Origin: Synechococcus sp. AG-683-C23
Lineage (GTDB): Bacteria > Cyanobacteriota > Cyanobacteriia > PCC-6307 > Cyanobiaceae
Reading direction: 5' to 3'
Length of the DNA: 64,000 bases
NCBI GenBank assembly: GCA_003208835.1
Contig: QCVD01000003.1
Coordinates: 1 to 64,000 of the forward strand
Shown here piece by piece: positions 1 through 64,000 of the stretch. A model generated the notes under the pieces. The model did no database searches, was not told where the DNA came from, and was given only the letters and a program-made list of their open reading frames with translations. Every line of letters starts with the position of its first letter. Within the stretch, counting starts at the first letter, position 1. The position numbers and the translations under genes are program-made.

Positions 1-12
1 TGGGTTGTGATT

Positions 13-89
<77 letters not shown>

Positions 90-148
90 GCAGCAAATAA
101 ATTATACAGGTTCGTGTTCTCATTACTGATGTCGGCAGCCGTGGGGCT

Positions 149-1126
149 TCAGCCGTTACGAAACTGCAGCACGCCGCTCACCTCAAGCTTCACCCCCGGA
201 CTGACCTCCAACATCTGCTCCTCTAACTCCTGCAATCGCAAGGGAGTCAGCCATTCCAGCTCGCGAAGTAAGTACAGGGCAACGGCCTGCTTTGCGCGTC
301 GGGAGCCATCTTCAACTTTGATGGCTACCCCCAAACCTTCTCCGATCCGACTGAGACATTGAATCCCTTCAGCGCCCCCTTTGCTCAATACCTGACCATG
401 GCTGCGCCGCATCAATTCCGTATCAAAGCGGCCCTCCCCAGCCACGAGATCAGGATGGGCAAGCATGGCCCTGCTGATTTGTTCCAGTTCGGCATGTCGC
501 GATGCTCCCAGATGGGCATAGAGCAAGGCCATTTGAGCTAGCTGCAAGCGCAGCGTCGGAGCTCCGCAGTCATCGCGAGCTGCCACAAGCTCATCCGCTG
601 GCAATCCCAACAGCTCAGCCACCCGACGATTGACCTCCACCTGAACCGGATGGTCACCCTGCAGATAGTCGTCCAGAGGCCAAGCCATTTTTCGGCTCGT
701 GGCGAGGAATGCAGCATGCTTGCCCGAACAGTTGTACTGCAAGGGGCTATCGCCATTCGGTGGGATCGGACACTGCAGCTGACTGGGATCCAGTTCTGCT
801 TTCCAAAGCAGCTTGAACGCTTCACGCGCATGGAGATTGGTGCCCGCATGGGAAGCACAACTAATCGCAATCCCTCGCTCTCCAACATCCATTTGATCGG
901 CCGCGCCGCTACTCAAAAACGGCACTGCTTGAAATGGCTTCAGTGCAGATCGAATGAACGTTTCAAAACCAGCGTCTCCAGCGGATAACAGCACCCGTCC
1001 CTGCCCGTCGCAAACAACTGCATGAACACGATGGACTGACTCACTGATTGTTCCCCGACGAAGGGTGACCTGAAGCGGAGCCTGTCCGGACCGCGCTGCA
1101 GAGCTGAAACCCGATGAGAGGGTCAT
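149..1126 (-). CDS. L-asparaginase, type-II thermolabile family
   Basis: 325 aa, full length for the bacterial asparaginase family typified by the Rhizobium etli enzyme (PF06089), which hydrolyses asparagine to aspartate and ammonia and is unrelated to E. coli AnsA/AnsB. Visible family features are the N-terminal RRGTISESVHR segment, SALKPFQAVPFL, ISCASHAGT near residue 90, NCSGKHAAFL near residue 132 and RDDCGAPT near residue 184. No signal peptide is seen, so it is probably cytoplasmic. It is a monocistronic-looking gene between tRNA-fMet and the CGLD27 gene. Assignment is by family pattern and confident at family level. Confidence 0.88.
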   Translation of the reverse strand: MTLSSGFSSAARSGQAPLQVTLRRGTISESVHRVHAVVCDGQGRVLLSAGDAGFETFIRSALKPFQAVPFLSSGAADQMDVGERGIAISCASHAGTNLHAREAFKLLWKAELDPSQLQCPIPPNGDSPLQYNCSGKHAAFLATSRKMAWPLDDYLQGDHPVQVEVNRRVAELLGLPADELVAARDDCGAPTLRLQLAQMALLYAHLGASRHAELEQISRAMLAHPDLVAGEGRFDTELMRRSHGQVLSKGGAEGIQCLSRIGEGLGVAIKVEDGSRRAKQAVALYLLRELEWLTPLRLQELEEQMLEVSPGVKLEVSGVLQFRNG

Positions 1127-1149
1127 CTTTAAGGGTGGTTCTATTCAGT

Positions 1150-1644
1150 TCAAAGAGCCTGACAGAGGCTTGCACCCCCAAGCATCAAGCCAGCAGCCGT
1201 TGCCATGGCTCGACCCAAACGACCAAGGATTGGACGCACTTCATGGCGAGCTACCAAGAGATCCTGTTCACGCCAAGACAGAGGCTTTTCCCAAGTTTGA
1301 CCGTCATACCAACCCGATTCTTCGTAATCAACTGACTCACTTAGGAGGCGTTTCATCACATAGGTCCAACCCAGCCATTGCCGCATTAGCAAAAACAAAG
1401 GGAGTACAAGAGCAGATACTGCACCAGCAACAATTAAGCGCGGTGGATCCTGCTTCAAGGCCCAACTACCACTCGCAACCAACAAACAAACCGGCAAGAT
1501 CAGCATCCAGCTAATCGCCAGGCTCTTGGCCAAAAATGGCTCATCTCCAACCGGCCAAGAGAAAAACCAAGACGTCGACAGCTGCTGAAATTCCTCTAAG
1601 GGACGCTGCTCAGGAGGAACGGGGCAAGACACTGCCTCTGCCAT
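1150..1644 (-). CDS. CGLD27 family membrane protein (DUF1230)
   Basis: About 164 aa if started at the ATG giving MAEAVSCPVPPEQRP. The motif CPVPPEQRPLEEFQQL followed by SWFFSWP is the signature of the CGLD27 family, conserved in cyanobacteria, algae and plants. Two hydrophobic segments follow (about residues 45-65 and 75-95), so it is probably a thylakoid or plasma membrane protein. Homologues in plants and algae have been linked to iron deficiency and photosynthesis, but the biochemical role is unknown. The start was chosen because it sits 4 nt after the rsfS stop; a longer frame would run into rsfS. Confidence 0.85.
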   Translation of the reverse strand: MAEAVSCPVPPEQRPLEEFQQLSTSWFFSWPVGDEPFLAKSLAISWMLILPVCLLVASGSWALKQDPPRLIVAGAVSALVLPLFLLMRQWLGWTYVMKRLLSESVDYEESGWYDGQTWEKPLSWREQDLLVARHEVRPILGRLGRAMATAAGLMLGGASLCQAL

Positions 1645-1648
1645 AGCG

Positions 1649-2014
1649 TCAGCTTTCTGAATGAGAAGAAGCCAGGAATGCACGGCTTTCGCCGTGACTC
1701 CAAAAAGCCTCTAGGTCGTAGTAACTGCGTTGATCAGGCATCAACACGTGAACGATGAGTTCGCCGTAGTCCAACAGTGCCCAACACCCTTCATTCAACC
1801 CTTCTTTACGGAGAGGCAAGCGGGCTGCTTCCCTCTCCAATCGGTCCTCGACCGATCGCGCGATGGCGCGCACCTGTACGTCTGATTGACCACCAGCAAT
1901 AACCATCCAATCGGCCAAGCTCGACACTTCATCCACCCGAATTAAACGGATATCAGCTGCTTTCCGGTCATCGCAGGCATCTGCTGCGAGTTCTGCCAAC
2001 TGCTCACTATCCAT
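1649..2014 (-). CDS. rsfS: Ribosome silencing factor RsfS (Iojap)
   Basis: About 121 aa. RsfS binds uL14 on the large subunit and blocks subunit joining when nutrients are short. The fold core is visible: ADIRLIRVDEVSSLADWMVIA, QVRAIARSVEDRL, and the C-terminal WALLDYGELIVHVLMPDQRSYYDLEAFW split across the diagnostic YGELIVHVF-like strand. Upstream in-frame GTG (2026) and ATG (2020) codons are alternative starts; MDSEQLAELAA matches the usual cyanobacterial N-terminus. It overlaps the upstream DUF3318 gene slightly and is followed 4 nt later by the CGLD27 gene, so the three look cotranscribed. Confidence 0.9.
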   Translation of the reverse strand: MDSEQLAELAADACDDRKAADIRLIRVDEVSSLADWMVIAGGQSDVQVRAIARSVEDRLEREAARLPLRKEGLNEGCWALLDYGELIVHVLMPDQRSYYDLEAFWSHGESRAFLASSHSES

Positions 2015-2642
2015 AAACATTCTCACTGGTCACTGAAGTACGAGAACCTTCTTGCTGAGCCATCTCAGCACGCGCCTTACTGGCACTTTTTCGCAAAGCT
2101 TCCAAACGATCTTCGTAGAAGCTTCGGCGGCGCTTTTTGCGGGTCTTGTCCACAAGATCTTTAAGGGCACCACCAAGGCTGCGATAAGCATTGGGGACGC
2201 TGTACCCAAACCGACAAGCCAGGTCGATGGCACGTTCATCCGCGGTAATCGCGTCCTGCAGCCGCTTTTCGGAATTGTTCTTGAGGTAAAGGCGATAGCC
2301 GGCAAAGCCTGAGAGACCTAACGCCATCATCAAAAGGAGGCCATCCTGCACCCACAGCTCACCAATGGCGCCACCTAAACCGATCGCTAGAGCTGCCATT
2401 TCCCAACCATCCCGAGGGATTGTGTCGTTCTGAATTCGACCAACTTCGTGCCAAAACAGCAAATTGCGATGGTCAAGGGCCAAGCCATCCCATTGATCGA
2501 GATCCACTTGGATTTCCACCTCATCCCTACCGATTTCTTCAAGGGTGATCAATGGAGGATCGACAGACGCCGCTGATTCCACGAACACCCAGTTCTGCAT
2601 TTCAGGTGGCAGCAACCCCTTGAGGCGCTGAAGCTCACTCAT
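2007..2642 (-). CDS. DUF3318 domain protein, two membrane segments
   Basis: About 211 aa from the ATG giving MSELQRLKGLLPPEMQ, the usual start of this cyanobacterial family. After a soluble N-terminal domain containing LDHRNLLFWHEVGRIQND there are two closely spaced hydrophobic helices (about residues 95-135), then a long basic, charged C-terminal helix region. The HEVGRIQ segment resembles a metallopeptidase-type HExxH-like site but lacks the second His (HEVGR), so no peptidase activity can be claimed. First gene of the DUF3318-rsfS-CGLD27 group, divergent from carB with about 118 bp between starts. Function unknown. Confidence 0.8.
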   Translation of the reverse strand: MSELQRLKGLLPPEMQNWVFVESAASVDPPLITLEEIGRDEVEIQVDLDQWDGLALDHRNLLFWHEVGRIQNDTIPRDGWEMAALAIGLGGAIGELWVQDGLLLMMALGLSGFAGYRLYLKNNSEKRLQDAITADERAIDLACRFGYSVPNAYRSLGGALKDLVDKTRKKRRRSFYEDRLEALRKSASKARAEMAQQEGSRTSVTSENVYG

Positions 2643-2759
2643 TGCACCAGTGAATCCTTCATGCAGATACCGTAGCGAGGCCAATGCCAAGAGCAGAACA
2701 CTGGGTCGTTGCTTCTGCTGCGTGAGAGGCTGAAAGGGTTTGAAAAAGCGCGACAGCTC

Positions 2760-5700
2760 ATGCCACGGCGGACCGATCTGCGTCGCATCCTCCTGGTGGG
2801 ATCTGGTCCGATCGTGATCGGTCAGGCCTGTGAGTTTGATTACTCCGGAACTCAGGCCTGTAAAGCCCTCAGGGCAGAGGGTTTTGAGGTGGTGTTGGTG
2901 AATTCCAACCCCGCATCAATCATGACCGACCCAGGCATGGCTGATCGGACCTACATCGAGCCGCTCACCCCTGAAGTGGTAGCTCAGGTCATTGAGAAAG
3001 AACGTCCTGATGCCCTCTTGCCCACGATGGGGGGGCAAACAGCTCTCAACCTCGCTGTCACCCTGGCCGAGAACGGAACGTTGGATCGTTTCGGGGTGGA
3101 ACTGATCGGTGCCGACTTGAAGGCGATTCAGAAAGCCGAGGATCGGCTGCTGTTCAAGCAGGCCATGGAACGGATTGGAGTAAGTGTCTGCCCATCGGGC
3201 ATCGCGTCCACCCTGCAGGAGGCCGAAGCCGTTGGAGCTGAGATTGACAGCTTTCCTCGCATCATTCGACCGGCATTCACCCTGGGAGGAAGTGGGGGTG
3301 GCATTGCTTACAACCCAGAGGAATTCGCCGCCATTTGCAAGAGCGGGCTAGAGGCAAGTCCGGTCTCCCAGATCTTGATTGAGCAATCACTGCTCGGTTG
3401 GAAAGAATTTGAACTCGAGGTGATGCGTGATCTGGCGGACAACGTCGTGATCGTGTGCAGCATCGAAAACCTTGACCCGATGGGGGTTCACACCGGGGAT
3501 TCGATCACTGTCGCCCCAGCGCAAACCCTCACCGACAGGGAATACCAACGACTTCGCGATCAATCCATCGCCATCATTCGTGAAATCGGCGTTGCCACGG
3601 GAGGCAGCAATATTCAGTTCGCCATCAACCCTGCCAACGGCGATGTGGTGGTGATCGAAATGAACCCCAGAGTGAGTCGATCCTCTGCGCTTGCCAGCAA
3701 AGCCACAGGCTTTCCAATCGCTAAAATCGCTGCACGCCTTGCCGTTGGATACACCCTCGACGAAATTCTCAACGACATCACAGGACAGACGCCGGCCTGT
3801 TTCGAGCCCACCATCGATTACGTGGTGACGAAGATTCCTCGCTTTGCATTTGAAAAATTCAGTGGAAGTCCTGCGGTTCTGACGACTTCGATGAAATCGG
3901 TCGGTGAAGCCATGGCTATCGGTCGGTGCTTCGAAGAGTCGTTCCAAAAAGCAATGCGATCATTGGAAACCGGCTTTTCAGGCTGGGGAGGCGACCGGGA
4001 GGAGCCGAAACTCAGCAACAGTGAAATCGATCGACTTCTGCGAACACCCTCACCGGAACGTATTCTCACGGTGCGCACGGCGATGATGAGCGGCCGCAGC
4101 GATGCAGACATTCATCGGATTAGCAAAATCGACCCTTGGTTCTTGGCCAAGCTCCGTCGCATTGTTGACGCTGAATCAAACCTGATGCGAGGGCGTCAGT
4201 TGGATGAGCTCGATGCCGCGACCTTGTTAGAAATCAAGCAACTCGGTTTTTCCGATCGTCAGATTGCTTGGTGCACCGGAACCGACGAACTCAGCGTCCG
4301 GTCCCATCGACACAAGCTTGATGTCCGAGCCGTGTTTAAAACCGTCGATACCTGTGCAGCCGAATTTGCATCCACCACTCCTTACCACTACTCAACATAC
4401 GAACGACCGCTCCAAAAACTCCAAGCCGACGGAACCCTGATCACCCTGCCAAGCGCTACTGAAGTCAGCAGCAGTAGCGACAAGCGCAAAATGATGATCC
4501 TGGGAGGTGGTCCGAATCGCATCGGTCAGGGCATTGAATTCGACTACTGCTGTTGCCATGCCTCCTTCTCAGCCCAGGAGCAAGACATCACCACCGTGAT
4601 GCTGAACAGCAACCCCGAAACGGTTTCCACCGACTACGACACAAGCGACAGCCTGTATTTCGAACCAGTCACGCTTGAAGACGTGCTCAACGTGATTGAA
4701 GCGGAACGTCCGAACGGCGTTGTTGTGCAATTTGGTGGACAAACGCCGCTGAAATTGGCCATTCCATTACTGCGCTGGCTCGACAGCCCGGATGGACAAG
4801 TCACTGGAACACAAATTTGGGGCACTTCCCCTGAATCGATCGATCGCGCTGAGGATCGTGAGCAATTTGAAGCGATCCTTCGCGATCTCTCCATCCGTCA
4901 ACCGCGCAACGGTTTGGCCCGAAGTGAAAAAGAAGCACGTTCGATTGCCACTGTTGTGGGTTACCCCGTTGTGGTGAGGCCCTCCTATGTCCTCGGCGGA
5001 CGAGCCATGGAAGTGGTGTTCGACGAACAAGAACTCAATCGCTACATGCGCGAAGCCGTACAGGTCGAACCGGATCATCCGGTGTTGATTGACCAGTACC
5101 TCGAAAACGCCGTTGAAGTGGATGTAGATGCGTTATGCGATCAAGACGGCAACGTGGTGATTGGAGGTTTGATGGAGCACATCGAACCTGCGGGAATTCA
5201 TTCTGGAGACTCCGCCTGCTGCTTGCCAACCATCTCCCTCGGTAAATCCGCACTGGGCACGATTCGGGAATGGAGCAAAGCGTTGGCTATTGCCTTGAAG
5301 GTGAAGGGGTTAATCAACCTCCAATTCGCTGTGCAGCGCAACAGTGATGATCAGGAAGTTGTCTTCATTATCGAAGCGAATCCCCGCGCCTCCCGCACGG
5401 TACCTTTCGTCGCCAAAGCCACCGGCCAGCCCCTGGCTCGTTTGGCCACACGGTTGATGGCGGGAGAATCCTTAGCGGATGTGGGGCTAACAGAAGAACC
5501 CCAACCGCCTCTGCAAGCCATTAAGGAAGCCGTGCTTCCCTTCCGACGATTCCCTGGAGCCGACACGGTGCTTGGACCGGAAATGCGATCGACCGGTGAA
5601 GTGATGGGCTCAGCGACAAGTTTTGGCATGGCGTATGCCAAGGCCGAGCTGGGGGCAGGCGAAGCGCTTCCCACCAAAGGCACGGTGTTCCTATCGACCC

Positions 5701-6080
5701 ACGACAGGGACAAATCAGCTCTGGTGCCCGTGGCCGCACGTTTGATCGAACTTGGGTTTGAGCTGATGGCCACCGCTGGAACAGCCCGTACCCTCGAGCA
5801 GGCGTCGCAGAAGGTGCAAGCGGTTCTCAAGGTGCATGAAGGTCGTCCAAACATCGAAGACTTGATTCGTTCGAAACAAGTTCAGCTGGTAATCAACACT
5901 CCGATAGGTCGTCAAGCTGCTCACGACGACAAATACTTGCGACGTGCAGCGCTTGATTACTCCGTACCCACTGTGACGACCCTTGCTGGGGCCCGCGCCG
6001 CAGTAGAAGCCATCGCAGCCATGCAAAGCGAGCCGACTCTCAGCATTTATGCCCTACAAGATGTTCATGCAATGCTCTGA
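2760..6080 (+). CDS. carB: Carbamoyl-phosphate synthase large subunit
   Basis: About 1106 aa. Makes carbamoyl phosphate from bicarbonate, ATP and CarA-derived ammonia for arginine and pyrimidine synthesis. Two homologous ATP-grasp halves are visible: the first begins [21 protein letters not shown] and the second [20 protein letters not shown] near residue 578. Each has a glycine-rich loop ([20 protein letters not shown]) and an EMNPR or EANPRASR metal site. The C-terminal 150 residues form the MGS-like allosteric domain ([15 protein letters not shown]). Start chosen at ATG 2760 ([10 protein letters not shown]); an upstream in-frame TTG at 2709 is less likely. Confidence 0.97.
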
Positions 6081-6156
6081 TCACATGAACGTTGAGGGTT
6101 CAGCGCAATCAAATTGTTTTGGTTTCATTAGGGTGAATTGAAAGAAATACACAGAC

Positions 6157-6825
6157 ATGACAGCAAGCTCCGCTCCCGTAAAACCTGGCTGCGATCTACG
6201 CGACACCTTCCAAAAAGCGTACGAAAATCGCTACACCTGGACACCTGGTTTTTCTGGATATCGAGGACGCTGCCTTTGGTCTCAGGGCGATCAAACCGTG
6301 ACTGGCACGTTTGCGATTGGCGCCGACCTCAAAGCCAAGGTGGAAGGCATCGAAGACGAGCAGGTCTTAAAAGCGATTCATTCACAGCTCTGGGAAGTCG
6401 CCATTCATCGCGTCCGCAGAAGCTTTGAACAAACCCACAGCAGCAACACGTTCACCGCTGGCGAGACGGACAATGTCGGCACTGAAGTCATTGTGGGCGG
6501 CAAAGGTGAAGGAGACCGCTATCGCATCAAAGACGACGTGGTGACCATGGTTCATCGCCACATCCATGGAACAGCGGTCACCATTTTTACGACCGCTGTC
6601 ACCCACACCGGGGCGGGTTATCTCAGTCACACCTACACAAGCCAATATTCGGATCCAGCCAGTGGCGATTTGCGCGGTGGGAAAAGCAGTTTTAAAGACA
6701 CCTTTACTCCCCTCAACGATGGCGGTCCTTGGGTCTTAGAAGAACGTGTGATCCAAACTGAAGCCCATGGCGATGCACCCGCCGGATCGCAAACTTTCCA
6801 TTTTGAAAGTCTCGAAGCCCTTTAA
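6157..6825 (+). CDS. DUF3386 family protein
   Basis: 222 aa, matching the cyanobacterial DUF3386 family in length and pattern: DLRDTFQKAYENRYTW at the N-terminus, FSGYRGRCLW, VEGIEDEQV and a long beta-rich remainder with a YRIKDDVVTMVHRHIHGTAV stretch split by short turns. No signal peptide or membrane segment, so soluble. Function is unknown. It follows carB after about 75 bp and precedes the symporter by about 60 bp on the same strand. A weak upstream frame beginning at 6138 is out of register and was ignored. Confidence 0.82.
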   Translation: MTASSAPVKPGCDLRDTFQKAYENRYTWTPGFSGYRGRCLWSQGDQTVTGTFAIGADLKAKVEGIEDEQVLKAIHSQLWEVAIHRVRRSFEQTHSSNTFTAGETDNVGTEVIVGGKGEGDRYRIKDDVVTMVHRHIHGTAVTIFTTAVTHTGAGYLSHTYTSQYSDPASGDLRGGKSSFKDTFTPLNDGGPWVLEERVIQTEAHGDAPAGSQTFHFESLEAL

Positions 6826-6881
6826 TCGCATTGCCGGCAACCGCCGGCCATGAGACCATCCACGCAAGATTGCTGGGTGGA

Positions 6882-8252
6882 ATGGAAAACTTCAATGCAT
6901 CGTTGGAAGCGATCAATGCACCGGTCAACAGTCTTGTTTGGGGCTGGCCGACCGTTGGGTTGATCGCCATAACTGGCATCTTCCTGATGGTCGGTCTTCG
7001 ATTCATGCCACTACAGCGCCTTGTTTACGGCGTAAGGATGATGCTGCTCCCCTCGAACAAGGGCAGCGAAGGGGAGATCACTCCCTTTCAAGCGTTGATG
7101 ACCTCTTTATCCGCCACCATCGGAACCGGCAACATTGCAGGGGTGGCGGGAGCCATTGCCGTTGGCGGACCTGGGGCCGTGTTTTGGATGTGGATCATTG
7201 CCATCTTTGGCATTGCTACCAAATACGCCGAAGCCGTTCTAGCGGTGAAGTTTCGGGAAACAGATGGATCGGGCAATCATGTGGGCGGACCGATGTATTA
7301 CATCCGCAATGGCCTCGGTTCCGGATGGAGTTGGCTCGCAGGCCTTTTTGCTCTGTTTGGCATGCTCGCCGGATTCGGCATCGGAAACGGTGTTCAAGCT
7401 TTTGAAGTTTCGTCAGCACTGGAGAGTGCCGGAGTTCCAAGGCTGATCACCGGAGTCGTTCTTGGAGCCGCAGTCTTTGCCGTAGTGATTGGCGGCATCC
7501 GACGCATCGCTCAGGCCGCCTCCACGTTGGTTCCATTGATGTCCGTTCTTTATGTCGGAGCATGCATAGTGCTTTTGATCGTGAACGCTTCGGAAGTCCC
7601 CAACGCGTTTGGAACCATCTTCGGAAATGCATTCAGCGGAGAGGCCGCTGCAGGTGGTGCTTTTGGTCAGGTTGTTTTGATGGGTTTCAAGCGAGGAATT
7701 TTCTCCAATGAAGCTGGTCTAGGCAGCGCTCCGATTGCCCATGCAGCAGCTCGAACGGATGATCCCGTTCGTCAGGGCACCGTGGCAATGCTCGGCACGT
7801 TTATCGACACCCTCGTCATTTGCACGATGACAGCACTTGTGATCATTACTAGCCAAGCCAATACCCTTCTGGATGAGGTTGGGAACCATCTCAGTGGAGC
7901 TAATTTGTCAATTGCCGCCTTCAATAAAGGGCTACCTGGAAGTGGTTTTGTCGTAACAGTTGGATTAGTTGTATTCGCTTTCACAACAATTTTAGGCTGG
8001 AGTTTTTATGGAGAACGCTGCACAAGTTATATATTCGGTGAACGTGCAATCCTGCCTTTTCGACTTCTATGGGTGGCGATGGTTGTCTTCGCCTCGGTCG
8101 CCGGCAAGAGTGGAGCACTCTGGGGGGTTGCCGACACTTTGAACGGATTAATGGCGTTGCCAAACTTGATAGCGCTGCTTTTACTTTCAGGAACTGTGTT
8201 TAATCTCACCCGCAACTATCAGTTCAATTCCCAGCAATCTGAAGCTGACTAA
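6882..8252 (+). CDS. Alanine/glycine:cation symporter (AGCS family)
   Basis: About 456 aa from the ATG giving MENFNASLEAINAPVN, with GGTGG just upstream; the in-frame TTG at 6831 is less likely. About ten to eleven hydrophobic helices. Family motifs visible: LSATIGTGNIAGVAGAIAVGGPGA, GGPMYYIRNGLG, FKRGIFSNEAGLGSAPIAHAAA split over residues 270-292, and GWSFYGERC. These are AGCS signatures for Na+-coupled uptake of alanine or glycine across the plasma membrane. Substrate specificity cannot be read from sequence alone. A GC-rich hairpin lies just after the stop. Confidence 0.92.
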   Translation: MENFNASLEAINAPVNSLVWGWPTVGLIAITGIFLMVGLRFMPLQRLVYGVRMMLLPSNKGSEGEITPFQALMTSLSATIGTGNIAGVAGAIAVGGPGAVFWMWIIAIFGIATKYAEAVLAVKFRETDGSGNHVGGPMYYIRNGLGSGWSWLAGLFALFGMLAGFGIGNGVQAFEVSSALESAGVPRLITGVVLGAAVFAVVIGGIRRIAQAASTLVPLMSVLYVGACIVLLIVNASEVPNAFGTIFGNAFSGEAAAGGAFGQVVLMGFKRGIFSNEAGLGSAPIAHAAARTDDPVRQGTVAMLGTFIDTLVICTMTALVIITSQANTLLDEVGNHLSGANLSIAAFNKGLPGSGFVVTVGLVVFAFTTILGWSFYGERCTSYIFGERAILPFRLLWVAMVVFASVAGKSGALWGVADTLNGLMALPNLIALLLLSGTVFNLTRNYQFNSQQSEAD

Positions 8253-8267
8253 TAGCTTTTTCCACTA

Positions 8268-8296
8268 AAGAAAGGGGCCTTTGGGCCCCCTTTCTG
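8268..8296. terminator. GC-rich hairpin between convergent genes
   Basis: Stem of about 10-11 bp (AGAAAGGGGCC pairing with GGCCCCCTTTCT around a TTTG loop). It lies between the convergent symporter and DUF6447 genes. Neither side has a long T run, so it may act as a bidirectional terminator; activity is inferred from position and stem strength. Confidence 0.7.
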
Positions 8297-8319
8297 CGGA
8301 AAACTAAAACTATTTAACT

Positions 8320-8547
8320 TTATCCTTCTGGCATCGGCGTAACAGACTTCAGTCGTTCATTGAGCTGCGAAGCCAAGCTTTGACGACCAACCGCTAATAC
8401 CTTAAGTGTGTCTTCATGCATACGCAGTTGCGCATCGGCCACCTGCATTCCCCGAACAAGTTCTTTCAACTCATCGGGAAGAGTATTGAGGTCGTAACGC
8501 TTGCCCTCAAAGGTCAAGACAGGATTGTTGGGAGCTGAGTCAGTCAT
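8320..8547 (-). CDS. DUF6447 family small protein
   Basis: 75 aa, soluble. The N-terminal LTFEGKRYDLNTLPDELKELV and following VADAQLRMHEDTLKVLAVGRQ (amphipathic helices) match the small DUF6447 family found in cyanobacteria and some phages. Function unknown. It is encoded on the minus strand immediately downstream of the ABC transporter's opposite end, convergent with the symporter. Start ATG gives MTDSAPNNPVLTF. Confidence 0.72.
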   Translation of the reverse strand: MTDSAPNNPVLTFEGKRYDLNTLPDELKELVRGMQVADAQLRMHEDTLKVLAVGRQSLASQLNERLKSVTPMPEG

Positions 8548-8596
8548 CGATCGCTGCCGGGATTATTCGGAACCGGCCGCGGCAGCTTAGGGGGAA

Positions 8597-10342
8597 TTAG
8601 CCGGTCTGCAGATCCCGAATGAACTGCCGCTCACACAGTTCGCGATAACGACCACCACGCTCCATTAAGGCGTCGTGGGTTCCAACATCAACAATCGATC
8701 CACGCTCCATTAAAACGATCTGATCGGCCTCCTGAACCGTGGCAAGACGGTGAGCAATCACAAGAACTGTGCGACCTTTCATCGCCTGTTTAAGGCCCAA
8801 CTGAACAGCGGCCTCTGCCTCAGCATCAAGGGCGCTCGTGGCCTCATCCAACAACATCACAGCTGGGTTACCAAGGACAGCTCTTGCAATAGCGATGCGC
8901 TGAAGCTGACCACCCGACACATTGGTTCCCCGCTCTTGGAGACGGGTGTCGTACCCATCCGGAAGTCGAACAATGAAATCGTGGGCGTTGGCGAGTTTGG
9001 CAGACAGTTCAAGCTCCTCTTGACTGCAAACGCGACCAAATAGGATCGCGTCTGCAATTGTTCCCGAAAACACACTGGTGCGTTGGGGCACTAGCGCCAC
9101 CTGTTGGCGCAAGTCGCGGGCTCTTACTTGAGTTAAATCCTTGCCATCAAAAAGAAGCTGACCCTGATCCACACAGTTGAACCGAAGCAACAATGAAAAG
9201 AGGGTGGTTTTACCTGCACCGGAAGGGCCAACTAAGGCCACCACCTGACCAGCATCAATTGTCAGGGTGAAGTTTTGAAGAACGGGTTGTCCTGGGATGT
9301 ATGAGAACTCAACTTGGTTAAAGGTGAGTTCTCCACGTAGACGACCCAGCGGCAATGCCGGAATTGGATCAGCAGGTTCAGAGGGTTCCTGTTCGATTTC
9401 CCGTAAGCGTTTTAAAGACGACTGGCCTTGCTGAAACTCGTTGTAATTAGTGGTGACATGGGCGATTGGATCAATCAGCAGCACGAGGCCGGTGAGGTAA
9501 GTAATTAGCTCAGGGATTTCGAGATCACCACTGCTAATTCTGATGGCTGCTAGCACCAAAACCGTGGCAAACCCCAGCACCTCGATGATGCCCACGACGG
9601 GGTGTTGCAACGCCACAAGGCGATAAGTGTTGTATCGAGCCAATCGATGCTGGTCAATCTCATCTTCAAAACGACGTTCAAGCCAAGGTTCGGCCGCAAA
9701 AGCCCGCACCAACGGCAACCCTTCGATCGCTTCGCCAAGCAATCCAGCCAGTTCGCTGACTTTTTGCTGACTGCGTTCTGTGGCGATCATCACCCTCGCC
9801 CCAAACACGCTGATCAGCCAGGCAACGAACGGTGCAAGGAGCAGGATCGCAACGGTTAATTTCCAATCCAACAAAAGCATGTAACCCAGCACTGCCACCA
9901 GCTGCAGAGCACTCGGAATGCTGTCGTGGAGGGTCTTATAAATCACCTCGCTCACCCGATCGGCATCCTCCGTGAGTCGATAGGTGAGATCCCCAGACGA
10001 CATTTTTTCCAGCGCGCCAAGCTGTACGCGCTGCAACCGTTGGAACAGGTCTCGCCTGAGGGACTGGCTGACCTGCAAGGCCGGCCCCGCCAGCAGCGAG
10101 TCTTGACCAAATTGAGCGATTTTTTGAATCGCAAAAACCATTAAAACCAGGCCGATCACCGGCAAAATTCGTCCCAAATCGCCTGACCCCACATCGGGAA
10201 GAAGGCGACCCATCAATTGCATCAGCACCAATTGACTGCTGACAAAAACCACCATGCAGAGGCCTCCCCAGCTCAACTGACGCAAATGGGGACGCAATAA
10301 CGGCAGCAATCGCCGAAAGCCAGCTTGAGAGGGAGTCAGCAT
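8597..10342 (-). CDS. ABC exporter, fused permease/ATPase (MsbA-like)
   Basis: 581 aa half-transporter. Residues 1-310 form a six-helix type-I exporter domain; the remainder is the nucleotide-binding domain with Walker A GPSGAGKTT, Q-loop LVPQRTSVF, signature NVSGGQLQRIAIARAVLG, Walker B VMLLDEATSALD and H-loop VIAHRL. Such proteins dimerise and flip lipids or export hydrophobic substrates; MsbA/lipid-linked cargo is the commonest role, but the substrate is not determinable here. The start overlaps slightly with possible upstream codons of the divergent S4 gene; ATG 10342 gives MLTPSQAGFRRLLPLLRPH. Confidence 0.92.
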   Translation of the reverse strand: MLTPSQAGFRRLLPLLRPHLRQLSWGGLCMVVFVSSQLVLMQLMGRLLPDVGSGDLGRILPVIGLVLMVFAIQKIAQFGQDSLLAGPALQVSQSLRRDLFQRLQRVQLGALEKMSSGDLTYRLTEDADRVSEVIYKTLHDSIPSALQLVAVLGYMLLLDWKLTVAILLLAPFVAWLISVFGARVMIATERSQQKVSELAGLLGEAIEGLPLVRAFAAEPWLERRFEDEIDQHRLARYNTYRLVALQHPVVGIIEVLGFATVLVLAAIRISSGDLEIPELITYLTGLVLLIDPIAHVTTNYNEFQQGQSSLKRLREIEQEPSEPADPIPALPLGRLRGELTFNQVEFSYIPGQPVLQNFTLTIDAGQVVALVGPSGAGKTTLFSLLLRFNCVDQGQLLFDGKDLTQVRARDLRQQVALVPQRTSVFSGTIADAILFGRVCSQEELELSAKLANAHDFIVRLPDGYDTRLQERGTNVSGGQLQRIAIARAVLGNPAVMLLDEATSALDAEAEAAVQLGLKQAMKGRTVLVIAHRLATVQEADQIVLMERGSIVDVGTHDALMERGGRYRELCERQFIRDLQTG

Positions 10343-10381
10343 GGCGGCACAGTATCAACGTCGAGCCAACGTGCACCGCAG

Positions 10382-10561
10382 ATGAAGCTGGATCAATTCC
10401 TGAAATGGAAAGGCTGGGTCTCCACCGGTGGAGAAGCCAAGCAACGCATCCAAATGGGTGCTGTGACTGTGAATGGTGCCGTCGAAATCCGTCGAGGTCG
10501 TCAGCTATCGGCGGGGGATCAGGTTGTGCTTGATGGCGAGGAGTCCCTTGTGGAGGGTTAA
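10382..10561 (+). CDS. S4-domain RNA-binding protein
   Basis: 59 aa from [17 protein letters not shown]. The entire protein is one S4 fold: [29 protein letters not shown] (basic RNA-contact segment) and [13 protein letters not shown]. Stand-alone S4 proteins of this type (YbcJ/RlbA-like) associate with ribosomes or structured RNA. A longer in-frame start at 10325 would overlap the divergent ABC gene and lacks homologous character. It lies 50 bp upstream of tpiA on the same strand. Confidence 0.85.
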
Positions 10562-10611
10562 AGCGCTATCGGGCCGTAAGTTGGCCCCCAGATCCGAATA
10601 GGAAAGAAACC

Positions 10612-11343
10612 GTGCGCAGACCGGTGATCGCTGGCAACTGGAAGATGCACATGACCTGTGCCCAGGCCAGGGAGTTCATGGCTGCCTTCCTGCCACTTGT
10701 GGCAGACATGCCGAACGACCGTGATCTGGTGTTAGCTCCACCGTTTACGGCCCTTTCATCCATGGCTGAACTCTGTAAGGACAGTCCTGTTGCCCTCTCC
10801 AGTCAGAATGTCCACTGGGAGGGTTCAGGTGCCTTTACAGGGGAAATCTCTCCATCCATGCTCAAGGAACATGGGGTGAGTTACACCATCGTTGGCCACA
10901 GCGAACCGCGAAAATATTTCAGTGAAAGCGATGAGCAAATCAATCACCGCGCTCGTTCATCCCAGGCCAATGGGCTGATTCCAATCGTTTGCGTAGGTGA
11001 GTCAGACGAGCAGCGGGAGCGTGGTGAAGCTGAACGAGTGATTCGCAGGCAAATCGAACAGGGGCTGGAAGGACTCGATGCCGACCTACTTGTGGTTGCT
11101 TATGAACCGATCTGGGCCATTGGCACGGGTAAAACCTGCGAAGCGGAAGAAGCCAATCGCATTTGCGGCTTGATCCGCAGCTGGGTGGGATCTCCAGATC
11201 TCGTCATTCAGTACGGCGGATCTGTGAAAGGAGGCAACATTGATGAGCTCATGGGAATGAGCGATATCGATGGCGTACTCGTTGGTGGCGCATCACTTCA
11301 ACCCGACGGCTTCGCGCGCATTGCCAATTACAACGTCGCTTAA
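10612..11343 (+). CDS. tpiA: Triosephosphate isomerase
   Basis: 243 aa, GTG start ([12 protein letters not shown]). Interconverts DHAP and glyceraldehyde-3-phosphate in the Calvin cycle and glycolysis. Active-site elements are present: Asn/Lys in GNWKMH, catalytic His in VGHSEPR (about residue 95), catalytic Glu in [12 protein letters not shown] (about residue 163), and the phosphate-binding YGGSVKGGN near residue 203. Cytoplasmic. Its 3' end overlaps the probable start of folP. Confidence 0.97.
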
Positions 11344-12166
11344 CTCCCCGAGCTGGCCGCCGGACTGGCGAGAACGGACCGCTGTGATGGGAGTGATTAA
11401 CATCACTCCAGACTCATTTAGTGATGGTGGTCGCTTTTTAGATTCACAACGGGCCGTCGAGGAAGCGCAGAGACAACTCAAGCTGGGAGCGGATGTGCTT
11501 GACCTTGGAGCGCAAAGCACGCGACCTGGGGCCGAAGAAGTGGGTGCCGAGGAAGAATGTCGCCGTCTCCTTCCCGCGCTCATCGCCATTCGCCGTCAGT
11601 GCCCCGAAGCGCTGATCTCCGTGGACACATTTTTGGCAACTGTCGCGTCAGCGGCCCTGGATGCGGGAGCCAACTGGGTGAACGATGTAAGCGGGGGGCG
11701 TCGAGATCCCGACCTCCTTGCGGTGGTAGCTCAAGCCCAATGTCCGGTTGTTTTGATGCACAGCCGAGGCGACAGCAAGACCATGGATCAACTCACCGAT
11801 TACAAGAACATCACGGCAGACGTGCTGTCGGGGTTGCAGCAGTGCACCGAAGCTGCGATTCAAGCGGGTGTCCAGCCATCGCAAATCATCTGGGACCCAG
11901 GGCTGGGATTTGCCAAAACCCATCAGCAGAATTTGCAATTGTTGCGTGAGCTCGAACAACTCAATCAGGACGGCTTTCCGCTGTTGCTAGGCCCATCCCG
12001 CAAACGCTTTATCGGTGACGTACTCGATGAACCGAGGCCCACAGCTCGTCTATGGGGAACAGCTGCGGTGGCATGCCGCTGCGCGCAGGCGAAAGCCGCC
12101 ATCGTTCGTGTCCATGATGTGGGGCCGATCGCCCAGACGCTGCGCATGGCCTCGGCACTTTGGTAA
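11321..12166 (+). CDS. folP: Dihydropteroate synthase
   Basis: About 281 aa. Condenses p-aminobenzoate with pterin diphosphate in folate synthesis. Motifs [45 protein letters not shown] and [10 protein letters not shown] are all present and in order. The start is uncertain: the first conserved residues lie just after the tpiA stop, no good ATG precedes them, and the best candidates are TTG at 11321 (overlapping tpiA) or the ATG further in at MGVIN, which would be short. Translational coupling to tpiA is inferred. Confidence 0.93.
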
Positions 12167-12692
12167 AGGCAGAGACTGGGAACAAAAACCTCAACCTGGA
12201 CTGAAATCACTCAACCGTCCTAAAAATAGATTTATGATTGCCAGGGAAAGCTTTACGCGAAATCTTGCGACATAATTAGTATTCACATTTACGAAAACTT
12301 GACGATCCCAGACACATCACGGAAAGTTGATTCATTTTTAGCATGAGATCTCCATTGACCACTCAAAACGACTTCCCCCAGCTACCTTCTTCATAGAGAC
12401 ATCAAGCGCGTCATGCATAATCTTAGACATCAAATTGCGTCGAAGCATGATCAAATACAGACCAAAAACTTGACGCAATCTTAGATAAGACGTCAGGAAC
12501 AAATCAGCGAAAATATTTAAAAGATTTATCATCGATTCAGTATATCGTTGCCGAACAATCAACACACTAATAAAGATCAGATGCAATCTCCTGCAACCAA
12601 CCAAATACTAGAAAATTTGACTCGAAGATCTACATCATCAGCTAATCTAAGACTAGAACTATATTTAGCAACTTAATCAATAACCCCAGCCA
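12167..12692. other. AT-rich intergenic region, folP to chlH
   Basis: About 525 bp between the convergent folP and chlH ends, much more AT-rich than either gene. One minus-strand frame (12338-12604, 88 codons) is open with hydrophobic residues but has no recognisable family, no convincing ribosome binding site and AT-driven composition, so it is not called as a gene. No terminator hairpin with a T run was recognised. Confidence 0.5.
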
Positions 12693-15600
12693 TTAGTCCA
12701 TCACAACTCCTTCAATGCGATCTTCGACCTCTTGATAGAGCTCCTGAAGCAGCTCAATATTCTCATCAGAGGTTTCCCAATAACCACGACCATGTACCTC
12801 TAGAAGGGTACCCACAATCTGACGAAAACTATTGGGATTGAGCTCAAGGAGCCTCTTCCTCATCTCAGGATCATTAATAAACGTTTCGTTGGCTTCCTCA
12901 TAAACAAAATTATCGACGGAACCACTCGTTGCACTCCAACCCAAGGTGAAGTTCAGGCGTTTGGCCACTTCCCGGACACCCTCATAACCGGAATCGAGCA
13001 TTCCCTCATACCATTTTGGATTGAGAAGTTTTGTGCGTGAATCCAGGCGAATTGTTTCGCTCAGGGAGCGAACTTGCGCATTAGCTGTAGTTGTATCAGC
13101 GATATAACTCGTAGGAGTCTTGCCATCATCTCTTAGGCCAGCAATTAACTTCGTGGGATCTGAATCAAAATAGTGACTCACATCGGTGAGTGAAATTTCA
13201 GCTGAGTCCAGGTTTTGGAAGGTTACGTCAGCAGTTTTCATCACCGACTCAAACACTTCCCGGTTTTGGTTCATTTCTCCGGGGTTATCAGCATTGAAAG
13301 CAAATGTTTTACGGGAAAGGTACATCTCTTGAAGCTCTCCTTCCTCCTCCCAGGTGCTGTTTTCAACCGCCAGGTTCACATTGGAGCTATAGCTTCCACT
13401 TGCGTTGGAAAACACTCTGCAGGCAGCATCCCGCAAACTTGTCCCTTCTTTCTCAGCCTGCTCAAGCGAATGCTTCCTAACAAAATTTTGATCAAGCGGC
13501 TCATCAGCCTCTGCAGCCATCTTCACCGCCTGATCAATCAAGGCCATCTGATTGATAAACAAATCACGGAACACTCCCGAGCAATTCACCACTACATCAA
13601 TACGGGGGCGACCCAATTCCTCTAAGGAGAGCAGCTCCAGTTTGTTCACACGACCAACGGAGTCGGCCATTGGCTTCACACCGACGAACCAAAGGATTTG
13701 GGCGAGAGACTCTCCGTAGGTTTTGATGTTGTCGGTTCCCCAAAGAACGCAAGCAATGGTTTCAGGCCAGGCACCCTGCTCTTCCCGCTGTCGTTCAATC
13801 AATTTGTCAACAACTCCCTTCGCTGCAGCAACAGCAGCGCGCGTAGGAATGGCCTGGGGATCGAGAGCATGAATATTTTTGCCACTGGGTAAAACGCCGG
13901 GATTGCGAATCGGATCTCCACCCGGACCAGGCAAAATGTATTCACCGTCGAGAGCTTTCAACAAACTCTCCATTTCCATATCCGCGCAGATCTGTTCTAG
14001 GCAGAAACGCAAATAGCCAAACAATTTATCGAGCTCAGTGGCATCAATCTGGGCAAAGTCAGCGCTGCGACAAGCCTTAAGCCATGGAGATGGCAACTTA
14101 AAACCGAAGCGAGCCAGAACGTCGTAGAACCAGCCAAAGCTGTCTCGCATGCTCACTCTGCCGTCCGTACCGGTCAGAGAGCGCACCATCCCTCCCACCG
14201 CAGCACGCGATGTCTCCGTGATCGTGCGGTTGAGCTCCACATCGGCGAGCACACCGTTGTCGTTGCCCTGATAAACATCTTCGATACTGCGGCCAATCGA
14301 CTCAGCTAAGAGACCAGGCAATGACCGCAGACCATCTTCTTCCCGTTCCAATGAAGCAATGCTGACCAATGTGGCGATCGCTTCTTCAGCCGTCGGAGGT
14401 CGACCAATCGTGTGCAGACCACAGGGCAACAAACGACTTTCAATCTCCATCAACTGCCGATAAACCGCTCCAACCAAAGCGTCGCGACCCTCGAGATCGA
14501 TCGATCCGGCTTCCCCCTCAGGTAGGTCGACGTCTTTGTCGAGATTGCACTGCCGTGCAGTTTCAACAATCGTGTTGACGATTTGAACGCCACGGCCACC
14601 TTCCCGTAGCTGCTGGTAGGAGCCCACCAGTTCACCAAGCTCCTTTAGCCCCTTGTAGAGGCCAGCATTCTCTGCAGGAGGCGTGAGGTAGCTAATGGTG
14701 GAGGCATAACCACGACGCTTCGCAATTGTTGCTTCGGAGGGATTATTGGCGGCGTAGTAGTACAGGTTGGGAAGCGCACCAATCAACGAATCTGGATAAC
14801 AGTTTTCACTCATGCCCATTTGCTTTCCAGGCATGAACTCCAGCGACCCATGGGTACCGAAGTGCAGAACAGCATCCGCTTTCCAAATCTCTTGGAGATA
14901 GGTGTAGTAGGCAGCAAACCCATGGTGGGGGCTTGCACTTCTTGAATACAGAAGGCGCATTGGGTCACCCTCGTAGCCAAAGGTGGGCTGGACACCAACA
15001 AAAATGTTGCCGAAATGGCGACCAAACACCAACAGGTTTTGGCCATCACTATTGAGGTTTCCAGGTGGTTTTCCCCAGTTCTCCTCCAGACGGTTGGAGT
15101 AGGGAGTTAGGCGCTCATATTCCTCAACGCTCATCCGATGGGCGATGGAGAGCTCTGGAGATCCCTGCATCGCTTCCGGATCGTTAATGACCGCTTCCAA
15201 TAACGCTTTCGGTGAACTCGGCAGATTTTGGACGTCATAACCCTTGGCATTCATCTCCTGCATCACGCGATGAATGGAGCCAAAAACATCGAGATAAGCA
15301 GCGGTGCCAACGTTGCCCTTGTCGGGAGGAAAGCTGAAAACGGTGATGGCAAGTTTCTTATCAACACGGGGCTTGGTGCGCAATGAGGACCAACGAATCG
15401 CCCGTTCAGCAATCGCATCAATCCGATCTTGGAGGGTGTGAGCCTTACCCGTAGCGTCGTCTCGACCCGACAGAACAATGGGTTCGATCGCGCCATCGAG
15501 CTCCGGGATCGCAATCTGAAGAGCCACCTGGACAGGATGCAAGCCGAGGTCGCTGCCCTCCCATTCCTGGGTGGTTTGGAACACCAACGGCAACGCCACC

Positions 15601-16703
15601 ATGTAGGGGCGATTGAGCTTCTTCAAAGACTCAATCGCCTTGGGATGGTCCTGACGGGCTGGTCCCCCTACAAGTGCGAATCCCGTTAAGGACACGATGC
15701 CGTCCACCAAAGGCTCCTCTGGATTAAGGGGGTCAAAGAAGAAAGCGTTGACTGGCCTTGAAAAGTCGAGCCCTCCACAGAAGATCGGAATCACCCGCGC
15801 CCCTCGGTATTCCAGTTCTTGGATCATGGCGACGTAGTGGGCGTCGTCTCCGGTAACGATGTGGCTGCGCTGCAACACCAGGCCAATCACGGGGCCAGTT
15901 CTGGCCTGCTCCGACAGATCAGTGCGGCTTGCGTTCCAATTCAAATACTCCTTGAGGTCTTCAAACATCGATGGAGCCAATGGATGCCAGATCCCGAGAT
16001 CTGGGAAAACCTCCGGTTCCGCCACCTCCATCGCTGGGCGCTCTTCACCTTCAACGGGGGGGAAGACGTATTTATCCGCCAACATCAGGAAAAAATTCCG
16101 AAGATTGTCCGGAGTTCCTCCAAGCCAGTATTGAAAACTGAGCATGAAGCTGCGCGCATCCTGCGCTTTTTCCACTGGCAGGTATTTGAGAACCGTGGGA
16201 AGCGTGTTCAGCAGCTTGAGCATCGCGTCCTGAAAACCAGCGCCACCGGCCTCCTTGCGCTTTTTCATGAAACCGGCAATCGCACTTTTGCTCTGGCCAA
16301 GCTGCGCCATAGAGAAGCTGCCGAGCTTGTTCAGCCGCATCACCTCTGGCATCGAGGGGAACACAACGGCCGCCTTCAAACGATCGCGGTGGGGTGCAAC
16401 GGCTTCCACCACCTTCTGAGCCAAATCCTCAATAAAGATCAAAGAGGCAATAAAAACGTCCGCCTCAGCGACATCGGCACAAAAACCGGCGTAATTGTTG
16501 TCCTCGCGCAACTCTTCTATTAAGTAGCCACTTAGCTCAATCCCGAGCTCTGAGCCAGATGCATTCAAAGCATTAGCGGCTTGGGTCAGCGCGTTCTGGT
16601 ACTGGGGTTCCAGCACCACATACACGACCTTCATCACAGACTTGTGGTTCTGGCCACCAACAGGAGCAACGCGGCGATTAGCGGAGCGGACCTGTGTGAA
16701 CAT
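12693..16703 (-). CDS. chlH: Magnesium chelatase subunit H
   Basis: 1336 aa, the usual length of cyanobacterial ChlH. It binds protoporphyrin IX and, with ChlI and ChlD, inserts Mg2+ as the first committed step of chlorophyll synthesis. Features: N-terminal [14 protein letters not shown] and [12 protein letters not shown], the chelatase H core with [22 protein letters not shown] (about residue 610), [20 protein letters not shown], and the C-terminal [16 protein letters not shown] and [16 protein letters not shown] stretches. Soluble or peripherally membrane associated. It diverges from dapB with 127 bp between starts. Confidence 0.97.
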
Positions 16704-16830
16704 CTGCGCACTCTTGGCTATGTAAAGAAGCTAGTGGTGACTCGCCTCTCGGGCATGAAAACAATCAATTGGTTTCGATTGGGCGTCTTCCATGCGGGCC
16801 CATAGGCTTTGAAGTGTTCGCGCCGCTTCG

Positions 16831-17664
16831 ATGTCCCCTCAAATTCCAGTTGTTGTTGCGGGAGCCCTCGGGCGAATGGGCGCAGAAGTCATCAATGCCG
16901 TCGTGAACGCTCAGGACTGCCATTTGGTTGGTGCGATCGACAACACCCCTGGGAAAGAGGGGGCTGATGTGGGGCTAGAGCTGGGGCTCAAAGAACTAGA
17001 GGTGGCCGTCACAGCGGATTTTGAAGGCTGTCTTTGTGCCGTGAGCCAATCGGTGCGCAATTCCGATCTCAATGCAGTGTTGGTGGATTTCACCCATCCA
17101 TCGGTGGTCTTTGAGCACACAAGAGCTGCGATTGCCTACGGCGTTCATCCCGTCATCGGCACGACCGGTCTCAGCCCTGCACAACTCAACGACCTCACTG
17201 AGTTCTCGGCAAAAGCTTCGATCGGAGGGGCGGTGATTCCAAATTTCTCCGTCGGGATGGTGCTCTTGCAACAGGCCGCAGCTGCTGCTGCCCGTTTTTA
17301 CGACCACGCCGAACTCACCGAGCTTCACCACAACCGCAAGGCTGATGCCCCCAGTGGCACTTGCATCAAAACGGCCGAATTGATGGAAGAGCTCAAACAA
17401 AACTTCAATCCATCCGAAGTGGATGAGCATGAATCGCTGCAAGGCTCACGGGGAGGACTAAGGGACAGCGGACTACGTCTGCACTCCCTGCGCTTACCGG
17501 GTTTGGTAGCCCACCAAGAGGTGATGTTTGGAGCCCCAGGCGAGACCTACACCCTTCGCCACGACACCATTGATCGCTCGGCATACATGCCCGGGGTTTT
17601 GCTCACCGTGCGAAAAGTTGGCTCTCTCCAACAATTGGTCTATGGCCTGGAAAGGCTGATTTGA
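16831..17664 (+). CDS. dapB: 4-hydroxy-tetrahydrodipicolinate reductase
   Basis: 277 aa. NAD(P)H-dependent step of the lysine/meso-diaminopimelate pathway, which also feeds peptidoglycan. Motifs: dinucleotide site [40 protein letters not shown], and the catalytic [14 protein letters not shown]. The ATG gives [14 protein letters not shown]. About 10 bp separate its stop from the next gene, so the two may be cotranscribed. Confidence 0.96.
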
Positions 17665-17674
17665 GACAACACTG

Positions 17675-18337
17675 ATGCTGATTCCGCTCCGTCCCGGTGA
17701 ACTGCAGCGTCTGATTCCAGCAGTCGCCACAGCAGGTCAATTTCGTTTTTGCCTTGGCTCACCCCAGGAGATTTTGCAGCGGGTGATGGTTACCACCATT
17801 GGTGGGGTGATCACCTTCCTGGTGTACAACCAAGCCCAAATGGGAAGCCGTTGGGGCCCCTTTTGGCTCGTCACGAGCGTCGTTTTTTTCCTGTACATCC
17901 TCTGGGGACCCATTGTTCAGGCAGGGCAACGGAATGCCACGCTGCGCCGCTACCCCTTTGCTGCCTTGTTTGAAGGGGTGGTAGCGAACGTAAGAACGCG
18001 TGAGCGCGTCGAAAACCAGCATGAGCAGGCCGACAGTCGCGGAAAACTGGAGCTGATCGAAAACCGACGCACCTGGATGTTGTTGGAACTCGAAGACGCC
18101 GAGGGCTACCTCGGCCGGGTGGCTTTTCCGATGGAAAAGAATCACAAGGTGATTCGTGAGGGCACCCGGATTCGCTGCCTGGTTTTCAGCGAACAGAAAG
18201 ATTTTTCGCGGATCGGAGCACTGAGTGATGCATGGCTTCCGGAATTACGGATGTGGGTGGGGGACTATCCATACCTTTTAAGACCCGCACTTGAAGAGCT
18301 TTGTCGCCTGCGCATATCTCGTGGCGGCAGAAATTGA
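17675..18337 (+). CDS. Conserved cyanobacterial membrane protein
   Basis: 220 aa. Two hydrophobic segments (about residues 38-53, VMVTTIGGVITFLVY, and 62-82, GPFWLVTSVVFFLYILWGP) are followed by a soluble C-terminal domain. Homologues are conserved across cyanobacteria and often carry the label phosphate ABC transporter permease, but the sequence has none of the binding-protein-dependent permease EAA motif, so that name is not supported. Function unknown. It follows dapB closely. Confidence 0.7.
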   Translation: MLIPLRPGELQRLIPAVATAGQFRFCLGSPQEILQRVMVTTIGGVITFLVYNQAQMGSRWGPFWLVTSVVFFLYILWGPIVQAGQRNATLRRYPFAALFEGVVANVRTRERVENQHEQADSRGKLELIENRRTWMLLELEDAEGYLGRVAFPMEKNHKVIREGTRIRCLVFSEQKDFSRIGALSDAWLPELRMWVGDYPYLLRPALEELCRLRISRGGRN

Positions 18338-18394
18338 GCAGTTTGTAACGATTCCGCAAAGTTGGTTTACACTTCTTCGCAAAGACGCCTTCGG

Positions 18395-18652
18395 ATGTCC
18401 ATGACTCAATCCACTCCTTCATCACCCGTGATCCGTGGTGCCACCGTCACAACTGAAGATGGTGGACGTCTCAACGCCTTTGCAGCTGAACCTCGCATGG
18501 AAGTTGTGGAAGTTGAGCAAGGTTGGGGCTTCCACGAGCGCGCCGAAAAGCTGAACGGACGCATGGCCATGCTCGGCTTCATCGCATTGCTTGCAACAGA
18601 GATCGCCATGGGTGGCCAAGCCTTCACCCACGGCTTGCTCGGGCTCGGCTGA
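18395..18652 (+). CDS. hli: High-light-inducible protein (HLIP)
   Basis: 85 aa. One-helix chlorophyll-binding protein of the CAB/ELIP/HLIP superfamily that protects photosystem assembly under light stress. The signature HERAEKLNGRMAMLGFIALL sits at the start of the single membrane helix, with E and N/R chlorophyll-ligand positions intact. A roughly 50-residue polar N-terminal extension precedes it. Two adjacent ATG codons (18395, 18401) could start. A strong intrinsic terminator follows and overlaps the start of the next gene. Confidence 0.92.
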   Translation: MSMTQSTPSSPVIRGATVTTEDGGRLNAFAAEPRMEVVEVEQGWGFHERAEKLNGRMAMLGFIALLATEIAMGGQAFTHGLLGLG

Positions 18653-18673
18653 TCGTCACAGTGACCCTGCATG

Positions 18674-18706
18674 ACTCGCCACACTCTTGTGATGGCGAGT
18701 TTTTTA
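18674..18706 (+). terminator. Rho-independent terminator of hli
   Basis: Perfect 7-bp stem ACTCGCC/GGCGAGT, with a further inner CAC/GTG pairing in the loop, immediately followed by TTTTTT. It ends the hli transcript 22 nt after the stop codon. The next gene's start codon lies within this hairpin. Confidence 0.85.
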
Positions 18707-19840
18707 TTTGAAACCCATGTCATGGGAGCCGGTCCAACCGGATCCATGACAGCTTTGGCCTTGGCGCAACACAACCAGCGCGTGGTTGTGTTTGATCCTC
18801 AAGATTCAGACGCGTTGACGTCCCGTAGCCGCGCTTACGCCATTACCCATTCCAGCCGGAGGCTGATGCAGCGATTGGGCCTCTGGGATGAGCTCCTAAC
18901 TGATTTAGTGGCCTTCGAACAACTCGACCTTCGCGACCTTGCGGCGGGTCGTCAGATGTTGTTCCTTGCTGATGATTTGGCCTTGAAGAATCGCGGTCAC
19001 AGCGGGATCGGATGGATCCTTGATCACCGGCCTTTGATGACTATTCTTCTACGCAGACTTCAAGAGTCGCCGCATGTGCAATTGCATCTCGGTGGCAGTG
19101 CCACTCCTATACCAAGCCCCGACAGCCTGGTGATCGCTGCCGATGGACCGTCGTCGCCGACACGAGAAAGTTGGGGCATTCATTGTTGGCAGCACCGCTA
19201 TCGCCAGGGATGTCTGACAGCCAAGGTGATTCTTCGCGGTGTCCAAGCCAATCAGGCCTGTGAATTATTTCGACCTGAAGGCCCTCTTGCCGTCTTACCG
19301 CTTGGCAACGACCAATTCCAAGTGGTTTGGAGCGCACCGATGCAGCGCTGCCAAGACCGCAGCGCGTTGCCCCCAAGTGAATTTCTAGACCAGCTCGCTG
19401 GGATTTTGCCCCAAGGCATCGATCCAGACCTTCTTCTAGATCAGCCCAGAGCCTTCCCACAGCAATGGATGCTGGCGCATCGTCTCAGCCGAGGCCGTGG
19501 TGTTTTGGTTGGAGAGGCTGGGCACCGCTGCCATCCGGTCGGTGGACAGGGCTTAAACCTCTGTTGGCGAGACGTGGATGTTTTGATGACGTCGGTTCAG
19601 AAAGGCGGCTCCGCCAAGCGGATCGCAGCCCGCTACGGACGTCAACGTTGGATCGACCTGATCTTGGTTGGTGCTGCCACGGACTTACTGGTGCGGTTTT
19701 TCTCAAACAGAAACAGCTTGCTCGTCGGTTTAAGGCGGATCGCCTTGCAGCTGCTCAAGAGCAGCCATCGTTTGCGGCAACTCAGCCTCAGGGCGATGAC
19801 CGACGGCCCAATGCGAATCGGGCGAGCATTGCCAGACTGA
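18692..19840 (+). CDS. UbiH/COQ6-family FAD-dependent monooxygenase
   Basis: About 382 aa. FAD-binding Rossmann motif GAGPTGSMTALALA near the N-terminus, the mid DG-type motif (VIAADGPSSPTRE) and the C-terminal GDxxH-like VGEAGHRCHPVGGQGLNLCWRD. This is the UbiH/VisC/COQ6 hydroxylase pattern acting on quinone-ring precursors; a role in plastoquinone or related quinone metabolism is plausible but unproven. ATG 18692 supplies the first beta strand (MASFLFETHVMGAG); 18671 is an alternative. Both fall in or beside the hli terminator. Confidence 0.85.
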   Translation: MASFLFETHVMGAGPTGSMTALALAQHNQRVVVFDPQDSDALTSRSRAYAITHSSRRLMQRLGLWDELLTDLVAFEQLDLRDLAAGRQMLFLADDLALKNRGHSGIGWILDHRPLMTILLRRLQESPHVQLHLGGSATPIPSPDSLVIAADGPSSPTRESWGIHCWQHRYRQGCLTAKVILRGVQANQACELFRPEGPLAVLPLGNDQFQVVWSAPMQRCQDRSALPPSEFLDQLAGILPQGIDPDLLLDQPRAFPQQWMLAHRLSRGRGVLVGEAGHRCHPVGGQGLNLCWRDVDVLMTSVQKGGSAKRIAARYGRQRWIDLILVGAATDLLVRFFSNRNSLLVGLRRIALQLLKSSHRLRQLSLRAMTDGPMRIGRALPD

Positions 19841-19859
19841 AATCAGACGCGTGGTTGCC

Positions 19860-20072
19860 ATGGTGATCTGCAGTCATCCGCAGCCGTCTGCCCCGGCGGA
19901 GTTAGAGCAATTTTTATTGCGCCGTATTGGATTAAGCCTGAACGCTTTGCAGCTGGGGTTGCGACAGGCGGAGCTAGAACAAGCCCCCCTACCCATTGTT
20001 TTGTGGAGCTTCGGGCTGCTCAACCTTGAGCAGCTCCAAACGGTGCTCGATTGGCAGGATTCTCAGTCGTAG
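19860..20072 (+). CDS. DUF2949 family small protein
   Basis: About 70 aa; GTG 19851 is an alternative start. [24 protein letters not shown] and [23 protein letters not shown] match the cyanobacterial DUF2949 family, a small helical soluble protein of unknown function. It lies 19 bp downstream of the UbiH-like gene on the same strand and converges with apt, overlapping it by about 10 nt at the 3' end. Confidence 0.8.
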
Positions 20073-20602
20073 GCCAGCAAAGATGCAACGGGTTTGTCCT
20101 GGGGCAAAACTGTTCTGCCGCCAAGACTCTTGAGCTCGATCACAAACGCAAATCCCACCAATTGCCCACCGGCCAGGTTCACCAACTGAGCGGTGGCAGC
20201 AGCGGTACCGCCCGTGGCGAGTAAATCGTCCACCACCAAAATCCTTGGTTGGCCTGCTAGCGCATCGGCCTGAATCTCCAAACGGTCGCTGCCGTACTCA
20301 AGGGAATAATCAATTCCAACGACATCACCAGGCAACTTGCCGGGCTTACGGACCGGCACAAAGCCAAGACCACACTGATGAGCGAGGGGAGCTCCAACGA
20401 TGAAACCCCGGGATTCGATCCCCACAACCAAATCCGGACGCGTGCTCTCGCACACCAGGGAAAGCTGGTGGATTACCTCCGCGACAGCTTCGGGGGAACG
20501 AAGCATCGGATTGATGTCTCGAAACAAAATCCCAGGCTTGGGAAAATCTGGAATCGTCCGGATATGCGATTGAAGATCCAAAGCCAGGTGACGAGAAGGC
20601 AT
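20063..20602 (-). CDS. apt: Adenine phosphoribosyltransferase
   Basis: About 179 aa from [24 protein letters not shown]. Salvages adenine to AMP using PRPP. The PRPP-binding motif [17 protein letters not shown] is complete, and [15 protein letters not shown] and FRDINPML are typical. The start was set at ATG 20602, preceded by an AGGGG box; longer in-frame starts would extend into the divergent DUF3038 gene. Confidence 0.95.
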
Positions 20603-20624
20603 AACCCCTGGCATCATCGCAGCC

Positions 20625-21161
20625 ATGACAGAAGTCTCTGTGCAGTCTCGTGCCCGCCTCAGCCGTCGAGGTGTGGAACGTCTCGACCTCCTACTCCTCA
20701 CGATTGAGGCCCTCGACCTCAACGGTGGAGAAGCAATGCTGTGGACAAGCCACCAGATTGGGCTTCAGGCCCAATTTCCCAATCGTGTTGAACTCTGGAA
20801 GCGGCGGTGTCACAACCCCCTTCGCCGCACCACGCGCAGGGAGCAACTCAATCCAGTTGATGCCGAATCCCTGATTTGCTTGGTGTGTGCAATGGCAGAG
20901 AGGCTGTACCCGATGCTCCACCAATTGCTCTCCACCCGTGAACCGGAGCAACTCACCCAAGAGAGATGGATGTTGCTCAAAGAGCGCCTGGGAGACCTGA
21001 TCGAGGAACGTATGAATCTTCGGAGGGGCGCTGTCATGAATCTTCTGGATCACGACAGTGAGGGGCCCCTTCACCGCCAACTGATTAACACCCTGGCCCT
21101 CTGTGCTGGCCCCGGTGGGATCGACAGACTCCGCGCCACGTTGCTCGACCCCACACCCTGA
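20625..21161 (+). CDS. DUF3038 family protein
   Basis: 178 aa. [23 protein letters not shown] and the helical C-terminal part with [18 protein letters not shown] match the cyanobacterial DUF3038 family. Soluble, mostly alpha helical, function unknown. It is followed 8 nt later by the DUF4335 gene; this pair is commonly adjacent in cyanobacteria, suggesting a shared role. Confidence 0.82.
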
Positions 21162-21169
21162 ATTCCGCC

Positions 21170-21793
21170 ATGCAAAAAAACACGTACCGCTACGAACAAA
21201 CGGCCTCTCTTCTGCTCGTGGAGGGGTACCCAGATTTATCGGCCGGCCACGGCAACGAAGCTATTGGAATTTTGTCCGCTTGGCGTCTGCAGCTCATCGG
21301 AACGCCAGAACTCGAGGGGACCCGAGATCATCTCGAGTCATTAATGAGTGCTGTAATGCCCTATGCACGGCACCAGCTGTCAGGAGTCGGCCTTCGCTTC
21401 GGTGCCGACGGTGGCTTCGTCTCCATTGGCCCCATGGACTCGGGCACCAGGCATCAGCTGGAACTTCGCAGCAGTCGTGAAGGGGTCGAGCCGCTTCAGA
21501 TCAAGCTCGACGATGCCGACCTGGCTGACCTGGTGCGCTGCCTGGATCGCCTCCGCTTGGACGAACGCGTGAAGTTGACCTGGACGATCCCTACCGATCA
21601 AGCGCTGAAACGTCATGAATTAGTCGACCGCATTCCCCTGCAGCGCCGACTGGCGGCTCCGGTTCTTGGCGGATTTGCTCTCGCTGCAACGTTAGCCGTG
21701 GCTGTGCTCCAACCGTTACCCCCGATCGGAGAGGAGTCAGCAAAACCCTTGACCACGGGACTTGAAACAGCTCAACCCGATGCCGAACGTTGA
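21170..21793 (+). CDS. DUF4335 family protein, C-terminal membrane anchor
   Basis: 207 aa. The N-terminal YRYEQTASLLLVEGYPDLSA and later DLADLVRCLDRLRLDERV segments match the DUF4335 family. A single hydrophobic helix near residues 165-182 (APVLGGFALAATLAVAVL) suggests a membrane anchor with the main domain in the cytoplasm. Function unknown. Its stop overlaps the TTG start of the next gene (TTGA). Confidence 0.8.
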   Translation: MQKNTYRYEQTASLLLVEGYPDLSAGHGNEAIGILSAWRLQLIGTPELEGTRDHLESLMSAVMPYARHQLSGVGLRFGADGGFVSIGPMDSGTRHQLELRSSREGVEPLQIKLDDADLADLVRCLDRLRLDERVKLTWTIPTDQALKRHELVDRIPLQRRLAAPVLGGFALAATLAVAVLQPLPPIGEESAKPLTTGLETAQPDAER

Positions 21794-22092
21794 CGACGGT
21801 CACTCAGCCTTCAGAATCGACTGAATTCGAACATCAGTTCCTGAGCATGGGTGACAGCTGGTCGGACTTGAGACGACGTGTTGCCCGAATTGGAGCGTCA
21901 CTCGACGTGGTGGTCCGCAGCGATCCAGAGGTCTGTGGGCTTAGTGGATTGGACTATCACCTCACCCTTCATCACAGTGGTTACGGCGATTGCACGGTGG
22001 GATGTCTCACCCTGATCAACTGTCCAAACGAACTGGTGGTGATTGAATTTTCACGCTGGATGCGTGGGGCAGGCCACACCCTCGAGTCATGA
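21790..22092 (+). CDS. Conserved small protein in the DUF3038/DUF4335 cluster
   Basis: 100 aa, TTG start overlapping the preceding stop by four bases. Alternating polar and hydrophobic stretches (LDYHLTLHHSGYGDCTVGCL; NELVVIEFSRWMRG) suggest a compact beta-rich soluble fold. No family recognised. The 4-nt overlaps on both sides indicate translational coupling with the DUF4335 gene and the downstream membrane protein. Confidence 0.65.
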   Translation: MTTVTQPSESTEFEHQFLSMGDSWSDLRRRVARIGASLDVVVRSDPEVCGLSGLDYHLTLHHSGYGDCTVGCLTLINCPNELVVIEFSRWMRGAGHTLES

Positions 22093-22457
22093 ACAAACGA
22101 GCTCGAAAGTCCCAACGATCCCAACGGCGAGTCTTCCGCCCAAAACGGCCTTTTCCGTACGTGGTTATGTTCCGGCAACTCGTCGCCGGACTACTGATGT
22201 TGGCGGCTGGGCTGGGCATTGCCGTGTTACTCCAGCAATTGCCTCAACAAGTTGACGTTGTACTGCTGGTGAGCGAAGCCATCGCCGACTTGATTCGTGG
22301 GATTCAGCAATTGCTGGAGGCCATGCTGGGTCTTGCCGCCATTGTGGTGATCGCCTCATTGGTGATTCTCGCGAGCGTTCTCAGTTTTGGCGGTGTTTGG
22401 CGGCTCATACGACTTGTGCGCATGCTGCTGAAGCGGAATCCTCAAGGACGACGTTGA
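22089..22457 (+). CDS. Small two-helix membrane protein
   Basis: 122 aa. A strongly basic N-terminus (KRARKSQRSQRRVFRPKR) precedes two hydrophobic helices (about residues 30-48 and 78-102) and ends in a basic tail. It begins with an ATGA overlap on the upstream gene and ends overlapping the convergent EF-hand gene by about 16 nt. Family not recognised; topology from the positive-inside rule places both termini in the cytoplasm. Confidence 0.65.
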   Translation: MNKRARKSQRSQRRVFRPKRPFPYVVMFRQLVAGLLMLAAGLGIAVLLQQLPQQVDVVLLVSEAIADLIRGIQQLLEAMLGLAAIVVIASLVILASVLSFGGVWRLIRLVRMLLKRNPQGRR

Positions 22458-22912
22458 GGAGGAGCTAACGATCGCTGCATCCGCCAAAGCTCTGCCAGCG
22501 TGACCGTGCCATCCCGATTCTCGTCCAAACGTTTGAAATGACGAGCAATCCAGGGAATCGCCTGGGCTTCCTGCCAATTCAACCGTTGATCACGATTACG
22601 GTCGGCCTTTTGAAAATGACGTTGCAGGCGTGGACCGCTGGGTGAAGCACCCCTACTGCGCAAATCGTCTAAGAGTAGATAAGAGCGATTGTTCTGACGT
22701 TTCAACCTGCGCTCCAGCGCCCGTTGTCCTTGAAGTTCATGCAACTCAAGGCGGCCGTTTTGGTTCCCATCGAGGCGATGAAACAGGCTTTCCATCCGCA
22801 TGAAGTACACACTCATGGGTGGCGATTGTGGAGCTCCCATAGCAAGCATGGCCACCAACACAACAACCAGAGCGGGAACAAGGGCTCGGGATGCAGTGAA
22901 CACAATCATCAC
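22442..22912 (-). CDS. Secreted EF-hand calcium-binding protein
   Basis: 156 aa. An N-terminal hydrophobic signal sequence (about residues 8-26) is followed by three EF-hand-type loops: DGNQNGRLELHE, DRNRDQRLNWQE and DENRDGTVTLAE. The first and third keep all the usual calcium ligands, and the second has Q at the conserved Gly position. It is probably periplasmic or cell-surface, binding Ca2+. Starts at ATG (MMIVFTASRAL). Partner unknown. Confidence 0.85.
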   Translation of the reverse strand: MMIVFTASRALVPALVVVLVAMLAMGAPQSPPMSVYFMRMESLFHRLDGNQNGRLELHELQGQRALERRLKRQNNRSYLLLDDLRSRGASPSGPRLQRHFQKADRNRDQRLNWQEAQAIPWIARHFKRLDENRDGTVTLAELWRMQRSLAPPQRRP

Positions 22913-23128
22913 AAAAGACTATGGAGAAAATCTCCCGTCGACGATGTCTGAAATATGACCCATTGAGCAGCAGTGATGACAAGATTGTTCCCTGTGGGAC
23001 CAACCCACCACCCACCAATCGAGGGCGATGTCGGGTAGAGCGAGCAAATCTCATACGTACTTCGTCACACCCAGCCAACAGATCAGACGCATGAACCAAC
23101 GGGTGACGGAAGTAGAACTAACGGAACA

Positions 23129-23877
23129 ATGGATCGATCGATGAATGGTGCACACACATCGATGATTTGGGTTGTTGATGATGATCCGGAACTTCGAAAG
23201 ATGGTGAGCACATACCTGCTCGATCAGGGCTACGACGTCAGAAGCCTCTGCGATGTCAAGCAACTGGAGGCACGTCTTGAATATCAACGCCCCAATCTCG
23301 TTATTCGAGATTAGATGCTGTCAGGAGATGACGGTCTCACCGCACTCCGACGCCTACGAGATGTAGGCGATGACTTACTGGTAGTGATGTTGACGGCTCG
23401 GGCAGACGGCATTGATCGAATCATTGGAGTGGAGCAGGGAGCTGATGACTACCTCGCCAAACCGTTTCTGCCCCGAGAACTCTCAGCCAGGATTGAGGCG
23501 GTCTTGCGTCGCCGAAGCAAAATTCCCGCAGGCACCCCCCTCGCTGATGGTGGACGCATCAGCTTTGGCGACAATGTGCTCGATTTATCAGCCCGCACCC
23601 TTTGGCGTGACAACACCCCACGGTGATCACCAGTGGGGAATTCAGCCTGTTGGCTGCATTCGTTCAGCATCCCCACCGCCCTCTGTCCCGCGAACGTTTG
23701 ATTGAGTTAGCCCGTGGTCCGAGTTGCGACACCGATAGCCGCAGCATGGATGTTCAAGTTTCAAGGGTGCGAAAGCTCGTGGAGCCCGATCCAACGCGCC
23801 CTCGCTATGTGCAAACCGTATGGGGCTATGGCTATGTGTTGGTGCCTGACGGCGAACCTCGCCTAAGGAGATCCTGA
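23129..23877 (+). pseudogene. OmpR-family response regulator, broken
   Basis: Receiver plus winged-helix architecture spread over two lesions. The receiver begins WVVDDDPELRKMV and reaches LVIRD, where the Asp is the expected phospho-acceptor; the very next codon is TAG (23312). The frame resumes unchanged with MLSGDDGLTALRRLR and the conserved Lys in DYLAKPF. At about 23622 the frame shifts (CCACGGTGA); one missing base would restore PRVITSGEFSLL, and the winged-helix continues to VQTVWGYGYVLVPDGE. No functional full-length product is expected unless there is recoding. Confidence 0.88.
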
Positions 23878-24537
23878 AAATGCTGTCCTGAATCTGAGGA
23901 CGCAATCACCCTGTCATGAAGGAAAGAAGACCGAGTAAAGACTGCGTCAAGGACAAGGCAAGCGTGGGGCGATGGGACGAAAAGACCAGGCCTGGTGACA
24001 CTCACACAAGTAATCACCAGGCTTAGGGAGACAAGATTTTCTGAACCGTTAAAAGTTCTCGCTTTTGCTCTTTTCCCTACTGGCATTGCTGCTATTGATC
24101 CTGAGGCGTGCGCTGAAGGGAAAGCCGCCTAGATAATTATTAGCGAGCATATCGAACGCAGACTAGGCACCCAATACTAGCTCCTAGTTACAGACTTTGA
24201 ACGCATACCAAGAGCCATCAAGGCAACTACTACATCATGAATAAGTCAGGCAAAAACATTAATTATCGCTATGGACTTTAAAACAAAATATTTATTAGCC
24301 CAATCGCAAGGTATTATTTTTATTAAAGAGTGGGAAAGTTACTAGTGTCGCGCATCTGCAATGACACTCGATACAAAGATAATGATTGCTCTACTGCAAC
24401 AGCCGCTGGTGGGAACCACAAGAGGTAAGCCTCTACTTCATAACCGATGACTCAGAATTCACCTGCCAATCTCCCATCAAATCCCAAGGATGGATAGCAC
24501 CAGCAGGAGTGAAATAAATATCAATTGATTGGTGGCC
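23878..24537. other. AT-rich stretch without a supported gene
   Basis: About 660 bp downstream of the broken response regulator. A few very short frames (for example a 29-codon one beginning at 24361) lack a ribosome binding site and recognisable character. I see no RNA gene, repeat or transposase trace. Confidence 0.4.
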
Positions 24538-24705
24538 ATGACAAACGGAGTCGAAGAATTTTGTTCATCAGACATTGAGGAGGCGAAAAAGCTTGTTCTG
24601 TATGTAGTCATTGGCGGCCTCATCGTCCCTTGCATGGTCGGCATTGCATTAAGCCAAGAGTTGAGTCGATGGCCTGTAGGAGAAGCAACTTTCAAGATTC
24701 AATGA
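24538..24705 (+). CDS. Small single-helix membrane protein
   Basis: 55 aa, too short for most ORF lists: an acidic N-terminus (MTNGVEEFCSSDIEEAKK) is followed by one hydrophobic helix (LVLYVVIGGLIVPCMVGIAL) and a short polar tail (SQELSRWPVGEATFKIQ). The balanced codon usage and clean helix suggest a real gene. The antisense frame at 24477-24695 looks like its shadow. Function unknown. Confidence 0.5.
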   Translation: MTNGVEEFCSSDIEEAKKLVLYVVIGGLIVPCMVGIALSQELSRWPVGEATFKIQ

Positions 24706-24829
24706 TAAGTGATTATCGCTAGTTTCATGCCGATTGAAATGAAGGATCGCAGTCAAAAGGCAAAGTTTTTAGTCGTATCCCACAGCTGAAGAGGGGCGTC
24801 CCCAGAATTAGGATCATCGGCCTGAAGTA

Positions 24830-25024
24830 ATGAACGTTCTCCTTGCAGCACTCTTCTCTCTGGCAGCTTTTGCTTTTGTTCTGACCACGAGCGTTACGAG
24901 CAGTGCTACCTACACAACGCACATCGGCTCAAGGACTCCGCCAGCAGAGGCAGATTGCATTCAGACTGGTGAGTTCATAACGGAACAGGACAAGCTGCTC
25001 AAGATCTACAAGTGCCCAACCTAA
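24830..25024 (+). CDS. Small exported or anchored protein
   Basis: 64 aa. The first 25 residues (MNVLLAALFSLAAFAFVLTT) form a signal peptide or membrane anchor; the rest is polar with two cysteines (ADCIQTGE and IYKCP) that could form a disulphide outside the cell. No family recognised. Confidence 0.5.
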   Translation: MNVLLAALFSLAAFAFVLTTSVTSSATYTTHIGSRTPPAEADCIQTGEFITEQDKLLKIYKCPT

Positions 25025-25303
25025 ATGGCCTTGAATCTCGAAAGCTAGGCAGCAGGAGTAGAGAAACCACCGACGGAAAACCGTTGAACGCTGGTCTGAT
25101 CCCTCGGTAATATGAGCGACTTTTTTAATGATTGTTCAACGCTGATGAGATCCGTCGCATGGATCCGTTGAATGGAGTAAGCCATCTATGGCTTTTGCGA
25201 TGATCTGAACAAAAAGAACTAGCGCCTCTAGAAAATCGTCGAAAGCAACAACTGATATCAGGCCGTATTGGCAGTGTGGGCCAGGACAAAAGGAGGATCG
25301 ATC

Positions 25304-25588
25304 ATGATGCATACCAAATGCTCTTTCGTTCTGCGTGTTCGGCCTAGGGCCGGGTTTCACCGCCACCACTCGCCAGAAGGGCTAGCGAATATATATACAA
25401 CTTTAATTCAAACGCAAATGTCTACCAAAGTCCGCAATTGGGATGTCGTCGCTAAAGCAATGGATGCAGCTGTTGCAACTACCAGTCAAAAGTACATCCG
25501 AGCCAAAGCATTGGCAGAAGGGAAATTTGATCCCATGCCCACTAGCTTTCCAGGAGCGCCTTACAGTATTTCTGCTGTAGCAGGCTAA
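25304..25588 (+). CDS. Small soluble protein, start ambiguous
   Basis: Up to 94 aa. A near-perfect Shine-Dalgarno (AAAAGGAGG, 25288-25296) sits 7 nt before ATG 25304. However, the more protein-like part begins at an internal ATG at 25418 (MSTKVRNWDVVAKAMDAAVA, 56 aa), ending SFPGAPYSISAVAG. The first 38 codons are basic and unlike the rest, and another frame across them reads like a gene remnant. The shorter product is quite possible. Function unknown. Confidence 0.5.
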   Translation: MMHTKCSFVLRVRPRAGFHRHHSPEGLANIYTTLIQTQMSTKVRNWDVVAKAMDAAVATTSQKYIRAKALAEGKFDPMPTSFPGAPYSISAVAG

Positions 25589-25637
25589 CCACAAAAAATT
25601 CAGCCTCACTTATATGAGGCTCTAATATTATTAACCC

Positions 25638-25817
25638 ATGAGTACTCAGCATTCAGTTCACCAATACTTGATCCGTTACAGGGATCTTGACGGGAAAAGT
25701 TATGAAGACAGTGTGTATGCTTTCAATGCCATGGAAGCCCAGCATTTAGCAATGGAGTCCAATTCCGGGCTGAGCCAAAGACCGCACCTAATCAGTGCGA
25801 TTCTTAAAGCCAACTAA
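25638..25817 (+). CDS. Small conserved-type soluble protein
   Basis: 59 aa, ATG start. YLIRYRDLDGKSYEDSVYAF and NAMEAQHLAMESNSGL suggest a small alpha/beta protein, followed by a helix ending SAILKAN. This resembles short proteins seen repeatedly in marine Synechococcus accessory regions, though I cannot name a family. It lies 49 bp downstream of the previous small gene. Confidence 0.55.
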   Translation: MSTQHSVHQYLIRYRDLDGKSYEDSVYAFNAMEAQHLAMESNSGLSQRPHLISAILKAN

Positions 25818-26178
25818 GTAAGTTTATCAGATTTCAACTCAAGAATCATCTAGGTGATTCTTGATTAATATTTAGACTTTCACATGAGACTTGCCATAAA
25901 AACACGTAGGAAGAGAAAATATTATCACCAAAATAAATATATACAATCCGGCTTTCGCTTAAAAACCTAATTTAATGTCTGTAGCAATGTTGGCGATCAA
26001 CAGCATTAATCAAACTTTATTACTTCATTCATATTGATTTTCTGCAATACTTCAAGCATCACTTTACTTAGCAACACTTAGCGCATTACGAATACACATG
26101 CTTCAAATAAAAGCTACTACTTGAACGAATCACCATAGGAGTTAAAATTTGCCATAATCAAAGTATTGGATTAAAACG
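25818..26178. other. AT-rich intergenic stretch
   Basis: About 360 bp, very AT-rich, with no open frame worth calling and no hairpin-plus-T-run terminator that I could identify. Confidence 0.4.
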
Positions 26179-26388
26179 ATGGGCAATCTAGACTTAACGC
26201 CAAAACCACTTCTTCTGAAGATATGGAAAATCGTGACTTGGCATTGGAGGTTACAACTTGCCATCAATGCTCCGTTTGGTGTTTTTTGGCTAGCCGATAA
26301 AACCAACCCTGCTGTTCATCAATTCGACATGTCTTTGCTTACAGCAATGCAGGCGGAATGGCTGGCCCCAATGATAGGAATTAGCTAG
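26179..26388 (+). CDS. Small tryptophan-rich protein, unknown
   Basis: 69 aa, ATG start. PLLLKIWKIVTWHWRLQLAINAP followed by FGVFWLADKTNPAVHQFD gives one amphipathic or membrane-associated helix rich in Trp, then a helix ending EWLAPMIGIS. No charge-flanked long hydrophobic helix, so it may lie on rather than span the membrane. It looks like a genuine small gene but no family is recognised. Confidence 0.55.
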   Translation: MGNLDLTPKPLLLKIWKIVTWHWRLQLAINAPFGVFWLADKTNPAVHQFDMSLLTAMQAEWLAPMIGIS

Positions 26389-26429
26389 AAGAAACATCAG
26401 TCTGTGCAGATTTACGACAAATAAACTGG

Positions 26430-26561
26430 TTAATTACGGCGACGTTTCAATCTTCCAAACTTTAATCGCCGATTCATCACACCATCAAGCTGGATGAAGC
26501 TCATTGCAACCAACACAATGTAAATAATTTCAACCGAAAGTAGCCAAGTTGGAATTTCCAT
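26430..26561 (-). CDS. Tiny single-helix membrane protein
   Basis: 43 aa: a hydrophobic helix (WLLSVEIIYIVLVAMSFI) followed by a strongly basic cytoplasmic tail (NRRLKFGRLKRRRN). The N-out, C-in topology by charge is clear. Too short for standard gene calling; the longer overlapping minus frame 26501-26689 looks like chance. Confidence 0.45.
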   Translation of the reverse strand: MEIPTWLLSVEIIYIVLVAMSFIQLDGVMNRRLKFGRLKRRRN

Positions 26562-26846
26562 AACCTATTTTTATCAAAAGCGATAAGAGTGGACACCTCA
26601 ATTGCTACCACAAGAGGATATAGATGGAACCAAGCCAACAAGCAAGAAATCACACCATGACACGGGCAACCTATACATCTCCATATCACTATCTATTCAG
26701 CAAAGCCATAAACTACGATGCATGCATGGGCAGATAGAGCTTGATAATTGGCTTTAGCAAATTTTCTAGAAAATAGGCAGAAACACCAATAGACGAAGAC
26801 AAATAGTTATAAAAGAATAATTTTCAAAAATTCTTATTGAACACAC

Positions 26847-27314
26847 TTACAAGACCCATCTAAAAATTGGATCCGAAACCCTGTCGCGAACTAAATTAAT
26901 TAGTGAGTATTTTCCAGGCCCTGCACTAAGCAATATCAAATAAACCAATAGATATAGCAATGATGCTTCATATTCATAATTGTGTGCCTCAACTATGCCA
27001 AACGGCAATCCCTGCAGCCCTGTGTCACTAAAGTGAAACAATAAAGCAAATAACATTGTAGAAGAGAGACCTAAGAGTGAGAGACGAGTAAAGGCCCCAA
27101 TTGCTAAAAAGAATGAGCCAATAATTTGTGTATAAGCAGCCAGATAAGTCCAATACGAATGTGTAAATGGAAGGTAGGAAAAGTATTTATCGATGATAAA
27201 AGTGGTAAATCCGTCGGTATCTGCCAACTTTTCAAGTCCATGGTGAAGCATCAACAGCGCAACGAGCAGTCTTGCGAGCAAAAAAATGCTATTAGCAAAG
27301 GAATTAGAGATCAT
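26847..27314 (-). CDS. DoxX family membrane protein
   Basis: 155 aa with four hydrophobic helices. The N-terminal LLARLLVALLMLHHGLEKL and the third-helix LGLSSTMLFALLFHF pattern match DoxX/quinol-oxidase-subunit-like proteins. DoxX-family members sit in the plasma membrane, often in redox or stress contexts, and rarely have a defined reaction. It is the largest intact gene of the 24-29.6 kb islet. Confidence 0.75.
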   Translation of the reverse strand: MISNSFANSIFLLARLLVALLMLHHGLEKLADTDGFTTFIIDKYFSYLPFTHSYWTYLAAYTQIIGSFFLAIGAFTRLSLLGLSSTMLFALLFHFSDTGLQGLPFGIVEAHNYEYEASLLYLLVYLILLSAGPGKYSLINLVRDRVSDPIFRWVL

Positions 27315-27483
27315 TTATCTAAAGCAATGTTGAACACTATCAGCAAGCAATGAGGAATTGGTAAATATTTTATTTTTTACTGTGATATATATTAGCACTG
27401 AGAGGGAAAAATTTATACACACCAAAATCATATTTACAGTGAATTTACAAGGCACGACTTTATCGAGCCCTGTAAATTGTTAA

Positions 27484-27699
27484 TCAGAAAAAAAAAGTCC
27501 AAAATCGCTTATTTATTGCTACTCTGATCCAAAATATTATGGTCAAGATTATTGATGCAAGAAACACCATTCCAGTACCCCAGGCAAATGTTCGTTCGAC
27601 ACCAAGTAAATCAATGCAATGAAAGGTAGCTCCACTTAGAAAGAACAGAATCCCAAATGATCTATATCTCTGGGGTAAAAATGTCAGAGTTGTATCCAT
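27484..27699 (-). CDS. Small two-helix membrane protein
   Basis: 71 aa. After a polar start (MDTTLTFLPQRYRS) there are two hydrophobic stretches (FGILFFLSGATFHCIDLL and GMVFLASIILTIIFWI) and a basic-aromatic tail. It starts 3 nt after the stop of the gene at 27703-27933, so the two are probably cotranscribed. Family unknown. Confidence 0.5.
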   Translation of the reverse strand: MDTTLTFLPQRYRSFGILFFLSGATFHCIDLLGVERTFAWGTGMVFLASIILTIIFWIRVAINKRFWTFFF

Positions 27700-27702
27700 T
27701 AA

Positions 27703-27933
27703 TTAGCTATGAATTTGATTGGTAAAATTAAACCAAAGGGCTGAACTAATTGCAATTGCAGGAAACATAGCCAAGAAGAAACTTTCTTGATTGGGGATTT
27801 CTCCTATCATCAAAGAGGCAATCACAAGGGCTAGAAAAACCAAGAAGATGCTGTTCAAACCTGCTTTTGAAAGCAATGGAGCAACCATGATTCTGGCAAT
27901 AGAACTTTTGATGGTGAGATTAGTGTTGGCCAT
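27703..27933 (-). CDS. Small two-helix membrane protein
   Basis: 76 aa. A short polar N-terminus (MANTNLTIKSSIARIM) leads into two hydrophobic helices (NSIFLVFLALVIASLMIG and FFLAMFPAIAISSALWF). First gene of the two-gene minus-strand unit with 27484-27699. No family recognised. Confidence 0.5.
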   Translation of the reverse strand: MANTNLTIKSSIARIMVAPLLSKAGLNSIFLVFLALVIASLMIGEIPNQESFFLAMFPAIAISSALWFNFTNQIHS

Positions 27934-28625
27934 ACTTCAGCAAGCTAATTTATTGTGAATCTATATTCCTTGATGATTGTGTAGATTTTTATATATCAAT
28001 GTAGCGAATGGTCTATTTTGCGGGCCAAATGAGCCGTTCAAATTTTTGATGAAGTATGAACTCAAATGATTTGAAAGCGATAGGGCGAACTTCGACAAAT
28101 TTGGATCACCAGAGCATATATGTTTTGCCGCAAGACAAGGCAGGATAGCAATAATTTACCGCAAGAAATTTGGCCGCTAATATTGACTCCCAGGCGAATG
28201 AAGCATTGGTTAAAAATGAGTATCGAATAATTCATTGATTCCATATGAATCCATGAATAATTGCCGAACCTGAGTTCATCATGGCCGATAAGATAAGTAG
28301 CTTAATATCTTCTATCTCCCAACAAAAAGATTCGACATAACAAAGGTCATCCATGGAACAGGCATCAGCCAAAACTCATTGACTCATCCTTCAATTGGAA
28401 CCAATCAAAAGCTGCGAAGGGGTCTACAACTGTTGACAAGCTGATGACTTTGGTAATAAAAACGGTGCTAAGCACCACGAAAAATTGGAATGTCCGTTCG
28501 CTCTCCTTACGTCATTCCGATTGATACCGCTAGGGTTGCAAACACAAATGAGCTGATTTAAGCTCGATGTCCTGGATGTCCACTGCTGGTGGAGTGAATA
28601 CGACTAAAGAGACTTCCGCTGCACT
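27934..28625. other. AT-rich intergenic stretch
   Basis: About 690 bp. One minus frame (28062-28244) is open but has no ribosome binding site and a composition typical of chance. No RNA or repeat recognised. Confidence 0.4.
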
Positions 28626-28751
28626 ATGGCTAGAGTCAGTGAAATCAATGCCATTAAAGAGGTGGTCGAAGAAGACCTCGCCTTGGTAGGAAAAACTCCG
28701 GCCGTTTTAGTAAAGCGTCCGAAGCGATGGAACAAATGGATAGGTCTTTAA
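28626..28751 (+). CDS. Very small basic protein
   Basis: 41 aa, ATG start: an acidic helix (EINAIKEVVEEDLALVG) followed by a basic, Trp-containing tail (VKRPKRWNKWIGL). Coding-like composition, but no family and no clear ribosome binding site. Included as a low-confidence small gene. Confidence 0.4.
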   Translation: MARVSEINAIKEVVEEDLALVGKTPAVLVKRPKRWNKWIGL

Positions 28752-28769
28752 GCTAGCTTCTCTTTCTTA

Positions 28770-28919
28770 TTACGAATTCAACAGATCTTGTTCAGCCTCG
28801 TCTGAGAATAAGGCATATATAAATTCCCCTCTTCGATTCCTAAAGCTCACCACGTCTAAATGATTCGGATGACTATCAACATCAACAAACTTTCCACTTC
28901 GTAGAAGAAAACGAGTCAT
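28770..28919 (-). CDS. Small paralog A of a tandem pair
   Basis: 49 aa. Sequence pattern MTRFLLRSGKF, then LDVVSFRNRRGEFIYALFS and DEAEQDLLNS. It aligns without gaps over most of its length with the next gene upstream (29017-29178): shared M.R[FY]LLR.G, P..LDV, R...GEF.YA..S..AE..LL.S. Probably one small alpha/beta domain. No known family recognised. Confidence 0.6.
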   Translation of the reverse strand: MTRFLLRSGKFVDVDSHPNHLDVVSFRNRRGEFIYALFSDEAEQDLLNS

Positions 28920-29016
28920 AATACTAAATCGATTGAGCAATCATAAAAGCATAGATTAATTGTTGCATGTTCGTTTTGCCAAACCTTGTTAAAATGGTGA
29001 ATTGAGTACATGATCA

Positions 29017-29178
29017 TCAGGATACTTGCCAAGACTTCAATAACACAAATTCAGCCTGTTCCGAAAGAGTGGCATAAACAAATTCACCACTAAAGTCTCT
29101 GTAGATAAGGACGTCAAGTAAGCCAGGTTCGACCTCAATACTAATCAAAGAACCATTTCGTAAGAGGTAGCGAGCCAT
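29017..29178 (-). CDS. Small paralog B of a tandem pair
   Basis: 53 aa. MARYLLRNGSLI, EPGLLDVLIYRDFSGEFVYA and TLSEQAEFVLLKS match paralog A residue by residue at the conserved positions. It lies 97 bp upstream of paralog A, in the same direction. The pair indicates a gene family rather than chance ORFs. Function unknown. Confidence 0.6.
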   Translation of the reverse strand: MARYLLRNGSLISIEVEPGLLDVLIYRDFSGEFVYATLSEQAEFVLLKSWQVS

Positions 29179-29336
29179 GTTTTTTACCCATCAACCCAAT
29201 TGTACGGAAAATCATTCATTGATGTCTCACTTATCAGATAATCAATACTTAAATCCAGACTTGTTGTACCAGTTGATGCCGATAGGCATCCTAATCTCTT
29301 GAGTATCATCTATGGATTGTTCTGATCCCCCCTCAG

Positions 29337-29567
29337 TCAAAGATGCTCGCAGAGGACGCACCCACACGCCACCAGAAACAGATCGATCAGCCATAAAATA
29401 GTAAAAGTGACTCCACAGCCAATTACCTCCCCATTGACGACAAGAACTAGACCATTCCGATCATGATAAGACCAATGATTCCATAAAGGATTGGCTGCTA
29501 CTTGCTGAGCGACGAGATCCTCACTCCTAACCAACCTGATGCATGGGTTTGATTGGATCACTTCCAC
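29337..29567 (-). CDS. Hypothetical small protein
   Basis: 76 aa. The first 45 residues are soluble-looking (QSNPCIRLVRSEDLVAQQVA; NGLVLVVNGEVIGCG) and the C-terminal 30 form a hydrophobic helix (FTILWLIDLFLVACGCVL). No family recognised. It diverges from the broken histidine kinase across a perfect inverted repeat. Confidence 0.4.
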   Translation of the reverse strand: MEVIQSNPCIRLVRSEDLVAQQVAANPLWNHWSYHDRNGLVLVVNGEVIGCGVTFTILWLIDLFLVACGCVLCEHL

Positions 29568-29579
29568 TCAACACACCTC

Positions 29580-29610
29580 GTCATTCTGCCACCTAACAAG
29601 GCAGAATGAC
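29580..29610. repeat. Perfect 11-bp inverted repeat
   Basis: GTCATTCTGCC and GGCAGAATGAC are exact reverse complements around a 9-nt spacer (acctaacaa). There is no T run on either side, so a terminator is less likely than an operator or the footprint of an insertion. It sits in the divergent gap between the 29337-29567 gene and the histidine kinase remnant. Confidence 0.75.
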
Positions 29611-29687
29611 CGCAATGGCTTGACAATATGATGACCTTTCACTGTCGATCGAACCCAGTCCAGACCTGTAATAATTAAACCCGTTAG

Positions 29688-31034
29688 ATGGAAATGAGCG
29701 TCGCAGTGAAGCGATTGGTACTGAAAATCAGCCTTTGGAGTTGAACACTTTTAGGCAGTTTGCTCATATCGCTCTTACTTCTACAAGCCCTTTTCGGGCG
29801 TCAAATGGAGCGCCTACAAATTCAACAACTAGGTCGAGACTTAGCGCTAAATGTGAGGCTTACAGAGCTCAATCTTGAACGCTATCCACCTGCCCTGATT
29901 AGCGATCTCACCGGTCTCGATCTCATCGTGCGGGACAAACCCACCCAATCCGATGTAACACCAGCAGCCCAGAAGCGTCGAATCAACGAATTACAAGCGG
30001 TGCTCTGCAATCGACTCAGCAACTGCCCAACTGTGTACCCAGCGGGTGAAATCCAAGGGGAACCGGATGTCTGGATTGAGTTGATCTCTCCACTAGAACC
30101 AGTGTGGCTTGGCAGCCAACTACCGGCCACCCAAGGCTGGCCCCCCGAACCGATACTGCTTTTAGCAGCGTTGATCAGCGCAGTCATCGTGACCGGTGTG
30201 TTGTATCTGCTGTTCGAGGTTGAGCGTCCCTTAAAAGGTTTAGAAACGGCGCTATCCCGCGTTGACGAAGGATCAGATCCAGCAAGACTTCCTCATCGTG
30301 GTGCCCCAGAAGTGCAAAGGATCACCACGCATTTCAATGCGATGGTGGAGAGACTGGCGGCCAACCGAAAGGAACGCGCCACGATGCTGGCCGGAATCGC
30401 CCACGACCTCAGAGCACCGATCACACGCCTGCGCTTTCGCCTCTCCATGGCAGCACTCAGCTGTGACGAACGCGACCTCTGCACAGGAGACCTCGAATCC
30501 CTGGAGCGAATCACCGGACAATTCCCACTTTACGCCGGCGGCGGAGAACGGGAAGGCATGGTGACGTGTTCCTTGGATAATTGGTTAGCAGAAGTATCTG
30601 CGGGCTATTCAGCAAAGGACTTGAAGCTTGATCTGGTTTCGATCGATGCGGACATTCGTCCTGTCGCCATGGGGCGTACCGTCGGCAATTTGATCGACAA
30701 TGGCTTCAACTACGGCATAGCTCCCGTGGTGGTGAGACTCAAACGCAATCAAGATTCAGCCTCAATCGAGGTTTGGGATCAAGGCAGAGGAATTACCTCC
30801 GCTCGATGGGAACGAGCTTTACAACCATTTCAACGCCTTGATGAAGCCCGCGGCGCCCAGGGCCATTGCGGCCTTGGGCTAGCCATCGCGAGCCATGTTG
30901 TTGATCAACATGGCGGAAAGATTCGTCTCTTGATAGGCAAATCTGAAGAATATCATCCCTCCAATAAGAATGAAATGCCGGGTCGATTTGCAGTAACCAT
31001 CAGCATTCCAATCCGTCAACAAAAGCACAAATAA
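29688..31034 (+). pseudogene. EnvZ-type sensor histidine kinase, stop in first helix
   Basis: From ATG 29688 or 29694 the frame reads VAVKRLVLKISLWS, then TGA (29742-29744), then TLLGSLLISLLLLQALFGRQ in the same frame: the stop splits the first membrane helix. Downstream everything is intact for about 420 codons: a periplasmic domain, second helix (LLLAALISAVIVTGVLYLLF), HAMP, H-box GIAHDLRAPITRLRF, N-box NLIDNGFNYG, G1 DQGRGI and G2 GHCGLGLA. A restart at TTG 29760 would lose half the first helix. Partner type of the broken regulator at 23.1 kb. Confidence 0.85.
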
Positions 31035-31100
31035 AAGACGCACTAAGCCTATAGCCAGAATCAAGCTTGAAACAATTTATTACAACCACAGCAAGACTGG

Positions 31101-32018
31101 ATGGGATCAATTATCACCTCCATAAAGAATAGACAAAAAGTGTCGGAACAAGATCACAGCAATGATTACGACCACTCCAAGAACAGCAAAAATATTAAGG
31201 GCGATATAGTTGCCCAAAGGAATTTACAACGGCTAAAGAAAAAATTCTATGAAGAAGAGCTCGGCAAAATTCAGGCAGAACTGGTCAAAATGCAGTACTG
31301 GGTTAAGGCCACTGGATATCGAATTGTCATCCTCTTCGAAGGTCGCGATGCCGCAGGCAAGGGTGGAGCGATCAAACGATTAACAGAGCCCATGAATCCA
31401 CGGGGCTGCCGAGTCGTCGCCCTTGGGACGCCATCAGACCTACAAAAAACCCAGTGGTACTTTCAACGCTACGTCGAACATTTACCCTCTGCAGGCGAAA
31501 TCGTTATTTTTGATCGCAGCTGGTACAACCGTGCTGGGGTTGAAAAGGTCATGGGCTTTGCAACCGCAAAACAAGTCGAGCAGTTCTATGTAGCCTGCCC
31601 ACAATTCGAACAAATGCTAGCGGAAGATGGAATCTTGCTACTCAAGTATTGGTTCTCCATTAATGATGAAGAGCAAGAAAAACGTTTTCAAGAACGGATC
31701 GAGAATGAGCAACGCCGATGGAAGCTCAGCCCCATGGATATTGAGTCCAGAAACCGCTGGATTGACTATTCTGAGGCAAAAGACGTGATGATGGCCCACA
31801 CCCATAGACCCGATGCACCCTGGTTCACCATCGAGGCCGATGACAAACGTCGCGCGCGCTTAAATTGCCTCCAACACGTGCTTAGCAAGGTGCCCTACCA
31901 AGACATGACTCCGCCTCCCATCAAGCTACCCAAGCGTCCAAAACAAGGGACATACCAGCGACCACCGATTAACGAACAGTTCTTCGTTCCAAATCACTAC
32001 CCATATAAAAGTGAATAA
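31101..32018 (+). CDS. ppk2: Polyphosphate kinase 2
   Basis: 305 aa. PPK2 uses polyphosphate to make nucleoside triphosphates or the reverse. Motifs: Walker A FEGRDAAGKGGAIKR (about residues 80-95), EIVIFDRSWYNRAG (Walker B-like) and the lid-module arginines in ENEQRRWKLSPMD. The first 40 residues are polar and poorly conserved. It starts 66 bp after the broken histidine kinase on the same strand, hinting at a former phosphate or stress link, which is inference only. Confidence 0.94.
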   Translation: MGSIITSIKNRQKVSEQDHSNDYDHSKNSKNIKGDIVAQRNLQRLKKKFYEEELGKIQAELVKMQYWVKATGYRIVILFEGRDAAGKGGAIKRLTEPMNPRGCRVVALGTPSDLQKTQWYFQRYVEHLPSAGEIVIFDRSWYNRAGVEKVMGFATAKQVEQFYVACPQFEQMLAEDGILLLKYWFSINDEEQEKRFQERIENEQRRWKLSPMDIESRNRWIDYSEAKDVMMAHTHRPDAPWFTIEADDKRRARLNCLQHVLSKVPYQDMTPPPIKLPKRPKQGTYQRPPINEQFFVPNHYPYKSE

Positions 32019-32062
32019 AAATCAATGTGGAAATAACGATTCACTCATCACCTGCAACAACG

Positions 32063-32085
32063 CCAATTCCAGAACAGGGAATTGG
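32063..32085. terminator. Hairpin downstream of ppk2
   Basis: Perfect 8-bp inverted repeat CCAATTCC/GGAATTGG around a 7-nt loop, 45 bp after the ppk2 stop. No T run follows, so termination is possible but not assured. Confidence 0.4.
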
Positions 32086-32131
32086 AGCCAGCAACACCAA
32101 ATTTCGATATCCGATGCGCCATAATTGATTG

Positions 32132-32314
32132 ATGACAAACAGCACCCCTACCCTCCTGATTTGGCTTGTCCAATACAGGAAATATCTCGACTTGGTTCAG
32201 CAGGATTTGCTAGACCAAGCAGAGTTAGTCAAAGCCGAAATCAAAGAAGGACTTCCTGATGCAGAATTATGCTGGGAAGACCTGGAGAGAGCTGCTCAAA
32301 ATCTCAAGGAATGA
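32132..32314 (+). CDS. Small helical protein, unknown
   Basis: 60 aa from ATG 32132 (an in-frame TTG lies 3 nt earlier). LLIWLVQYRKYLDLVQQDLLDQAE is a long amphipathic helix, followed by acidic helices (GLPDAELCWEDLERAAQNL). Soluble. No family recognised; codon use is coding-like. Confidence 0.5.
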   Translation: MTNSTPTLLIWLVQYRKYLDLVQQDLLDQAELVKAEIKEGLPDAELCWEDLERAAQNLKE

Positions 32315-32401
32315 TCGGCTAACGTCGGGTAAGGTCTACGCCTATCCAATCATTAATAAAAGCCAGAGCTCTCTTCAATCACATTAAAATATCAACTTTA
32401 G

Positions 32402-32673
32402 ATGAAACCAAACCGCTTTTAATAATCTTTTTTTACCTTTGTTTCATAGGGTTAAATCCAACATCGACCGAAGCTCTCGAGGATTGCCAGCTCATCAACA
32501 AGGTTTTTTCAAATCTCGGCAGAAGCATGAGCAGACATCGATTAATCATCGTGCAGGGGGGCGATCCAACCATCGTCGATGAAGCCAGTCGAGCCCTCTC
32601 GAATGAGACCAAGATCTACAGAAATGCAAAACGTGAATACGAAAAAGCTCATTGCGACGGTTGGCAGAGGTAG
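32402..32673 (+). pseudogene. Small secreted protein with early frameshift
   Basis: ATG 32402 opens a frame that hits TAA after six codons (CGC TTT TAA). With one more T in that T4 tract it would read MKPNRFLIIFFYLCFIGL, a signal peptide ending near TSTEA, then EDCQLINKVFSNLGRSM and on to a stop at 32671-32673 (about 90 aa). The length 272 is one short of a multiple of three, as expected. An internal ATG at 32527 could still give a 48-aa cytoplasmic fragment. Confidence 0.55.
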
Positions 32674-32752
32674 TAGCAGTTGTAATCAGTCGATGCGTTC
32701 GAAACAAAAAGGATCTCTTGCTCCAATAATGGGCTGATTCACGCGAAAGACC

Positions 32753-33121
32753 ATGGGATCGAAAACGAACCTGACGCTTGTGAGAGGTGCACAAGTCATG
32801 GCCATCGCCCTCTTAGTCTTTGTGGCCTATACGTCCACCCTGGGATTCCTCAAGCAAAAAAAAATAGATCTGTATGACATGGAGCAAAAGCAAAAGATCC
32901 GTCCCAGGCCGAAGGTCAATCACCCCAATCAATGGCCACCCAAGCCAAATGACAACGTTGACCCCAATCTGAAGTCAAAGCCACCATCAACGGAGCAAAC
33001 GACAAAACCCAAAGAGATCGACTCCAACGAAAGCAAGGCAGAACAACAGCAGGGCCGACAAGGCTGCTCGACACCTCCAGGTGGTGGACCTCCTGTCACT
33101 TCAGATTTCGGACCCTGCTGA
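32753..33121 (+). CDS. Membrane-anchored proline-rich protein
   Basis: 122 aa. One N-terminal anchor (VMAIALLVFVAYTSTLGFL) then a low-complexity, Pro/Lys-rich linker (RPRPKVNHPNQWPPKPND and similar) and a C-terminal Cys/Gly/Pro tail ending DFGPC. Looks like a periplasmic, disordered stalk with two cysteines. No family recognised. Confidence 0.6.
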   Translation: MGSKTNLTLVRGAQVMAIALLVFVAYTSTLGFLKQKKIDLYDMEQKQKIRPRPKVNHPNQWPPKPNDNVDPNLKSKPPSTEQTTKPKEIDSNESKAEQQQGRQGCSTPPGGGPPVTSDFGPC

Positions 33122-33270
33122 GTTGCCGAACGTTTGTCGACAATCCATCATTTCATCGGGCTTTTAGGCGTTTGTGCTCTTTTCTACACCGTCAGGCGAA
33201 GCTAGACCATGGGAGTCGAGAGCAATCGTCGCTCGGCGATTCACCAGCAGGAAACCTGCACAACCAACCG

Positions 33271-33549
33271 ATGGGGGTTGAAATGTTAGGTGCGTTAGTT
33301 GTTCCAGCTTTGAAACCAGGTGATCTTGTGCTGGTCGAGCCCAGTGGCCCAAGTCCTGAAGAGTCTTCAACGGAATGGTGGATTGGCTGGATTATGCAGC
33401 CAGAGGGATCGGCAGCTATCGCGGTTGGATCAAACAACACATTTCAAGCAAGCGACTGTGAAACGGGTCAACTGCGCTCGGTCAAGGGAGATGAAGCAAC
33501 ACGACTCGTTTTGTCCGGCATCAACTCAACTCTGAAGCAACTCATTTAA
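33271..33549 (+). CDS. DUF3104 family protein
   Basis: About 92 aa (ATG 33271; 33283 is an alternative). LKPGDLVLVEPSG, WWIGWIMQPEGSA and NNTFQASDCETGQLRSV match the DUF3104 family of marine picocyanobacteria, a small beta-rich domain. Function unknown. Longer in-frame start at 33172 adds unlike residues. Confidence 0.75.
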   Translation: MGVEMLGALVVPALKPGDLVLVEPSGPSPEESSTEWWIGWIMQPEGSAAIAVGSNNTFQASDCETGQLRSVKGDEATRLVLSGINSTLKQLI

Positions 33550-33654
33550 TCGAAATCCTGATCCATCTCACGAGATGCATCGCGCTTAGCCAGCCATACA
33601 CACGAACCCAAAACCCACTAGCACCACTCACTTCTCAACAGGCCAATAGCCTTA

Positions 33655-33808
33655 TCGCCACAGCTCTCCACAGGTCGGTGGAAAACACGAGCTGATTTAG
33701 TAAGTCGACTTTTGGCGAGAAGCCTTGCAGGAACAGGTCCCTCCGATTAAGCTGTGGATATCCCCATCACTCGGCCAGCAGGAATGCTGGCTTTTTTATT
33801 GGCAATTT
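33655..33808 (+). ncRNA. Putative structured RNA with intrinsic terminator
   Basis: No coding frame fits here. A closing stem pairs CCACAGCT (around 33658-33666) with AGCTGTGG (around 33750-33758). Inside are further complementary pieces, including TCCAC/GGTGG, TCGG/CCGA and a GGC-GAGA-AGCC hairpin. About 20 nt later comes a strong terminator, GCCAGCA-GGAA-TGCTGGC followed by TTTTTT. The layout (closed stem, branched middle, terminator) suggests an independent small RNA. I could not match it to 6S, SRP or Yfr families. Confidence 0.45.
33773..33798 (+). terminator. Rho-independent terminator
   Basis: Perfect 7-bp stem GCCAGCA/TGCTGGC with a GGAA tetraloop and a T6 run. It is too far from DUF3104 (about 225 bp) to be that gene's only likely terminator and fits an RNA gene in the gap. 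Confidence 0.8.
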
Positions 33809-34060
33809 CTTAAGGACGCGCGTCGAGCTGCATAGCGATCAATTCATAGACGGCCAGATATTCAGTCCTCAGAAAGTTTCCTCATCCTCAGGCCGTTGCC
33901 TTTCGATCAAAGTTAGTGGAAGACCAAAAACATAATCACCAACAAAAGACAAACATCAACTTGAATACTCCTAAAAACGGTATTCCTACAATCTCAAATT
34001 GATTTAATCCTTACAAGGCTTAGGGAGATACAACAAAACAATCTTTAATCAATTCTCGTC

Positions 34061-34165
34061 TCAATCCCTTTTCGTCTTCGATCGCTCAAACAAAGAAGCA
34101 AATGCAAACGAGATGCTGATCGCTATCGATGCACCAATACAGACAATCCCAAGTTCAATGGACAT
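34061..34165 (-). CDS. Tiny single-helix membrane protein
   Basis: 34 aa: a short N-terminus, one hydrophobic helix (LGIVCIGASIAISISFAFA) and a basic tail (FERSKTKRD). Size and layout resemble small photosystem or cytochrome subunits, but the sequence matches none I know (PsaM, PetM, Psb30, PsbX). The only frame in the 33.8-34.3 kb gap that looks coding. Confidence 0.45.
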   Translation of the reverse strand: MSIELGIVCIGASIAISISFAFASLFERSKTKRD

Positions 34166-34340
34166 CGATTATTCCAAAAATACTGATTGTGGTCATGATG
34201 AAAAGTACTGACCTCCAGAACCGAAGAGCGGCGACGACCCAGCGTCTAAGGGGACCGCTCTTGAGTTCAAAACCCAATCCCGCTTAAGGTGATGATTCAT
34301 TGATGGGTCATCACTGTTGCTCGGGTCCTGGCAGGTGCTG

Positions 34341-34550
34341 ATGCGATGCGTGGCGAGCGCCCTCTTTTTAGTGGCCCATGGTTTGCTCGTGCTCGAGCAC
34401 ATTGCGATTGGAACAGCTCTGCATGGAATAGCAGAACTTTTTCTAGCCCCGTGGGCAATCCGGCATAGAGCCTGGGACCTCATCATCATTGGACTCATTT
34501 TCTGTGTGTTTGACCTCTGGGGGACAGTACGACTTGTTGGGGTGGCGTAA
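34341..34550 (+). CDS. Small two- or three-helix membrane protein
   Basis: 69 aa from ATG 34341 (TTG 34317 would give 77). Helices VASALFLVAHGLLVLEHIAIG, a middle ALHGIAELFLAPWAI and a final LIIIGLIFCVFDLWG. Probably an inner-membrane protein. No family recognised. Confidence 0.55.
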   Translation: MRCVASALFLVAHGLLVLEHIAIGTALHGIAELFLAPWAIRHRAWDLIIIGLIFCVFDLWGTVRLVGVA

Positions 34551-34565
34551 GTCTTAGAGATTGTC

Positions 34566-34676
34566 TCAACCCTGAATCTGGGGGAGCCAAAAACCGAGGA
34601 GCTGCCACGACGACCAAAGAAAAATCGCTAAAAAAACCCAGTTCAACCAGGCAGGACGTTGATCGTTTTCAAACAT
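34566..34676 (-). CDS. Tiny aromatic membrane protein
   Basis: 36 aa: polar start MFENDQRP then a Trp-rich hydrophobic helix (WLNWVFLAIFLWSSWQLLGF) and a short tail. It starts inside the last codons of the next gene upstream (34669-35055), an 8-nt overlap suggesting coupling. Confidence 0.45.
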   Translation of the reverse strand: MFENDQRPAWLNWVFLAIFLWSSWQLLGFWLPQIQG

Positions 34677-35055
34677 GTGCGGAAGCAGCTACATCACTAT
34701 ATCGGCCTTGTACATGTCTAAACATCGGAATAACCAAGAGTATGGCCATACCGCCGCTTCCAGTCAGAAACCATACAAGACGAGTGCTACTTACAGCAGG
34801 TAATTCCTCACAGAAAACTGTCATCAGTAATCCCCAAACGAGAAATGCTGTTGCAAAAGCCAGTATTAAATCAGAAATTGGATGCAATAAAAATGCATTT
34901 AATAGCCCTAAGACTAGAGTATCACAACTGATCCAACGATTACGCTGGCGGAATCGCTTGGCACGGTGAATCACCGAGAAACGATCTGAAAGCAAAATAT
35001 GACTTGCTAGCACAACTGTGAACAAAACTCCATGCAGAACCCCCGCAATAATCAA
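34669..35055 (-). CDS. Four-helix membrane protein, unknown
   Basis: 128 aa with about four hydrophobic helices (VLHGVLFTVVLASHILL; LVLGLLNAFLLHPI; LILAFATAFLVWGLLMTVF; GSGGMAILLVIPMF). A basic loop after the first helix suggests cytoplasmic exposure. No family recognised. Confidence 0.55.
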   Translation of the reverse strand: MIIAGVLHGVLFTVVLASHILLSDRFSVIHRAKRFRQRNRWISCDTLVLGLLNAFLLHPISDLILAFATAFLVWGLLMTVFCEELPAVSSTRLVWFLTGSGGMAILLVIPMFRHVQGRYSDVAASAHV

Positions 35056-35112
35056 GGAAGGCAGTAAACAAGCATAAAAATAATTAATGGCAGAAAAACT
35101 ACTTAGATGGAG

Positions 35113-35307
35113 CTATGACGAGATCGAAGACAAAGACGTTAGACGTTGGGCCAAAATATCAACACTAAAGACTACTAAACTCCCTAAAAGTACGACAAAA
35201 AACAATAGAGCTTCAACCAAATAGATAGGCGTGTAAGCAATCACACCGATCTTCTCAGATAATTCACTGCCACCACTTACGAGTTCGGGAAGAGGATGGA
35301 CAAACAC
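35113..35307 (-). CDS. Small single-helix membrane protein
   Basis: 64 aa: about 28 polar residues, then one long hydrophobic helix (YLVEALLFFVVLLGSLVVFSV) and a short Ser-rich tail. Minus strand, about 57 bp upstream of the four-helix protein, possibly in the same unit. Confidence 0.45.
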   Translation of the reverse strand: MFVHPLPELVSGGSELSEKIGVIAYTPIYLVEALLFFVVLLGSLVVFSVDILAQRLTSLSSISS

Positions 35308-35346
35308 ATACGCAAAACCTGCACCTCCACCAATAGAGGTTTATTA

Positions 35347-35442
35347 TTACTGCTGTGTATCAGATTGAGATGCCAAAACAACCGCATACCAGTTGCATGA
35401 GGCGATAACCAACAGACAAATAGCGGCAACAAATAAGATCAA
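35347..35442 (-). CDS. Tiny membrane protein, TTG start
   Basis: 31 aa or slightly longer: LILFVAAICLLVIASCNWYA is a clean membrane helix followed by VVLASQSDTQQ. The start is TTG, or an ATT three codons earlier; neither is strong. Included because the helix and tail look protein-like. Confidence 0.3.
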   Translation of the reverse strand: MILFVAAICLLVIASCNWYAVVLASQSDTQQ

Positions 35443-35493
35443 TACTCTTAAAATTACTTAACCCTCTGTAGTTATGTGCAGCGCGATTTTCCA

Positions 35494-35715
35494 TTAACGG
35501 ATCGCAGAACTCCAGTTCGACGACCGGAAGGAGACTTTTGCCCCTGCTGAGCGCTTTAGATCGTGCATACCCTCGAGTTGGTTATAAATCGCCAGAACCT
35601 GTCGGCGAATGTGATCAGTATGGGGAAGATCTGAGAGCAACCGCAAAACATCCTCGAGCGAACGCTTAGCATCAATCACCACACGACAATCAAGACTTCC
35701 CGCTTCATCAGGCAT
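35494..35715 (-). CDS. Small soluble helical protein
   Basis: 73 aa. After SLDCRVVIDAKRSLEDVLRLL come helices with HTDHIRRQVLAIYNQLEGM and a basic-Ser tail. Soluble, probably helical; ATG start. No family recognised, but composition is coding-like. Confidence 0.55.
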   Translation of the reverse strand: MPDEAGSLDCRVVIDAKRSLEDVLRLLSDLPHTDHIRRQVLAIYNQLEGMHDLKRSAGAKVSFRSSNWSSAIR

Positions 35716-35971
35716 TGGTACATTTCATTATTTCCCTATTTAACTATAAATACTTCGATTCAATTGTCTTGATCCATACCAAAGTTGAAAAACGCTTCTA
35801 ACAAACTTAGTGCTCTCCGCCACCTGCGGCCTCCATCACATCCCATTGACGCTCCAATGCTGGAGATGCCGATCAAAGACCAAGACCCGCATCCTTTGTT
35901 ATCTCCTCGAGTTCTGAATAATCCAGATCAGTACAACGACCCACAAAGCCATCCCAAGCCATCACGCTCCC

Positions 35972-36304
35972 CTACCGCACAAGCTGAGCGCCAATATCCT
36001 TGCCATTCACAAACAGGCGTCCAACCAAATGCCCATACACATCACTTGATCGAAGCTCAAATGATGCCTGATCACCTCGCCTAACATTGCTTCCCAAAAC
36101 CGATTGAGCAAACTCTGCACAGGGTTCCTGAAGAAAACGAGACGCCTTAAGCCATGCCAAACGAACCGCACGACCATGGTCTTCCGCCTCGGCAAGGAGC
36201 TGCTGACCATTCGTGATGGATAGAACCTTCACCGGCTTTTATTGGGTATGGCCTGCCATCGGTCCAAGGATTGTGGTCATCAAAGCAACCAGGACATATC
36301 TCAT
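35972..36304 (-). pseudogene. Secreted protein with stop after its signal peptide
   Basis: ATG at 36302-36304 begins MRYVLVALMTTILGPMAGHTQ, a good signal peptide. The next codon is TAA (36239-36241), and the same frame continues KPVKVLSITNGQQLL and EDHGRAVRLAWLKASRFL to the end at 35972, about 110 codons in all. GTG 36232 could restart an 86-aa product without export. A single nonsense change best explains the layout. Confidence 0.6.
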
Positions 36305-36632
36305 CACGTTGTTCTGTTAGAGATCAAAGTCTGAGTCGAGACAAGCCAAACAGAAACTTCTCGGTGCAAGAGTTTGAACATCTTGGTGCATGCCCCGATC
36401 TCAATACTTGCAATATAATGTACGATGACACCTAAAAAAGAATTGAATAACTCGAATTAGAAATCAAATGCAATCCTGAAGAAGATATTCATCTAGTTCT
36501 GAATCCAAAATAGCTATCTAAGGCATGCTAAATTCTTGCTAGTTGCCAATCATATGCAACAATCTAAGGGAAACTATTTCACGCAAATTCTCCCGCAAAT
36601 TTACCTCTGAGACATTGCCAATACCATACCCA
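36305..36632. other. AT-rich intergenic stretch
   Basis: About 330 bp upstream of the DUF938 gene. An in-frame upstream extension of that gene begins at 36543 but its residues do not fit the family. Nothing else seen. Confidence 0.4.
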
Positions 36633-37265
36633 ATGACAACGACAAATCCAGATCAACGGTTGTATTTCCCAGCCACAGTAAGAAATCTCGAACCCATTGC
36701 AGACGTGCTTCAACAGTGGCTTCCGAATTGGGGAATCATTTTAGAAATCGCCAGCGGAAGCGGCGAACATGCAGTGGAGTTTCAACAAAGGTTTTCCCAT
36801 CTGAGATGGCAAGCGAGTGATCCAGACCCTCAGCACCGCGACAGCATCAATGCATGGATTCGTCATACCGTCCAAACCAACACAATGGCTAGGGCACTGG
36901 ACATCGATGTTTCACATAATCCCTGGCCACTTCCAAAGGACGTCAAAGCATGTCTGTCCGCCATCGTTTGTATTAACTTGCTTCATATCAGCAGCAAAAA
37001 ATGTACCGCATCACTTCTCCAGCAAGCCGCCGAACGTCTCCCTAGACAGGCTCCTCTGATGATCTATGGACCGTTTAAACGATACGGAGCACATACAAGT
37101 CTGAGCAATGCGAATTTCGATGCAAGCCTGCGAGAACGCAATATCAATTGGGGAGTGCGTGACATCGAGTGGATCGAATCATTAATCACAACACTGCCCC
37201 TTAGGCTGATGGAATACAAGACTATGCCAGCAAATAATCAGATGCTCATCTTGATTCATGAATAA
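36633..37265 (+). CDS. DUF938 SAM-methyltransferase-like protein
   Basis: About 210 aa. The start RLYFPATVRNLEPIADVL, SAM-site ILEIASGSGEHAVEF, and WQASDPDPQHRDSI match the DUF938 family, which has a class-I methyltransferase fold. Later segments (INLLHIS; LMIYGPFKRYG; WGVRDIEWIE) also fit. The substrate is unknown. ATG 36633 was chosen because homologues begin just before RLYFPA. Confidence 0.85.
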   Translation: MTTTNPDQRLYFPATVRNLEPIADVLQQWLPNWGIILEIASGSGEHAVEFQQRFSHLRWQASDPDPQHRDSINAWIRHTVQTNTMARALDIDVSHNPWPLPKDVKACLSAIVCINLLHISSKKCTASLLQQAAERLPRQAPLMIYGPFKRYGAHTSLSNANFDASLRERNINWGVRDIEWIESLITTLPLRLMEYKTMPANNQMLILIHE

Positions 37266-37319
37266 TCTTGCCAGCAACACAATCAAGCTGCACAATTACA
37301 GCAATCAAATCAAAGCCAC

Positions 37320-38345
37320 GTGCCTAACGCCATCATAGAGATCGTCGGAGGAATCGCATTAACTTTCTTAATCTCATTTATATTCAAAAAAGTTCTGCCT
37401 CGATTAGCCAAAAGAACACCATCAGATTTCGATGATTTTATTTTAAGAGAATTTACCAACTTAATTTTTCCGCTTGGAAGCCTAGCTGTTCTACTCCTGG
37501 CCGAAGACAAGCTTCAGCTTCCAGGGGGGCTGAACAGGCCCTACGAAATCATTCTGACGATCGCAGCGGCCGTTGTTGTCATTCGGCTAATTAACCGAAT
37601 AGGTATACGCCTTTTGCAAAGCGTTGCACGTCGCAGCGGCAGAGAAGACATTCAGCAACTAATCAAAACTCTTTTCCCTCTCTTAAAAGCACTCACTTGG
37701 GTTTTAGTTAGCCTTATTATTCTACAAAGTCAAGGAGTCAAGCTTGCTGTTGTTTGGGGATTACTGAGTGCTGGTGGAATTGGATTAGGCCTTGCTTTAA
37801 AGGAACCGGCCCAAGAATTATTCGCTTACCTAATGATTCTTATCGACAAGCCATTTAGCATCGGCCAATTCATTGCGGTCGATTCCGTATCGGCTACCGT
37901 GGAAAGTATTGGAGTTCGCTCAACTCATCTTCGCAGCCTAAGAGGTGAAATTGTCGTCATCAACAATTCAAAACTAACCAGTTCCAATATCCATAACTTC
38001 GCCACCATGCAGCAACGCCGAATGATTTACTCAATCGGCGTTACGTATCAAACGACAGCAGATCAGATTAAATTAATACCAATTACAATCGAAACCATAA
38101 TTAAAAACACAACTCATGCCATATTTAATCGCTGCCATTTCACAGGCTTTGGTGATTTCAGCCTAAACTTTGAAATCGTTTATTATATCGATAATCCCAA
38201 TTACACCAGTTCCCTGGATATTCAACAATCGATCAACCTGAGCATCATGCGTCAGTTCGAACAGCAGGGTATTGAATTTGCGTACCCGAGTCAGACGCTT
38301 TATCTCGAGGGTAATGGTCTAATTACTGGTGCAGCTTCCTCTTGA
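37320..38345 (+). CDS. MscS-family mechanosensitive channel
   Basis: 341 aa, GTG start. Four to five hydrophobic helices occupy residues 1-160; the pore-lining helix and beta domain are recognisable in LLSAGGIGLGLALKEPAQELFAYLMIL and KPFSIGQFIAVDSVSATVESIGVRSTHLR (split here by a few residues), followed by VVINNSKLTSSNIHN. Such channels release solutes on hypo-osmotic shock from the plasma membrane. Its 3' end overlaps the convergent zinc-ribbon gene by 46 nt. Confidence 0.92.
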   Translation: MPNAIIEIVGGIALTFLISFIFKKVLPRLAKRTPSDFDDFILREFTNLIFPLGSLAVLLLAEDKLQLPGGLNRPYEIILTIAAAVVVIRLINRIGIRLLQSVARRSGREDIQQLIKTLFPLLKALTWVLVSLIILQSQGVKLAVVWGLLSAGGIGLGLALKEPAQELFAYLMILIDKPFSIGQFIAVDSVSATVESIGVRSTHLRSLRGEIVVINNSKLTSSNIHNFATMQQRRMIYSIGVTYQTTADQIKLIPITIETIIKNTTHAIFNRCHFTGFGDFSLNFEIVYYIDNPNYTSSLDIQQSINLSIMRQFEQQGIEFAYPSQTLYLEGNGLITGAASS

Positions 38346-38683
38346 GGATGCTGCTTCTGATCTTTTGAGCGACGACCCAGCCAGACACTGCTTATCAACA
38401 ACAACAGCGCAAGACCCACAGCGGCAGTTGGCAACAAATGTCTTGAGTTAGATCGTCTAAATGGGGCATCTTGATGTTGGTCATCAACTGAAGCGAGTTC
38501 ATTGGCTCTCGCTTCTCGAAATTGAATTTGACGGCATCGGTCACAAAAAGTGCTGTTAATGCCACTGCCTTTTAATTTGAAGCCAAAACGCCCGATGATT
38601 TCAACGGGCGTCCCACAACTTCTGCAATTGAGGGTGAACACGGGCTTGGCAAGGAACGCCGAAACCGGTTTACCACCCTCCAC
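38300..38683 (-). CDS. Zinc-ribbon membrane protein
   Basis: 127 aa. An N-terminal zinc ribbon with CRSCGTPVE and FCDRCRQIQF (CxxC...CxxC) is followed by a polar linker and one membrane helix near residues 85-102 (TAAVGLALLLLISSVWLG). Probably a membrane-tethered cytoplasmic zinc-binding domain. Convergent overlap with mscS. Function unknown. Confidence 0.65.
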   Translation of the reverse strand: MEGGKPVSAFLAKPVFTLNCRSCGTPVEIIGRFGFKLKGSGINSTFCDRCRQIQFREARANELASVDDQHQDAPFRRSNSRHLLPTAAVGLALLLLISSVWLGRRSKDQKQHPQEEAAPVIRPLPSR

Positions 38684-38749
38684 CCATTAATGGGTGATGC
38701 AGAACAACCAAGTGGTTGAGGGTCTGGCAGGATTCAAAGAGCCCTGCTG

Positions 38750-39010
38750 GTGATCGTGCCGCGTTATCAAGCCCGCGTTCTGGTCCACCTGCGCCCCTCT
38801 GTGCTGGATCCTGCTGGGGAAGCCACAAAATGTGCCGCAATTCGTCTGGGTGTGGATGGGATCAGCAAACTGCGCATCGGAAAAGCCGTTGAGTTGGACA
38901 TTGATGCACCGAACGAAGAGGAGGCCCGACGTCGGCTCGAACTCCTGAGCGATCGGCTTCTCGCCAACCCAGTCATCGAGAACTGGTCCCTTGAGCTCAT
39001 GGATTCATGA
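38750..39010 (+). CDS. purS: Phosphoribosylformylglycinamidine synthase subunit PurS
   Basis: 86 aa, GTG start. PurS bridges PurQ and PurL in the FGAM synthase complex of purine synthesis. [33 protein letters not shown] and [13 protein letters not shown] match the family throughout. It overlaps purQ by an ATGA. Confidence 0.94.
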
Positions 39011-39660
39011 CGATCGGGGTTGTTGTTTTTCCTGGTTCAAACTGCGACCGGGATGTGCAATGGGCGATCGAGGGATGCCTCAACCTGCACACACGCCGTT
39101 TGTGGCATGAGGAAACCGATCTCAATGGGTTGGATGCTGTCGTCCTGCCAGGTGGGTTCAGCTACGGCGATTACCTGCGTTGCGGAGCCATCGCCCGATT
39201 TGCTCCAGTGCTCCAGTCCCTGATGGACTTCGCGGCGAAAGGCGGGAGGGTTCTGGGGATCTGCAATGGCTTCCAGGTGCTGACGGAATTGGAATTGCTC
39301 CCTGGAGCATTGACACGCAATCAAAATCTCCGCTTCATTTGCGAAGACGCATCACTACATGTGACGAGCGCCCGCACAGGCTGGCTGAAGGCCTATGGCA
39401 AAGAGGCCTCCCTTGTGCTGCCCATCGCCCATGGAGAAGGTCGTTATCAGTGCAGTAACGACACCTTGAAACAACTTCAGGATGACGACTGCATTGCGCT
39501 TCGTTACGGATCAAACCCCAATGGTTCAGTTGAAGACATTGCTGGAATCACTAATGCTTCTGGCAATGTTCTGGGATTAATGCCCCATCCAGAGCGCGCA
39601 TGCGACCCAGCCACCGGTGGCACCGACGGCCTCAGCTTGCTGCAAGCCCTGCTGAGCTGA
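39007..39660 (+). CDS. purQ: Phosphoribosylformylglycinamidine synthase subunit PurQ
   Basis: 217 aa. Class-I glutaminase that supplies ammonia to PurL. Oxyanion region [17 protein letters not shown], nucleophile Cys in GICNGFQVL, and the His-Glu pair in MPHPERA are intact. Overlaps purS at the start and the LD-carboxypeptidase start (TGATG) at its end. Confidence 0.96.
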
Positions 39661-40624
39661 TGATCCAGCGCCGTTCGCTGCTGAAATCAGGGGCGGCCAC
39701 TGCGCTGGGTGCGCTCATCGGCGGACGGGCCAACGCTCGAGCCAGAGCATCCACCCCCAAACTTCCACCACTCCGAAAGGGATCCCGCTTACGCGCCGTC
39801 AATCCGGGCACTTGGATCGAGCCAGACACAACATTTGCTGCCCTGATCTACCGCTGCGCCGCCGAGGGTTGGACCTTGGAGATTCCGCCCTCAGTGACAG
39901 AGCAATGGCGATATTTCTGGGGCCATGACCATGAAAGGGCAGTCGAGCTATCGAGGGCTTGGACAGATCCCAACATTGAGACCGTGATCTCTCTCGATGG
40001 GGGATGGGACAGCGCTCGTGTCCTGGAGACTGGCTTTCAGTTCCCCCGCCGGCCCAAATGGAGCCTTGGCTTTTCAGAGAGCTCTTCCCTTCTGCTTGCC
40101 CAGTGGTCCGCGGGGCTGCCTGGGGCCATTGATGGCTCCACAAGTGGGCCAGCAGAGCAATGGCAACGAATCGTTGCCCTGCTCAAAGAACTGCCCGTCG
40201 CGCCCCTTGATGGAAGAGGCCTAGTTCAAGGCATCGGAGAAGCCCCCTCGTGGTGACCAACCTCACCGTGGGAACCCATCTGATCGGCACCCCCTGGATG
40301 CCCCATCTCGAAGGAGTCATTGTGATATTCGAGGACGTTGGGGAAGCCCCTTATCGCGTGGACCGGATATTGACCCAATGGAGAAACGCCGGGCTATTGG
40401 ACAATGTGGCAGGGGTGGCTTGTAGTCGGTTCAGCTTGATGGGAAAAAACACTCTTCCAGGTGATCTCAGCATGGGAGAGATTCTCGAGAACCGCCTGGG
40501 GGGATTGGGAGTGCCTTTGGTCGTGAACTTACCCATTGGCCACGACCTTCCCAACCAGGCCCTGCCGTTGGTTCAACAGGCACGCCTAGATGGTCGACGA
40601 GGGAGGCTTTCGCTCCTCCCTTGA
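39660..40624 (+). pseudogene. LD-carboxypeptidase (S66), frameshifted
   Basis: Twin-arginine-type signal (IQRRSLLKSGAATALGA), then the S66 nucleophile region LGFSESSSLLLAQ. At about 40237-40250 the frame breaks: GGC ATC GGA GAA GCC CCC TCG TGG TGA. One more C in this C5 tract would read GEAPLVVTNLTVGTHL and continue to the catalytic Glu (FEDVGEAPYRVDR) and His (LPIGHDLPN). So both halves are conserved but in two frames. Without a fix it cannot trim peptidoglycan tetrapeptides. Overlaps ggt by TTGA. Confidence 0.85.
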
Positions 40625-42399
40625 TTCGCACTCTTGTTCTGCTGCTGATTCTTTGCGCTGACCTCACCTTCCCTGACCTCGTGGGTGCTGAGCTCGTGGG
40701 CGCTGCTTCCGTGAGTCGGGATGACCCAGAGGGTGCCGAAAGTATCCATCGAGCGATCTCATCAGCCGCAGGTTTAGCGGTGGTGGTGACAGCCCACCCA
40801 CTCGCAACGGATGCCGCCCGAGAGATGTTGAAGCAAGGAGGCGATGCGGTGGATGCCCTCGTGGCAGCACAAACTGTGCTGGCCGTGGTGGAACCGCAAA
40901 GCTCAGGCCTGGGAGGTGGCGGATTTCTGTTGCATTGGAATGCACGACAACAGACGTTGGACGTGTTCGATGGTCGAGAACAAGCACCAAGTTCGAGCCA
41001 ACCGGACGATCTACTGAGACCTGACGGACGTCCCCTTCCGTGGCGTGAGGCCTCCAGACAACTCCGCGCCATTGGCATCCCAGGCACTGTGGCTCTGCTG
41101 TGGGATTCCCATCAGCGCTTTGGTCGCCTCCCATGGAACAGCACATTTCAACCGGCCATCAACTTGGCCCGAGATGGGTTTCGACCCACCCCACGGCTCT
41201 TGCGCTCGATCCGTTTGGCCAAACGGATCGGCACAGGCCACAGCCCAGGATTTGATCAGCTCTATCGACCTGGTGGTGAACGTCCAAGCCTGGATCAGGT
41301 GTTTCGAAATCCGGTACTCGGAGACACCCTTGAGCAGATTGCACGGGACGGTGGTCCCACGTTTTACGACGGGGTGCTGGCCGCTCAAATCCTGAATGGC
41401 ATCGCCGATCTTGGCTCGAACGAGCAGGCCTTTCAGGGATGGTCGTCAGCAGATCTCAAGAACTACTCAGTCATTCGACGACGTCCGGTCTGCCACCCCA
41501 TCCAGCGCTGGAAGCTCTGCACTGTGCCACCACCAAGTAGTGGTGGGCTCGCCATCCTCCAAACCCTGGCGCTGTTGGATGCCACTGGAGCGATCTCACC
41601 TCCCGGACGCCCAAAAGCGTGGCAACAGTTTGCCGCGGCCCTCCAATGGGCCGATGCAGATCGCTCCTATTGGGTCAACGACCCAAACGACTGGCATGTA
41701 CCGATGCAGGGATTGTTAGCTCCGCAATACCTCCGGGGACGAGCCAAGGCGATGCTGGATCAGCCGGACTCCATTCCAGGGCCAGGGTTACCACCGGGGC
41801 GCAGCCGTTACCCCTTTGCCAGAACAAGTCCTGGCATTGAACAAGGGACAACCCATCTTTCCATCGTTGATCGACACGGGAACATGGCCATCTACACAGG
41901 ATCGGTAGAAACAGTCTTTGGAAGTCGCCACGTCGTCGCCGGAATGGTGATGAACAATCAGCTCACGGACTTCGCCTTTCGGCCAGCCATCCAGGGTCGA
42001 CCGGTCGCGAACCGTCGCCTTCCAGGAAAACGCCCGATGTCATCAATGGCACCGCTCATCGTGTTCGAACAGGGGCAACCCGTCCTGGCCGTGGGGTCCC
42101 CTGGAGGACGAACCATTCCCCACTTCATCAGTCGCGTGCTGATGGCATCACTGTTGTGGGGACTCACTCCTGAACAGTCCGTTGCCATGCCCCATATCTC
42201 GATCCGCGGCAACGGGCTGGTGGCTGAGCGCGATTCACCCACCCCCTGGCCATTTGCTTGGACAGAGCTCAGGAGGGGAGAGCAGCAGGTCAAATCCCAA
42301 CCGCTGAACAGCGGCATTGCCCTGCTTCAGCTGATCCAAGGGCGCTGGCATGGCGTCGCGGATCCGCGGAGGGAGGGCACCGCGATAGCCCTTCCTTGA
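40621..42399 (+). CDS. ggt: Gamma-glutamyltransferase
   Basis: 592 aa, TTG start overlapping the previous stop. Signal peptide (IRTLVLLLILCADLTF), then the GGT fold: MLKQGGDAVDALVAAQ, QSSGLGGGGFLLHW, and the autoprocessing Thr in GTTHLSIVDRHGN (about residue 410), with PMSSMAPLIVF and SPGGRTIP near the end. A periplasmic enzyme that cleaves glutathione and related gamma-glutamyl bonds after splitting itself into two subunits. Fourth gene of purS-purQ-ldc-ggt. Confidence 0.94.
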   Translation: MIRTLVLLLILCADLTFPDLVGAELVGAASVSRDDPEGAESIHRAISSAAGLAVVVTAHPLATDAAREMLKQGGDAVDALVAAQTVLAVVEPQSSGLGGGGFLLHWNARQQTLDVFDGREQAPSSSQPDDLLRPDGRPLPWREASRQLRAIGIPGTVALLWDSHQRFGRLPWNSTFQPAINLARDGFRPTPRLLRSIRLAKRIGTGHSPGFDQLYRPGGERPSLDQVFRNPVLGDTLEQIARDGGPTFYDGVLAAQILNGIADLGSNEQAFQGWSSADLKNYSVIRRRPVCHPIQRWKLCTVPPPSSGGLAILQTLALLDATGAISPPGRPKAWQQFAAALQWADADRSYWVNDPNDWHVPMQGLLAPQYLRGRAKAMLDQPDSIPGPGLPPGRSRYPFARTSPGIEQGTTHLSIVDRHGNMAIYTGSVETVFGSRHVVAGMVMNNQLTDFAFRPAIQGRPVANRRLPGKRPMSSMAPLIVFEQGQPVLAVGSPGGRTIPHFISRVLMASLLWGLTPEQSVAMPHISIRGNGLVAERDSPTPWPFAWTELRRGEQQVKSQPLNSGIALLQLIQGRWHGVADPRREGTAIALP

Positions 42400-42662
42400 A
42401 ACAGAAGCTATGAGTCAAAAACCGAAGGATGGAACCGTGGCAGATCTCACCATTGCCAATTCCGTTGTCAATCTCATCTAGGGGGACATTCAAGAACATC
42501 TGCCGATAAGGCACATTCTCTTGGCTGGAGATGAGCTGGGCCTGGGAACCACCACCAGTATCGACAAAGGGGAACTCCCTTTTCTGCAAAATCGAGATAA
42601 CACCAGTGCTATTCGGCGATGAGTAGCCCACTACGGCAGCATCGTGCACCTTTCCCCTAGCG
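42400..42662. other. Gap with minus-strand open frame
   Basis: About 260 bp after ggt. A minus frame from 42649 reads VVGYSSPNSTGVISILQ and PYRQMFLNVPLDEIDNGIGN before running on antisense to ggt. It has protein-like character and a G-rich stretch before it, but no known family, so it is not called as a gene. Confidence 0.35.
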
Positions 42663-42974
42663 ATGGAAGCAGCAACTTTTCATACTTCTGTCTGTTTCAC
42701 CTCGGATGCCACGGCTCTGCGGAGACCCGTCCAACTGAGCAAGCTCGGGCTTCAGGAAGGGCGACCACTGCAAGAACTCGTCGAAGCAGCGATCAAAGCC
42801 GTGCTTCAACAGAGAATCCTGGAGGACGCGCCTGTTTATGGGGTTCGACTTGTGGCCCACTGGCAAGAGTTGGTGATCACAGTGGCCTCCAAGCTCTGCA
42901 TAGGGCAGCAACGCCATAACAAAGCATTGGTCACCAGCAATGCCAACCCAACGACTGCGGAACGGAGCATCTGA
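42663..42974 (+). CDS. Hypothetical protein, possibly relic
   Basis: 103 aa, ATG start. LSKLGLQEGRPLQELVEAAIK and VYGVRLVAHWQELVITVASKL look like a small alpha/beta domain; the ends look less coding-like. The antisense frame is also open. No family recognised. Confidence 0.35.
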   Translation: MEAATFHTSVCFTSDATALRRPVQLSKLGLQEGRPLQELVEAAIKAVLQQRILEDAPVYGVRLVAHWQELVITVASKLCIGQQRHNKALVTSNANPTTAERSI

Positions 42975-42977
42975 GAC

Positions 42978-43605
42978 ATGCTTCAGCACTACCGACTCTC
43001 TCCGCTACGCCCAGAGGAAAACGACGATCCGATTCGATATCTGGGTTGGTCCATACACTGGGACTGCTGTGGCTTCTTCGATACGGCACCCAAACGTGGA
43101 TGCGTCACTGTTCCCCAAGCGGGTATCCATCTGCATGGATGCAAAACGGACTTGGCCTGCAGAGGTCACTTACACCATGAACATGCATCCACCAGGTTGG
43201 GTGCGCTCTACAGCTTGGTGTTCTACTCGCTGAGAACCATCCAAAAGCTCTACAGCGACCTCGCCACCTAACAGCTTCGGTACGACAGTGGGTTAAGGCG
43301 TCAAACTCGTAGAACTCGACGTCAACGACGTCGGCATCAGCGTGGTGTTGGACGACTTGTACAGCAGCCATCGCTATGTGCGGATTCCTTGGATGGATGT
43401 GGGTAGATCAGAAGACTTCTGCCTGGCCTGGGAGCTCGCGCCTGGTGCGCATCTGATCGAGGTGATCGCTGATCTCGAAGACCGGGTGATCAAAGCCGCG
43501 CGTGGTCGAGAGAACAACCCGTTGCAACTGAAGCTTGTGGTGCGAGTGGCACATTGCACAAACAAAAAAATGGGGCCCAGTAGGCCCCAAGCGATTCATT
43601 GCTGA
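42978..43605 (+). pseudogene. Possible degenerate gene
   Basis: One frame (in phase from 42940 to 43605) is interrupted by two stops (TGA 43231-43233 and a TAA near 43290) but reads protein-like on both sides: KRVSICMDAKRTWPAEVTYT before them, and VKLVELDVNDVGISVVLDD, FCLAWELAPGAHLIEVIADL after them. A 97-codon overlapping frame (42978-43271) competes. No family recognised; a decayed gene is the simplest reading. Confidence 0.35.
43564..43590 (-). terminator. Terminator of class II aldolase gene
   Basis: On the minus strand, GGGGCC and GGCCCC flank a short loop and are followed by seven Ts. It lies about 22 bp after the fba stop, in the correct orientation for that gene. Confidence 0.85.
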
Positions 43606-43612
43606 GTGCTGA

Positions 43613-44686
43613 TCAGACAGCAACAGCCGTTTTGGGATCAAGAACACCCTTGGCGTATAGGCCGGCGTAGTAGTTGATGTCGCTTTGCTTGATCTTACTG
43701 GCGTTACCGGCAGCCCAGAACTGCTGATAACGATCGAGGCAAACCTGCTTCATGTACTTCCTTGCCGGCTTGTTGAAGTGGCGGGGATCGAAATTGGCCG
43801 GATCAGCCATGGCTGCTTCACGAACAGCAGCGGTGAAGGCGAGGCGGTTGTCTGTGTCGATATTTACCTTGCGAACACCATTACGAATGCCTTCCTGGAT
43901 CTCTTCGACAGGAACGCCGTAGGTCTCAGGGATAGCACCGCCGTACTTGTTGATCATCTCCAGCCATTCCTGAGGAACGGAGGAGGAACCATGCATCACC
44001 AGGTGGGTGTTGGGGATGGCTTTGTGAATTTCAGCGATGCGGCTGATCGCCAGCACTTCACCTGTGGGCTTGCGGGTGAATTTGTACGCACCATGGCTTG
44101 TGCCGATGGCGATGGCCAGTGCATCCACCTTTGTTTTGGCGACAAAATCAGCTGCTTCTGCTGGGTCGGTGAGGAGCTGATCTTTGGAGAGTTCACCTTC
44201 AAAGCCATGGCCGTCTTCGGCTTCACCTTTACCGGTTTCTAAGGAGCCGAGGCAACCCAGTTCACCCTCAACACTCACGCCGATGGCATGGGCAACATCC
44301 ACCACGTCTTTGGTGACATTGACGTTGTAGTCGTAGCTGGCAGGTGTCTTGGCATCAGCTTCGAGGGAACCATCCATCATCACGGAGGTGAAGCCGTTGG
44401 CCGCAGCACCGAAGCAAGTAGCGGGGCTATTGCCGTGGTCCTGGTGCATCACCACCGGGATGTTGGGGTAGGTCTCAACCGCAGCCAGGATCAGGTGGCG
44501 AAGAAAGTTTTCGCCTGCATAGGTCCGCGCACCGCGCGAGGCCTGCAGGATCACTGGGGAATCGGTCTCGTTAGCCGCTTCCATGATCGACTGCACCTGC
44601 TCAAGGTTGTTCACGTTGAACGCAGGAATGCCGTAGCCGTTTTCGGCGGCGTGGTCTAGCAGTAGACGGAGCGGTACGAGCGCCAT
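43613..44686 (-). CDS. fba: Fructose-bisphosphate aldolase, class II
   Basis: 357 aa. Zn-dependent aldolase forming FBP or sedoheptulose-1,7-bisphosphate in the Calvin cycle. Features: [15 protein letters not shown], metal-site His in [27 protein letters not shown], and the phosphate-site [19 protein letters not shown] and [11 protein letters not shown]. Start ATG ([17 protein letters not shown]). Upstream lies a short inverted repeat that may be an operator. Head-to-tail with the class I aldolase. Confidence 0.96.
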
Positions 44687-44712
44687 AGTGAAATCTCAGT
44701 GAAGGCCAATCA

Positions 44713-44728
44713 ACGGACAAATGTCCGT
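44713..44728. promoter_or_regulatory. Inverted repeat upstream of fba
   Basis: ACGGAC and GTCCGT flank AAAT, a perfect 6-bp hairpin or operator half-site pair, 27 nt before the fba start codon. Position suggests a repressor site or 5' UTR hairpin; function is inference. Confidence 0.45.
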
Positions 44729-44767
44729 AGCCGCGAGACTTTACCTTTGAGTCGTGTGAAATGTCAC

Positions 44768-44800
44768 GACACTCCGTTGCCTAAACGACGCGGGAGTGTC
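44768..44800. repeat. Inverted repeat between the two aldolase genes
   Basis: GACACTCC and GGAGTGTC are exact 8-bp reverse complements 17 nt apart, just after the class I aldolase stop. No T run on the minus strand, so it may be a weak terminator, an mRNA processing hairpin or an operator for fba. Confidence 0.5.
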
Positions 44801-44812
44801 AAATGCAATCGC

Positions 44813-45880
44813 TTAGTAGGTGTAACCAGCCACAAAGAGCTGTTCATCAGACGACGGTTGCGACCCCGCGACATAACGACCTTGAGACGCTTCTGAATTG
44901 GCTTGTGCTCGCGCAAGAAGCGCGGCTTGACCCTTTTCGGTCTCCGATCCTTTCCATGCTTTCAAGCATGAATGTTGCAGTGCCCGTCCATAGGAAAAGC
45001 CGAGATTCCAGCTTGCTTTTTTAGAGAGACTATTCATCGTATTGAGATAAATAGATGCAGCTTCTTCACTCAAGCCACCGGATAGAAAAACAATTCCTGG
45101 GACACTGGCAGGAACACTTCTCTCCAAGGTTCGGACAGTCATTTCAGCAACAATCTTTGGATCGGCCTTCTGGGGACAATCAGCCCCCTGCACCGTCATC
45201 GATGGCTTAAGCAATGTGCCTTCTAAAAGAACACCGTTGGCATGGCAAGCCTGATAAACCTCTTGGATAACTCGCTCTTGAACAGCTGCAGTCACCTCAA
45301 TCGTATGGTCACCATCCATCAAAATTTCAGGTTCAATAATTGGGACTAAACCCGACTCCTGAACACTTCTGGCATAACGGGCAAGTCCCCAGGCATTTTC
45401 ACGAACCGAGAGATCAGAAGGACAGCCATCGGCTGTGATCTGGAGAACTGCGCGCCACTTAGCAAAGCGAGCACCTTGGGCGTAGTAGTCGGCAGCACGC
45501 TCCACCAAGCCGTCGAGACCAGTGCAAAGGGTTTCCACAGATCCTGCGCCAGGAAGAGGGCGAAGACCCTGATCAACTTTGATTCCTGGGATCACACCCA
45601 GCTTCTGCAACTTTTTAACCATCGACTCACCGTCTGCATGGTTTTGGAACAACGTCTCTTCGTAGAGAATCGCACCACTGATGTATTGCCCTAGGCCTGC
45701 TGATGTGAACAGCATGCCGCGATAGGCCTGGCGATTTGCCTCTGTATTTTCAACATTTATTGAGCCCAATCTCTTGCCAACTGTCTTGGTGGATTCATCC
45801 ACAGCAAGAATTCCTTTCCCAGACTCAGCGAGAGCACGTGCTGTTGCAATAAGCTCTTGAGAAAAGTCAGTAAGCGACAT
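44813..45880 (-). CDS. fda: Fructose-bisphosphate aldolase, class I
   Basis: 355 aa. Schiff-base aldolase: GKGILAVDESTKTVGKRL, GIKVDQGL, ARFAKWRAVLQI, EPEILMDGDH, ILLEGTLLKPSM-like LLEGTLLKPSM with the substrate-binding Lys, and FLSGGLSEEAA. Full length for the family. Encodes an activity that duplicates the adjacent class II enzyme, possibly serving glycolysis or low-Zn conditions (inference). Confidence 0.95.
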   Translation of the reverse strand: MSLTDFSQELIATARALAESGKGILAVDESTKTVGKRLGSINVENTEANRQAYRGMLFTSAGLGQYISGAILYEETLFQNHADGESMVKKLQKLGVIPGIKVDQGLRPLPGAGSVETLCTGLDGLVERAADYYAQGARFAKWRAVLQITADGCPSDLSVRENAWGLARYARSVQESGLVPIIEPEILMDGDHTIEVTAAVQERVIQEVYQACHANGVLLEGTLLKPSMTVQGADCPQKADPKIVAEMTVRTLERSVPASVPGIVFLSGGLSEEAASIYLNTMNSLSKKASWNLGFSYGRALQHSCLKAWKGSETEKGQAALLARAQANSEASQGRYVAGSQPSSDEQLFVAGYTY

Positions 45881-46004
45881 ACTTAACCAAAAAGGAAACT
45901 GTTATCTAGTCGGAAAATTTCGACAACTTGTCATTCGCTAACAAGCCATCGTGTCAATTGCGACAAATCATTGATTCATAGCGTCCAAGATTTTGGAATT
46001 CAGG

Positions 46005-47072
46005 CTATTTCGATGCTGCTGCATCACACGCAAACCGGCTCGCCACGCCTTCCATCAATCCCGGAACCATCGGTTGCCCGCTGCGCATACTCTCCGCCCA
46101 CCAGCCCTGAATCCTTGCCACGGGAGCCACGCGACCATCACTCCAGGTGGTGGAGAAGGCCAAATCCGCATCAGCCTGGATCGATCGCAGCGGTTCTCCA
46201 GAGGATGTATGCCAAAGGGAGAACCCATGGACATAGTCCTTTTGATTCTCGCTACCCAGGATCAGGGTTCCCTTGGATCCATACACTTCCAACCAGCAGC
46301 CGCGGCCTTGGCGAGCGACCGACGCAAGATTCAACTGCGCCGGCACTGCACAATCAGAACGCCCTTGCCAGTTCAGGGTGGTCTGAATCAAGGCAACGTC
46401 TTCCGCATCAACGGCTTTCATTGCACCATCCGCGCCAGGGCGCTCAGGGATTGAGACGCTGTTCAGCGATTGGACCGACCCCACCGGGCCAATCAACCAA
46501 GCCAACGTATCGAAAGCATGGGTCCCCAAGGCACCAATCACTCCACCGCCGGCTTTGCGATCGGAATACCAGTTCCAGCCACGGCTGGCATCGGCCCGGC
46601 TACTCATCAACCAATCCAACTTGACCAACCAAGGGGTCCCCACGGCGCCCGATCGCAACAAGCGCTCGGCCTGCATGAATAAAGGCACCGCTCTGTACTC
46701 GTAATCCACAGCGACGCTTCGCTGTTGCCGCAGCGCTAACCGCTGCAATTCCATCGCCTCATCTGCATGAAGCGCGATCGGTTTTTCCAGCAACACATGT
46801 TTGCCCGCTTGAAGCGCTGCACGGGCCAAATCGAAACGCGGCCCAGGGGGCGTCGCCACAATCACCGCATCCACCACGGGATCAGCCAGCAACGCATCCC
46901 AGTTGTCGTAGCCCTTAAGCCCCGACTCCGCACAGGCCCGGTCCAAACGCTCACGGCGGGGATGCCAAATCGCCACCGCCTCTAGGTCCTGATTGGCCTC
47001 TAAGGCCGGCAGATGCACCTTTTCACCGAAACCAAGTCCGGCAACAGCAACTCCAATGGGTTGTGTGGACAT
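46005..47072 (-). CDS. Gfo/Idh/MocA-family oxidoreductase
   Basis: 355 aa. Rossmann GVAVAGLGFGEKVHLPAL, EKPIALHADEAMEL (catalytic Lys of the EKP motif) and the C-terminal alpha/beta domain with GGGVIGALGTHAFDTLAWL. NAD(P)-dependent sugar or related dehydrogenase; substrate not predictable. One base separates its start from the stop of the upstream gene, indicating an operon with accD. Confidence 0.88.
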   Translation of the reverse strand: MSTQPIGVAVAGLGFGEKVHLPALEANQDLEAVAIWHPRRERLDRACAESGLKGYDNWDALLADPVVDAVIVATPPGPRFDLARAALQAGKHVLLEKPIALHADEAMELQRLALRQQRSVAVDYEYRAVPLFMQAERLLRSGAVGTPWLVKLDWLMSSRADASRGWNWYSDRKAGGGVIGALGTHAFDTLAWLIGPVGSVQSLNSVSIPERPGADGAMKAVDAEDVALIQTTLNWQGRSDCAVPAQLNLASVARQGRGCWLEVYGSKGTLILGSENQKDYVHGFSLWHTSSGEPLRSIQADADLAFSTTWSDGRVAPVARIQGWWAESMRSGQPMVPGLMEGVASRFACDAAASK

Positions 47073-47073
47073 G

Positions 47074-47445
47074 TCAGCTGGAGAGAGGTTCGTTGCAGAC
47101 AGCTTCGATCACCGAAGCGATCAAACCATCGTTCTCTGCAGCCTGAAAGGTGGAACGAAATCGGGGAATTCCGTTGACTTGTTTGTCGCGATACAGCGAC
47201 TGCCCACAATCAAGCTCCATCACGTAGAGCTCCCCCTGACGCTGTTCTCCATCCTCGGATGGAGCTGGTGTAAACCGACTGAGCACCGTGCGCAGACCGT
47301 TTTTATTGTCTCGAATACTGCCGCGGTCCCACCACTGCTGACCCGCATCGGTGGCAGGCACTTCAATCCATTCCACGGGTCCAGCCCAGCTGATTCCCAC
47401 AAAACAGAACAGGGCGATGAACAGAACGAGAAGGCGACGAATCAT
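47074..47445 (-). CDS. Small exported protein, unknown
   Basis: 123 aa. Clear signal peptide ([19 protein letters not shown]), then a soluble domain with [35 protein letters not shown] and a second Cys near the end ([10 protein letters not shown]), which may form a disulphide. Starts with an ATGA overlap on the accD stop. Confidence 0.65.
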
Positions 47446-48323
47446 GCGTTAGTGAGCTCCAAAGACTTCGATCCATGCAGGCGGAGGAGAGATGCCAGCG
47501 TGCTGCGGAATTGGGTCCGCGGAACGATGGTGTCGACGAAACCGTGGTCTTGGAGATATTCAGCCGTTTGAAAGTTATCGGGCAATTTCTCACGCAACGT
47601 CTGTTCAATCACCCGACGACCGGCAAACCCAATCAAGGCCTTCGGCTCAGCCAAAATCAGATCACCCAGCATCGCAAAGCTTGCGGTAACTCCACCCGTG
47701 GTTGGGTGGGTGAGCAGCGGTAAATACAGCAGCTCAGCCTCCCGGTGACGTTCCAGAGCTCCAGAAATTTTGGCCATCTGCATCAGGCTCAACATCCCCT
47801 CCTGCATGCGCGCACCCCCGGATGCACACACGATCAACAGGGGGAGCTTGCGTTTGGTGCATTCCTCCACCAAACGGGTGATTTTTTCCCCCACCACAGA
47901 GCCCATGGATCCGCCCATGAAGCGAAAATCCATGACCGCCAAACCCATGCCAATCCCATCCACGAGGCACAATCCGGTGACCACCCCGTCGTTCAATCCA
48001 GTCGCAGCCTGACTTTCCCGCAAGCGGTCTGCGTAGGCACGACGATCTTTAAATCCCAGCGGGTCGACGGGAGCCAGATGCTCATTCAGGGGTTGGAAAC
48101 TCTCCGAATCAGCAATCAGAGCAATCCGTTCGGAGCTGTCGATGCGGTGGTGGTATCCACAACCCGCACAGACACTGGCGTTCAAGCGAAGGTCCTTGAG
48201 ATACACAACAAGCCCGCACTCGGGGCACTTGCTCCAAAGGCCATCCCCCTCTTCGGGTTCCTGTTTGACATTGCCGACGTACTGACCTTTACGGCGATCA
48301 GCAAACCAGTCGAACAGAGACAC
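47442..48323 (-). CDS. accD: Acetyl-CoA carboxylase carboxyltransferase beta
   Basis: About 293 aa from GTG 48323 ([14 protein letters not shown]); ATG 48341 is an in-frame alternative. Zinc finger [13 protein letters not shown]...CAGCGYHH, then the carboxyltransferase core with [15 protein letters not shown] and [18 protein letters not shown]. Pairs with AccA to make malonyl-CoA for fatty acids. Five nt or so downstream of the prepilin peptidase gene. Confidence 0.95.
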
Positions 48324-48345
48324 ACGAACCGGTCGGTTCATCCCA

Positions 48346-49146
48346 TTAAAGACCCAGCCATGGCGTCAGAGCCCCCTGCCATTGATCCCACCACCAAAAA
48401 GGCCCCATTAACCACACCAGCCAAATGCCCAAGGCGATGAATGGGCCGAAGGGAAACGGTTGCTGCGGAGCCAAGCGTCCGGTGATCCGAGCCAAGCCGC
48501 CAACGACGGCACCAGCCAACACCGCAAGACCCATCGCCAGGCCAATACCCCATAGACCAAGCCAAGCCCCTCCCATGGCAGCGAGTTTGGCGTCGCCAAG
48601 GCCAAGAGCCGGCTTCCCCACCAAACGCTCTGCCAAAGCACTCAGTGCCTCCAAAGCCAAAAGCGCCAGCACCGCGGCGATCAGATGCTGGACGAATACA
48701 GGAACTCCAGCCGTAGCACTGATCGCCAACCCCACCAACACACCCCAGCGACAGAGGGGTTCGGGCAACCACATGTGATCGAAATCGATCAAAACGAGGG
48801 GAAGCAGCAGGGCAATCAGGGGAAGTCCAGCCCAGGGCAACACCGCTATAGGCAAGTCACCGCCCCCACTGGGCTGCACATAGGCCGCACTGAGCCACAA
48901 CCCTGCGCTGAGAGCCTCAACAACGGGGTAGCGGACACTGATGGGAGAACGACAATCGCGACAAAGACCCAGTAACAACAGCCATCCGACGACCGGCAGG
49001 TTGTCGTGCCAACGCACGGCGTGGCCACAACGGGTGCAATGGCTGCTCGGAACAACAACCGACTCTTGCCTGGGCAGACGCCACGCCACCACATTGGTGA
49101 AACTGCCCACACAAGCTCCAAACAGGGCAAGAACTAGCCCCTGCAT
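48346..49146 (-). CDS. Prepilin peptidase (A24 family)
   Basis: 266 aa. N-terminal [20 protein letters not shown], a zinc-binding CTRCGH...CRDC pair, about seven membrane helices, and the two catalytic Asp sites in [12 protein letters not shown] and [14 protein letters not shown]. Cleaves and methylates type IV prepilins at the membrane, so it supports pilus assembly or DNA uptake. Confidence 0.93.
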
Positions 49147-49421
49147 CGGTTTCTCCCTCGAGTGCTACGACCCCGAATCAGATCGATGCCAACAAACTCT
49201 TCGTCTGGCAACAGCACAGGCACCTCAAAAGCCACACGACCATTTCCATTGCGCAAATGAATCACGGCACCAAGGGGATCCAAACCGCAGGGTGTGGTGC
49301 AGAGGTAATTAAAATATGTGGTTCGTGCCAGGGCAATCAAGGCTCGGCTATCGACACGATCCCAGCGCGGTGTGCTTGGTGTACCAATAGCACCGCGAAT
49401 TTCGAAGGAGGGCGATGACAA
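49134..49421 (-). CDS. Small soluble protein, unknown
   Basis: 95 aa. RVDSRALIALARTTYFNYL, then AVIHLRNGNGRVAFEVPVLL and an Arg-rich tail ([13 protein letters not shown]). Soluble. Overlaps the start of the prepilin peptidase by 13 nt, suggesting coupling. No family recognised. Confidence 0.55.
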   Translation of the reverse strand: MSSPSFEIRGAIGTPSTPRWDRVDSRALIALARTTYFNYLCTTPCGLDPLGAVIHLRNGNGRVAFEVPVLLPDEEFVGIDLIRGRSTRGRNRCRG

Positions 49422-49474
49422 AGAAAAAGGCCCACCTGATCAATCAGATGAACCCATTGTAGAGATAAAAGTTC

Positions 49475-49494
49475 AATCCAATCTTGATTGGATT
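49475..49494 (-). terminator. Hairpin downstream of prk
   Basis: AATCCAATC and GATTGGATT pair around a 2-nt loop, 8 bp after the prk stop, followed on the minus strand by GAACTTTTATC. A weak-to-moderate intrinsic terminator. Confidence 0.6.
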
Positions 49495-49501
49495 ACCACG
49501 T

Positions 49502-50404
49502 TCAGCTGAGGTTCTTTTTCTCTTCGATCATGCGATGAATAATCGGAGTGAGGATGAGTTCCATGGCGAATCCCATTTTACCGCCGTTCACAACGATGCT
49601 GGTAGGGCTGGACATGAAGGAATCGTGGATCATTCTCAGCAGATAGCCAAAATCAATACCCCACTTCTCGCGAGCTCCCTTGCGGAAGTGAATGATCACG
49701 AAGCTTTCATCGGGTGTCGGGATGTTCCGGCAGATGAATGGGTTCGAGGTGTCAATCGTTGGAACCCGCTGGAAGTTGATATCTGTCTCACTGAACTGCG
49801 GGCAGATGTGATTGATGTAATCCGGCATTCGGCGCAAAATCGTATCTACGATCGCTTCAGCGGAATAACCACGCTCTGCGTTGTCCCGGTGGATTTTTTG
49901 AATCCACTCGAGGTTGGTGATCGGCACCACCCCGACCAGCAGGTCTGCAAGACCCGCGACGTCATAACCCTCACCCTGCACACCGCCGTGCAGGCCTTCG
50001 TAGAAGAGCACGTCTGTGCCTGATGGGATGTCTTCCCAAGGAGTGAACTGGCCTGGGTCGAGATTCACACCCAAGCGGGCGTTGTGTTCAGTGGCCTCTT
50101 CTGGGCTGTGCAGGTAGTAGCGCTTCTGACCAGCACCTGTTTCGCCATAGGTGCGGAAGAGTTCCGCAAGCTTGTCGAACAGGTTGGCTTCAGGGCCGAA
50201 ATGTGAAAAGTTCTCACCTGCCGCAAGCGCATCAGCCATTGCCTGCTTCATCGGCATGCGCTCATAGCGGTGGTAGCTATCGCCTTCCACCACGGCAGGG
50301 GTAATGCCTTCACGCGCGAAGATGTGCTCGAAGGCGCGCTTGACCGTGCTGGTTCCAGCTCCAGAGGAACCGGTGACAGCAACTACCGGATGACGCTTCG
50401 ACAT
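49502..50404 (-). CDS. prk: Phosphoribulokinase
   Basis: About 300 aa from ATG 50404 (MSKRHPVVAVTGSSGAGT). Makes ribulose-1,5-bisphosphate, the CO2 acceptor for Rubisco. P-loop GSSGAGTSTV, DSYHRYER, and FYEGLHGG are as expected for the cyanobacterial enzyme. The first 30 codons of a longer frame are rejected as non-homologous. Lies 64 nt downstream of leuB. Confidence 0.96.
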   Translation of the reverse strand: MSKRHPVVAVTGSSGAGTSTVKRAFEHIFAREGITPAVVEGDSYHRYERMPMKQAMADALAAGENFSHFGPEANLFDKLAELFRTYGETGAGQKRYYLHSPEEATEHNARLGVNLDPGQFTPWEDIPSGTDVLFYEGLHGGVQGEGYDVAGLADLLVGVVPITNLEWIQKIHRDNAERGYSAEAIVDTILRRMPDYINHICPQFSETDINFQRVPTIDTSNPFICRNIPTPDESFVIIHFRKGAREKWGIDFGYLLRMIHDSFMSSPTSIVVNGGKMGFAMELILTPIIHRMIEEKKNLS

Positions 50405-50468
50405 CGACGCAAGGTTTCGAGGTTCGGCGATCTTGCCAGAAGTAAGGCCAAAATCACCACTCCAGATT

Positions 50469-51542
50469 TCAAAGAGCCTTGAGCAATTGCTCACCCATGG
50501 CTTGACATCCCAGAGGAGTACAGCCTTCCGACATCAAATCGCCGGTTCGGAATCCGGAAGCGAGAACAGCATCCACGGCCCGTTCGAGGTCGTCCGCGGC
50601 AGAACTCTGCTTCAAACCAATGCGCAGCATCATCGCGGCGGAGAGCACCATCGCCATGGGATTCGCCTTGTCTTGACCGGCGATATCGGGAGCAGAACCA
50701 TGAACGGGTTCGAACAAACCAGGTCCATCGCTACCGAGGGAGGCGGAGGGGAGCATTCCAATCGACCCAGTGAGCATCGCTGCCTCATCGCTGAGAATGT
50801 CGCCAAACAAGTTGCCCGTCAGCAGCACATCGAACTGGCGCGGGTCGCGCACCAACTGCATCGCCGCGTTGTCGACATACATGTGGCTCACATCCACATC
50901 GCAATAACTGGGCGCCATTGCATCAACGCGGTCACGCCAAAGCTGGCTCACATCCAGAACATTGGCTTTATCCACGGAGCAGAGGCGATTCCCTCTCTCG
51001 CGAGCGATCTCAAAGGCCACCTTTGCAATGCGATCCACCTCTGAGGCCGCGTAGGTCATGGTGTTGAACCCTCGTTCGTCACCATCGGCTTCGATCCGAC
51101 CCTTCGGTTGACCGAAATAAATCCCACCGGTGAGCTCGCGAACCACCATCAGGTCGACCCCTTCAATCACCTCCCGCTTAAGGCTGCTGGCCCCGATCAA
51201 AGCCGGAACAATCTTGACCGGCCTGAGATTGGCGAACAGCTCAAGTCCTGATCGCAGACCGAGTAACCCCGTTTCCGGTCGCTTCTCACGGGGCAAGCTG
51301 TCGAAACGTGGACTTCCGATCGCCGCCAACAGCACCGCATCGGCCGACCGACATGCAGTGAGCGTGCTGGCAGGCAATGGTTCGCCGGTGGCATCAATCG
51401 CAGAGCCGCCCATCGGCTGCTCCTCGAACATGAGCTGAAACCCATGGCGCTGGGCCACGACATCCAGCAATTGGCGGGCCACCGCTGTGATTTCAGGTCC
51501 AATGCCATCGCCTGGCAAAAGAACGACGCGGTACTGAGCCAT
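50469..51542 (-). CDS. leuB: 3-isopropylmalate dehydrogenase
   Basis: 357 aa. Oxidative decarboxylation step of leucine synthesis. [25 protein letters not shown], the catalytic region [16 protein letters not shown] and [18 protein letters not shown] define the family. Full length, Mg and NAD dependent, cytoplasmic. Confidence 0.96.
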
Positions 51543-51574
51543 GACGAACCCGTGCGGCAGAACAGGGGCTGAGA

Positions 51575-52618
51575 TTACTGAGCGATGTCGCGCTTCAACT
51601 CTCGAAGGGTCTTTGCCATCTCGGGCAACTTGCTAAATGCCGCAGAACAACGCAACCAGAGCCGATTAGGAATCGCTGGATAACCACTCACCACTTCACC
51701 GGGCGCAACCTCACCGTGGATCCCACTTTTCGAACTTGCGATCGCCCCGTCGCCCACCACAGCTCGATTAGCGACGCCAACCTGCCCGGCCAAAATCACC
51801 CCATGACCAAGCTTGGCGCCACCGGCGATGCCAACTTGAGACGCGAAAGCACAACCGCGCCCAGTGGTCACCCCATGGCCAATTTGCACAAGGTTGTCGA
51901 TTTTGGAGCCAGCACCGATGCGTGTTTCGCCCACGGACGGGCGATCGATTGTGCTGCTGCAGCCCACCTCCACTGCGTCCTCTAAAACCACCTGACCGGT
52001 TTGGGGCATCTTTCTCCAACCGCGGGCCGTTGGCACAAAACCAAAGCCCTCCGAACCAATCACAGCATTGGAATTCACAACACAACCACGACCAAGGCGA
52101 CTGCCTGGGTGGAGCACGGCATTGGCATGCAACTCACAACCCTCACCCACCACCACATCGTCGTAAATCACCACGCCAGGGTGAACGATGCAATTCGCTC
52201 CAATCCTGCTCTTCGCGCCGATACAGACGCGAGGGGCGATAAAGGTTCCAGGCCCAACCACCGCCCGCTCATCCACCACTGCGGTGGGATGAATCTCCGC
52301 CAAGGGGCGCACCCGTGGATGGAGACGCTCCAACGCTTCTGCAAAGGCCAGACGTGGATTGGCCAACACCGCAAAAGCAATGCCCCGTTCACTGGCGCAC
52401 GCAATCAAATCGGGTTGATCGGGAAGCAGAAGAGCACCAGCACCCGTTTCGGTGAGCGCAGCAATCAGCGCATTGCCTTTCTCGAGGAAGCTCAATTGAT
52501 CACCCTTGGCCTGCTCCAGCGAAGCGGCACCAGCCAGGAATGGATCCGCTCCGCACTGACTCCAACGCAGCTCAGCTTCACCGGTTTGCAGATCCTTAAT
52601 GAGGGTGCTGAAGCGCAT
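51575..52618 (-). CDS. lpxD: UDP-3-O-acylglucosamine N-acyltransferase
   Basis: About 347 aa from ATG 52618 ([15 protein letters not shown]). Hexapeptide-repeat left-handed beta-helix with acyl-donor N-terminal domain; catalytic His in [14 protein letters not shown]. Adds the second acyl chain in lipid A assembly. Longer in-frame starts run into proB and were rejected. Confidence 0.92.
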
Positions 52619-52646
52619 GCTGTGGCAGAGCTGTTGATCAAAAACG

Positions 52647-53717
52647 CTACCGGTCTTGGAGGACCAAGGCATCACGATGCACGACAACCGGGGAGGCCTC
52701 GGCACTCGTCCCAACCAAGGCCTGACGCACTTGGTTGCTGTTCAGCAAGCAAAGACCCCGACCCAACTCCTGACCGTCGGGATCACGCAACAACACGGCC
52801 TGGTTCGCATCAAACTCGCCCTTGACCGCCGTCACACCCACGAGCAACAAGGACGCACCTCGATACATAAGGGCCTGACAGGCGCCTTGATCCAAGCAAA
52901 GTTCTCCCTCTGGCACCAACACGTGGGCCAACCAGCTGCGTCGGTTGCCAAGAGGTTCGGGATGAGGATGAAAAACAGTGCCGCCACGGTCTCCCTCGAG
53001 CAATCCGGATAACCGCGCGGGATCGCGTCCATCGGCCAAATGAACGGTGACACCACTCCCCGTCGCAATTCTGGCGGCGGCCAGCTTGGTGGTCATTCCC
53101 CCCGTCCCCCAGCGCCCACCATTCCCGGCCCCAGCCTCCAAGTGCTTTAGATCGCGGGGATGATGAACATCGGTAATCGGTTGGGCATTCACATCGAGGC
53201 GCGGATCAGAGGAATACAAACGATCCACATCGGTTAACAAAAGGAGTTGATGGGCACCCACCGCTGCTGCAACCAACGCTGAAAGCGTGTCGTTGTCGCC
53301 AAAACGCAATTCGGCTGAGGACAAGGCGTCGTTCTCATTGATCACAGGGAGAACACCCCAAGCCAAAAGCTGCTGCAACGTTCCCGATGCATTTTCGTAG
53401 CGGCGCCGATCGACCAAATCGGACCGGGTCAGCAGCACTTGGGCAACAGAAATACCATGAACCGCCATCGCCCGTTCATACAACGCCATGAGGTATCCCT
53501 GCCCCGTGGCTGCTGCCGCCTGGAGGGCGACGACGGCATCGGGCCGCCTCGGAAGGCGAAGTTGTTGGCAGCCCAAACCAACCGCTCCACTGGTGACCAG
53601 CACCACCTGATCACCGCGACGCATGGCCGCTGCAATTCCTGAGGCATATCCCTCAATCGTTGCGGCTGTGTCGCCCCGCAACAGACTCGTCCCAAGCTTC
53701 ACAACCCACAGGGTCAT
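52647..53717 (-). CDS. proB: Glutamate 5-kinase
   Basis: About 356 aa from ATG 53717 ([15 protein letters not shown]). First step of proline synthesis. Kinase core with [31 protein letters not shown] and [13 protein letters not shown], then a C-terminal PUA domain (LNSNQVRQ). Overlaps the YqeG-like gene by ATGA. Confidence 0.94.
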
Positions 53718-54235
53718 GCCGTAGGGGGCCCCATCCATCGCGCAATAGTGCGCTCAAAGCGTTGAACGCGATCTTGATAACAGGCGGTGCCATCGAGACG
53801 AATCGGACGTACAAGCACGGTGTACAGCCCCAGACGATTCCCACACAGCACATCGGTGAATAACCGATCCCCAACCATGGCAACGCGGTCCGCGGGCAGG
53901 TCCAAGTCGGCGAGGACACGCCTTAAGGCACCACGACGCGGTTTGCCCGCTGCAGCGGTGAAACTGACGCCCAACTGATCGGCTACCGCAGCAATCCGGC
54001 TGTGGGAGGGGTTATTGCTGAAGAGATGCAGAGAAAACCGCTCCTTGGCCTCCATCAACCAGAACTGAACGGGCTCTGGAAGAACCACATCCCGACCGGG
54101 AAGCAGAGTGCGGTCCACATCCAAAACTGCCGCTTCAATTCCTTGAGCCGTCAGATGGGACAACGCCAAATGAGCAATGGTTAGCCCCGGATCCCAATCG
54201 GGCTGCAACCAATGTTGACCCATCATTCCGGCCAT
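53714..54235 (-). CDS. YqeG-family HAD phosphatase
   Basis: 173 aa. HAD-IIIA motifs DVDRTLLPG (DxDxT variant), LFSNNPS, KPRRGALRRVL and GDRLFTDVLCGNRLG are all present. Homologues include plant/cyanobacterial YqeG phosphatases proposed to act on phosphatidylglycerophosphate; substrate here is inference. Overlaps the DUF3727 gene by 13 nt. Confidence 0.88.
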   Translation of the reverse strand: MAGMMGQHWLQPDWDPGLTIAHLALSHLTAQGIEAAVLDVDRTLLPGRDVVLPEPVQFWLMEAKERFSLHLFSNNPSHSRIAAVADQLGVSFTAAAGKPRRGALRRVLADLDLPADRVAMVGDRLFTDVLCGNRLGLYTVLVRPIRLDGTACYQDRVQRFERTIARWMGPPTA

Positions 54236-54777
54236 TCACGCTCCTCAAGCTCCGCCTCGATCCGGGGCTGAATCCGATCAAGCTCATCTTCATTGGGAAG
54301 TTCCGCTTGGCCATCCACCATTCGGACTAAAATAAGAAATGGATCGAGCGGGATGTAGAGGCCATATTCCTGAGCATCCGCCATGAAACTCACCAGAAGC
54401 TCAAAGGTTTCTGCATCGTCATCAAGGTCGTCTTCGTCCTCTAATTCTTCCAAGTCCTCCTGATCTGGCTCCTCCAGCTCTCCACTCACCGTGAGGGTGA
54501 TGGCGGAGCGCACCAAAACGAGATCGTGCTCTTGAAGAACCACGTCCGCTACGGAGAGGATTGGCTCACTGCTAGAGACACTGGTGATCGGCTCTGGCTC
54601 GTCGTTATCGCGCAGTCGAAATAAGGAAACGGGGGTATCAACTGGCGAAAGCAGAGCGTAATCCAGACCATCGAGCGGGATGAGGTGCTCAAGAAAACAA
54701 AGCAGGTCGTGGCCCTCGCGATCACGTACCAACAGTGTTGGGTGGTCTCCGCTCTTTTCTGCTGCGATGTCCGACAT
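54223..54777 (-). CDS. DUF3727 family protein
   Basis: 184 aa. DREGHDLLCFLEHLIPLDGLDYALL and the later QEYGLYIPLDPFLILVR match the DUF3727 family; a very acidic linker (about residues 100-125) separates them. Soluble, function unknown. Between ruvX and the YqeG-like gene. Confidence 0.82.
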   Translation of the reverse strand: MSDIAAEKSGDHPTLLVRDREGHDLLCFLEHLIPLDGLDYALLSPVDTPVSLFRLRDNDEPEPITSVSSSEPILSVADVVLQEHDLVLVRSAITLTVSGELEEPDQEDLEELEDEDDLDDDAETFELLVSFMADAQEYGLYIPLDPFLILVRMVDGQAELPNEDELDRIQPRIEAELEEREWPE

Positions 54778-54796
54778 CGACTCTCACTATCTGAGG

Positions 54797-55270
54797 TCAG
54801 GATCCACCATCGACGGGCTCGGCGCCCGTCCCAGCAGCCATCAATTGGGCCGGTTTAAGCGCCGGCCCATCCTGCAGCCATTGTTCAAGCAGTAAAGCCG
54901 CCGCCGCACTGTCCAGTCGGCCTGTGCGATCACCCTGCAAACCATGGCGTTCTCCAGCCTCCCAAGTGCTGCTGTGCTCATTCACCCAAGCCAAGGGAAG
55001 GCCCAAGGATTGGGCCAAGCGCAAGCCGTAGCGACGGCAGTGCTCAGCCTGAACGGTGAGCTGACCAGCGGCATCGAGTGGCAAACCCACAACGAGTCCC
55101 TGTACGGATCGCCGCTGGCAGTGGTCACGCAACACCAGCAAATCATGGTCAAAACGTCCTCGCTGCAGCGCCGTCAAGGGCGTCACCGTGATACCGAGCG
55201 GGTCACATCCTGCGAGGCCGATGCGTTTCCGACCGACATCCAAACTGAGCACAGAACATGCGGACGGCAT
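54797..55270 (-). CDS. ruvX: Holliday-junction resolvase-like RuvX
   Basis: About 157 aa from MPSACSVLSLDVGRKRIGLAG. RNase H-like nuclease fold: first Asp in SLDVGRKRIGLA, GLVVGLPLDAAGQL and the second acidic site near WVNEHSSTWEAGE. Proposed to process 16S rRNA or recombination intermediates. Two nt after the upstream GNAT-like gene. Confidence 0.9.
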   Translation of the reverse strand: MPSACSVLSLDVGRKRIGLAGCDPLGITVTPLTALQRGRFDHDLLVLRDHCQRRSVQGLVVGLPLDAAGQLTVQAEHCRRYGLRLAQSLGLPLAWVNEHSSTWEAGERHGLQGDRTGRLDSAAAALLLEQWLQDGPALKPAQLMAAGTGAEPVDGGS

Positions 55271-55272
55271 GG

Positions 55273-56313
55273 CTACCGAGGCCCTAAACATCGCGGACCC
55301 AGGCTTGGGTTCGGCAGGGGGCTCCCTTGCGGGCGTAGCCGCCCAAAAACATCATCCAAGGACCGACTGAGCTGAGGATTGCGGTGTGCAGTGTGGCGGC
55401 GCCACATGCTTCGGCCTAAGAGCAACTGCTCGCCACCTCTCGTCCAGCCTTGGCCCTCCAAAACCCGACACAACGGAGCATCGTCGAAGGCCGTGATCAA
55501 AGAGCCAAGGACTCCTTGTTGCAGAACCCGGCCCAGCACGACGGGCAACGCCTGATCGAGGCGAGCATCCCAGGCCACATCGCGAAGCAACTCAAATGTG
55601 CCGTGCTCACTACTTTCCGTCTGGCGGATGCAACCGGCCAAAACCGTTTCTCCATCGACCAAAACACCGCAACCGGGGCCACTGCGGTCCAAGAGATCCA
55701 ACCAATGTCGATCCGTGATCTGGCGCAGGTGGCTGAAATGCCCCACCTGCTCGATCGGCCAAAGCAACTGAGCCGTGCGGCGGGTAATCGGCAACCAAGT
55801 CAAAGGGTCGATGCCCACCACGGGAGGAGGCGACGCCGATACTTGCGGAGGCACCCAGCTTTGATATGGACGAAGGGGCTGAAACCCCAGTTCCCGCATC
55901 AGAGCAATGGCATCAGCATCTGAGGCGGGACAGCGAATCACCCAACTGCAAACCTGTGGTGCGCCCAATTGAAGAGCTTCAAGCAGCAAATCGTGCTGCA
56001 CATCCCGAAGGCTGTGGCGACAAGCCTCACCGCTCAACTCCGGCAGCTGCAACGTCCAGCAGGTGCCACGACGGTTGTATGGACGCGCAACAACCGTGGC
56101 AAGAAGCTGATCCTCTTCCAAGGCCACCAAACATCGGGGCGAACGGCTGGGGAGAAGATCTGGAAAGCGTTGTTCAAAACGCGCCAACCAATCGCCGATC
56201 AGAAAAGATTGAAAACGAGGTAGACCACCCGAATCGGCGATGACCCGGCAACGAGCTAGGTGAGCCGGATTAAGCGGTTCAATCCTTAGAGAGGACAGGA
56301 CTGGTTCCGACAT
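55273..56313 (-). CDS. GNAT-like conserved cyanobacterial protein
   Basis: About 346 aa from MSEPVLSSLRIEPL; 56328 is an alternative. Two tandem acetyltransferase-like halves are suggested by LARCRVIADSGGL, CLVALEEDQLLATVVA and CGVLVDGETVLAGCI. No complete acetyl-CoA loop is obvious, so activity is unproven. Conserved in cyanobacteria. Confidence 0.65.
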   Translation of the reverse strand: MSEPVLSSLRIEPLNPAHLARCRVIADSGGLPRFQSFLIGDWLARFEQRFPDLLPSRSPRCLVALEEDQLLATVVARPYNRRGTCWTLQLPELSGEACRHSLRDVQHDLLLEALQLGAPQVCSWVIRCPASDADAIALMRELGFQPLRPYQSWVPPQVSASPPPVVGIDPLTWLPITRRTAQLLWPIEQVGHFSHLRQITDRHWLDLLDRSGPGCGVLVDGETVLAGCIRQTESSEHGTFELLRDVAWDARLDQALPVVLGRVLQQGVLGSLITAFDDAPLCRVLEGQGWTRGGEQLLLGRSMWRRHTAHRNPQLSRSLDDVFGRLRPQGSPLPNPSLGPRCLGPR

Positions 56314-56356
56314 CCCCACTCCCCGCAAAGCCTGTGCTCACAATGTATCGCTCAAT

Positions 56357-57520
56357 TCAGTTCGGGCGAACCAAAACCAAAGGAGTTCGCTGGTTGGCGT
56401 TCCCTGCTGGGTTGGGCTGAAGCGCCCGGTGCAGCAGAGCTTCATCGCAACCAGCACTCGATGCCAGCACCTTTACCCGACCCAGATCATTGACATCGAC
56501 AATGGCGACTGCAACGCCAAGGGCCGCTGCAGCCTCCTCACAAAAGGCAGAAGGATCGTCAGGACCGAGCACAAGGGTTTGGTCATAGGGCGGCGTCGTG
56601 CCGGTGATGTCATCAATCAAGCGGGCTTGCGGTCCAGCCAAGCGATAAAAACCGCCGGGGATCCCGATCAATTTCATCAACAGGCCACCGCACCAAGCCG
56701 CCAGAACACGGGTCGGGCCCACCACATCAATCAATGTCTGCATCCCGCAGGCCGAAGCCAAGCTGCTTGTGGGATGAAACACCCGACAGGCCAATCGAGC
56801 CACCATGCCTGGATTCACCTCACTGGGGTGCCGGTAACGCCCCTGGATCACGGCTAGAGGTGTTTCCCCCAGGGTGAGCACGTCGCCGGGTTGCACCACT
56901 GCAGAGGCATAGGTGCGCAGCACGTCAATCGCATCGTCCAGGGGTCCCAAAAGGTGGGTTTTTAATGGCAACACGGAACAACCGTCTCCTGGTGTGAACG
57001 ATGCTTCAGCCGCTTGAACAGGCTGGGGACGACGCAACGGCACCAGAACACCCTGGCGACATTGCAAGCGACCAAACGGTCCGTAATTGCTCCAATGGGT
57101 ATCCACCCAAAGACTGTCGACCAGGTCGAGAGGATTCACACCAGCGACATCGATCCTTACCTTCACCCGCGTCGTTTTGCGGCCTTTCACGATGTAGGCC
57201 ACCCAGTACCCATCCGGCCGAGCCTCCTCATCAAGATGGTCGGCCCCCACGCGTGTGGTGACCTTTAACTCAGATGGATCGCCCCGCCCCAGCAAAACGG
57301 GATTCACCTGCAGATCAGGGACAAAAACCTCCATGCGTGGATGGGGATTATGGATCTCGAGCACACCCTCAATCCGAAGCATTCCTAAGAGGCTGGTCAC
57401 AGACCAATCCTTCGGCTGCATGCGCAGCGGCGATGACGGTCTGAGCCGATGACGAAGCTCCAGCCAGGCCACACCAAGTCCGAGGGCCAGTGGAGCGATC
57501 ATCAAGGACACGGCAAACAA
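56357..57520 (-). CDS. CofE-like gamma-glutamyl ligase domain protein
   Basis: 387 aa. An N-terminal membrane helix, a beta-rich middle and a C-terminal half (from about residue 200) that resembles F420-0:gamma-glutamyl ligase: PGDVLTLGETPLAVIQG, RYRHPSEVNPGMVARL and DDITGTTPPYDQTLVLGPDDP. Cyanobacteria of this type are not known for F420 use, so the true acceptor is uncertain. Confidence 0.75.
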   Translation of the reverse strand: MFAVSLMIAPLALGLGVAWLELRHRLRPSSPLRMQPKDWSVTSLLGMLRIEGVLEIHNPHPRMEVFVPDLQVNPVLLGRGDPSELKVTTRVGADHLDEEARPDGYWVAYIVKGRKTTRVKVRIDVAGVNPLDLVDSLWVDTHWSNYGPFGRLQCRQGVLVPLRRPQPVQAAEASFTPGDGCSVLPLKTHLLGPLDDAIDVLRTYASAVVQPGDVLTLGETPLAVIQGRYRHPSEVNPGMVARLACRVFHPTSSLASACGMQTLIDVVGPTRVLAAWCGGLLMKLIGIPGGFYRLAGPQARLIDDITGTTPPYDQTLVLGPDDPSAFCEEAAAALGVAVAIVDVNDLGRVKVLASSAGCDEALLHRALQPNPAGNANQRTPLVLVRPN

Positions 57521-57577
57521 CCGGCGGAAGACCGGGAAAACTCGCCGGCAGCGTAGGCGCCCCCCACCAAGGCGTCC

Positions 57578-58120
57578 TTAGTTTGAAGTGACCTCAACGT
57601 TCACTTCGTTGAAACTTCCGTCTTGGTTGATGTCACCCAAGTCAGGTGCTGGCAATCCAGTGGCCGAGCTAATCGCCTGATTGATCTCTGAAAGGGGCAC
57701 TTGACCATCACGATCAAACACAATTCTGGAATCTGGTCCGATCACCACCACCTGAGGAATGGATCCATTCCAGTACGTCGCTGGATCCTTGGCTCCTGTA
57801 GGAGGGCGCCCCTGCAGACCATCCGTTGTCAGTGGAATCAACTCAATGTTTTGGCCCCAAAGCCGCTGCAATTCAGACACCACAGGGGCAAAGCGCTTAC
57901 TGACGGCGCTGTCATCCAGGTAGTAAATCACCACGGATGTTCGTCCAGAATCCATGGCTTCGCCGAGGGTGCTGGCGGGGGGGACGAGCGACCCGTTGCC
58001 CGCATATAGGGCATAAATATTGCCGTCGTAGCTGTCGGTATTGAGGACGGCTCCGACGGGGGCAACTAAAAGCAGCAGTACTGCCGATAGACCGAGCAAA
58101 AGCTGCAGCAAAGGGGCCAT
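57578..58120 (-). CDS. Thylakoid PSI accumulation factor-like protein
   Basis: About 180 aa from MAPLLQLLLGLS. Signal sequence, then the family pattern SYDGNIYALYAGNGSLVPP and a thioredoxin-like fold lacking an active CxxC, with IPQVVVIGPDSRIVFDRDGQ. Homologues are annotated as thylakoid PSI accumulation factors. Probably lumenal or membrane associated. Confidence 0.78.
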   Translation of the reverse strand: MAPLLQLLLGLSAVLLLLVAPVGAVLNTDSYDGNIYALYAGNGSLVPPASTLGEAMDSGRTSVVIYYLDDSAVSKRFAPVVSELQRLWGQNIELIPLTTDGLQGRPPTGAKDPATYWNGSIPQVVVIGPDSRIVFDRDGQVPLSEINQAISSATGLPAPDLGDINQDGSFNEVNVEVTSN

Positions 58121-58169
58121 CAATCCGACGTTGCATACGCCATTGTGGCGTTCAGACTCCGCTGGAACG

Positions 58170-59795
58170 TCAACCTCGACCAAGACTGCGGCCCATGCCC
58201 TGGGCAATCCCACGACCCACGAGACCAATCGCGCGACCCAAGACCTGGGTCAATAACACGACAGCCAGGTCGCCCAAACGTCTGACGAGACCTTGCACCT
58301 GCGGTGCCAAAGCGTCCCGGGTTTCCAGCAACAGCGCCACCTGACGCTGCCACCAACCCAGCTGGTTCAATTCGTGATCCCTTGGTTCAGTGAGCTGAAG
58401 CGGCTCAATGCGCCCCTGACGCAATTGAAACAACGTCCGTTGGCTTTCATAGAGCTGAATCGGGCGTTCAACCCAGTCTCCCCAGCGCATCTGGGAGTTG
58501 AGTCGATTCCGCAAGCGATCCAACTCTCGTGTCGCAAGGAGGGAGTCGCGGAGCAAATAGCGTCGTAACTCAGGCCATTGACCACAGGACTCGAGCAATT
58601 CGGATCCAATTAATTCCGCAGTACGAACCAACCAATTGCTCACCAACGTTTCCAGTTGAAGCAACGCTCGGGGATCGTCGGCTGGGAGCAACTGACCGTT
58701 CACCAGCACGGGTTGATCACTGAGCAACGGCGCCAGCATCGCGGAGGGATCGGGAAGATCTCCGTCATCACCACTGAGATCGGCCTGCTCTAACAAAACA
58801 GTCACCACAGATTCCAGATCACCATTGCGTGGAATTTGCACATAGCTCCCCGCCATAGCGGTGACCGCTTGCTGGCGAAGTTCAAGCTGAAGTTGCTCCC
58901 ACAAGCTTCCCAAGCAAGGGGCTTGATCACCTCCCCGTAATCGATTGAGAACACAATCAAGCTGCTGAATCAGGGCCAGCAATAATTCACGACGGCGCTC
59001 TGGATGCAAGCCTTCGATGGCCAGCAACCGACCGGTGGCATTGGTGAGACCAGCTTGAACAGAGTGATCAAGGCGCCCACGGATCGCTTCCCAGACAGCG
59101 GCGGCATTGCGCTCCCGCAGCGTGATGGCGGTGGGTTCAGGCTTTGGCTTGGGATGACCGGTGGCTGCCCTTAGGGGCACTGCATCCGCCAAGCCAAGCT
59201 GCAATGGTCCCCAAAGTAGAAGTAATAAGTCGTAGGCACTACGCAATTCGCGACAGCGACCCTCCATCAACAAGCGCAGTAGGAGCCGGGTTGGCGGAGG
59301 GTTGAGCATCGCCTCAATAACCTGGAGATCGTGACTGATCTGCTGCAGGCCGCTCATCAAGACCCACTGACTGAAGCCCATGGTGGGGGCCTCAACTTGG
59401 AGCGACTTACGTCCACCTTCTAAGCGAACAAACCGTCCACCCGTCAACAAGGCTTCGATCGAGTCGGTCAGTGTGGCGAGATCACAGTTCTGCAACAAAC
59501 CACTGGCGGGAAGACCCAACAGCTGCTCGCGGGTCGCAGCAACATCTGGGGGTAAAAGAAGCAACAAGGGTGCTGGCTGCCAGCGCTCCGCCAATCGCAT
59601 CGCTTCCTGCTGAATCGCACCAAGGGAGATCACTGTGTCGATCGACCAGACCACCAAGGAAGGATGACCGGGCAACTGGTCAGGCTTTAAAAGCACCTCC
59701 CAGCTGGGATTTGCCGTTGTTAGCTGCAACGCCAACGACTCCCCCAAGAGGTCTGGCGCCAACAACAAAATCCTCACCGGAGACGAAGAGGCCAA
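58170..59795 (-). CDS. DUF3685 protein with receiver-like N-terminus
   Basis: 541 aa. Residues 1-120 look like a degenerate receiver (VRILLLAPDLLGESLAL; LVVWSIDTVISLGAI), with no clear phospho-acceptor Asp. The long remainder matches DUF3685 of cyanobacteria and ends with a hydrophobic, Gly-rich segment (LAVVLLTQVLGRAIGLVGRG). Function unknown. Confidence 0.8.
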   Translation of the reverse strand: MASSSPVRILLLAPDLLGESLALQLTTANPSWEVLLKPDQLPGHPSLVVWSIDTVISLGAIQQEAMRLAERWQPAPLLLLLPPDVAATREQLLGLPASGLLQNCDLATLTDSIEALLTGGRFVRLEGGRKSLQVEAPTMGFSQWVLMSGLQQISHDLQVIEAMLNPPPTRLLLRLLMEGRCRELRSAYDLLLLLWGPLQLGLADAVPLRAATGHPKPKPEPTAITLRERNAAAVWEAIRGRLDHSVQAGLTNATGRLLAIEGLHPERRRELLLALIQQLDCVLNRLRGGDQAPCLGSLWEQLQLELRQQAVTAMAGSYVQIPRNGDLESVVTVLLEQADLSGDDGDLPDPSAMLAPLLSDQPVLVNGQLLPADDPRALLQLETLVSNWLVRTAELIGSELLESCGQWPELRRYLLRDSLLATRELDRLRNRLNSQMRWGDWVERPIQLYESQRTLFQLRQGRIEPLQLTEPRDHELNQLGWWQRQVALLLETRDALAPQVQGLVRRLGDLAVVLLTQVLGRAIGLVGRGIAQGMGRSLGRG

Positions 59796-59838
59796 GCCTT
59801 ACAACTGAAAGGTTGTCGTCAAGGTAACGAGCCTTTGC

Positions 59839-60297
59839 TCAATCCTCCAGTGGGCGACGCCCATTGAGTTGAAGCGTGTAGGACTCAATGCGAAAACCAG
59901 TGCGTTGTTCGATCTGAGTGAGCAACTCTTCTGGCAAATTCACATCAATATCTTCAATCAAGCCTGAATCAAGGCAAGTGAGGTGGCTATGGGGAGCACT
60001 GCGGTACCCATAAAGACGACCATTGGCGCGGTCTAAACATTCAATAACTCCAGCGGACTGGAGAGCTTCAAGGTTTTGATAAACGGAGGTATGACCAATG
60101 CTCCTACCTTGCACATTCAATTTTTCAAAAATATCTCGGGCACTTAAGTGACTTTTCTGACTCCATAACAAATCCAGGACCATGCGCCGCTGACGGCTTA
60201 GGCGCATTCCTAACCGCCGGCATTGCTCAAAAACGTTTTGGAGGCTGTCCGGATTGGGCAGACCATCGATGTCAGTGGTGGGGGTTGGCCTTACCAC
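59839..60297 (-). CDS. Fur-family regulator lacking the Cys4 zinc site
   Basis: 152 aa, GTG start. Winged helix MRLSRQRRMVLDLLW and SARDIFEKL...SVYQNLEALQSAGVI, then a shortened metal domain with RSAPHSHLTCLDSGLIEDIDV. The usual CxxC pairs are absent: only one Cys (TCLDSG) where CxxC is expected, and none at the C-terminus. Could be a PerR- or Fur-type sensor with altered metal use. Regulated genes unknown. Confidence 0.85.
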   Translation of the reverse strand: MVRPTPTTDIDGLPNPDSLQNVFEQCRRLGMRLSRQRRMVLDLLWSQKSHLSARDIFEKLNVQGRSIGHTSVYQNLEALQSAGVIECLDRANGRLYGYRSAPHSHLTCLDSGLIEDIDVNLPEELLTQIEQRTGFRIESYTLQLNGRRPLED

Positions 60298-60334
60298 AGA
60301 ACACTGGCTCTCAGGACTCTTTAAGTCTCCATCA

Positions 60335-61102
60335 TTAGGCCAAATTAGTTGAGCCGCAAGTTATGTCCTGCAGTCGGTCATGACCGATCGCAGCGATCGC
60401 CTCCGACAACTCAATCCTGCCGTCGTACAACGCCCGACCAACAATCACGCCGCTGACGCCCTGATCTTCAAGGGGAAGAAGTGACAAAAGATCAGCCATG
60501 CAACCAATGCCTCCTGAGGCAATGACTGGAACGCTGCTGGCCTGAGCCATGTCACGCAGGGCTTCAAGGTTGGGTCCCGCCAAAGTTCCATCGGTCGCGA
60601 TATCGGTTGTGATGATCGCCGTGATTCCCGAATCACTGAAGCGGCGGGCGAGATCCGTTGCCAAAACATCGCTTTGCTCGAGCCAGCCTCGCGTTGCCAC
60701 CATTCCTTTATTGGCATCTATACCAACAATCACAGCCCCTGGATGACGCTCAGCAAGAACCTGAACCATTTCAGGCTGTTCAATCGCCACAGTGCCCAAA
60801 ATCACCCGCTCTAAGCCGCACATGAGCAGGTCCTCGGCGCGTTCGATCGAGCGAACACCTCCACCCAGCTGAACGGGAATATCCAGTGCGTTGGCGATCG
60901 CTCTCACCGCAGCATCGTTAACTAGCTCCCCCCGTTTTGCACCATCCAGATCGACGAGATGAAGCCGCTTGGCTCCCTGACGCTGCCAACTGAGCGCTTG
61001 GGCTACCGGATCGTCGCTAAACCGCGTCACCTGGTCGTAATCCCCTTGGTGCAAACGCACACAGGCACCGTCGAGCAGATCGATGGCGGGGATGATCTCC
61101 AT
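60335..61102 (-). CDS. hisA: ProFAR isomerase HisA
   Basis: 255 aa from MEIIPAIDLLDGACVRL. Amadori isomerisation in histidine synthesis. TIM-barrel with catalytic Asp in PAIDLLDG and IITTDIATDGTLAGPN, GGGVRS and SGGIGC phosphate sites. A 24-nt longer frame was rejected. Divergent from the CSP41-like gene. Confidence 0.95.
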   Translation of the reverse strand: MEIIPAIDLLDGACVRLHQGDYDQVTRFSDDPVAQALSWQRQGAKRLHLVDLDGAKRGELVNDAAVRAIANALDIPVQLGGGVRSIERAEDLLMCGLERVILGTVAIEQPEMVQVLAERHPGAVIVGIDANKGMVATRGWLEQSDVLATDLARRFSDSGITAIITTDIATDGTLAGPNLEALRDMAQASSVPVIASGGIGCMADLLSLLPLEDQGVSGVIVGRALYDGRIELSEAIAAIGHDRLQDITCGSTNLA

Positions 61103-61420
61103 GGAGCAACACAAGATGCCATTCATCCTGCAGGAGGACGGTCTTTTGATCCCCGGCCATTGAAGAATTCACACAAATTTTGAGCGACGTTTAAAGCTCA
61201 ATAATCTGTTCAATACTTATAAATATTGAACAACACCTACATCAACAAGGACAAATAAAACAATTCTGATACGTAACCTGAATCATTCCCATCAAGATTT
61301 TGGAAGGCAAAACATCTGAAGATATGACTGATTCACACCATGTTCCATCCCTTAGATTTTCGAAGTTTTAAAACTTTGGTTAGGAACAAACCGTCTTAAC
61401 CAATCTGGAGGCGCAACGTC
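61103..61420. other. Divergent promoter region
   Basis: About 320 AT-rich bp between hisA and the CSP41-like gene. It contains the 9-bp inverted repeat described next and no open frame worth calling. Confidence 0.45.
61207..61232. promoter_or_regulatory. Perfect 9-bp inverted repeat
   Basis: TGTTCAATA and TATTGAACA flank an 8-nt AT-rich spacer, an exact dyad in the divergent gap. Size and spacing fit a dimeric transcription-factor site for hisA or the CSP41-like gene; the factor is unknown. Confidence 0.6.
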
Positions 61421-62341
61421 ATGCAAATTCTGGTGATGGGGGGAACCCGGTTTGTGGGCAAGCCTCTGGTGGCTCGGCTCATGGCTCAAGGGCACACCCT
61501 CACCCTGTTTACGCGTGGGAAGAACTCAGTCCCCGCTGGCGTTGAGCACATCAAGGGTGACCGCAGCAGCTATGAAGGCCTCAGCGCACTGCAGGACCGC
61601 ACTTTCGATGTCATCGTCGATAGCTCTGGCCGAACACTGGACGACAGCCGTCGCGTCCTAAAGGCGACGGGGCATCCCAGCCATCGCTTTGTCTACGTCA
61701 GCTCTGCCGGGGTCTATGCGGTATCAGACCACTGGCCACTTGATGAAAACAGCCCAACAGACCCCAAAAGCCGGCATGCCGGAAAAGCCGACACTGAGAC
61801 ATGGCTCAAAGCCGAAGGCATCCCTTTCACCAGCTTCCGACCGACGTACATCTATGGGCCTGGTAACTACAACCCAATCGAGCGTTGGTTTTTTGACCGA
61901 ATCGTGCATGAACAGCCGGTGCCCCTCCCCGGCGATGGCACCACCATCACGCAATTGGGCCATGTCGACGATCTCGCCGAAGCCATGGCCCGCTGCATCG
62001 ATGTGGATACAGCCGCCAACAGGATCTACAACTGCTCCGGCAAGCAGGGAGTCACGTTTAAAGGGCTTATTCGGGCAGTCGCTCAAGCCTGTGGCAAGGA
62101 TCCCGAAACCGTTGTGATGCGGTCGTTTGATCCATCAGCCCTGGATCCGAAAGCACGGAAGGCCTTTCCGTTACGACTGAATCACTTCCTGACGGACATC
62201 ACTCGGGTCGAGCGGGAGCTGGCCTGGCAACCGCAGTTTGACTTGACGACTGGCTTGGCAGATAGCTACACCAACGATTACTCCACCAATCCCACCCAAA
62301 ACCCCGACTTCAGCTCCGACGGCAACCTGATTGGGGCTTGA
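61421..62341 (+). CDS. CSP41-like NAD-dependent epimerase-fold protein
   Basis: 306 aa. Rossmann GGTRFVGKPLVARLMAQGH, FRPTYIYGPGNYNPIERWFFDR and the C-terminal LTDITRVERELAWQPQFD match the chloroplast stem-loop binding protein CSP41 group of extended SDRs, which bind RNA in plastids. An enzymatic substrate is not known. Overlaps convergent pgsA by about 32 nt. Confidence 0.85.
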   Translation: MQILVMGGTRFVGKPLVARLMAQGHTLTLFTRGKNSVPAGVEHIKGDRSSYEGLSALQDRTFDVIVDSSGRTLDDSRRVLKATGHPSHRFVYVSSAGVYAVSDHWPLDENSPTDPKSRHAGKADTETWLKAEGIPFTSFRPTYIYGPGNYNPIERWFFDRIVHEQPVPLPGDGTTITQLGHVDDLAEAMARCIDVDTAANRIYNCSGKQGVTFKGLIRAVAQACGKDPETVVMRSFDPSALDPKARKAFPLRLNHFLTDITRVERELAWQPQFDLTTGLADSYTNDYSTNPTQNPDFSSDGNLIGA

Positions 62342-62870
62342 GATAGCCCAAAGCCGAGGTCAAGGCCAAGGCCCAAGAGGGCCAGAACAACCACCACCCG
62401 CAAACCACAAGAGTTGACTGGCCGACCCATCCCGGCGGCCAGAGCAACAGCAACAAGCTCAAAAACTGAAGGATGGTTTTGGCTTTGCCGCCCCACGACG
62501 CTGGGGCCCCATCACTGGCTTCCGCACGCCAACCTGAGATCAACAGCTCACGGGCTAGCAGGATCCAAATCGCCCACAAAGGCAGTGTTCCAGAGGCTGC
62601 GAACCACAGCAGAGGGGCCGCAATCAGCACCTTGTCGGTGAGGGGATCAAGCCTGGCGCCCCAGCTGGTTCCACCACCGGCACGGCGGGCCAACCAGCCA
62701 TCAGCAGCATCGCTTAGACCGGCCAAAAGCAGAAGCCACCAGGCCAACACCGCCCAGCCCTGTTGAAGCGCCAGAATTAATGGAAGGCCTGCCACGGCCC
62801 TGCCGATAGTGAGGCCATCAGCCAACAAGCGCAGGGATTGAGACAAAAATCGAGACGGTGAACGAGACAA
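62310..62870 (-). CDS. pgsA: Phosphatidylglycerophosphate synthase
   Basis: 186 aa. CDP-alcohol phosphotransferase motif complete: SDAADGWLARRAGGGTSWGA followed by RLDPLTDK (D-G-x2-A-R-x8-G-x3-D-x3-D). About six helices. Makes the precursor of phosphatidylglycerol, essential for thylakoid lipid and PSI/PSII. Confidence 0.93.
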   Translation of the reverse strand: MSRSPSRFLSQSLRLLADGLTIGRAVAGLPLILALQQGWAVLAWWLLLLAGLSDAADGWLARRAGGGTSWGARLDPLTDKVLIAAPLLWFAASGTLPLWAIWILLARELLISGWRAEASDGAPASWGGKAKTILQFLSLLLLLWPPGWVGQSTLVVCGWWLFWPSWALALTSALGYLKPQSGCRRS

Positions 62871-62902
62871 CGGCGCAGAATGGATGCAGATCGTTCTGAA
62901 TC

Positions 62903-63376
62903 ATGGTCCTGCAGCTGACGGTGGCCGATGTTATGACCAAGCCCGTACTCACCGTTCGAGCCCACACTCCACTGCAGGAGGCGGTGAAGATCATCAGCGA
63001 CCACCATGTGAGTGGTCTTCCTGTTGTTGATGACCAAGGGGCTTTAATCGGTGAATTGAGTGAAAAAGACCTGATGGTGCGAGAAAGCGGCGTGGATGCT
63101 GGTCCTTACGTGATGCTGCTAGATAGCGTGATTTATCTACGGAATCCACTCAACTGGGACAAACAAGTTCATCAAGTGCTCGGCACCACTGTGGGTGAAT
63201 TGATGCAAAAAAATAGTCACAGTTGCGATGTCACTCTTGATCTTCCCAAGGCCGCATCAATGCTCCACAACAAGGGCACACAGCGTCTCTTTGTGCTTGA
63301 TGACCAGAAACATCCAATTGGTGTTCTAACTCGAGGAGATGTTGTACGAGCGATTGCCTCCCACCAAACAAACTAA
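62903..63376 (+). CDS. CBS-domain protein
   Basis: 157 aa. Two CBS repeats: VADVMTKPVLTVRAHTPLQEA...GLPVVDDQGALIGELSEKDL, then VGELMQKNSHSCDVTLDLP...RLFVLDDQKHPIGVLTRGDVV. CBS pairs bind adenosyl ligands and regulate partners; none is adjacent. ATG gives MVLQLTVADVM. Confidence 0.9.
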   Translation: MVLQLTVADVMTKPVLTVRAHTPLQEAVKIISDHHVSGLPVVDDQGALIGELSEKDLMVRESGVDAGPYVMLLDSVIYLRNPLNWDKQVHQVLGTTVGELMQKNSHSCDVTLDLPKAASMLHNKGTQRLFVLDDQKHPIGVLTRGDVVRAIASHQTN

Positions 63377-64000
63377 TTCAATAGATCTCGTTATCAAATC
63401 ACCTAAACCAATCAAGAGTTGGGTACATTTACTGTTTTTACAGATCGCGATGGCAAGCAGCCGAATCGCACGAAAATCCACATAATCGTCAACTTTCAGG
63501 GCTTTCACCGGGTCCCCATTGATGTTGCCATGAACATCAATGTTGTGAACTCCTCCGAAGGGACCACGAGGGCTGATCTCATAGTCGTTTTCGAGACCTT
63601 CACGGCCTTTACAGTAACGCTGATCATCTCCACCTTGGCGCCTTGGCGTACGGGACCAAATTGTTCCGAAAGAATCACATATTCCCTTGCGAATGCAAGC
63701 CAGGAAATGAAAGAAGGGGATTTTCTCGATTTAGTCGATGCCAGCGGAAACGTCACCATGCAAGGCAATGGAGTGGCCGGTGTCAACGCCAATGCAAATG
63801 CAGATGGATTGAGTAGTCCAGCAATTGGATACTGGATCTCCTGAAGGATATTGCTACGTTGTGCCTGCAACGGGCGCCTGCAACGGTGTACTTAAACATT
63901 AAAAGGTTTTAAGATCAAATACAACCTTGACAAACACATTATTGGCACTTTTACTATCGAAGAATCAACCGAAAGCTAATTGACTGAATTTTTATCTAGA
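63377..64000. other. Unresolved region at window end
   Basis: At least three overlapping frames are open: plus 63419-63844, minus 63505-63870, and a minus frame near 63326-63600. The plus frame ends DLVDASGNVTMQGNGVAGV; the third contains YEISPRGPFGGVHNIDVHGN. Neither matches a known family and codon evidence conflicts, so none is called. Confidence 0.35.

Follow-up and report, generated by a model that had tools for sequence, protein, structure and literature searches.

A probable small-RNA gene of marine picocyanobacteria whose conserved C-rich motif is antisense to a sigma-factor start site

Introduction

Marine Synechococcus and Prochlorococcus are leading phototrophs of the ocean. The excerpts available of its source describe Yfr103 as the single most abundant ncRNA in cultures of MIT9313, with an enigmatic function, and as a set of seven paralogues of 290-328 nt in Synechococcus CC9605, which together account for 55.2% of the mdRNA-seq reads of that strain (PMC5069720). 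The same excerpts mention an imperfect palindrome between -29 and -58 relative to the Yfr103 start site and report that Yfr103-type RNA dominates the Synechococcus reads in one sea sample (PMC5069720). A second point of comparison is offered by Yfr1 and Yfr10, cyanobacterial small RNAs that, according to the parts of the sources consulted, carry the common motif ACUCCUCACAC (PMC6778093; PMC2518516).

The locus considered here lies in a stretch of 64,000 nucleotides from Synechococcus sp. AG-683-C23 (contig QCVD01000003.1), referred to below as the window. A preliminary description, made from the letters of this stretch, had proposed a possible undescribed small RNA with its own terminator at 33600-33810, built around an 8-bp closing stem. 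Comparison with related genomes indicates that 33556-33797 most likely holds a genuine small-RNA gene, conserved among marine picocyanobacteria (Table 1), and the core of its C-rich motif is antisense to the start-codon region of a group-2 sigma-factor gene.

Extent and neighbours of the probable RNA gene

The stretch 33600-33810 sits just 3′ of the gene for a DUF3104 protein, a neighbour that had been named correctly at the outset, as its Pfam match shows (Table 1). Three syntenic copies were compared, those of the window and of genomes G089 and G242. Their three-way identity is 94% at 33751-33800 and drops to 0-30% in the comparison intervals from 33801 to 34025, values that partly reflect alignment gaps. 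Because the identity of the orthologues falls so sharply past 33800, the 3′ end of the RNA is likely to lie near 33797. The three orthologues contain no open stretch longer than 52 codons. The candidate -10 box reads TTTAAT, TTTAAT and TCTAAT in the three copies, and a promoter scan of 32400-35400 listed none on the plus strand.

Table 1. Coordinates of the features at the small-RNA locus, in positions of the window.
Feature	Position	Strand	Basis and remarks
Upstream gene, DUF3104 protein	33172..33549	+	Pfam PF11302, E=3.8e-8; longest frame taken
Candidate -10 box, TTTAAT; overlaps the stop codon of the DUF3104 gene	33545..33550	+	By eye; inferred, weak
Probable small-RNA gene	33556..33797	+	Orthologue conservation and model R1 match; 3′ end likely, 5′ end uncertain
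Possible remnant of a decayed 5′ motif, GATCCATCTCAC compared with GATCCCCATCAC	33560..33571	+	By eye; suggestive only
Conserved block CTAGCACCACTCACTTCTCAACAGG	33618..33642	+	Near-identical in three orthologues
Hairpin UCCAC/GUGGA, 33667-33671 with 33678-33682	33667..33682	+	All pairs in 12/14 rows
Alternative long-range stem, UCCACAG 33667-33673 with CUGUGGA 33752-33758	33667..33758	+	14/14 rows
C-rich motif AUCCCCAUCACUC, conserved; predicted seed for pairing	33760..33772	+	Invariant core, predicted unpaired, antisense match
Intrinsic terminator: 8-pair hairpin, GGAA loop, T-run	33773..33797	+	Sequence and 14-row alignment

Terminator and folds

The strong tetraloop terminator of the preliminary description holds up well. 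Its hairpin (33773-33792) has a predicted energy of -13.6 kcal/mol and runs into a T-run at 33792-33797; seven of the eight pairs are kept in 14/14 aligned rows, and the innermost one (33780/33785) in 3/14. Two pairs are changed on both sides, from A-U to G-C at 33777/33788 and from G-C to C-G at 33778/33787, and both of these double changes amount to a single 3-against-11 clade split. Compensatory changes in relatives, which had been named as a check on the initial proposal, are thus found in the terminator stem but not in the closing stem.

The closing stem is indeed present in the sequence (CCACAGCU at 33658-33665 with AGCUGUGG at 33750-33757), but all eight of its pairs occur in 1/14 rows, that of the window alone, and when the 211 bases are shuffled, 18% of the shuffled sequences also contain a perfect 8-bp stem. 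It was discarded as a conserved fold, being no better than chance in this respect, as was the MFE stem CAGCUC/GAGCUG, which is intact in the window alone among the 14 rows; the fold proposed at the outset is not conserved in this alignment. The alternative long-range stem UCCACAG/CUGUGGA is without covariation support and proves little, because it is almost invariant across the rows. With regard to folding stability, the z-scores against shuffles (-1.14 for 33600-33810; -1.28 for 33556-33798 with plain shuffles) suggest a region only slightly more stable than its shuffled counterparts, with a whole fold that is not unusual.

Conservation of the locus

It is conservation that marks the locus as more than a chance arrangement. 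When 251 family genomes were searched at the DNA level, 14 of the 16 others of the same genus proved to have related sequence, in 12 cases only as short pieces of 24-57 bases, mostly around the 3′ motif. A covariance model of picocyanobacterial relatives, as suggested in the preliminary description, was built from 11 sequences with the clade of the window excluded (R1), and it still matches the window at 33662-33803 (E=1e-14). Among 34 genus genomes, R1 has one match of at least 60 bits in each of 18, of which 11 had supplied the model and 7 had not. The proposal of a small RNA with its own terminator is therefore supported by conservation that ends at the terminator, by the R1 match and by relatives in most genus genomes searched.

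A search of the window against Rfam 15 gave no family at the gathering score beyond a tRNA, and one of 33500-33850 gave none at E<=1. The RNA copies in 15 other loci had no match either; the single family returned for those loci was an unrelated Glutamine-II riboswitch (RF01704) at L042:4619-4680, some 1.3 kb downstream from the RNA of genome G207.

A several-copy family with a shared motif

Members of the family share the sequence UCCCCAUCACYYGGC ahead of the terminator, and the fuller members have a second copy near the 5′ end; the motif core is invariant in the family alignments. An exact 15-mer of the motif (TCCCCATCACYYGGC) occurs in 32/34 genus genomes and in 199/300 family genomes, compared with 0/34 and 3/300 for the reversed control, and most genus genomes hold several copies of the motif. 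The fuller copies mostly consist of a TATAAA-like box, a 5′ domain, a middle part and the 3′ motif with the terminator, wherein the 5′ domain runs from a closing stem through an A-run and a hairpin to the motif. Twelve such copies measure 244-280 nt from the inferred start to the T-run.

The 5′-domain model, R2, matches 119/300 family genomes at E<=0.01, many of them weakly, and finds no 5′ domain in the window's own genome, which is 77% complete. Among 20 stretches around R2 matches, CCCCATCAC is present twice in 12, a thirteenth has a variant second copy, six contain one motif copy and one contains none. The stretches with two copies include genomes that we take to be NATL2A and MED4. Structural evidence for the 5′ domain lends it modest support. 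RNAalifold placed 3 pairs on a first alignment. In alignment A6, comprising 9 of the 14 rows chosen because the hairpin fell in one register, 84% of cells are paired versus 82% in shuffles (reached by 33/500 shuffles), 4 pairs have changes on both sides (reached by 40/500), and sliding the pairing out of register leaves 35-47% paired. Alignment A4 omits the copy of genome G147 (L037) as too divergent.

Based on these family comparisons of the 5′ and 3′ parts, the window locus is a diverged and somewhat decayed member of a several-copy picocyanobacterial RNA family, one that has kept the 3′ motif and terminator and has, at best, a decayed 5′ motif. The candidate for the latter (Table 1) stands at approximately the same place as the intact 5′ motif in relatives, which in most of them precedes the 3′ motif by 204 nt.

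In the relatives' loci read, the RNA subtype of the window has other neighbour genes, and no DUF3104 relative was found near the same subtype in other clades (L031-L042). A cis attenuator of the downstream gene was rejected, since the neighbours differ between the window clade and the other loci read. A DnaA-box cluster, suggested by TTATCCACA-like words in some relatives, was likewise dropped because the hairpin of the window is without such words yet keeps its stem, and a phage origin was rejected after no match was found in phage records.

The motif also occurs in other settings. Together with a hairpin and a T-run, it precedes the trpD start codon by about 10 nt (TIGR01245; motif in the window's own genome at G000:C24:2472-2486, minus strand; L073, about 1540-1590). 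Elements of similar sequence are also present in Cyanobium-like genomes, and the element may be a trpD leader attenuator that carries the motif. Distant genera feature pairs of motifs on opposite strands (L079, L084, L111, L304, L306, L308), with a terminator after one motif of each pair; where positions are listed, the spacing is about 115-118 bp. Judged by eye, a palindromic word like CACCAGATNTGGTG recurs within the RNAs and past their terminators (L037, L082, L096, L102). A separate repeat around CCCCATCACCT is found in G216:C1 near 960746, 1287454 and 1583931 (L225, L229, L231), two of its copies being identical over the bases compared.

The motif core is antisense to a sigma-factor start site

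One RpoD-type group-2 sigma factor (TIGR02997; Pfam sigma-70 regions 1.2 to 4) has a gene whose sequence around the start codon, GGGUGAUGGGG, is antisense to the core of the motif. In G216, which we take to be CC9605, the pattern CCCCATCACCY matches 25 places, 12 of them within loci of these RNAs or of related elements and 13 elsewhere; among the latter, one falls on a start codon, with GGGTGATGGGG lying over the AUG of the sigma-70 gene. None of six further places read in G242 is on a start codon, and the match recurs at the start of the sigma gene in 7/7 genomes of this search.

Two sets of sigma loci were read. The first was chosen by homology, with 50 loci read from 52 genomes that have a sigma orthologue, and in 48/50 of them GGGTGATGGGG is exact over the start codon, with variation in the more distant bases; the remaining two start with GTG (GGGTGTGGGG). 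The sigma gene of the window's own genome (L262) has the exact site, and ten sigma paralogue loci have candidate starts without it. For the second set, 30 genomes were picked, 22 without and 8 with the exact motif. A locus was obtained from 29, and the exact site is present in 8/29, corresponding to 4/8 with the motif and 4/21 without. By hand count over both sets (79 loci), the exact site is found in most of the motif-bearing genomes read, namely 47/53 with the exact 15-mer, and in 9/26 without it, an association across genomes that is confounded by ancestry. Three of the nine site-bearing genomes without the exact 15-mer carry an RNA with a variant motif. The six of 53 motif-bearing genomes without the exact site are G171, G030, G081, G158, G048 and G018, the last two of which miss it by one mismatch.

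Across the 48 site-bearing loci (sigma orthologues among L243-L291), which are the only ones that the column table of start regions covers, the bases around the start codon are near-invariant, including the synonymous positions +5 and +14. The sigma start of the window's own genome is predicted to form a hairpin whose loop is GGGG and whose apex holds the start codon, the A and U of the codon being paired and the G in the loop. A similar start hairpin is predicted at 42/58 sites scored in the 50 loci, some of which matched more than once.

From position alone, in a genome that we take to be MED4, this sigma gene is probably PMM1697. In the portions of the sources available, PMM1697 is up-regulated by nitrogen depletion (PMC2758279), and all five MED4 sigma genes cycle daily (PMC2663038).

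Predicted pairing energies and accessibility

Pairing energies were compared with those of 408 background start regions, which are mechanical ORF starts from the window and 14 loci and not annotated genes. The 18-nt window motif is predicted to pair with the sigma start of the window's own genome at -25.2 kcal/mol (background mean -9.8), and the canonical motif with this same start at -29.0 kcal/mol (background mean -11.1). Start regions as good number 1/408 for the window motif and 0/408 for the canonical one, and shuffled motifs as good number 2/2000 and 0/2000, respectively. The sole better background for the window motif, at -26.6, is a different start region on the minus strand of the window, at 56319. 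With respect to accessibility, the window motif is predicted to be unpaired at 0.94, versus 0.51 for the whole RNA; the motif copies in 8 fuller RNAs, at 0.29-0.82, are less clear.

When the opening of both folds is charged, the predicted energy at the sigma site is -14.6 for 33740-33798, with 6/408 backgrounds at least as good, and -15.1 for the whole RNA, with 32/408 at least as good; a canonical copy with its own sigma reaches -15.9 (7/150). An unconstrained whole-length duplex was abandoned as a target test because it is uninformative, 67/96 background starts being at least as good. By the folding-charged energies the sigma site would be a good but not unique partner, with only moderate specificity. 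Pairing of the RNA with the sigma start is therefore plausible, not proven, since the energies are good yet not unique once folding is charged.

Proposed mechanism and its alternatives

The reading we prefer, at a little under even chances, is that 33556-33797 gives rise to a trans-acting RNA whose C-rich segment pairs with the start of the sigma mRNA and blocks or tunes its translation. The RNA would end at its own intrinsic terminator and, just before it, would expose the unpaired C-rich segment AUCCCCAUCAC, which would pair with the translation start CCAGGGUGAUGGGGAUCCCUCUGG of the RpoD-type group-2 sigma mRNA. The pairing site would be the start codon at the apex of the predicted GGGG-loop hairpin, so that pairing would cover the AUG and translation would be blocked or tuned, and the task would be divided among paralogues that bear this motif. 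Transcription of the window copy, the sigma pairing and its effect are what we infer from sequence. Among the observations that count against this reading are the window copy being without an intact 5′ domain and the motif sitting in other transcripts too, such as a trpD leader. More tentatively, and with the odds clearly against it, one may imagine a several-copy RNA family found throughout the picocyanobacteria, possibly Yfr103, that controls one group-2 sigma factor via start-codon pairing, with its copies and the motif in other transcripts (trpD leader) tying those transcripts to the sigma level. The contact would then join the GGGG apex of a conserved mRNA start hairpin to a C-rich part of the RNA that is open or looped.

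It is unlikely, although by no means negligible, that the RNA is instead a very abundant structural or protein-binding RNA, as its being Yfr103 would suggest, with C-rich loops that bind a protein or serve as a sponge and with the sigma match as a secondary contact. Several motif copies in most genus genomes would fit such a role, as would the 6/53 motif-bearing genomes without the exact sigma site. The Yfr103 paralogues, at 55.2% of CC9605 reads in the excerpts of their source, also exceed what one mRNA seems to need (PMC5069720). Taken alone, however, this explanation does not account for an antisense sequence kept over one start codon in 48/50 loci of the first set. A different alternative takes the window copy not as an independent gene but as the tail of the DUF3104 transcript, made up of its 3′ UTR and terminator and possibly trimmed to a stable 3′ fragment, which would agree with a start right past the stop codon at 33549, with the lack of a listed plus-strand promoter and with an arrangement common to three orthologues. 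We regard it as improbable, given that the same RNA subtype has other neighbours in other clades (L031-L042) and that the internal conserved blocks exceed the needs of a terminator.

The remaining explanations carry far less weight. Since duplex DNA does not distinguish a sequence from its antisense, a regulator could bind the motif as a DNA site both in the RNA genes and at the sigma gene. Yet the motif lies directly before terminators, inside the proposed transcripts or over a start codon, and not at promoter positions, which makes this reading very improbable. A comparison with 6S RNA models had been suggested at the outset, and the size class and a long stem do speak for 6S RNA, although the size class is all that it has in common with this locus. 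The 6S model (RF00013) finds its gene at 104 bits on a different contig of this genome and has no match here, nor does any other Rfam family, and the identification was rejected as almost certainly wrong.

The relation of the RNA motif core to the sigma-factor start site would be a new link, and a limited literature search found no earlier connection of this RNA to a sigma factor. The antisense match gives these RNAs a testable purpose. If the family is Yfr103, the match offers a concrete, testable target for an abundant RNA with an enigmatic function; if it is another family, it is one without a match in Rfam 15.

Comparison with described RNAs

The RNAs Yfr8-Yfr21 of MED4 were rejected as counterparts, none of them being tabulated at 348.8 kb, where a family member sits in the genome that we take to be MED4; the table gives no places for Yfr1-Yfr7. 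We put the chance that this RNA family is Yfr103 at about one half. Genomes that bear the family include those that we take to be CC9605, CC9902, WH8109, WH7803, CC9311, KORDI-49, KORDI-52, KORDI-100 and NATL2A. As far as the excerpts of its source go, this distribution would roughly fit that of Yfr103, which also has several paralogues in marine Synechococcus. In contrast, the family is also found in the genomes presumed to be MED4 and MIT9515. These two strains are absent from the strain list in the excerpts, which names Synechococcus and low-light Prochlorococcus strains (PMC5069720). As for copy number, G216 has 9 exact 15-mers at 7 separate places, two of which are of other types (a convergent pair and a trpD-leader-like element), and one more two-motif place, at 534.6 kb, was seen only with a shorter pattern. 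Two of the 12 measured copies are in G216 and span 259 and 244 nt from the inferred start to the T-run. The range of 244-280 nt for all 12, which depends on inferred starts, is a poor fit to the 290-328 nt given for Yfr103 in the excerpts (PMC5069720). Palindromes upstream of family copies, judged by eye, were not convincing in all. Thus, the initial label of an undescribed RNA stands insofar as Rfam 15 has no match, but it is doubtful, as the family may be the one described in the available excerpts as Yfr103 (PMC5069720).

In its design, the family resembles Yfr1 and Yfr10 as portrayed in the consulted parts of their sources, in that several RNAs present one short unpaired C-rich motif for pairing (PMC6778093; PMC2518516). 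It differs from them in its motif, AUCCCCAUCAC, in its predicted target, in the two motif copies of its fuller members and in having no Rfam match, and the Yfr1/Yfr10 motif was not seen on reading 33556-33797. Set beside trans-acting base-pairing small RNAs in general, the RNA has its own terminator by sequence and, by prediction, an accessible conserved seed and a conserved complementary target site.
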